Assembly: GCA_023129415.1 (NCBI GenBank)
Contig: JAGMCF010000146.1
Location: forward strand, 1 to 32,174
Reading direction: 5' to 3'
DNA from: Candidatus Cloacimonadota bacterium
GTDB lineage: Bacteria; Cloacimonadota; Cloacimonadia; JGIOTU-2
Length of the DNA: 32,174 bases
The position numbers were made by a program, and so were the translations under genes. Positions within the stretch are counted from its first letter, which is position 1; every line of letters starts with the position of its first letter. The notes below the pieces were generated by a model that saw only the letters and a list, made by a program, of their open reading frames with translations, did not search any database and was not told the origin of the DNA. Positions 1 through 32,174 of this stretch are shown here, one piece after another.

Positions 1-564
1 TTAGCTAAAGTTGATTTTATCAGGAATTATGCCGGAATAAGACCAAAGTTGATTAGTGGGAAAGATGATAAAACATTTGCTGATTTCGTAATTGAGGAGA
101 ATAAGAAGGTTGACCATCTTATTGACTTGATAGGAATTGAATCTCCTGGACTGACATCTGCACCTGCTATAGCAGATATGGTGATTGATATTATTGGGAA
201 TAAAGAGGATTTAGTTGAAAATAAAGCATTCAATCCTAATAGAGAAGAGCCAATAAGATTTTCTTCCCTACCTCCTGAGGAACAAGCAAGATTGATTGAA
301 GAGAATGAAGAATACGGAATTATGGTCTGTCGCTGCGAAACGGTTACACAGGCAGAGATTATCAAGACAATAGAAAATCCTCTTGGAGTTCGCTCGCTTG
401 ATGCCATTAAGCGACGCTGTCGTTCTATGATGGGAAGATGTCAGGGTGGATTCTGCACCCCCAGAATTGTAGAAATCCTTATGGATAGATATGGTAAAAA
501 ACCAGATGAAATCTATAAAAATAATAAAAATTCTAATCTTTTTTATGGATTGATAAAGGATTGA
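1..564 (+). CDS. FAD-dependent oxidoreductase, GlpA/LhgO-like, with C-terminal BFD-like [2Fe-2S] domain (5' truncated by window edge)
   Basis: Frame 1 is open from base 1 (LAKVDFIRNYAGIRPKLISGKDD...); GIRPKL motif typical of DAO-fold oxidoreductases; cysteine-rich 'MVCRCETVTQAEI...RRCRSMMGRCQGGFC' matches a BFD-like domain. Confidence 0.85.
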   Translation, partial: LAKVDFIRNYAGIRPKLISGKDDKTFADFVIEENKKVDHLIDLIGIESPGLTSAPAIADMVIDIIGNKEDLVENKAFNPNREEPIRFSSLPPEEQARLIEENEEYGIMVCRCETVTQAEIIKTIENPLGVRSLDAIKRRCRSMMGRCQGGFCTPRIVEILMDRYGKKPDEIYKNNKNSNLFYGLIKD

Positions 565-570
565 GTTATC
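545..570 (+). repeat. 26-bp direct repeat DR1, copy 1 (covers glpA-like stop codon)
   Basis: atggattgataaaggattgagttatc, identical to 741-766; flanking bases differ on both sides. Confidence 0.95.
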
Positions 571-740
571 CAGTATGTTTTATAGCCACTAAGACACCAA
601 TCCCGCTTTGTGGGATCCCGAAAATCGGGAGACACAAAGAATAAAATTAGTATTATTCTAAAAATATTAGTGCCTTTCCGCCTGAGGTGGATCTGCCTCT
701 GGCATGATGTGTCCCCGCGTAAAACGGGGATTGTGGCAAA
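571..740. mobile_element. Non-coding 170-bp insertion between DR1 copies; contains several short hairpins
   Basis: Bounded by exact 26-bp repeats; contains tcccgctttgtggga, tcccgaaaatcggga, ccccgcgtaaaacgggg and partly inverted ends (tagccac...gtggcaaa). Confidence 0.6.
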
Positions 741-766
741 ATGGATTGATAAAGGATTGAGTTATC
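741..766 (+). repeat. 26-bp direct repeat DR1, copy 2
   Basis: Identical to 545-570. Confidence 0.95.
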
Positions 767-850
767 TGATGATAATTATTTGGAGTCCCGACCTGTCGGG
801 ATCTATGCCCTGATATATCTAAGCACTCCAAAAGTATAGTGAGGTGACAG

Positions 851-2098
851 ATGATACGAAAGAAGATAGATGTTGTAGTAATCGGAGCTGGACCAGCCGG
901 GCTTGCAGCTGCAGTATCTGCAAAAAGAAATGGTATAGATAATGTGATGCTTTTGGAACGAAACGAATTTTTAGGTGGTATTCTTTTACAATGTATCCAC
1001 GATGGTTTTGGTCTTCATTTATATGACCAGATGCTTGCTGGTCCGCAGTATGCAGAAAGGTTGATTGAAGATCTGGAAAAAGAGGATGTTCCTTACCTAT
1101 TAAATAGTATGGTAATAAATATTGATAAAAATAAGTTGATTACTGTATCAAATATAAAGAGTTTAATTCAGATAGAAGCAAAGACAATTATTTTAGCAAT
1201 GGGCTGTCGGGAGCGTACTCGCGGAGCTATTGAGATTCCAGGATTTAGACCCGCAGGTATTTTCACTGCTGGTGTAGCTCAAAACTATATGAATCTTAAA
1301 AATCTCAAACCTGGTAAAGAAGTGGTCATTTTAGGTTCTGGTGATGTTGGAATGATAATGGCTCGGCATGTGGCTCTGGAAGAAGGGATGCATCCTGCTT
1401 GTGTGCTGGAAATAATGCCATTTATAGGTGGATTGACCAGAAATAAAGTCCAATGTCTTGATGATTACAATATTCCATTACATTTGTCAACTACTGTTAC
1501 TGATATTAAAGGTAAGTATAGATTAGAAGGTATAGCCACCAGTAAAGTAGATGAGAATTTTATACCTATCAAAGGAACAGAACAGGATATTGCTTGTGAT
1601 ACACTGTTCTTATCAGTAGGATTGATACCCGAGAATGAACTTTCAAAAAAATCTGGTGTTATCTTATCAAGAGGGACAAGGGGAGCAGCAATAGATAATA
1701 ATTATGAGACAAATATGCCTGGGATTTTCTCTGCTGGAAATGTCCTGCATATTCATGATGTTGCTGATTATGCTTCTCTTGAGGGCTATTATGTTGGAGA
1801 GAAAGCAGCAGAATATGTAAAAACAGGTTGGGACTATCCAAAAAGATTTCCTGTCCAAGTTGGTGAAGGAATTATGTATCTGCTTCCACAATACTTACGA
1901 GAAGACTGCAGAGAAACCGAACTGAAATTCCGTGTGAAAAAACCTTATGAAAATGTAAGAATTTTTATAAAAAATGGTGATGAAATACTGTATAAAAAGA
2001 AATTCACAACAATTCTTGCTTCTGAAATGCAGATTGTAAAAGTAAAGTCAGATAAGCCAATGAGTGATGTTAAAATATATGTAGAAAGGCTAAATTAA
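851..2098 (+). CDS. NAD(P)/FAD-dependent oxidoreductase (GlpB-like subunit)
   Basis: N-terminal GxGxxG Rossmann motif (VVVIGAGPAGLAAAVSA), second nucleotide motif VVILGSGDVGMIMA, SAGN motif; adjacent to GlpA-like and DUF1667 genes. Confidence 0.88.
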   Translation: MIRKKIDVVVIGAGPAGLAAAVSAKRNGIDNVMLLERNEFLGGILLQCIHDGFGLHLYDQMLAGPQYAERLIEDLEKEDVPYLLNSMVINIDKNKLITVSNIKSLIQIEAKTIILAMGCRERTRGAIEIPGFRPAGIFTAGVAQNYMNLKNLKPGKEVVILGSGDVGMIMARHVALEEGMHPACVLEIMPFIGGLTRNKVQCLDDYNIPLHLSTTVTDIKGKYRLEGIATSKVDENFIPIKGTEQDIACDTLFLSVGLIPENELSKKSGVILSRGTRGAAIDNNYETNMPGIFSAGNVLHIHDVADYASLEGYYVGEKAAEYVKTGWDYPKRFPVQVGEGIMYLLPQYLREDCRETELKFRVKKPYENVRIFIKNGDEILYKKKFTTILASEMQIVKVKSDKPMSDVKIYVERLN

Positions 2099-2109
2099 GG
2101 TAACTAAAT

Positions 2110-2481
2110 ATGGCTGAATATAGAAAAGTTACTTGCATACTCTGTCCAAATGCCTGTCAATTGGGTGTGCATTTTGATAAGGATAAAAGGGAGATTACTG
2201 ACCTGGAAAATTCTCGCTGCAAGCGTGGTATAAAATATGCAATGGAAGAGATATTTGACCCCAAACGCTCTGTTATGACTGTTGTGCCTATTGAATCTAA
2301 ATCTTGGAAAGTGACCAGTGTTCTCACTGCTGAGCCAATTCCTAAGAATAAAATTTTTGATGTTTATGATGAGGTTAAAAAAGTGAGACTAAAAGCACCA
2401 GTAAAAAGAGGTGATGTGCTTATCTCTAATGTCTGTAATTTAGGAGTAGATATTATTATTACCAGAACTGTGAGGGAATAA
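2110..2481 (+). CDS. DUF1667 domain protein
   Basis: CILCPNACQL...CKRG cysteine pattern and 'VPIESKSWKVTSVLTAEPIPKNKIFDV...GDVLISNVCNLGVDIIITR', characteristic of DUF1667 in GlpA-GlpB operons. Confidence 0.88.
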   Translation: MAEYRKVTCILCPNACQLGVHFDKDKREITDLENSRCKRGIKYAMEEIFDPKRSVMTVVPIESKSWKVTSVLTAEPIPKNKIFDVYDEVKKVRLKAPVKRGDVLISNVCNLGVDIIITRTVRE

Positions 2482-2491
2482 GTAAACAGGA
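2466..2491 (+). repeat. 26-bp direct repeat DR2, copy 1 (covers DUF1667 stop codon)
   Basis: aactgtgagggaataagtaaacagga, identical to 4203-4228. Confidence 0.95.
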
Positions 2492-2548
2492 GTGTATGTT
2501 TCGAGCCCTTTGAATCGACTCGTAAGGCTTGCCTTAACGAAGCTATGA

Positions 2549-2576
2549 CCTGCCCGCCAAAGCTTTGCAGGCGGGC
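2549..2576. repeat. GC-rich hairpin cctgcccgccaaagctttgcaggcgggc
   Basis: Self-complementary; same CCTGCCCGCC/GGCGGGC motif recurs at ~16645-16804. Confidence 0.75.
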
Positions 2577-2730
2577 GAAGCAAGGAACGACGAGTCTATT
2601 GAAATATAAAACTATTAGTTCTAAACTATCTTAATTTTACGAATAGGTCATAAAAAAGAAGTTTACATCAATAAGTAGAATGTTATGTTCAATTCCCTTG
2701 AGAACTACTTATATTGATTTATGAACAACT

Positions 2731-2755
2731 CGAGTCGATAAGAAGTATCGACTCG
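2731..2755. terminator. Perfect 10-bp stem-loop downstream of the minus-strand lipoprotein gene (possible terminator/processing hairpin)
   Basis: cgagtcgata-agaag-tatcgactcg. Confidence 0.5.
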
Positions 2756-2790
2756 AAGTGTATTGGTAAAATTATCCTTTCCCTGTAGTA

Positions 2791-3960
2791 TTAGTCATAA
2801 TTGACATGATGAGTACCAAAAAGGTACATGATTACAAGTGGTGTATTGCAAACACCGATAACACTTCTATTGAGGTGCCAGGAATCAGAAATATCTGAGC
2901 CTGCAAAAACATAAACTTCAGAAACAAAAGGTTCGAAAGCAATTTTCATGGTTTGAATTAAAATATGGTTTTTTGCAGCAGAACTACTTCCCTGTTTATG
3001 ATTTACATAAATAGAGAGGTTTTTGGTGTTAGTACAATAAGCAACGGATAAGGCAAAACCTCCAAAATGCTGGTGAAAATTATCCATTGCCTCGAACATA
3101 CTTTCCAAAGTATTGAATCCCAATTTTTTAAAGAAACATTCTAAAACAGTGTCCAAAATCTCTAATTTATCTTTTAAACATAGGTATCCAATTGATTCAT
3201 CTCCTATATTTATATTGAAATCATATATTCTGGTTGTACAACGGACCCATTCCCATGGAAAATAAATAGTTTGAGTATATACAGGAAGAATACTTCCCGG
3301 ACCTTTATGTCCGAAAATATAATAACCTCCACCATCTTTATGAAGATAACAATTGCCAATAGGTCGAAATATACCATCGGTGATATTGGAAATCAGAAAA
3401 GAGGAAATACTCGCTACAACATCACAAAAAGAAAACTTACCGTAATTTGCTTTATCTCCTTTTAAAGATACGATTTTATTTGCATAAATTGTATAAGTTT
3501 CATCCTCTAATTGCGGATAATATTCGTATGCATAATACATCCCATCACCTTCAAGATTACCATATTCGTTGATTATCAAGTTCATTGTTGTGAATTTATG
3601 CATACTATCGACGAGTATCTCCATATTTATTGGACCCTGTGGATGGACATATAAATCCAGTATTAAATTCTGATCGGATTTTGTTCCGGTTATTTTCCAT
3701 GTTTTACAATTACCGATAACATTTCCTTCTCCATCTTCATACAGGTAAACATCATCGTATGTTGCGCTGTATTCCGGGAAATCCGTTCCACGTTTTCCCT
3801 TTAATAAAGTGGTATCCTGGAAACTGTTTTCCGGCACAAGTGTGAATGCATATCTGCCGTTTATACTGGAACTATCTGGACAACATACATATTCAGTTGT
3901 TTTTTCACATGATGCAAATGCGACGAGAATTAAAAGCAATAGTATTCTGAATGTTTTCAT
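2791..3960 (-). CDS. Hypothetical lipoprotein
   Basis: The 410-aa ORF's internal start at 3960 gives MKTFRILLLLILVAFASCEKTTEY, a lipobox signal peptide; no recognised domain. Confidence 0.75.
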   Translation of the reverse strand: MKTFRILLLLILVAFASCEKTTEYVCCPDSSSINGRYAFTLVPENSFQDTTLLKGKRGTDFPEYSATYDDVYLYEDGEGNVIGNCKTWKITGTKSDQNLILDLYVHPQGPINMEILVDSMHKFTTMNLIINEYGNLEGDGMYYAYEYYPQLEDETYTIYANKIVSLKGDKANYGKFSFCDVVASISSFLISNITDGIFRPIGNCYLHKDGGGYYIFGHKGPGSILPVYTQTIYFPWEWVRCTTRIYDFNINIGDESIGYLCLKDKLEILDTVLECFFKKLGFNTLESMFEAMDNFHQHFGGFALSVAYCTNTKNLSIYVNHKQGSSSAAKNHILIQTMKIAFEPFVSEVYVFAGSDISDSWHLNRSVIGVCNTPLVIMYLFGTHHVNYD

Positions 3961-4202
3961 ATAAATGTTACTTTTCATCGCAATTTTTACAATCAAGTCT
4001 TGATTTTTCATATTATCCTCCAAATATTTTTATTATGAATTCTAGACAATTACTTATTTATTCTACAATCTATATCCGTCAAGTTTTTTTAAAAATTTTT
4101 CTGCTGCTTATACTATAGTCTAATAAAAGCAAATTGTACAAGAAGTGTCTTCCCTTGTTCTTCCCCAAAATAATCTAATGGATACTCTGTATTTGAATGG
4201 CA

Positions 4203-4228
4203 AACTGTGAGGGAATAAGTAAACAGGA
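4203..4228 (+). repeat. 26-bp direct repeat DR2, copy 2
   Basis: Identical to 2466-2491; includes the orphan gene tail act gtg agg gaa taa. Confidence 0.95.
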
Positions 4229-4536
4229 CTCCAAGGATAATAGAACCATAGTTCAAGAGAAAACCACTATAATATCTTAAACGAATATAATTTATTACTT
4301 GCACTAACGATCCAGATTTTGGTATAAAACTTTATTTTTTATTGACACAAAACTTTATAAACTATTTATGTTTTACAAAGATTAGCATTATAATCATTTT
4401 ATGCCTTCATGTTTTCTAATCCTATATTGAGCAATCTATCATCTACTCGTTATGAAGCCCCGTTTCGTAACGCAATAGTATGAAAAGCACCGGCTTCATC
4501 TGAAATCTGTGAAATAGGATTTCTTCTATTATTGCG

Positions 4537-5020
4537 TTCCCATCCGCCAACTGGGGGATTGGAAACATGGCTTTCTTGAAAGGATATGATAATTATGCTT
4601 ATTAATTGTGAATAATAAAAATTGATAATACTGTGAAGAATAGAAACATAGAAACATTAACCATCGATTTCAATCGATGGTTTCCAAACTACTCTTTCAT
4701 TGACTTAAGTCGGTTAATAATGGTTCTTTTCTATCATTTGATAATGTTACCGAATAAATTCGAATGTCTTGTGTGTTTTTTCCCATCCGATAAATCGGAT
4801 GGTTAATATTTGTATTTCAAACAAATTAATTGTTTGCATAAATAAAGTGAGAAATGATAATTGAGTTTACTCTAAAAAGGTCAAAATTAAAACATGTTAG
4901 AAAATCTTTCAAATATTTGGAAACCGATGAATCGGTTGGGAATTTCTATCTTCTTATTAACACCCAACTTAAGTTGGGTGTTAATGAAACCCCAACCTGC
5001 CCATAACCGTTTTAACGGTT
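4537..5020. repeat. Cluster of short palindromes with differing stems
   Basis: ccatccgccaactgggggatt (4541), aaccatcgatttcaatcgatggtt (4659-4682), gacttaagtc (4702-4711), ccatccgataaatcggatgg (4783-4802), aaccgatgaatcggtt (4922-4937), ttaacacccaacttaagttgggtgttaa (4957-4984, perfect), aaccgttttaacggtt (5005-5020). Confidence 0.85.
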
Positions 5021-5066
5021 TATAAAAACATAAATATGACTTTTTATAGTGGACTCATAATTAATA

Positions 5067-7835
5067 ATGGATAAAGATATAGCAAAACAACAAATCGCCA
5101 AACTGATTGATAAATACAAACGACTTTTAGAAGCTGGTAAAGTCAAGACTTATAACGAAGCTCAAACTCGTAATGAATTTATTGAGCCTTTTTTTCAGTT
5201 TCTGGGCTGGGATATGCGAAACCTTGAATACGAAAACGAGGTAACCACTGAAGAAAATGTTTCAAAGGGAAGAGTGGACCTTGCCTTTAAAATTAACAAC
5301 ATTCCAGTAATGTTTTTAGAAGCAAAGGCTTTAAAGGTTGATCTTGATGAATGGAAATGGGCAGAACAAGCCATCAATTATAGTTGGAACAAAAGTGTAA
5401 CATGGGCAGTGCTTACAGACTTTGAGGGTATCAAGATTTTCAATGCGGAGATACCACCCCAAGGACTTTCTGATAACCTTTTTTTTGAACTTTCCTGGCA
5501 AAATTATTTAGATAGATTTGACCAACTCTGGCTTTTATCAAAAGAAAGTTTTGAGCAAGGATTGCTCTCCAAAGAAGCGGAAAAATGGGGCAAACTCATA
5601 AAAAGAAAGCAAGTTGGTCAAAAACTTTTTGAAGATTTAACGAATTGGCGTGGATGCCTTACCAGACAGTTTAAAAAGAAAAATGAACTTACAGAAGAAG
5701 AATTAGACGAGGGTGTGCAGAGAATCATAGACCGATTAATTTTTATCCGAACTGCCGAAGACCGAAACATAGAACCAAATATTTTGCTTTCTCTTCTAAG
5801 AGGTTGGAAAGGTTCTAAAAAGAAGAAAAGCCTATACAAACAACTTGTAAAAGTCTTCCGCAAATTTGATGGCGGTTACAACTCAAAGCTGTTCGCTCCC
5901 CATTACAGTGAAAAGTGGGAGGCAGATGACAAAGTGTTTGTTGATATTATTCAAGGACTATACAAAACAAAAGATGGCTACCGTTATGATTTTTCAGCTA
6001 TCTCTGCTGATGTGTTGGGTGGCATTTACGAACAGTATTTAGGTTATGTGCTGAAAAAAGTAAGGAAAAAATCAGCTGCAGAGGCAAAGCGAGCAAAACG
6101 AAAATCTCAAGGGATTTTTTACACTCCAAAATATATTGTGGATTTCATCGTTACGCAAACACTGGGTAAAGTTTTACGAAAAACAAAGAAAAAAGACATT
6201 CCGAAAATCAAGGTGCTTGACCCTGCTTGTGGTTCTGGCTCTTTTTTGATTGCTGCTTATGATAAAATTCTGGAAACATTAGAAAAACAAAATCCACAGA
6301 TTAGTTTGTTTACCAAGTTTGATATTTTGAAGGACAATATCTATGGAGTTGACTTAGACGAGCAGGCAGTAGAAATTGCCCAACTTAATTTGCTTTTAAA
6401 AGTCCTTACTCAAAGGGCAAAATTACCAACCTTGCAGCACAATATCCGTATGGGAAACTCTCTGGTATCTGGCAATGCTGAAAGTCTTGAGCCGCATTTT
6501 GGCAATAAATGGCAGAAGCAAAAGCCGTTTAATTGGAATGAGGAATTTAAAGAGGTATTTTTACATACCAAAGTTTCAACAAAAGCAGATGAGCAAGGTG
6601 GCTTTGATGTGGTTATAGGGAATCCGCCATATATTAGGCAAGAATCAATAAAAGAATTAAAACCATATTTTGAAAAAGAATTCACAAATGTTTATTCAGG
6701 TGTTGCTGATCTGTATGTATATTTTTTTGAAAGAGGTATGCAACTTTTGAAAGATAAAGGGTATTTTGGTTTTATTGTTTCAAATAAATTTATTCGCTCT
6801 GGATATGGAAAAAATTTGCGAAAATGTATTCAGGGTAACTTTAAAATTATTCATGTGATCGATAAATTTGAAGAAAAGGTTTTTGTTGAAGCAGCAGTTG
6901 ATCCTTGTATTATTATCTTACAGAAAAATAAACCGAGAAAACATCATCAGATTACATATAATTATAATACCAAAGTTCTGCAAAGTTCTCTTTCTGAAAA
7001 AGGTTGGACATTCGCTGATAGAAAAGTTTTGGAATTGAAGAGGAAGATAGAAAATAAAGGGAAAAAATTGCAGAATTGGGAAGGAGTAGAAATTTATTTT
7101 GGTATCAAATCAGGATTAAACAAGGCTTTCATTATTGATGAAGAAAAAAGAAATGAACTTATCAATCAGGATGAAAGGTCAGCAGAAATTATTAAGCCAC
7201 TTATTAGAGGTCGGGATGTGGGGAGATACAGAATAGAATGGAAGAAAATATATATTATTTTAGCAAAGATTGGAATCGATATATCCCAATATCCTGCAAT
7301 TTATAAGTATCTTTATTTTTACAAGAATCGTTTAACAAAGCGGACAGATTACAAGTCAGTTTTAATGAAGTGGTATAATTTAAGATCATGTACTTATTAT
7401 GATGAGTTTGAAAAGCCTAAAATTATCTATCCAGATATTTCAGAAACAGGTGGATTTTATTGGGATGAAGAGGGTTATTATTTTAATAATACTGTGTATA
7501 TGATTGCTGGGAAAGTAAAAAAGTCTTGGATTGCTATTTTAAATTCCAAATTAATGTCTTGGTATTATAAGCAAATTGCTTCTGGTCTTGGAATTAAAGG
7601 AGTCCGTTATTTTGCACAATTTATGAAAGAACTTCCTATTCCAGAAAACACAGGTCAATTTGAGAAATTTGCTCAGCAAATGCTTGATCTCAATAAAGAG
7701 TTCCAAGCAACTTCAGAAAATACAGATAAGTGGAATCAGTTAAAAGAAAAAATAGAAAGGCTTGACCAGAAAATTGACCAAGAAATTTATAAACTGTACG
7801 GACTCACCAGAGAAGAAATTAAAGTTATTGAGTAG
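5067..7835 (+). CDS. Type IIG-like restriction-modification enzyme (N-terminal nuclease + N6-adenine methyltransferase + TaqI_C-like region)
   Basis: Nuclease-like 'GRVDLAFKINNIPVMFLEAKALK'; MTase motif I 'VLDPACGSGSFLIAAY'; motif IV 'VIGNPPYIRQE'; 'IKPLIRGRDVGRYRI...' as in TaqI_C-type specificity domains. Confidence 0.92.
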   Translation: MDKDIAKQQIAKLIDKYKRLLEAGKVKTYNEAQTRNEFIEPFFQFLGWDMRNLEYENEVTTEENVSKGRVDLAFKINNIPVMFLEAKALKVDLDEWKWAEQAINYSWNKSVTWAVLTDFEGIKIFNAEIPPQGLSDNLFFELSWQNYLDRFDQLWLLSKESFEQGLLSKEAEKWGKLIKRKQVGQKLFEDLTNWRGCLTRQFKKKNELTEEELDEGVQRIIDRLIFIRTAEDRNIEPNILLSLLRGWKGSKKKKSLYKQLVKVFRKFDGGYNSKLFAPHYSEKWEADDKVFVDIIQGLYKTKDGYRYDFSAISADVLGGIYEQYLGYVLKKVRKKSAAEAKRAKRKSQGIFYTPKYIVDFIVTQTLGKVLRKTKKKDIPKIKVLDPACGSGSFLIAAYDKILETLEKQNPQISLFTKFDILKDNIYGVDLDEQAVEIAQLNLLLKVLTQRAKLPTLQHNIRMGNSLVSGNAESLEPHFGNKWQKQKPFNWNEEFKEVFLHTKVSTKADEQGGFDVVIGNPPYIRQESIKELKPYFEKEFTNVYSGVADLYVYFFERGMQLLKDKGYFGFIVSNKFIRSGYGKNLRKCIQGNFKIIHVIDKFEEKVFVEAAVDPCIIILQKNKPRKHHQITYNYNTKVLQSSLSEKGWTFADRKVLELKRKIENKGKKLQNWEGVEIYFGIKSGLNKAFIIDEEKRNELINQDERSAEIIKPLIRGRDVGRYRIEWKKIYIILAKIGIDISQYPAIYKYLYFYKNRLTKRTDYKSVLMKWYNLRSCTYYDEFEKPKIIYPDISETGGFYWDEEGYYFNNTVYMIAGKVKKSWIAILNSKLMSWYYKQIASGLGIKGVRYFAQFMKELPIPENTGQFEKFAQQMLDLNKEFQATSENTDKWNQLKEKIERLDQKIDQEIYKLYGLTREEIKVIE

Positions 7836-7940
7836 TAAAAATTATGATTATGATGGATTGTGAGATACAGTATAATTATAGTAAGTTAGCTCATGAAAAT
7901 AAGCTTCATTTATATTCAAATCAAAAGCTAAAAAGATAAA

Positions 7941-10900
7941 ATGTTAAACGAAGAAGAAGTAAAAAACAAAATTATTATTCCCTGGTTGAAAAAGGATCTT
8001 AGATTTGATGAACATAGTTTAGAGTTTGAAAAATCGTTTAAAATTCATGCAGGTCGAGGAATTTATAAAATAGTAGGTAATAAAGAGAAATTTACAACAA
8101 AAGAAAATATAAGACCTAGATTAGATATTTTAGTAAAAGAAAATAAAGAACACGGAAAAAATCTTTTTGTTATTGAAGTAAAAAGAGAAGGTCACAAAAT
8201 AACTGCCGATGACCGTGAACAAGCAATATCATATGCTCGTTTAACTGATAATATCACACCATTTTCTATAGTAACAAATGGAAAAGACTTTCAGCTTTTT
8301 GATACTATAACCAAAGAAGAGATTAAACCCGATAGCAATTTTGCTCATACTGCAAATTTTGAAGTATCATTAGACAATAAGATATACTGCGAAGCCCTAA
8401 GTTATTTTATTGGATATTCTGAAAATAATTTATCACAATTTTGCAAAAATGAATATGATTTAAATGTCAAAAATCTGAAAGCAATTAAAAAGGAAGATAA
8501 CAAATCTTATTTAGCTGAAGTTTATGAACCCAGCCAGAAGCTTACAAAGATATTTGATAACTTTTTAAAAAGCGATAAAAAAACCTTCGCATTAGTTGGA
8601 AATTCGGGAATGGGAAAAACATGTTGGATTTGTAATACCGCAGAAAATTATATCTCAAAGAAATATCTTGTCTTGTTTTATCGATTTAAGGATATTGAAA
8701 ATGGAATTTTTGAAACAATTGTAAATGACCTAAACTGGTCGGATGATATTTCACCAATATTATCACCACAAGAAGGGATGAAAAGGTTTTTCAAAATTTT
8801 CAAAGATAAAGAAGTTCTGTTTTTTCTTGATGGTCTGGATGAAAAAAATTCTGCAGAGGGTAATAGGATACTGGAAAAATTCTTTAAATATTCACACAAT
8901 AAAAATATAAAATTAATTGTTACTTGCAAAGGATTTTACTGGGATAAATTCTTATTAGATGGAAAAACCCCAACCAGACTTTCAGATGAATTATTTACTA
9001 TTAAAGGTGAAGAAGATAAAAAGGGATTTCTATTAAATGAATTAGAAAAAGAACAATTTCAAAAGTTATTAGATAAATATAGAAAGGTTTATAAATACAA
9101 TGGTTTAATTGAACCAAAACTATTGCAAGAATTCAAGAGAAATCCCTATCTTTTACGAATCACTTTTGAGTATGCATCTCAAAATAATGTAAAGTCCTTA
9201 AATTTTTCAGTAAAAAAATTGTTTCTTTTATATTATGAAAAACTTCTACAACCAATTGAAAATTATGATTTTAAAAAGAATATTTTAAATAAAATAGCTA
9301 AAATTTTTTATGATCAAAACCAAGATTTAATCAATGTTGATTTAGTCTTTAATGAAATAAATCAAGAAATACCAGAAGAATTTTTCAAATGGAATATTCT
9401 AACAAGAAGAACAAATGAAAAATCTAAAACTTTAATAGAATTTTATTTTAGTAAATTAAGAGATTTTATAATTGCTTTTAAAGTATTAAAATTAGATTCA
9501 AAGGATAAAGAATACTTTGAAAATTTCAAGATAGAAAATAAAACAAATGTTCAACTTGAAGTTATAAATTCTTATTACTTAGTTGCTGACGAGAAACATA
9601 AACGTATGCTTGATAAAAAAGTATATTACAAAGCATATAATTTTTTAACAAATCGAGAAAAAATCATTAATGAACATTTCTCTACTTTCAAGAAAGCATT
9701 TAATCCTTTCACTAATAAAGAAGTAGGGATTTATTGTGATGTGGACTTAATTAATGATAGAATTAAATCTTATGCTTTTAGAGAAATTGAGGATGATGAT
9801 GAAAAGGTATTGTTAAATCCTTCTTCCAGTCATGGAGATTTTGGTTATTTTGCAAAGAATTATAATTTCTCATCTATGAGCTACACTTACGATTTAGAAA
9901 AAAAGGATATTTGGGAAGATATTGAAAAAGAACTTTTTGGAATTATAGAAGGACTTCAAGCACAACGATTTGATAGAAGGTTTGATTTAAGTAAGAACAA
10001 ATACAAATTACAAGAAAGAATCCTTTCATTAATCACTAAAAGCTATAAAGATTATTTTAACATAAAGAATATTAGACCCTGTTCTGAGTATTTGCCCATC
10101 AAAATAAAAGATATAAAAAGAGCAGTTTATGAGAAAATTATAGCTGAAAAACTAATGAATGAATATTTAAAAATCAACAAGAATGACCATCCTTTAGAAT
10201 TAAGTTTTTGGGACATACGAAAAGCTATAAAAGAAGGAACAATTTATGAAGTATTTGAAAATTTAGATATTAATCTTGAATCAGAAATCAAAAGAATTAG
10301 TAACAATCCTGATTTGCTAAAAAAATACTTAAAAGATATTAATAATGAAGATTCAACAATTCTTGAAGATATAAATAGTTTAGGAAAATTAGGAATTCAA
10401 AAAATAGATAATACTGTCTTTCCAGATTGGAATGCAAAAAACTATAATAAAAGATTCTTATTTGATTATTTGGATAAATCTGATTTAAAGCAAAATATTG
10501 AAAATCTTTATAAAATATATCTTGATGAATACAAAATTTTTATTGAGCATAATTTCTTATCAATTTGCCAGGACTTTCCATTTTATTCATCACTTCCTTT
10601 AAAAGTTCAAATCATTGTTGATTTTGAGAAACTAGATCGTAACAATGCAACAGTAATAACATATAAAAATAACGAAAATGATAATAATTCAGTTGAAATT
10701 ATAAACGCAAAGGGCATTCCAAGAGAAGAAAAAAGTTCACCCTTCAGTTATGAAAATGTTAAACACAGTCCTAATTTCATTGATTACTGTACATACGGGA
10801 GTTTAGGAGGGTTGTTTAATAAATATAAAAATGATGTTCTTTCCCCTGATATTCCATGGCATATGGATATTTTGCAAAGATTTATCTATGGTCATTTAAA

Positions 10901-11465
10901 AGATGATTTAGAAGCTTATTTTAAAAAAAATGAGGAAGATAGAATTAAATCTTTTAAATATAATGAAAATGAACTAAGTAAATTAGACCTTCTTTTGTTT
11001 AATACAATTTGCCAAATAGCAATAGAGAAAAATGCTTTGATGATAAATTATGAAGATGCAATATATTATTCTAAAAAATTAGGTTTGTCAAATAGCGAAA
11101 TTTCTAAATCAATAGATATTTTAGAAGAAAGAATATATATTACAAGCTTTACTAAGAACATTTTAGGTGATATTTTTCATTTTTATTTAAACCCTTATGC
11201 ACTTGATAATTATGCAAAATTACATATAAAAAATTACGATAAACTAAAAAAAGATGTGGTTTATTATATTGTTGATAATTATGAAGATAAAGCAAAACTT
11301 AATAGCGATGACATAGCAAATAAATTATCCACCCAACGAGTAATTGTAAATCTCATTCTTGACAAGCTTGAAGATAAAAATTTAATTAAAAGGCATACTT
11401 CAATTCTTAATGGATATACATCAATTTATTATGTATCAGATGATATAAAAAAACTGAAACATTGA
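7941..11465 (+). CDS. HsdR_N/PD-(D/E)XK-like nuclease fused to NACHT/STAND-like NTPase; putative defence protein
   Basis: N-terminus 'RPRLDILVKENKEHGKNLFVIEVKREG'; Walker A 'LVGNSGMGKTCW'; Walker B 'VLFFLDGLDEKNS'; long C-terminal region ending in a winged-helix-like segment. Confidence 0.82.
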   Translation: MLNEEEVKNKIIIPWLKKDLRFDEHSLEFEKSFKIHAGRGIYKIVGNKEKFTTKENIRPRLDILVKENKEHGKNLFVIEVKREGHKITADDREQAISYARLTDNITPFSIVTNGKDFQLFDTITKEEIKPDSNFAHTANFEVSLDNKIYCEALSYFIGYSENNLSQFCKNEYDLNVKNLKAIKKEDNKSYLAEVYEPSQKLTKIFDNFLKSDKKTFALVGNSGMGKTCWICNTAENYISKKYLVLFYRFKDIENGIFETIVNDLNWSDDISPILSPQEGMKRFFKIFKDKEVLFFLDGLDEKNSAEGNRILEKFFKYSHNKNIKLIVTCKGFYWDKFLLDGKTPTRLSDELFTIKGEEDKKGFLLNELEKEQFQKLLDKYRKVYKYNGLIEPKLLQEFKRNPYLLRITFEYASQNNVKSLNFSVKKLFLLYYEKLLQPIENYDFKKNILNKIAKIFYDQNQDLINVDLVFNEINQEIPEEFFKWNILTRRTNEKSKTLIEFYFSKLRDFIIAFKVLKLDSKDKEYFENFKIENKTNVQLEVINSYYLVADEKHKRMLDKKVYYKAYNFLTNREKIINEHFSTFKKAFNPFTNKEVGIYCDVDLINDRIKSYAFREIEDDDEKVLLNPSSSHGDFGYFAKNYNFSSMSYTYDLEKKDIWEDIEKELFGIIEGLQAQRFDRRFDLSKNKYKLQERILSLITKSYKDYFNIKNIRPCSEYLPIKIKDIKRAVYEKIIAEKLMNEYLKINKNDHPLELSFWDIRKAIKEGTIYEVFENLDINLESEIKRISNNPDLLKKYLKDINNEDSTILEDINSLGKLGIQKIDNTVFPDWNAKNYNKRFLFDYLDKSDLKQNIENLYKIYLDEYKIFIEHNFLSICQDFPFYSSLPLKVQIIVDFEKLDRNNATVITYKNNENDNNSVEIINAKGIPREEKSSPFSYENVKHSPNFIDYCTYGSLGGLFNKYKNDVLSPDIPWHMDILQRFIYGHLKDDLEAYFKKNEEDRIKSFKYNENELSKLDLLLFNTICQIAIEKNALMINYEDAIYYSKKLGLSNSEISKSIDILEERIYITSFTKNILGDIFHFYLNPYALDNYAKLHIKNYDKLKKDVVYYIVDNYEDKAKLNSDDIANKLSTQRVIVNLILDKLEDKNLIKRHTSILNGYTSIYYVSDDIKKLKH

Positions 11466-11498
11466 GATAATATATTTTTAGCATATCTTCCCCTTAAC

Positions 11499-11889
11499 CC
11501 CGTAGGCTGGTTCAAGTTTATAACTTGTCAAACCTGTGGCATCATGCCAGTGGCAGATCCCGACTTGTCGGGAGATCCTTTGAAAGCCATAAATTTTGGA
11601 AAAGGGCAAAGAAACTAATTGGTGGTAATAAAATGGTTTTTCATTATCCTTGTTTAAAAAATTTGAATAATCTTTACTTAAAAATATTCACCTCAAAGCA
11701 AAAATACTGTTTGGGGTTATTCAGATGAAACATACATCTCCCCGATGCCTCGGGAACTCAAAGGAGTATGAAAATTGAGGGACGGAATGCACAGACCCCA
11801 ATTGTTCCTAACCTGTCTCGGCTTGGTGCCGAGCCAAGACGGGCAGGATTTGTAATCCTGTTTATTAAAACACCATTAAAAATGGTGTT
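11499..11889. repeat. Intergenic hairpin-rich region
   Basis: gatcccgacttgtcgggagatc (11556-11577), cccgatgcctcggg (11741-11754), cctgtctcggcttggtgccgagccaagacgggcagg (11812-11847), caggatttgtaatcctg (11844-11860), aacaccattaaaaatggtgtt (11869-11889). Confidence 0.8.
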
Positions 11890-11971
11890 AGGATCATTGC
11901 AATGTACTTGTAATTCGTAATTTTACATTTATCTCTGTGCACTCTGTGTCTCTGTGGCAAGGCGTTTTCAC

Positions 11972-12169
11972 ATGAAAGTATATTTTAATGGAGAATTTAT
12001 ACCAGAAGATAAAGTTTTTATCTCACCATCTGATCGTGGTTTTCAATTTGCAGATGGAGCATACGAGGTTATAAGATTGTATTCTGGTAAACTCTTCAAA
12101 CTTGATGACCATATTGACCGGCTGGAAAGAAGCTTAAAAGAACTGAAAATAAAGAAATATTTTACTTAA
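11972..12169 (+). pseudogene. Class IV (D-amino-acid/branched-chain) aminotransferase, N-terminal fragment only
   Basis: MKVYFNGEFIPEDKVFISPSDRGFQFADGAYEVIRLYSGKLFKLDDHIDRLERSLKEL, then stops; the rest of the fold is absent downstream. Confidence 0.85.
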
Positions 12170-12171
12170 AA

Positions 12172-12316
12172 GCTAAAATTACTCGCTTAATTCCTTCAAT
12201 CTTTCCAATCGTTCTGGTTCATTGTCAACCAGCCATTTATCTTTGGAAAGATATTTGTATGCTTTGGCAAAATACGGTTTTGCTTCTTCATTTTTGGTTA
12301 AGAGAAAAATTCATAA
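12172..12316 (-). pseudogene. Partial duplicate of the 3' end of the TPR lipoprotein gene at 14214-15161
   Basis: taaaattactcgcttaattccttcaatctttccaatcgttctggttcattgtcaaccagcca... aligns with 14206-14340 with scattered mismatches; encodes ...YFAKAYKYLSKDKWLVDNEPERLERLKELSE. Confidence 0.88.
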
Positions 12317-12357
12317 TACAATAAAGGTTTAAGCATACCATAAGCGATATATTTATT

Positions 12358-12813
12358 TCAAGAATAGTAGGTAGTGATATTTTTTCGTCTTTTTAGTATG
12401 ACAGTAACTTTTCCATAATCCTGACCCTCAATACTTTTCAAATCAAAGTGTTCTATATCTTCTTGTGGACCAAGTTTACTTGTCCAATGTCCTGATTCCA
12501 ATTGTCTAGCTGCATGAGTAGGTAAATTATTTTTAGCAAATAAAGCTATTTTTTCAAAACCTTTTTCATATTTTTCAGTAGTTGAAATTTTATAACCAAG
12601 AGTTGTAAACGCTTTAATAAAACAATCTAAGGTATTAGTTCTTGGGATATTATAAGGCCAATAATATTGATAATAAGGATCTGGCCACCACCACCTATCA
12701 GTTTCTCCAACCACCCACGCAATACAGTTGTAATTTTTTGAATAAGGGCTAGTAATTTTATAATTAATTTCAGATAAATTTGGAAATTTTGATTCAATTA
12801 GGGATTGTCTCAT
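12358..12813 (-). CDS. Hypothetical protein resembling the NYNCIAWA...WWWP...HAARQL...WTSKLG family (DUF7689-like, from memory)
   Basis: Motifs 'SKNYNCIAWVVGETDRWWWPDPYYQYYWP', 'THAARQLESGHWTSKLGPQEDIEH'; start overlaps upstream stop as TAATG. Confidence 0.7.
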   Translation of the reverse strand: MRQSLIESKFPNLSEINYKITSPYSKNYNCIAWVVGETDRWWWPDPYYQYYWPYNIPRTNTLDCFIKAFTTLGYKISTTEKYEKGFEKIALFAKNNLPTHAARQLESGHWTSKLGPQEDIEHFDLKSIEGQDYGKVTVILKRRKNITTYYS

Positions 12814-13265
12814 TAAATGTAGTTATTTTCCTTACCCCATCTAATCCAAGTGTTTGTCATTTCATCTATATGTCCACGTTGCTCAGGAGAAATTGGATCT
12901 TCTCCTGTAATTGCTTTTAATGCCCAAAACCAATGACCTGGATTAATTTTCATTTCATTTAGTATTAAAGGAATAGCAGCATTACCCATCCCAATAATTT
13001 GCTGATATGATGGATGCATTGAAATTTCTAAAATTGAAGATAAAAAAGCAGTATCTTCTTCCCATTGAAATTTAAGTCTAGAAAATATAATTTCAGGGAA
13101 TTCCCTCTCCATTGATAGCGAAATAAATGATCTAGAAATTAAATCTGCAAACATTTCATCAATATAGTTTGATTCATTACTTACACCTGTTGCACCCACA
13201 ATCCTAGAATCTTTAAAAAGACTGGATAAATCCTGTTTTATAGGCAAAAATCCTGCACAATGCAT
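12813..13265 (-). CDS. Hypothetical protein (HPSYQQIIGMGNAAIPLIL...HWFWALKAITGEDP type)
   Basis: Translationally coupled (TAATG overlaps) to genes on both sides. Confidence 0.7.
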   Translation of the reverse strand: MHCAGFLPIKQDLSSLFKDSRIVGATGVSNESNYIDEMFADLISRSFISLSMEREFPEIIFSRLKFQWEEDTAFLSSILEISMHPSYQQIIGMGNAAIPLILNEMKINPGHWFWALKAITGEDPISPEQRGHIDEMTNTWIRWGKENNYI

Positions 13266-14011
13266 TAGATAAATAACTCCTTTGCTTTTTGAGTTAAACT
13301 ATTAAAAAAAATCTCATTCTTGAAAACACGTAATTTTTCAAATTCTTCCCATATGTTTTCAGTATTATTAGAATAGTCATTTATTTGAAAGACATCGATG
13401 TCAAATATAAAGGGTAGTTTATTATCTCTAGTAATTTTTTTCATAGTTTCATTTATTACTGCCATTGCATTTATTTTTGTATTTGGAATATTCAATTGCA
13501 TAAAAAAATTTGATAATCCTTGAGGTAAATCAGATGATATTTCGGGTATCGTTAAAATATATTCTTTAAAATTTTCAAAAGGTAACGGAATATTAATACG
13601 GTTAATATATCGTAATGCAATCCTTGTTATTTTTAATGGTTTGAACATTTCATAATAAATATTCCATAGTTGACGAGCTTCTGAGCTGAAACTATTCCAA
13701 TTATTATAAGGTTTTAGTTTATTAAATGTAAAGCCATCCATTCTTGATTGTACAACTTTTTTTTCAATCGAAGATCTGAAAAGATACCCATCAATTTTGC
13801 TTGGGGATTGAACTTCTGAAAATTGTGCCTTTGAAGATAAATCAATATTTACTTTAAATTGTTTTCTCGCTTTCTTTTCAGGGAATTTGTCTTTTACTTT
13901 TTTATAAAAAGATTCAATATCATTTATTGTTATATGTTCTGGAAGTTTAACTCTAATATCCAAAAGTGCTTCAGTTATAGGAGCATTCTGAAAAACTTGA
14001 AAGGTTTTCAA
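13265..14011 (-). CDS. TIGR04255-like family protein
   Basis: 'MKTFQVFQNAPITEALLDIRVKLPE...' start and 'ITRIALRYINRINIPLPFENFKEYI' core typical of this sporadically distributed family. Confidence 0.75.
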   Translation of the reverse strand: MKTFQVFQNAPITEALLDIRVKLPEHITINDIESFYKKVKDKFPEKKARKQFKVNIDLSSKAQFSEVQSPSKIDGYLFRSSIEKKVVQSRMDGFTFNKLKPYNNWNSFSSEARQLWNIYYEMFKPLKITRIALRYINRINIPLPFENFKEYILTIPEISSDLPQGLSNFFMQLNIPNTKINAMAVINETMKKITRDNKLPFIFDIDVFQINDYSNNTENIWEEFEKLRVFKNEIFFNSLTQKAKELFI

Positions 14012-14213
14012 TTTTTCTCCTTAAAAATTTTTAATTCATTTAGAAAATATCTTTTCAAAAAGGATATTTTATATAATCTCATAAATCTCTAAATTTCATA
14101 AATAAATAATCTTAGTTTATAAAATAAATATTGTAATACTAAATGTCAAGAAAAAAAATCAGAACATTTAACTCATATTAAAAATAAAGAAATATATTCC
14201 TCATAATCTAAAA

Positions 14214-15161
14214 TTACTCGCTTAATTCTTTTAATCTTTCCAATCGTTCTGGTTCATTATCAACCAGCCAATTATCTTTGGAGAGATATTCATAAGCTTT
14301 TGCAAAATACGGTTTTGCTTCTTCATTTTTATTTAAAAGGAGCAGGCATTCTCCGATTTCTTCAAACACATATCCATCCTGCTTAATACCTTTTTCTTCA
14401 AACTCCTTTTCTAATGCTTTTTGCATTTCCAATGCTTCTTCTGTCTTACCCAAAGACCTGTAAGTTCGTGCAATATTCCATGTTTGGATTCTTATACCCT
14501 GTTCATCATTTATCTTTTCACGCCATTTTAAGCCTTTTTCAAATAATGTTAATGCTTTATCATATTTTTTCAGGTCGTGATAGGTCCAGCCAATGTTGTT
14601 GTAAAGAGGACCTAACCATCTTTTTGCTTTTTTGTCAATTGTCTTCTCAGTTATTTCCAGTGCTTTGAGACTCCAATCAAGTTGCTTTTCTGGAGGTTCC
14701 ACAATTCCCATCATATGAGCAGCATCTATTGCATATAAGTCCAGTTTATTCACTTTTGCTATCTCAAATGCTTCAATAAATAATGGTTTAGATTTTTCAG
14801 GATTTCCAGAAGAATTGAATACTCGCCCCCGTTCAAGTAAATATCTCACTTTTACTTGTTTGAGCTCATCAGTTAATAAATTCAGTACTGTATCAAGGGT
14901 AGCATGTGCTTCTTCAAATTTACCCTGTAAACCTTGTGTTCTGGCAATTTGTGTTAGCAGTTCAATATAATACGAAGTGTCTCCGGATTCTTTTGCAATA
15001 GACACAAGTTCTATGAATTTGGTTTCAGTTTCTTGCAAATTTTGGTAATCCCACATCGCATCGAAGTTAGGTAAAGACATTTCATCTTTTTTTGCTTTTT
15101 TTTCCATTGTACATCCTCCTACTAATAGCATAATAATTAATACATAAATTAGTTTTTTCAT
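14214..15161 (-). CDS. Tetratricopeptide repeat lipoprotein
   Basis: MKKLIYVLIIMLLVGGCTMEKK lipobox; TPR-like repeats (GPLYNNIGWTYHDLKKYDKALTLFEKGLKW, IARTYRSLGKTEEALEMQKAL). Confidence 0.85.
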   Translation of the reverse strand: MKKLIYVLIIMLLVGGCTMEKKAKKDEMSLPNFDAMWDYQNLQETETKFIELVSIAKESGDTSYYIELLTQIARTQGLQGKFEEAHATLDTVLNLLTDELKQVKVRYLLERGRVFNSSGNPEKSKPLFIEAFEIAKVNKLDLYAIDAAHMMGIVEPPEKQLDWSLKALEITEKTIDKKAKRWLGPLYNNIGWTYHDLKKYDKALTLFEKGLKWREKINDEQGIRIQTWNIARTYRSLGKTEEALEMQKALEKEFEEKGIKQDGYVFEEIGECLLLLNKNEEAKPYFAKAYEYLSKDNWLVDNEPERLERLKELSE

Positions 15162-15199
15162 TATGACTCCTGTTTTAATTTTTATTAAGTTTCATTTAA

Positions 15200-15320
15200 T
15201 TATTATTTTTGTTTTCCTTTCTACTTAATTTTCCCTGAGCATAAAGCTGATAAATCTCCAGATCTTTTACAGTGTCACGGTAGAATTCCTCTTTTACGGA
15301 AGCTTTCACTTTTTCAGTTC
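15200..15320 (-). pseudogene. Possible diverged, internally deleted copy of the RNase Z 3' end
   Basis: Minus-strand reading TEKVKASVKEEFYRDTVKDLEIYQLYAQGKLSRKE versus RNase Z TEKVKALVKDDFFHST and C-terminus AKDLETFNINRNGDIERK. Confidence 0.4.
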
Positions 15321-15650
15321 CTTAATTATATCCTTTCCTTTTTCAGTAAGTACATACCCCCCCTATTTTACGAGACCCCTGAAACTTAACAAAATTTTTA
15401 TTCTTTAAAAAGGCAATATCTCTTTTTTGCAGTAGACCTTGAGATAGAAAATATTTTTTGCATAAGTGCTAAAGTAATAAAGCCATTATTATAGATATGT
15501 TGGAATTCTACTGATAACCTTTTTTTTATAGGTTCACTTATAGGCTCATTTATAGGTTCATGATATAATCTTTCACTGAACTTATTACTGAAATTAACAC
15601 TGAAATTTATACCGAAATTTATACCGAAGATTTCATTAATACTAATATTT
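15310..15650 (-). pseudogene. Remnant of a winged-helix DNA-binding C-terminal domain (COG2865-like)
   Basis: Minus-strand pieces in different frames: NFGINFSVNFSNKFSERLYHEPINEPISEPIKKRLS, FQHIYNNGFITLALMQKIFSISRSTA, DIAFLKNKNFVKFQGS, GYVLTEKGKDIIKELKK*. Confidence 0.6.
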
Positions 15651-15654
15651 TTCT

Positions 15655-16623
15655 TTACTTTCTTTCTATATCTCCATTTCTATTAATATTGAATGTCTCC
15701 AGATCCTTTGCCAAAAAGCAATTTCCTGAATATTCTGCTAAAGCTTCTTGCAAAACATCGTCAATGGAAAACTTTCTTGCTCTTGAGTATTCCAGAGAAA
15801 ATCTTGCACTGAAATGAGTTAGGATTAAGTTTGGAATTCTTGATTTTTGTGCAACTATTGCAACATCACGAGCAGTTGAATGAAAGAAATCGTCTTTTAC
15901 TAATGCCTTCACTTTTTCAGTATAGTTTGCTTCATGAATAAGCAAATTGCAATTTTTCAAATAAGGTAAGAGCAAGTCAGGGGTTTTGTTATCACCAGCA
16001 ATAATTATTTTTCTTCCAGTAATCGGTTCTCCAATGAAGTCATTTCCATTTAATATTTCACCATTTGGTAGCATGACTTTCTCTCCTCGTTTCAATTTTC
16101 CATAGATAGGTCCAGAAGGAATTCCCTTTTCCTTTGCAAGTTCTACCTTGAATTTTCCCGGTTTTTCATTTTCCTGAATTACAAAAGCATAAGAAGGAAT
16201 TGAATGTTCCAGAGGGATAGCTTCAATATGTGCTTGTGGAATTTCAAATTTTGTATTTTGGAAATCTATTTCATTTATGTCTATTTCAAACCTTAAATGG
16301 GTTTGGGTAATTTTGAAAACAGATTCTAAAAGTTTTTTTATCCCAACAGGTCCAATTATTGAAATAGGTTCTTGTGCATTATTCAAACTTCGTGTTGCAA
16401 GGAGTCCAAAAAGTCCAAAACAGTGGTCACCATGAAGATGTGTAATAAAAATATGGCTTAATTTCGGGAGTGAATATGGTGTCTTAAGTAATTGATGCTG
16501 TGTCGCTTCTCCGCAGTCAAAAAGCATCCAATCTGACGACTGGTCAAACCTGAGAGCTATACCCGATACATTCCGTTCTTTTGTCGGAAGCCCTGATGAT
16601 GTGCCAAGAAATGTGATTTTCAT
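15655..16623 (-). CDS. rnz: Ribonuclease Z
   Basis: MKITFLGTSSGLPTKERNVSG, FITHLHGDHCFGLFGL, LIHEANYT, LILTHFSARF. Confidence 0.95.
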   Translation of the reverse strand: MKITFLGTSSGLPTKERNVSGIALRFDQSSDWMLFDCGEATQHQLLKTPYSLPKLSHIFITHLHGDHCFGLFGLLATRSLNNAQEPISIIGPVGIKKLLESVFKITQTHLRFEIDINEIDFQNTKFEIPQAHIEAIPLEHSIPSYAFVIQENEKPGKFKVELAKEKGIPSGPIYGKLKRGEKVMLPNGEILNGNDFIGEPITGRKIIIAGDNKTPDLLLPYLKNCNLLIHEANYTEKVKALVKDDFFHSTARDVAIVAQKSRIPNLILTHFSARFSLEYSRARKFSIDDVLQEALAEYSGNCFLAKDLETFNINRNGDIERK

Positions 16624-16644
16624 TTTAGAAAAACCTTTCCACAG

Positions 16645-16804
16645 ACCTGCCCGCGCTCAGTCGCTGAAGCTATGGAGCGTAAGCGACCGCTTTGCCTGTC
16701 CGCCGTCCCGATGAAATCGGGATGGAAGGCGGGCTTTGGCAGGCGGGGACACAAAGACACAGACCTGCCCGCCGCACCCCGATGAAATCGGGGGCAGGCG
16801 GGGA
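16645..16804. repeat. GC-rich nested hairpin repeats
   Basis: Repeated acctgcccgc...ggcaggcgggg; tcccgatgaaatcggga (16706-16722) and ccccgatgaaatcgggg (16777-16793) nested inside. Confidence 0.85.
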
Positions 16805-17180
16805 TAATTTTTACCTCTTTTTTGATGATCTATTGCCTTTGATGTGAATTATAATACATTATTAATTACTTTTATTTATAAATACCAAATTTGATTTTAC
16901 TAAAAGATAGGACTATAAAACCGATTACACACTTTATGAAAAGGTGAACTTCTGTCAAATAATTTATTGCCATTTCATTGAGTAATGTTGAATTGATTTA
17001 TCTACTTTGATTTGCTTTAACTTTTTGGTAAAAATTGACTAATGATTTTAATTATTAAAATTATGGACAAGCCAATAAAGAATATTGTTGATAAGTTGTA
17101 TCTGGCTAATGTTACAAATTTTATGATAATTACGAGAAAAAGATATGAGTTCTGCAAAATATGGAAAATTCACCCAACTT

Positions 17181-17273
17181 GTCATTCCCACGAAAGTGGG
17201 AATCCATTCCTTACAACCTGTCTTTTACTGCGTCTTCCATCAATATGGATTCCCGATCGGGGTCGGGAATGAC
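17181..17273. repeat. MITE/REP-like inverted repeat element
   Basis: gtcattcccacgaaagtgggaatccat (17181-17207) and atggattcccgatcggggtcgggaatgac (17245-17273) are inverted relative to each other; resembles the widespread GGGAATCCA-type intergenic repeat. Confidence 0.8.
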
Positions 17274-17379
17274 ATCTGTGACCGTCTCGTCTTGGCGAAG
17301 CAAGCCGTAGCCAGGTTGGAATGACATAAGAATGCAATTTTGCAGATCTCATAGAAAAAGACAAGAAAGGATCAAAAAA

Positions 17380-18795
17380 ATGAAAAAATTAAAAACAACC
17401 TTACTATTTATATTTGGATTGATTAGTCTGCCATCTTTATTATTTTCCCAGACAATCAATCTAAATGAATTCCTCAATCAATTGCAACAGACACATCCGT
17501 TTTTCGAAAAAGAGAAGCTAACTGCTCAAATCGAAAAAGAAGAACAGGATAGTTATTTGGGAGCACAGGATTGGAACATTATCTCGTCAACAAATTTTGC
17601 ACATGAAGAACCAGCATTTGCTTTTATGGAACCAGAGAGAACAAACTCCTTTTCTTTAACTTGTGGTATTGAAAGATTATTCTGGCGGACAGGCGGTCGT
17701 CTTTCTTCATCATTTTCAACAAACTATGCAAATATAAATCCAAATTATGGATATCCCGATCCTTTCTACCAGAATCAAATTTCAATAACCTATATTCATC
17801 CATTATTGAAGAATAGGAATGGATTCTTAGATCGTCTTCAATATGATTTAAAACAGTATGATATTGATTTTTCCAGGGTTCAGGCTCTTGAAAATCTGGA
17901 AAATTTTCTAACACAATCTTCTGAAAAATTTTTGGGTTGGGTTCTTCAAACCGAACTAAAGAAAATTGTCTCAGATCGATTAGAATTGAGTGAAGAAGAA
18001 TTAGCTAGAACCAGAAAAAAAAGGGAAGCAAATCTTGTGGACCAGGTGGATGTTATTCGTGCAGAAGATGCTGTTCTTATTTCCAAACAAAATCTTATGT
18101 TAATAACATCCCAATGGGAAGCTGTGCAGGCTGAACTGGCTGTAATTTCTCAAAACAATGAGCTATATAATTTAAGTCCGGAGTACAATCTCTATGAATT
18201 AAAAGAAATTATCCCTCTTGATAAGGCAATTTCACACTTAAAAGAAAATTCCCGATTAATTAGAATTATTGATATTCGTTTGAAACAACTTGAATTTTCT
18301 AGAAAAGGATATGCGGAAGATATAAAACCTGATTTGTCTCTTGTAACAGCGATAAATATCAAAAATCTCAATGAAAAGTTTGGAAGTTCATTAATAATGG
18401 ATAAACCGGATGCAATGGTTGGATTACAATATAGTTTCCCTTTAGAAAAACGGACAGCAAGGTCAAAAATTATTAAGACCAATTTAAAAATTAGACAACT
18501 CAAAGAACAACTGGATGACTTAACCTTGAATTTAGTATCAGCATTAACGAACTTACATATCCAGATCAAGAATCTTGATAAGGTATTAAAACTCAATCAA
18601 GAACAGATTGAATCTGCAAAAGAAAGAACTGAAGAAGAACTGAAACTGTATAACCAGGGACGCGGAGATTTAACTTTCGTGATTATGAGCAGAGATAATG
18701 AACAAAATGCAAAACTAACTTATGCTCAAAATTCCTTAATGTATCATAAATTGATGCTGCAATACAAAGCATTGATGGATCAAATTTACGAATAG
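17380..18795 (+). CDS. TolC family outer membrane efflux protein
   Basis: Signal peptide MKKLKTTLLFIFGLISLPSLLFSQ; coiled-coil pattern (ELSEEELARTRKKREANLVDQVDVIRAED..., EEELKLYNQGRGDLTFVIMSRDNEQNAKL). Confidence 0.88.
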   Translation: MKKLKTTLLFIFGLISLPSLLFSQTINLNEFLNQLQQTHPFFEKEKLTAQIEKEEQDSYLGAQDWNIISSTNFAHEEPAFAFMEPERTNSFSLTCGIERLFWRTGGRLSSSFSTNYANINPNYGYPDPFYQNQISITYIHPLLKNRNGFLDRLQYDLKQYDIDFSRVQALENLENFLTQSSEKFLGWVLQTELKKIVSDRLELSEEELARTRKKREANLVDQVDVIRAEDAVLISKQNLMLITSQWEAVQAELAVISQNNELYNLSPEYNLYELKEIIPLDKAISHLKENSRLIRIIDIRLKQLEFSRKGYAEDIKPDLSLVTAINIKNLNEKFGSSLIMDKPDAMVGLQYSFPLEKRTARSKIIKTNLKIRQLKEQLDDLTLNLVSALTNLHIQIKNLDKVLKLNQEQIESAKERTEEELKLYNQGRGDLTFVIMSRDNEQNAKLTYAQNSLMYHKLMLQYKALMDQIYE

Positions 18796-18807
18796 GAGGA
18801 AATAAAG

Positions 18808-21800
18808 ATGGGATTTTTTAGATTTTTCGCTGAAAGACATATATTGGCAACTCTTATCACTATTATGATAATTCTATTGGGATTGACTACTTTAGTTCAG
18901 ATAAAACGGGGTATTTTTCCGGTTGTCGATTTCGGTATGATGAACATTGTTACCCGTTATCCCGGAGCTTCCCCGGAAGATGTTGAACTTAATGTTACAA
19001 ATAAAATTGAAGAAGAATTGAAGAGCGTTGTTGGTATCGATTATTTTACATCTTATTCAATGGAAAATGTTTCTGCCATTTTTGTGGTAATCGATATCAA
19101 TGAAAAAGATCAGGATAAGATAAAAACTGAAATTCGCGATGCTGTGAATAGAGTTACGGATTTCCCTGAAGAGGTTACGGAATCACCATCAATAACAGAA
19201 TTTAATACTTCAACAGCAATGGAAGTGATCGAAGTAGGACTTTCGGGAGATTTACCTTATGGAGAAATTCGAGAATTAGCAAAATTATTTGAGAAGAAAC
19301 TTAAAGCAATTCCCGGAGTTTCCCGTTTGGACAGATTTGGTATTCGCGCCCGGGAGATCCAGATAGAAGTTTCTCCTGAAGGGATAAAAAAATATCAGAT
19401 TCCAATGAGAGAGATCATAGCTGCAATTCAAGCAAGAAATATTCGAGGAACAACAGGTTCATTTGAATCTTATACAAGTGAGAAAAACCTGGTTACATTG
19501 GCACAATTCCGTGATCCAATTGAAGTTGGCGATGTGGTAGTTCGTTCTTCTTTTGATGGACCATTGGTAAGAGTAAAAGACCTGGCAATTGTCAAAGATG
19601 ATTTTGAAGATGAAAGACTTCTTTCCCGGGTAAATGGAAAATCAGCAATATCTTTTGTTGTTTATCTAAATGAAACCGCAGATGCGATTCGGACCTGTGA
19701 TGCTATCAAAGAACTGGTTGAAAAAGAACGTAAGAACCTTCCTGAAGGGGTTGAATTGCTTCATTCCAATGATACTTCCCGTATTGTTAAAAACAGTTTT
19801 GAAGTAGTTTTAAATAATGGTTGGATAGGTCTTCTTCTGGTGATAATCCTGCTTCCAATCTTTCTTAATTTCAGAACTGCTTTCTGGGTTGCAATGGGAA
19901 TCCCGGTAGCTTTTTTAGGAACAATTTTCCTGCTGCCATTATTTGGTGGTTTCCTGGATACGATAACTTTAAGTGGGATGATCCTTGTTATCGGAATAAT
20001 TGTTGATGATTCAATAATAATTGCGGAAAATGTTATGAGACGACGGGAAATGGGTGATGAACCGTTAGATGCAGCTGTAAACGGAATCAGAGAAGTTTAT
20101 AAACCGGTAGTAACTACTGTTTTAACTACATTTCTGGTTTTTGCTCCAATGTTTTTTATGCCGGGAGTTTTTGGAAAATTTATAGTTCCAATTCCACTTG
20201 CAATAAGTTTAGCTTTATTTCTTTCATTAATTGAAGCGACTGTGGCATTACCTGCACATTTAATTCCCGGTTTGCGAACAAAGAAAAAAAAGAAAATCAA
20301 ACAAAATTGGTTTTATGCTGTGAGAAATCGATATCAAAAGATATTATTCCGACTTCTGAAATTAAGATATCTTTTCGTTCTATTGTTCATAATTGTTTTA
20401 GTGGGTTCTATCTGGTATGCAGGAAATTATATGAAACTCATTATGTTCCCTTCAGCCACTGCATCAGAATTCTATATATTGGTAGAATTACCGACTGGAA
20501 CTCCTTTAAGAACTACATCTGAGAAACTAAAAGAAATTGAACATTTTATTGCTGAATTACCTAAAGAAGAATTAGCTTCTTATGTTACCAGGATTGGAAC
20601 CAATGTAATGATCAATGCGGAAAGTGAAAATTACGCAGCGCTGATAATAAACCTGACTCCCTATACGGAAAGAGAAAGGAATGCAGATCAAATTGTAGAT
20701 GATCTGCGCGCAAAAACTGATCAACTGGAAGGTTTTTATGAGATAAATTACTCTATAGAATCCGGAGGACCACCTGTTGGTAAACCTATAAACCTTCGAA
20801 TATCCGGCAATAATGATGAAATGAGAACAGCTCTTACTTATTCAGTTGTAGCTTTTCTGAAGACTATTGAGGGTGTTAAAGACATAATGAGAGATGATAA
20901 AAGTGGAAAAGATCAGGTTGAAATTATCATAAATTATGATAAACTTTCAAGATTGGGATTAACAGTCGCAGATGTTGCACAGAATGTTCGAATTGCTTAT
21001 GATGGACAGATAATAACCAGTGTTCGTTATGGTGACGAAGATGTTGATTTCCGTGTAATTGTTTCAGAAAAAGCTCGGAAACAACTTGATTATCTGACGG
21101 AAATTCTTATTCCCAATCGACAAGGAAGACTTATCCCATTAAAACAGGTTGCGAAATTGAAAACTGGTCCCGGTCCATCAGATTTTCGGCATTATGATGG
21201 AGAAAGAACGATTACTATAGAAGCAGATATCGAGCAGGATGCAATTACTCCTCTTGAAGTTACACAGCTTGTTCAAGCACAATTTGATCTGGATAGAGAC
21301 TGGCCCGGAATGCAGATAAACCTTGGTGGTGAACTTGTGGAAACTGAAGAGTCTATGGCAGGATTATTCAGAACTTTAATAATAGCAATAATAGCTATTT
21401 ATTTTTTATTAGTTCTGTTATTTAACTCAGTTACTCAGCCATTTCTTGTTATGTTTGCAATTCCTTTTGGGATAGCAGGTGTAATAATAGCTTTTGCTTT
21501 ACATCAAGAACCTTTCAGTTTTTTGGGAATTATGGGAATTATTGGACTTTCAGGAGTTGTTGTAAATGATTCGCTGGTTTTAGTAAATCATATAAATGAG
21601 CAGCGAAAACTAAGACCTGGCGAGAATGTAAAAAAACTTGTTTCCGAAAGCACAGCAGACCGTTTGAGAGCTATAGTAATGACTACCTTAACCACTGTTG
21701 CCGCACTTTTACCTTTGGCATACGGACTCGGTGGGTCTGCGCTTTTTATGGCTCCGATGGCACTGGCAATGGGTTGGGGCTTGGTTTTTGCGACTCCCCT

Positions 21801-21876
21801 AACACTCCTTTTAATTCCCTGTTTGTTTATGATCGGGCAGGATATAAATAAAATTTTCAGGAAGAAAAACATTTGA
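18808..21876 (+). CDS. RND efflux transporter permease (AcrB/HAE1-like)
   Basis: YPGASPEDVELNVTNKIEEEL, GMILVIGIIVDDSIIIAENV, PVVTTVLTTFLVFAPMFFMPG, GVVVNDSLVLVNHIN, RAIVMTTLTTVAALLPLA. Confidence 0.96.
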   Translation: MGFFRFFAERHILATLITIMIILLGLTTLVQIKRGIFPVVDFGMMNIVTRYPGASPEDVELNVTNKIEEELKSVVGIDYFTSYSMENVSAIFVVIDINEKDQDKIKTEIRDAVNRVTDFPEEVTESPSITEFNTSTAMEVIEVGLSGDLPYGEIRELAKLFEKKLKAIPGVSRLDRFGIRAREIQIEVSPEGIKKYQIPMREIIAAIQARNIRGTTGSFESYTSEKNLVTLAQFRDPIEVGDVVVRSSFDGPLVRVKDLAIVKDDFEDERLLSRVNGKSAISFVVYLNETADAIRTCDAIKELVEKERKNLPEGVELLHSNDTSRIVKNSFEVVLNNGWIGLLLVIILLPIFLNFRTAFWVAMGIPVAFLGTIFLLPLFGGFLDTITLSGMILVIGIIVDDSIIIAENVMRRREMGDEPLDAAVNGIREVYKPVVTTVLTTFLVFAPMFFMPGVFGKFIVPIPLAISLALFLSLIEATVALPAHLIPGLRTKKKKKIKQNWFYAVRNRYQKILFRLLKLRYLFVLLFIIVLVGSIWYAGNYMKLIMFPSATASEFYILVELPTGTPLRTTSEKLKEIEHFIAELPKEELASYVTRIGTNVMINAESENYAALIINLTPYTERERNADQIVDDLRAKTDQLEGFYEINYSIESGGPPVGKPINLRISGNNDEMRTALTYSVVAFLKTIEGVKDIMRDDKSGKDQVEIIINYDKLSRLGLTVADVAQNVRIAYDGQIITSVRYGDEDVDFRVIVSEKARKQLDYLTEILIPNRQGRLIPLKQVAKLKTGPGPSDFRHYDGERTITIEADIEQDAITPLEVTQLVQAQFDLDRDWPGMQINLGGELVETEESMAGLFRTLIIAIIAIYFLLVLLFNSVTQPFLVMFAIPFGIAGVIIAFALHQEPFSFLGIMGIIGLSGVVVNDSLVLVNHINEQRKLRPGENVKKLVSESTADRLRAIVMTTLTTVAALLPLAYGLGGSALFMAPMALAMGWGLVFATPLTLLLIPCLFMIGQDINKIFRKKNI

Positions 21877-22066
21877 TTTAATTAGATATTGAAACTATTA
21901 AAGGGTCGATATGGTTGAAAAAATAGATGAATCAATAACTCCAAAAAAAAGTCAAACTACTTTACCTAACCTGGACAAGCCCCCAGTTAAATAGAAAAGA
22001 AAATTTAACAGGGCAGGCAGAACCAAAAAAGAAAAATATTAATTTGTGATAAACCCAAAAATTTCT

Positions 22067-22277
22067 TCCCGACAAGTCGGGACTAATGTCAAATAAAATT
22101 TCAAAGCCCAAATTTCCAATCATGCCACCCCCGCGTCCGTGGAGTCAGATTCTTCAGCAATAAATCTTTTTATATTTGTCATTTGATCATTTGATATTAA
22201 GAATTTTATTAGACCCGTTCTCCGTAGCAGTAGTACTGCTACTGCGAAGGGTGAAAATTAGTCCCGATAGATCGGGA
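22067..22277. repeat. Hairpin-rich intergenic repeats
   Basis: tcccgacaagtcggga (22067-22082), ctccgtagcagtagtactgctactgcgaag (around 22220-22249), tcccgatagatcggga (22262-22277). Confidence 0.75.
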
Positions 22278-22372
22278 GTAATTAGTCATTTAATTAGTCT
22301 TAATAAAAGGGATTACAGAAAGAATAATAATTTTCTGCCCAAAATTACACGAATATTATTGATTAGATACTA
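22214..22372 (+). repeat. Two-module dispersed repeat, copy I
   Basis: Modules cccgttctccgtag...gcgaagggtgaa and acacgaatattattgattagatacta recur in inverted orientation at 32109-32174. Confidence 0.8.
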
Positions 22373-22506
22373 ACACTTTCAATGTTTCTAATGTTGCTTC
22401 TCAAGTAACCTTTTCATTTTTTCTTGACACCTTTCTCTAATTTATCGTTTTTTTTATAGTTTTGGAATTACATCAAAAAGTTCGTATACACTCCCAAGTT
22501 CGGGAA

Positions 22507-22532
22507 TATCCCCGAACTTGAGTTCGGGGATA
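22507..22532. repeat. 12-bp perfect hairpin tatccccgaact-tg-agttcggggata
   Basis: Perfect self-complementarity. Confidence 0.85.
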
Positions 22533-22592
22533 CATACATTATATGAAATCGCCTAAAATCTATTTAAATTATAATACGTTGAGGTGTCGAAC

Positions 22593-22976
22593 ATGAAAAC
22601 AAAAGAAAAAATTGTTGAACAATATTGGAAAGCATTTGATGAATATAATTTTGATTTAGCTGGAACTTTTATGGATACAAATGCGAAAGTGATTTGGCCA
22701 AATACTCAAGAAATTTTTAAAGGACGTGATAACTTTATTTTGACTCAAAAGAATTACCCTGGAACTTGGAAGATAATATTAGAAAAACTGATTTCTATCA
22801 ATGAGATTGTGATATCCGTAGTGAAAGTAACCTCGGTAGAGAATTCGCAAAGTCTTTATGCAACTTCATTCTTTGAATTTAAAGGGAATTATATAATTAA
22901 AATTACTGAGTATTGGGGTGAAATTTCAGAACCTCCAGAATGGCGCATAAATGGTGGTTGGTCAGATAGATATTGA
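22593..22976 (+). CDS. NTF2-like/SnoaL-like small protein
   Basis: MKTKEKIVEQYWKAFDEYNFDLAGTFMDTNAKVIWPNTQEIFKGRDNFI...YIIKITEYWGE has the pattern of SnoaL-like ester-cyclase/NTF2 folds. Confidence 0.72.
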   Translation: MKTKEKIVEQYWKAFDEYNFDLAGTFMDTNAKVIWPNTQEIFKGRDNFILTQKNYPGTWKIILEKLISINEIVISVVKVTSVENSQSLYATSFFEFKGNYIIKITEYWGEISEPPEWRINGGWSDRY

Positions 22977-23016
22977 TATGGTATATTTGATTTGAAGAAT
23001 ATTTTACGGCGACTTC

Positions 23017-23098
23017 AGATAACAGCGGATAAAAGTGAAATCCTATATTTTCCCAAATTGCCTTTAGCAACTTCTTTTATCCGCCAACCATTAGGCAC
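23017..23098 (+). other. attC-like site 0
   Basis: R''-like agataac, arm gcggataaaag (23025-23035) pairs perfectly with cttttatccgc (23074-23084), R'-like attaggcac. Confidence 0.7.
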
Positions 23099-23329
23099 AT
23101 AGAAAAATATTACGAAGACTGAAGTAATTTTAATGAAGTAATCCAAATTTAAACAATGTGGTGAATATCTTATTTGACAGATTATGGGTAAAACCATTAC
23201 GTGAAATCATAACTTGTTGAATTATAAAGAATTCTATATTTGATGGTTATTTGATAGGAGAAGGAATTAAAGATTTGGATTAAGTACATTTCGGAAGATG
23301 TAAATTATTAAGCAAAGAGGAACAAAACA

Positions 23330-24385
23330 ATGAGTAAGAAAAAGAAAGCAAATATAAGTTCTGAGTTACAATTATTCTCAAACTTTGTAATTTTCCAAAC
23401 CCAAAACGGCAAAGTAAATATTGATGTATTTTTTAAGGATGAAACGCTTTGGCTTACTCAAAAATTAATTGCCGAACTGTTTGAAAAAGGCAGAACTACA
23501 ATTACAGAGCATCTTAAGAACATATTTTCAGAAGGTGAACTTGATGAATATTCAGTATGTCGGTATTTCCGACATACCACAAAGCACGGTGCTATTAAAG
23601 GTAAAACACAAGAAAAAGAAGTTAAATATTACAATCTAAAAACTATTACTGCTGTAGGATATCGTGTAAATTCGCACAGAGCAACAGAGTTCAGAAAATG
23701 GGCAACAGAAATTCTGCACGAATATATCATCAAAGGTTTTGCATTGGATGATGAAAGGCTCAAACAGATAAAACACTTTGGTATAGATTACTTTGAAGAA
23801 ATGCTTGAACGAGTTAGAGAAATCCGTTTAAGTGAGAGAAGATTGTATCAGAAAATAACAGATATTTATGCACTTTCTGCCGACTACGATACCAAAGCCG
23901 AAATAACAAAACATTTCTTTGCAACTGTTCAAAACAAACTGCATTGGGCAATAATAGGCAAAACTGCTTCCGAAATTATCTACACAGAAGCTGATGCTAA
24001 AAAAGTATTTATGGGACTCAAAACTTGGAAACAAACTCCCGAAGGGAAAATATTAAAAAGCTATGTAAGTATTGCCAAAAACTATTTAAACGAAGAACAT
24101 ATTAAAAACTTAGAACGTATTGTAACTGCTTATCTTGATTTGGCAGAAAGCAGAGCAATGAATAGAAAAGTAATGAATATGAAAGACTGGCAAGAGTTTC
24201 TTATAAAATTTTTAGAACTTTCCGACTCTCCAATACTTACAAACCTTGGTAAAATTTCGATGTTAGAAGCAAGACTTAAAGCTGAGAGCGAATATGAAAA
24301 ATATAGAGTTACTCAAGATAAGAATTATATTTCTGATTTTGATAGAGAAATTAAGAAGCTATTATCAAAAGAGAATAATGAATGA
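23330..24385 (+). CDS. RhuM family virulence-type protein
   Basis: VNIDVFFKDETLWLTQKLIAELFEKGRTTITEHLKNIF...SVCRYFRHT...YYNLKTITAVGYRVNSHRATEFRKWATEILHEYIIKGFALDDERLK. Confidence 0.93.
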   Translation: MSKKKKANISSELQLFSNFVIFQTQNGKVNIDVFFKDETLWLTQKLIAELFEKGRTTITEHLKNIFSEGELDEYSVCRYFRHTTKHGAIKGKTQEKEVKYYNLKTITAVGYRVNSHRATEFRKWATEILHEYIIKGFALDDERLKQIKHFGIDYFEEMLERVREIRLSERRLYQKITDIYALSADYDTKAEITKHFFATVQNKLHWAIIGKTASEIIYTEADAKKVFMGLKTWKQTPEGKILKSYVSIAKNYLNEEHIKNLERIVTAYLDLAESRAMNRKVMNMKDWQEFLIKFLELSDSPILTNLGKISMLEARLKAESEYEKYRVTQDKNYISDFDREIKKLLSKENNE

Positions 24386-24512
24386 TTATTGCCAAAAATC
24401 CAACCAGCGGTTAGAGAAATAATAAAAATATGAGAACGGAATTTACTTATCACGGAAATAAAAAATATTTAAGCAATCATAAAGTTGCATAGTATGGTGA
24501 AACAAAGGAAAT

Positions 24513-24587
24513 GTGCCTAACAAACGTACCCACAATCAGCAAGAAGAATAGCAGGATGAATCGTGGTGCACGCAAATCATTATAGGC
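24513..24587 (+). other. attC-like site 1
   Basis: gtgcctaac-aaa-cgtacccacaat...atcgtggtgcacg-caaatc-attataggc; inner arms imperfectly complementary. Confidence 0.68.
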
Positions 24588-24770
24588 AATTTGCCCGGTT
24601 CTGAAAGACAAAGATATGCGCGAGTAAAGGGAGGAAATTCTACAAAACTGGAATTTGGTACTTACCTTTCAAAGGAAAGAAATGTTTCTGCTTCTTCACA
24701 GAAACAAGTTTTGTGTACAATAGTAGTTTTTAAAAGATATATTTAGAAAAGATTTATAGGAGAACCGATC

Positions 24771-25661
24771 ATGATAACAGACTCATCAGACACTGACAGA
24801 TGTCACCTTACTTTCCTCTCCCTGGTGCCATTTCTGCTTATTGCTTTCGGCTTGGCGTGGGGAATCTTGGCTCTATTCATTTTTCTCCCGGACAAAATGA
24901 CCGGGATATTTGGTGAATTAACCGGTCAACATCCGCTCTTCTTTTTGGCGGTGTATGCACCTGCGATTGCCGCTTTCATTGTCGTCATCTACAACGCCGG
25001 CATTGGGGGCTTACGGCGTTATCTTGGCAGGTTATTGCTCTGGCGGTGCTCTCTGTCCTGGTATGCCTTTTTAATTATCGGCATTCCGCTGATTTTTATC
25101 GGTGGGTCTGCGTTAAAAGGCAACCTTTTCACTGAACCGTTTCCGTTTTCCTCATTTCAGTCACTTATTGTGGCATTGGTATTAACGGCGATCAAAGGGC
25201 CCATAGAGGAGTTCGGCTGGCGGGGGCTGGCTCTGCCTCTGCTGCAACGGAAGTTAGCGCCCATCTGGGCCGCGCTGATTCTTGGTATTATATGGGGCTT
25301 CTGGCACCTACCTGCGTTCCTGTTGAGTGGGACGCAGCAAAGTGCCTGGTCATTCACCCCGTTTTTTTTCGGCTCCATTGCGTTAAGCGTAATCGTAACC
25401 GCATTATTTAATAAATCGCGCGGTAGCATCCTGCTCCCTGCATTGTTCCATTTTCAGTGCAACAATCCAATCTGGCCAGATGCACAACCTTATGACATAT
25501 ACCTGTTCATGGTTGTTGCTGTTCTGGTTGTCTGGTTCAACCGAAAAACAATGTTCAATAAAGAAGGTGCTATCACAGAGGTTATTCCACTGGCTGAGGG
25601 TAGTGTTAGTTTGGAAGCGATACAGGGAAAGCCTCTTGATATTTTGCACAGGAATGATTAA
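24771..25661 (+). CDS. CPBP family intramembrane metalloprotease
   Basis: 'GPIEEFGWRGLALPLLQRKLAPIWAALILGIIWGFWHLPAFL' contains EExxxR and HxxxF-type motifs; multiple TM segments. Confidence 0.9.
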   Translation: MITDSSDTDRCHLTFLSLVPFLLIAFGLAWGILALFIFLPDKMTGIFGELTGQHPLFFLAVYAPAIAAFIVVIYNAGIGGLRRYLGRLLLWRCSLSWYAFLIIGIPLIFIGGSALKGNLFTEPFPFSSFQSLIVALVLTAIKGPIEEFGWRGLALPLLQRKLAPIWAALILGIIWGFWHLPAFLLSGTQQSAWSFTPFFFGSIALSVIVTALFNKSRGSILLPALFHFQCNNPIWPDAQPYDIYLFMVVAVLVVWFNRKTMFNKEGAITEVIPLAEGSVSLEAIQGKPLDILHRND

Positions 25662-25667
25662 ACTTAG

Positions 25668-26923
25668 ATGCAAACACAAGGTAAAACCATTTTTAACCGT
25701 CTTCCGGGATTAAAAATTCGAACTGTGATTCTGATCATCTTCCTGTTCCTGCTGATACTGATAGGACTTTTTTCACTACTTAAAATCTCTCAGCTGAATC
25801 AGAGTACTGTAGAGACTTCTAAACTGGCGAAAGATTTTCAATCAGCACTTGATGCCTTTCAAAAGGAGTATGGCTTCCCTGGAGCAACAGCTGCTTTTGT
25901 GTTACAGGACGGTACATCCGGTGTTGCCGCAACCGGGGTTGCTGATGTAGAAGCCGGAACACCTATGACGGCAGAGTCGCGCATGCTTTCAGCAAGTATT
26001 GGAAAAACCTTTGTTGGGGCTACAGCGGTAGCACTTGCGCGCGAGGGCGTACTGGATCTTGATATCCCTGTGTCGCGATGGCTCGGAGACCGTCGGTGGT
26101 TTTCCCGGTTGCCTAATTACGATGTAATCACTTTACGCCACCTTTTGACCCACAGTTCTGGATTGCCGGACCATGTGCATCTGGAGAGCTTTGCCACCGA
26201 GGTCTCTCACAAATGGCGCGAGAAAGACAATCCATTTCCACCTGAAGCACTGATCGAATTTGTTCTGGACCTTACACCCCTTTTCGAGGTTGGCAAGGAT
26301 TGGGCCTACACAGACACTGGGTACATACTGATCGGGCTTGTGATTGAAAAAGCCACTGGAAGAAGTTACTACAATGAGATCAAGGAGCGTTTCCTGATAC
26401 CTCTCGATCTGACATTGACCACCCCGGCTGACCGCCGTTTTCTGCCGGGGCTCACTGCTGGATACATGGCGGCAGATAACGATTTTGGGTTTCCCCGAAA
26501 AACTACCGCAGCAGATGGTGAGATGGTGTGGCATCCTGGTTTCGAATGGACTGGCGGAGGTCTGGTGAGTAATTCACTCGATCTAGCTCGCTGGGGGTCG
26601 GCGCTTTTCGGGGGGGGGATGCGATGTCTGACTCCTATCTGGACGAGATTTTGAATTCTATCCCAATTAACCCAGATACGGACGACATCCTATATGGAGC
26701 AGGGGTTGCGGTTTATCGCACAGGCCCATTTGGCCCGGTTTGCGGTCATGGCGGATGGATACCAGGGTACAGTTCCAGCCTTCGCTACTACCCAGACTAT
26801 AGGATCGCCATTGCTTTCCAGATCAACACGGATATTGGCATAGTGGATGACACAACACCAGTGATGCGTGAAATGGAAGCGCGTCTGGCAGAGATTGTCA
26901 TATCCTCTACTCGTGGCTTATGA
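25668..26923 (+). pseudogene. Serine hydrolase (class C beta-lactamase/DD-peptidase family), split by frameshift at a G9 tract
   Basis: SIGK (SxxK), YTDTGY, HLLTHSSGLPDH; ORF 25668-26654 leaves frame at G9 (26610-26618) and homologous coding continues in 26624-26923 (...GHGGWIPGYSSSLRYYPDYRIAIAFQIN). Confidence 0.85.
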
Positions 26924-27147
26924 AATAACCGTTGAGGAAAGGCAGTTTAACTTTAGTGATTGTGCGTGCTGGACGATTCCGAACAATTAGTAAAAAAATA
27001 TTAAAAGAAGATGGAGAGAAGTATGCCTACATTTGAATAAATCTACATCATCTGTAATGGTAATGTGTCTTTCTTACAATAATTAATAGAAACCGGATAA
27101 AAGAAGAATAAAAGAATCGCGCAAAAAAATAAAAAATCGGGCAAACA

Positions 27148-27283
27148 GACCTATAACATTGCATATAAAAAATAGGCGAGATAGGAGTAAATTCAAGGTT
27201 TGTAGCCCGCTTCAACCTATGTGTAAATTGATAGTGAATTGGTACGAAATCGCTTACTTTTCATATACTTAACGTTACCTTGC
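27148..27283 (+). other. attC-like site 2
   Basis: gacctataacattgcatataaaaaataggcgagat pairs imperfectly with atcgcttacttttcatatacttaacgttaccttgc. Confidence 0.65.
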
Positions 27284-27305
27284 ATTAGAAAAACAGAAAT
27301 GAGAG

Positions 27306-28052
27306 ATGAAAATAATAGACGTTATAAAGCCAAAGTTTAACCCAAATCAAAATACTTTTATAGCATTTGGATTAGGGATATTATCAATATTGTTTAGTGT
27401 ATTACTGAATTATTTCCCAACAAATTGGGCACATTGGGTATTTAGAATTATTTTTCAGATTAGCATTATCGGAATTATTATTCCTATCTACATAATGACT
27501 AAAAATGATGAACTGAAAGAAGCAGGTTTACGCTTTAATAAACCATTCATATACATATTGATTAGTATAGGAATTGCCGGATTATTATTACTTCAATTTT
27601 GGACTGAAAACAATGCACTGTTTTCTCAATTTTCAAAACAATCATTTAAACCGGCATCTTATATTGTAGTAGCGAATATTTATGAAGTTATTTTCTTTGC
27701 TGTATTTTTAAGGTACAGTTTTGAAAAAGCCTTTGGAATTATACCTGCCATAATCCTTTCTGCTTTGTTTTATAGTCTTCATCACGCAGGGTTTCAACCT
27801 GAATTTATAAAGCTATTTTTTGTAGGATTGGTATTTATCTCAATTTTTAGAATTGCAAATCATTGGTTGATATGTTTTCCGTTTTGGTGGATTGGGGGAA
27901 CTGTTGATGTTTTGACGAAAGCAAAGGATATTTCTGACTTATCCGGATTGGATTGGTGGAAAAGCATTTTTATGCTAACCATAATAATTGCATCCTTGCT
28001 TTATTTCGGAATTGGAACAAAAAAATATAAAACAGATAAAATTCGAGAATGA
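27306..28052 (+). CDS. CPBP-like multi-pass membrane protein (motif degenerate)
   Basis: Multi-TM; 'IYEVIFFAVFLRYSFEKAFGIIPAIILSALFYSLHHAGF' resembles the CPBP core without a clear EExxxR. Confidence 0.6.
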   Translation: MKIIDVIKPKFNPNQNTFIAFGLGILSILFSVLLNYFPTNWAHWVFRIIFQISIIGIIIPIYIMTKNDELKEAGLRFNKPFIYILISIGIAGLLLLQFWTENNALFSQFSKQSFKPASYIVVANIYEVIFFAVFLRYSFEKAFGIIPAIILSALFYSLHHAGFQPEFIKLFFVGLVFISIFRIANHWLICFPFWWIGGTVDVLTKAKDISDLSGLDWWKSIFMLTIIIASLLYFGIGTKKYKTDKIRE

Positions 28053-28065
28053 TAATAATTAAAAC

Positions 28066-28203
28066 GCAAGGTAACAATGTATATTGTTTATGGCGGGTGA
28101 AGTGCTAAATATGAGCGAATTAGTAACAGCTGAACTTCGGTGTAAGTTGAAAGATTTTAGCTTCTAAAACCGCCACAAAACCATATACCAACCGTTGTAG
28201 GGC
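28066..28203 (+). other. attC-like site 3
   Basis: gcaaggtaac...gtatattgtttatggcgg (28079-28096) pairs with ccgccacaaaaccatatac (28170-28188)...gttgtagggc. Confidence 0.72.
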
Positions 28204-28239
28204 ATTTCCCAAATTAAAGAAACAGATATTAAAAATGAT

Positions 28240-29190
28240 ATGAATACAGAATTTATAAGCAAAGCCAAAGCCGGTTTATTAATTAAAATTCTCGGCATAC
28301 TTCAATTAGCAATTGGTTTGTTTTCACTTGGAATTGCCCCCTTAGAAATATATAGTTTTTACTTATTCTCAGAGGGTGGAAGATTTTACTATGATGGATT
28401 TGGAGTAGGTTCATTTTTATATGGATTAATCTTTGCTCAAATAATTGGTTACTATTTCATTGCATTTATATTTATCACAATAGGATATGGACATTTAAAA
28501 TTAAAAGACTGGGCATTAAAATTGTCAAAAAGTTGTATCTGGTTTTGGATAATATTTGGATTGCCAATTATGATGTTTTTTTTGCCCTTGTTATCAATGA
28601 AGGAAATTGAGGTTAAATATCCAATCTTTTTTTCAGCATTTATTATATTATTATTTATTGTTATAATTCCGGGATTGCTACTTTCTTTTTATAATCAGAA
28701 GAATGTTAAGGAATTATTTAAAAATAAAAATTATTCTGATGCTGAAATTCGAAATATACCAATGAATGGTTACTTATTACTTCTGGTATATATCCTTTAC
28801 ATTATGATATTCCATATTATGCTATTTTATAAGGGAATATTTCCTTTTTTTGGTACGTTCTTAATTGATTTTAAAGGTCTTCTTTTTTATGATTTATGTA
28901 TTTTACTCATGTTTCTATTAATATATGGATTACTTAAAAGAAAATTCTGGACATGGATATTATCAATAACATTTTTCATTGTAATGAGCATATCAACCAT
29001 TACGACTTTGATTAACTATCAATATATTAACATCATTGAATTATTAGATTTTCCTAAATTAGAAAAGGACATTTTTATGAAATTACCTCTAAAGTCATCA
29101 TATATAATAATGGCAATAGTTGGAATATTATTACTTACGATTATTTTGATTATCAAAACAAAAAACTATTATATTAAAGAACGAAAATAA
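28240..29190 (+). CDS. Hypothetical multi-pass membrane protein
   Basis: Long hydrophobic segments throughout; no recognised family. Confidence 0.7.
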   Translation: MNTEFISKAKAGLLIKILGILQLAIGLFSLGIAPLEIYSFYLFSEGGRFYYDGFGVGSFLYGLIFAQIIGYYFIAFIFITIGYGHLKLKDWALKLSKSCIWFWIIFGLPIMMFFLPLLSMKEIEVKYPIFFSAFIILLFIVIIPGLLLSFYNQKNVKELFKNKNYSDAEIRNIPMNGYLLLLVYILYIMIFHIMLFYKGIFPFFGTFLIDFKGLLFYDLCILLMFLLIYGLLKRKFWTWILSITFFIVMSISTITTLINYQYINIIELLDFPKLEKDIFMKLPLKSSYIIMAIVGILLLTIILIIKTKNYYIKERK

Positions 29191-29200
29191 ATCATATAAA

Positions 29201-29656
29201 ATGATTAAAACAATGAAAATAAAAAAAGTTCTTCTGGTAGGTTTTATTTCAGGTCTTATTATGGGTATTGCATTGTTTTTAAGCGGTGCTATTGCATCAA
29301 GGATAGTCTATGGTCCACAAATGGTTCCGGAAGGTAAGTTTGAACCTGATCAGATTAATGCCTTTTATTTCTTTTGGACCAAATTAGTTATTGGTGGTTT
29401 TTTTGGTATTATATTTACTTTAATATACTCGAGATTAGTAAGGTATATGAATTTTGCAGGCGCTCTTAAAGGTTTGTTATTTGGTTTTCTACTGTGGTTA
29501 ATTATTTCGCTTTGGGATATTTCTCATCCTTTAATGTACGAATCTGTCGCAACTAAAAACCAATTATTCTGGAATATCTATACTCTTGGCGGCTTTTTGG
29601 CTTATGGCGCTGTTGTTGGTTTTATTTTTAAAAAATGGATTAAAGAAAAATGTTAG
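29201..29656 (+). CDS. Hypothetical small membrane protein
   Basis: Four predicted TM stretches; 11 bp after the previous ORF. Confidence 0.7.
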   Translation: MIKTMKIKKVLLVGFISGLIMGIALFLSGAIASRIVYGPQMVPEGKFEPDQINAFYFFWTKLVIGGFFGIIFTLIYSRLVRYMNFAGALKGLLFGFLLWLIISLWDISHPLMYESVATKNQLFWNIYTLGGFLAYGAVVGFIFKKWIKEKC

Positions 29657-29685
29657 CAGATATTAAATTTTAAAAAGGAAAAGAT

Positions 29686-30159
29686 ATGAAATTATTTAAA
29701 CCAATAATCCTAACTGACTCAATAGAAATAAAAACAACACCTGAAAAAATTTGGGAATTTTTTATTAATCTTGAAAAGAATTATAGATCCTGGCATCCCC
29801 AAGACCATGTTGAATTCAGATGGACAAAAGGAAAACCAATGGAATCGGGTTCCGGTTGGTACGGTAAAGAAATAGTTAGGGGAAAAGTATTTGAATTAAA
29901 GGGAACTGTTGGAGAAGTTATTCCAAACAGAAAAATTGTTTTCAAATATTCATTTCCTGTATCATTCGTTGCTCCTTGGTTTGAATGGTCAATAGAACCT
30001 AAAAGTTCGATATCTGTTTTTACAGCCAGAAGCTATTTAAGAGCCGGTGAATTTTATCTAAAATATTTTAAAAAAGAAATGGAGCCTAAACTTGAAATGC
30101 ATTACCATCATGTAAAGGAAGAGGGAGAAAATCTAAAAAAAATATTAGAAAGCTTGTAG
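29686..30159 (+). CDS. SRPBCC (START/polyketide cyclase-like) family protein
   Basis: 'DSIEIKTTPEKIWEFFINLEKNYRSWHPQDHVEFRW...GSGWYGKEIVRGKVFELKGTVGEVIPNRKIVFKYSF'. Confidence 0.78.
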   Translation: MKLFKPIILTDSIEIKTTPEKIWEFFINLEKNYRSWHPQDHVEFRWTKGKPMESGSGWYGKEIVRGKVFELKGTVGEVIPNRKIVFKYSFPVSFVAPWFEWSIEPKSSISVFTARSYLRAGEFYLKYFKKEMEPKLEMHYHHVKEEGENLKKILESL

Positions 30160-30176
30160 TATTTGAAACAGATAAT

Positions 30177-30236
30177 AATGCCCTACAACAATCCCGAAGT
30201 TTCGGGATAAAAAATAGGCGAAAGGCGAGTTGCGTT
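30177..30236 (+). other. attC-like site 4 (short, hairpin-modified)
   Basis: aatgccctacaac (30177-30189) is the exact reverse complement of 28194-28206; atcccgaagtttcgggat hairpin inside; ggcgagttgcgtt at the far end. Confidence 0.6.
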
Positions 30237-30262
30237 TCAGGGGAAATATCTAATTGGAAGTA

Positions 30263-31972
30263 ATGAAAATGATAATAAAAGATATTCCTACTCGGTCTGT
30301 AATATTAGTTATATTAGGATTGTGTGCATTTCACTTGTTTTTTTTACTTAGGTTTTTTGCTCCTGCTATTTCTACCCCCGATGCACAAGGATATTTTACA
30401 CAGGGAAAAATAATTGCAACACATGGACAAACTTTTTTTATACCAGAAAACAATCTTCAATACATTGGTCCCCATTGGCACAGCCATGATGGACAGAAAT
30501 ATTATACAACTTTCCCGCCTGGATTCCCCTTTCTAATAGCTATCGCTTATAAACTATTTGGAGCAAATTCGACTTTCTTGATAAATCTGATATTGGCGTC
30601 AATCAGTCTGTTGATTTTTTTCTTTCTATGTAAAAATTGGCTTTCAAATAATTGGTCTTTGGCGGCAACATTTTTCCTTGCAATAAACCCTTTCTACAAC
30701 GAACACGCATTATTTGGCGATTCGCATACTTCATTAATCTTCTTTTTTCTCATAGCTTTGCTATTCTTAATAAAAGCAATTAAGACAGACAATTATGTTT
30801 ATGCAATTATCTCAGGAGTAGCAATAGGTATAGTTCCCACAATTCGTTATGCGGAATTTGTTCTCTGTATTGTTTTTGGTGCATACATTTTTTGGCTATT
30901 TTATACAAAGAAAATATCTCTAAGAACATGTATTTCATTTGTCATTGGTATATTAATACCTCTTATTCCGTTAGCCATGCGAAATCATATAGCGTTTGGT
31001 AAATTTTGGATAACAAGTTATAGTTTGGCCAATACTCAGGCATTATTCGGTATCAATTATTTAATTGAGCATTTCATCCCATTTCTTGTAATGCTTGCAA
31101 CTGCTGGGATGGGAGTATTGTTATTGTTTAGTATTGGCGGTTTCATCAAGCTTTTAAAAAACTCAGATACTAAGTCTATTGCCGTTTATTTTCTATCATC
31201 TGTAGTGATACTGACATTCACTTATATGGCTTATTCCTGGTCGCCCGATCCACAATCAATGCGATTTCTACTGCCGACTTTTCCAGTTTACACTTTGGTG
31301 TCAGTTTACTTTATTAGCCATTTAAAGAGAAAATATCAAATTGCTTTTCTATCAATTGCTCTTCTTGCTTCATTACCTTGGGGAGTGCTTGGTTCCTTAC
31401 GGGCTGTAAAACCTTTGTATGTGCGGAATAGCGTTCTAGCAGATATAACAAAGGCTGTTGAAAGAAATACAGAAGCTGGGAGCATCATTATTACCTATGA
31501 AGGGATTTGTCAAAATCTTGATTTATATGACAAATGGAAACTTATTGATATTTCAATACTTTCAAAAGCAGATGCTCTGACAGGCAAAAGGCCAATGAAA
31601 CCAATGAGAAATGAATATGCATCAAAAGTTTACAACTCATTGCATGGAAACGAGTTTAAGAACCAATTAATCGAAGATTTAAACCAATGGTCAGGTAAAA
31701 AGATTTTCATGATTGCATACGAAAATGAAATTGAAATGGTAAACAAATTAATTGGTGATAGGTTTAATATTGATAAAAAGAGTTCCATTGAAATATCCAA
31801 TCTCCCAGCATTAGAATTTATACTTAACAGGAGAGCACGGAGAATACCCCACCGCCCCAGAATCAAACCGCCAGCAGGGCCAAATCGACACGGATCCGTA
31901 GGTCCTAACCAAATATTTGACTTTGAAATAAGAAAGGAACCTTTGATAATTGTTGAATTGACAGTGAAATAA
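30263..31972 (+). CDS. Glycosyltransferase family 39/PMT-like integral membrane protein
   Basis: About ten TM segments; early acidic 'ISTPDAQGYFTQGKIIATHG' and 'TTFPPGFPFLIAIAYKLFGAN', typical of GT-C/ArnT-like proteins. Confidence 0.75.
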   Translation: MKMIIKDIPTRSVILVILGLCAFHLFFLLRFFAPAISTPDAQGYFTQGKIIATHGQTFFIPENNLQYIGPHWHSHDGQKYYTTFPPGFPFLIAIAYKLFGANSTFLINLILASISLLIFFFLCKNWLSNNWSLAATFFLAINPFYNEHALFGDSHTSLIFFFLIALLFLIKAIKTDNYVYAIISGVAIGIVPTIRYAEFVLCIVFGAYIFWLFYTKKISLRTCISFVIGILIPLIPLAMRNHIAFGKFWITSYSLANTQALFGINYLIEHFIPFLVMLATAGMGVLLLFSIGGFIKLLKNSDTKSIAVYFLSSVVILTFTYMAYSWSPDPQSMRFLLPTFPVYTLVSVYFISHLKRKYQIAFLSIALLASLPWGVLGSLRAVKPLYVRNSVLADITKAVERNTEAGSIIITYEGICQNLDLYDKWKLIDISILSKADALTGKRPMKPMRNEYASKVYNSLHGNEFKNQLIEDLNQWSGKKIFMIAYENEIEMVNKLIGDRFNIDKKSSIEISNLPALEFILNRRARRIPHRPRIKPPAGPNRHGSVGPNQIFDFEIRKEPLIIVELTVK

Positions 31973-31992
31973 AATGACACACAATATTGCAT

Positions 31993-32084
31993 AACGCAAC
32001 TCGCCCATCGCCTAACAACGTGTTTGCGACGCTTCACTAAATCCCGATAAGTCGGCACTTCGCAAACACGCAAAACGTTATGTG
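31993..32084 (+). other. attC-like site 5
   Basis: cctaac-aa-cgtgtttgcga (32019-32029) pairs perfectly with tcgcaaacacg (32060-32070)-caaaac-gttatgtg; near-canonical attC layout. Confidence 0.78.
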
Positions 32085-32108
32085 AAATGCTCTGAGTATG
32101 TAATAATT

Positions 32109-32174
32109 TAGTATCTTATCAATAATATTCGTGTAGTTTTTGGTTCACCCTTCGTAGTAACTACGGAGAACGGG
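32109..32174 (-). repeat. Two-module dispersed repeat, copy II (inverted, shorter spacer, truncated by window edge)
   Basis: Reverse complement cccgttctccgtagttactacgaagggtgaa...acacgaatattattgataagatacta matches the modules at 22214-22372. Confidence 0.8.

Follow-up and report, generated by a model that had tools for sequence, protein, structure and literature searches.

The two adjoining forward-strand genes examined here lie in the window, i.e. the whole stretch of 32,174 nucleotides analysed from a Candidatus Cloacimonadota bacterium, and quite probably represent two independent defence genes, namely an ordinary type IIG restriction-modification (RM) enzyme and a nuclease-NACHT/STAND immune receptor, the latter probably of abortive action. 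The strongest evidence for a STAND immune receptor, as judged from the sequences of its family, is the occurrence of one putative receptor core with two alternative weapons. The receptor would add a STAND family from a candidate phylum poorly studied for defence, with a sensor that is modelled to end in tandem winged helices.

Domain architecture of the two gene products

The RM gene (5067-7835, + strand) encodes 922 amino acids and the STAND gene (7941-11465, + strand) 1174 amino acids. Both open reading frames are present at the coordinates and on the strand given by the first-pass annotation and are separated by a gap of 105 bp (7836-7940), which holds a single weak promoter-like match at chance level. 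The genome carrying the window comprises 3.46 Mb, and the pair's own neighbours within the window are DUF7689, TPR and RND efflux genes, with no evident defence island. In terms of base composition, the STAND gene exhibits a GC content of 25.1% and the RM gene of 33.8%, with about 31-37% in the surroundings.

The type IIG-like RM enzyme proposed at first pass was confirmed: the 922-aa gene product is, by its predicted domains, an ordinary type IIG RM enzyme, in which a nuclease, an N6-adenine methyltransferase and a specificity domain are joined in a single polypeptide, as is likewise the case in enzymes of the Eco57I/BpuSI kind. Matches in Pfam encompass Eco57I (4e-45), N6_Mtase (1e-27), TaqI_C (6e-18) and HSDR_N (9e-7), the best fit in PADLOC is REase_MTase_IIG (2e-127), and relatives in the PDB include BseCI and other adenine methylases. 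The HSDR_N-like nuclease motifs GRVDLAF and FLEAKAL are located at 5268-5333, methyltransferase motif I (DPACGSGSF) at 6219-6245 and NPPY at 6621-6632, all on the + strand, while the TaqI_C-like specificity domain occupies residues 710-858.

The nuclease-NACHT/STAND plan ascribed to the 1174-aa protein has likewise held. Its predicted effector is a PD-(D/E)XK nuclease of the HSDR_N_2 type at residues 53-124 (8097-8312, + strand; Pfam 3e-7, above cut-off), featuring D62, E79-V-K81 and Q94xxxY98. It is followed by a NACHT-type P-loop NTPase at residues 215-330 (8583-8930, + strand), in which the two motifs quoted by the first-pass annotation were located: Walker A, GNSGMGKT, at residues 220-227 (8598-8621), and Walker B with DGLDE, LFFLDGLDE, at residues 293-301 (8817-8843). 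As is characteristic of NACHT/STAND proteins, a small residue and further acidic ones succeed the Mg-binding Asp of Walker B, and a helical/winged region (9141-9482, + strand) lies past the NTPase; this region contains the conserved stretches NPYLLRI (401-407) and FYFSKLRDFIIAFK (501-514). HSDR_N_2 is matched by all four nuclease-bearing members of the family, among which D62, E79, K81, Q94, Y98, the GKT of Walker A and DGLDE are invariant, with no variation of the NTPase motifs across all five members. The Pfam NACHT match of 2.5e-4 (3.1e-5 in another search) remains below the curated cut-off, and since this holds for two of four, the exact clade inside STAND is uncertain. A family profile search of the PDB retrieved a sole, weak match, the nuclease part of BpuSI (E 0.027). 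A full-length AlphaFold2 model of the 1174-aa protein, built from an alignment with one relative, reached a pLDDT of 32 and was set aside.

Approximately 800 residues of the STAND protein beyond nuclease and P-loop are devoid of a family assignment, and neither PADLOC and NCBIfam nor the PDB provided a family or solved structure that explains the sensor. The first-pass view of the sensor as unassigned agrees with these searches, in which the STAND protein was matched by no NCBIfam family and, at E<=1, by no Avs model of PADLOC (a library that contains Avs1a, and from which others may be absent). No curated domain exceeds the cut-off in the C-terminal region, yet residues 1000-1174 (10938-11462, + strand) model as two tandem winged helices. 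The corresponding AlphaFold2 model (pLDDT 75.8, pTM 0.72) comprises two consecutive three-helix-plus-wing units, and the one Pfam match of the C-terminal region is a sub-threshold MarR/wHTH match at residues 1120-1152 (9e-5). Top Foldseek matches in the PDB are ScpB, which itself possesses tandem winged helices, and MarR-type regulators; because the overall TM-scores are low, the claim is limited to the fold class. In addition, a conserved patch of the sensor at about residues 790-898 (10308-10634, + strand; ...FPDW...EYKIFIE.NF...FPFY) has weak relatives in the otherwise different proteins of the genomes G501 and G394, with search matches of 1.5e-4 and 2.4e-4 and hhalign probabilities of 56% and 90%, respectively, a kinship that is suggestive only. 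Internal DNA repeats of the STAND gene are confined to short AT-rich, chance-like matches.

Family distribution and exchange of modules

Among 125 Cloacimonadota genomes, five harbour a member of the STAND family, namely the genome of the window and those denoted G101, G029, G006 and G085, the closest relative being that of G101 (74% identity; record JAGLWO010000631.1). A sixth match, in G117, was read as an unrelated NACHT protein and not as a family member; taken together, the matches in G117, G180, G287, G396, G438 and G458 were judged to be either a NACHT protein unrelated to the family or HSDR_N-type domains occurring on their own, for the most part within methylase-like proteins. About 520 more genomes sampled across bacteria yielded no full-length relative, and no relative emerged from the viral contigs scanned or from phages searched by tblastn. 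The patchy presence (5 of 125) together with the low GC content (25.1% versus about 35% around the gene) fits horizontal transfer of the STAND gene.

The gene directly upstream of the STAND gene differs among the relatives: it is LysE-like (by eye) in G101, HD-domain-like in G029 and encodes an MBL-fold hydrolase in G085. The G029 member is situated amid AbiLi/AriA-like, RloB-like, ParA-like and NB-ARC-TPR genes, which, by their predicted identities, is a defence-island context. In G006, the STAND gene is divided between two contigs with a transposase beside the break, and hence looks interrupted by an insertion sequence.

The alignment of the G085 member with the family starts at about residue 165 of the window protein and extends almost to the C-terminus, and its first ~230 residues constitute a trypsin-like protease (Pfam Trypsin, 6e-9), in which the histidine in TAAH and the serine in GSG are present (by eye). 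The MBL-fold hydrolase encoded directly upstream is matched by the PADLOC models LmuA (1e-51) and Avs1a (3e-21). A pair of MBL nuclease and protease, in which the pro-nuclease is activated through the protease, is described as an effector acquired repeatedly in AVAST, Lamassu, Hachiman and DRT (PMC12799240), and the family of G085 would be a further STAND lineage employing it. A swap of effectors on a common core is expected of a tripartite STAND receptor and therefore supports the reading as an immune receptor. Moreover, it offers a clean natural case of effector exchange on one receptor core, which is combined either with a DNase or with a protease and an MBL pro-nuclease.

Recombination is also evident in the NTPase portion. 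In the segment 8403-9134 (+ strand), comprising the NTPase and the linker that joins it to the nuclease, DNA identity between the window and G101 amounts to 98.2%, as opposed to 76.7% in the remaining gene, which indicates that modules recombine. The segment attains a score of 131, reached in none of 2000 codon shuffles (largest value 23), and synonymous identity is ~1.0 inside it and mostly 0.5-0.9 outside. Going by these identities, the NTPase module is one recently shared between the lineages, while the nuclease and sensor ends differ. This apparent recent transfer of the NTPase module alone, together with the exchange of effectors, means that domain swaps can be used to test how modular sensors and effectors are in NLR-like proteins of bacteria.

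Going beyond what was directly observed (the domains and their motifs, the homologues, the exchange of effectors, the recombination of the NTPase and the defence-island context of relatives), the following course of events may be envisaged. The RM enzyme would methylate and cut DNA. The resting STAND protein would be kept autoinhibited with nucleotide bound, until its C-terminal region (residues about 520-1174, with the tandem winged helices at the end) perceives a phage-derived or infection-caused signal. Subsequently, the NACHT module would oligomerise and thereby bring the N-terminal PD-(D/E)XK nucleases together. These assembled nucleases may degrade phage DNA, host DNA or both, and the infection would be stopped, probably at the expense of the cell.

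Adjacency of RM and STAND genes and alternative readings

The first-pass annotation had put forward the pairing of the STAND gene with the adjacent RM gene as worth testing, and the family comparison did not bear out that the two form a unit. As a conserved two-gene system or operon the pair was rejected, because an RM gene is directly upstream in only two of the five Cloacimonadota members and the RM enzymes concerned, ~26% identical, are not orthologous. In the second case, G006, the type IIG gene is located 103 bp upstream of the STAND gene on the same strand, and the DNA of this gap has, by eye, no obvious similarity to the 105-bp gap of the window. No RM gene adjoins the STAND gene in G101, G029 and G085, nor was an annotated RM methyltransferase present in the four Proteobacterial neighbourhoods inspected. 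Although genomic association with RM genes, whose lack the first-pass annotation had named as a refutation, is largely lacking, two adjacent pairs in five loci still exceed random placement, since Eco57I-type genes, with 4 to 11 matches per genome, make up less than one percent of the genes (rough estimate). Clustering of defence genes explains this adjacency without a common mechanism.

It is unlikely that both genes nevertheless form one functional unit, in which the STAND protein would guard the RM enzyme and fire upon phage inhibition of restriction, or in which its winged helices would read RM methylation as a mark of self or foreign DNA. Such a unit would be in line with the common strand and the 105-bp gap, where no + strand terminator-like site was found, with the arrangement in G006, and with a type IIG C-terminus encoded 61 bp upstream of the G501 protein that carries the weak sensor patch; furthermore, winged-helix domains of type IV enzymes are described as able to recognise N6-methyladenine (PMC11037411). 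It is opposed by the three members without an adjoining RM gene, by the low identity of the adjacent RM enzymes and by the differing GC contents of RM and STAND genes. Moreover, homologues of the window-type RM enzyme elsewhere in the same genome, of which the nearest paralogue found is 31% identical, adjoin different genes without a STAND gene.

It is improbable as well that the 1174-aa protein belongs to the modification-dependent (type IV-like) restriction enzymes, in which case its NTPase would drive DNA-bound assembly, its winged helices would recognise modified phage DNA, and the protein would target DNA itself instead of sensing a phage protein. A single chain indeed unites a PD-(D/E)XK nuclease, an NTPase and winged helices, and the N-terminus is related to restriction enzymes (BpuSI), but the NTPase carries the DGLDE motif of NACHT rather than a McrB-like one, the sensor is far larger than known modification readers, and the protease in the nuclease's place in G085 would be pointless if the enzyme cuts what it binds. 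A NACHT/STAND receptor whose tandem winged helices read the N6-methylation set by the adjoining RM enzyme, or which guards this enzyme against phage anti-restriction, would amount to an RM-coupled NLR-like immune protein with exchangeable nuclease or protease effectors, and is considered very improbable. Transcription regulators occur among STAND proteins and the C-terminal winged helices resemble MarR, yet a regulatory or housekeeping NTPase (e.g. a STAND-class transcription regulator) retaining a degenerate nuclease-like domain is the least credible reading in view of the catalytic residues that are invariant in nuclease-bearing members, the replacement of the effector by protease and MBL nuclease in G085, and the patchy presence and low GC content.

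Relation to known systems

The plan of the putative immune receptor matches that of bNACHT25 and bNACHT32 (clade 6), which likewise comprise an N-terminal PD-(D/E)XK DNase, a central NACHT and a C-terminal sensor encoded by a single gene, and which defend through nuclease activity (PMC12169576). The N-terminal PD-(D/E)XK nuclease typical of clade 6 is present in the window protein, where it is of the HSDR_N_2 kind, and this sets it apart from bNACHT25/32 as these have been described. Furthermore, the latter carry an NCH1 C-terminal domain, for which the window protein gave no Pfam or NCBIfam match at E<=1 (libraries that may lack an NCH1 model), whereas its own sensor is larger and, as modelled, has two winged helices in tandem at its end. 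New relative to these proteins would be the sensor, the kind of nuclease and the swapping of effectors among family members.

With AVAST (Avs1), the tripartite STAND plan is shared, and G085 employs an Avs1a-like MBL nuclease along with a trypsin-like protease. The window protein differs in that it is devoid of a recognised repeat sensor and features a nuclease effector where Avs1 has a protease. The MBL hydrolase and trypsin-like protease of AVAST type 1 are absent beside the window gene and occur in G085 as an MBL protein and a protease-STAND fusion.

Proteobacterial HsdR_N/P-loop proteins of about 780-806 amino acids (E. coli WP_000839828.1, Agrobacterium WP_040132279.1, Sinorhizobium pSU277_2) contain a homologous nuclease and P-loop, and hhalign aligned the Sinorhizobium protein with profile positions 29-302 of the family at a probability of 97.4%. 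On the other hand, they are ~370 residues shorter, lack the Cloacimonadota sensor, possess a Walker B that is not of the DGLDE form, and are annotated merely as restriction-like. Of 5426 complete E. coli genomes, 235 carry one of these relatives, and others reside on Agrobacterium Ti-type and Rhizobium plasmids, close to AbiEii and other defence-like genes; on plasmids and in E. coli, the genes adjoining such relatives are of abortive-infection, toxin or prophage type. The closest nuclease-NTPase found outside the Cloacimonadota is a shortened copy on a Massilia plasmid (29%).

Neighbourhoods of relatives in other genomes

Upstream of the nuclease-STAND relative in the Cloacimonadota genome G006, the type IIG restriction-modification (RM) enzyme (locus L020:5548-9207, G006:C8) carries an in-frame Y1 transposase domain of the REP-type TnpA kind, which matches Pfam Y1_Tnp at residues 614-673 (1e-5) and separates motif I of the methyltransferase from its NPPY motif. 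In a second Cloacimonadota genome, G029, the nuclease-STAND gene resides in a putative dense defence island (L019, G029:C143:28000-45697) together with two NB-ARC-TPR-like proteins, an AbiLi/AriA-like ATPase and its RloB-like partner, a ParA-like ATPase and an HD-domain-like protein.

Further nuclease-like proteins

In genome G501, a type IIG RM gene is followed, after a gap of 61 bp, by the gene for an unassigned 576-aa protein (L032:922-2652, G501:C30); the N-terminus of this protein appears nuclease-like by eye, and one patch in it is weakly similar to the STAND sensor. A widespread, functionally unassigned HsdR_N/P-loop family of 780-806 aa, annotated solely as HsdR N-terminal domain protein, is represented in Sinorhizobium, E. 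coli (235 of 5426 genomes) and Agrobacterium (L030, L043 and L044).

Other features of the window

Perfect or near-perfect palindromes cluster upstream of the RM gene (window 4648-4985), among them ACACCCAACTTAAGTTGGGTGT (4960-4981), which has one further site in the genome; they can be read as either REP-like elements or a terminator. A RhuM-family gene (23330-24385; Pfam Virulence_RhuM, 4e-105), situated 12 kb downstream, constitutes a phage-defence candidate and matches the PADLOC candidate PDC-S05 (1e-137). Finally, a serine beta-lactamase-fold protein (25668-26923) appears to be divided between two overlapping ORFs in different frames, matching PF00144 profile positions 1-238 and 263-318, a split that probably reflects a frameshift.
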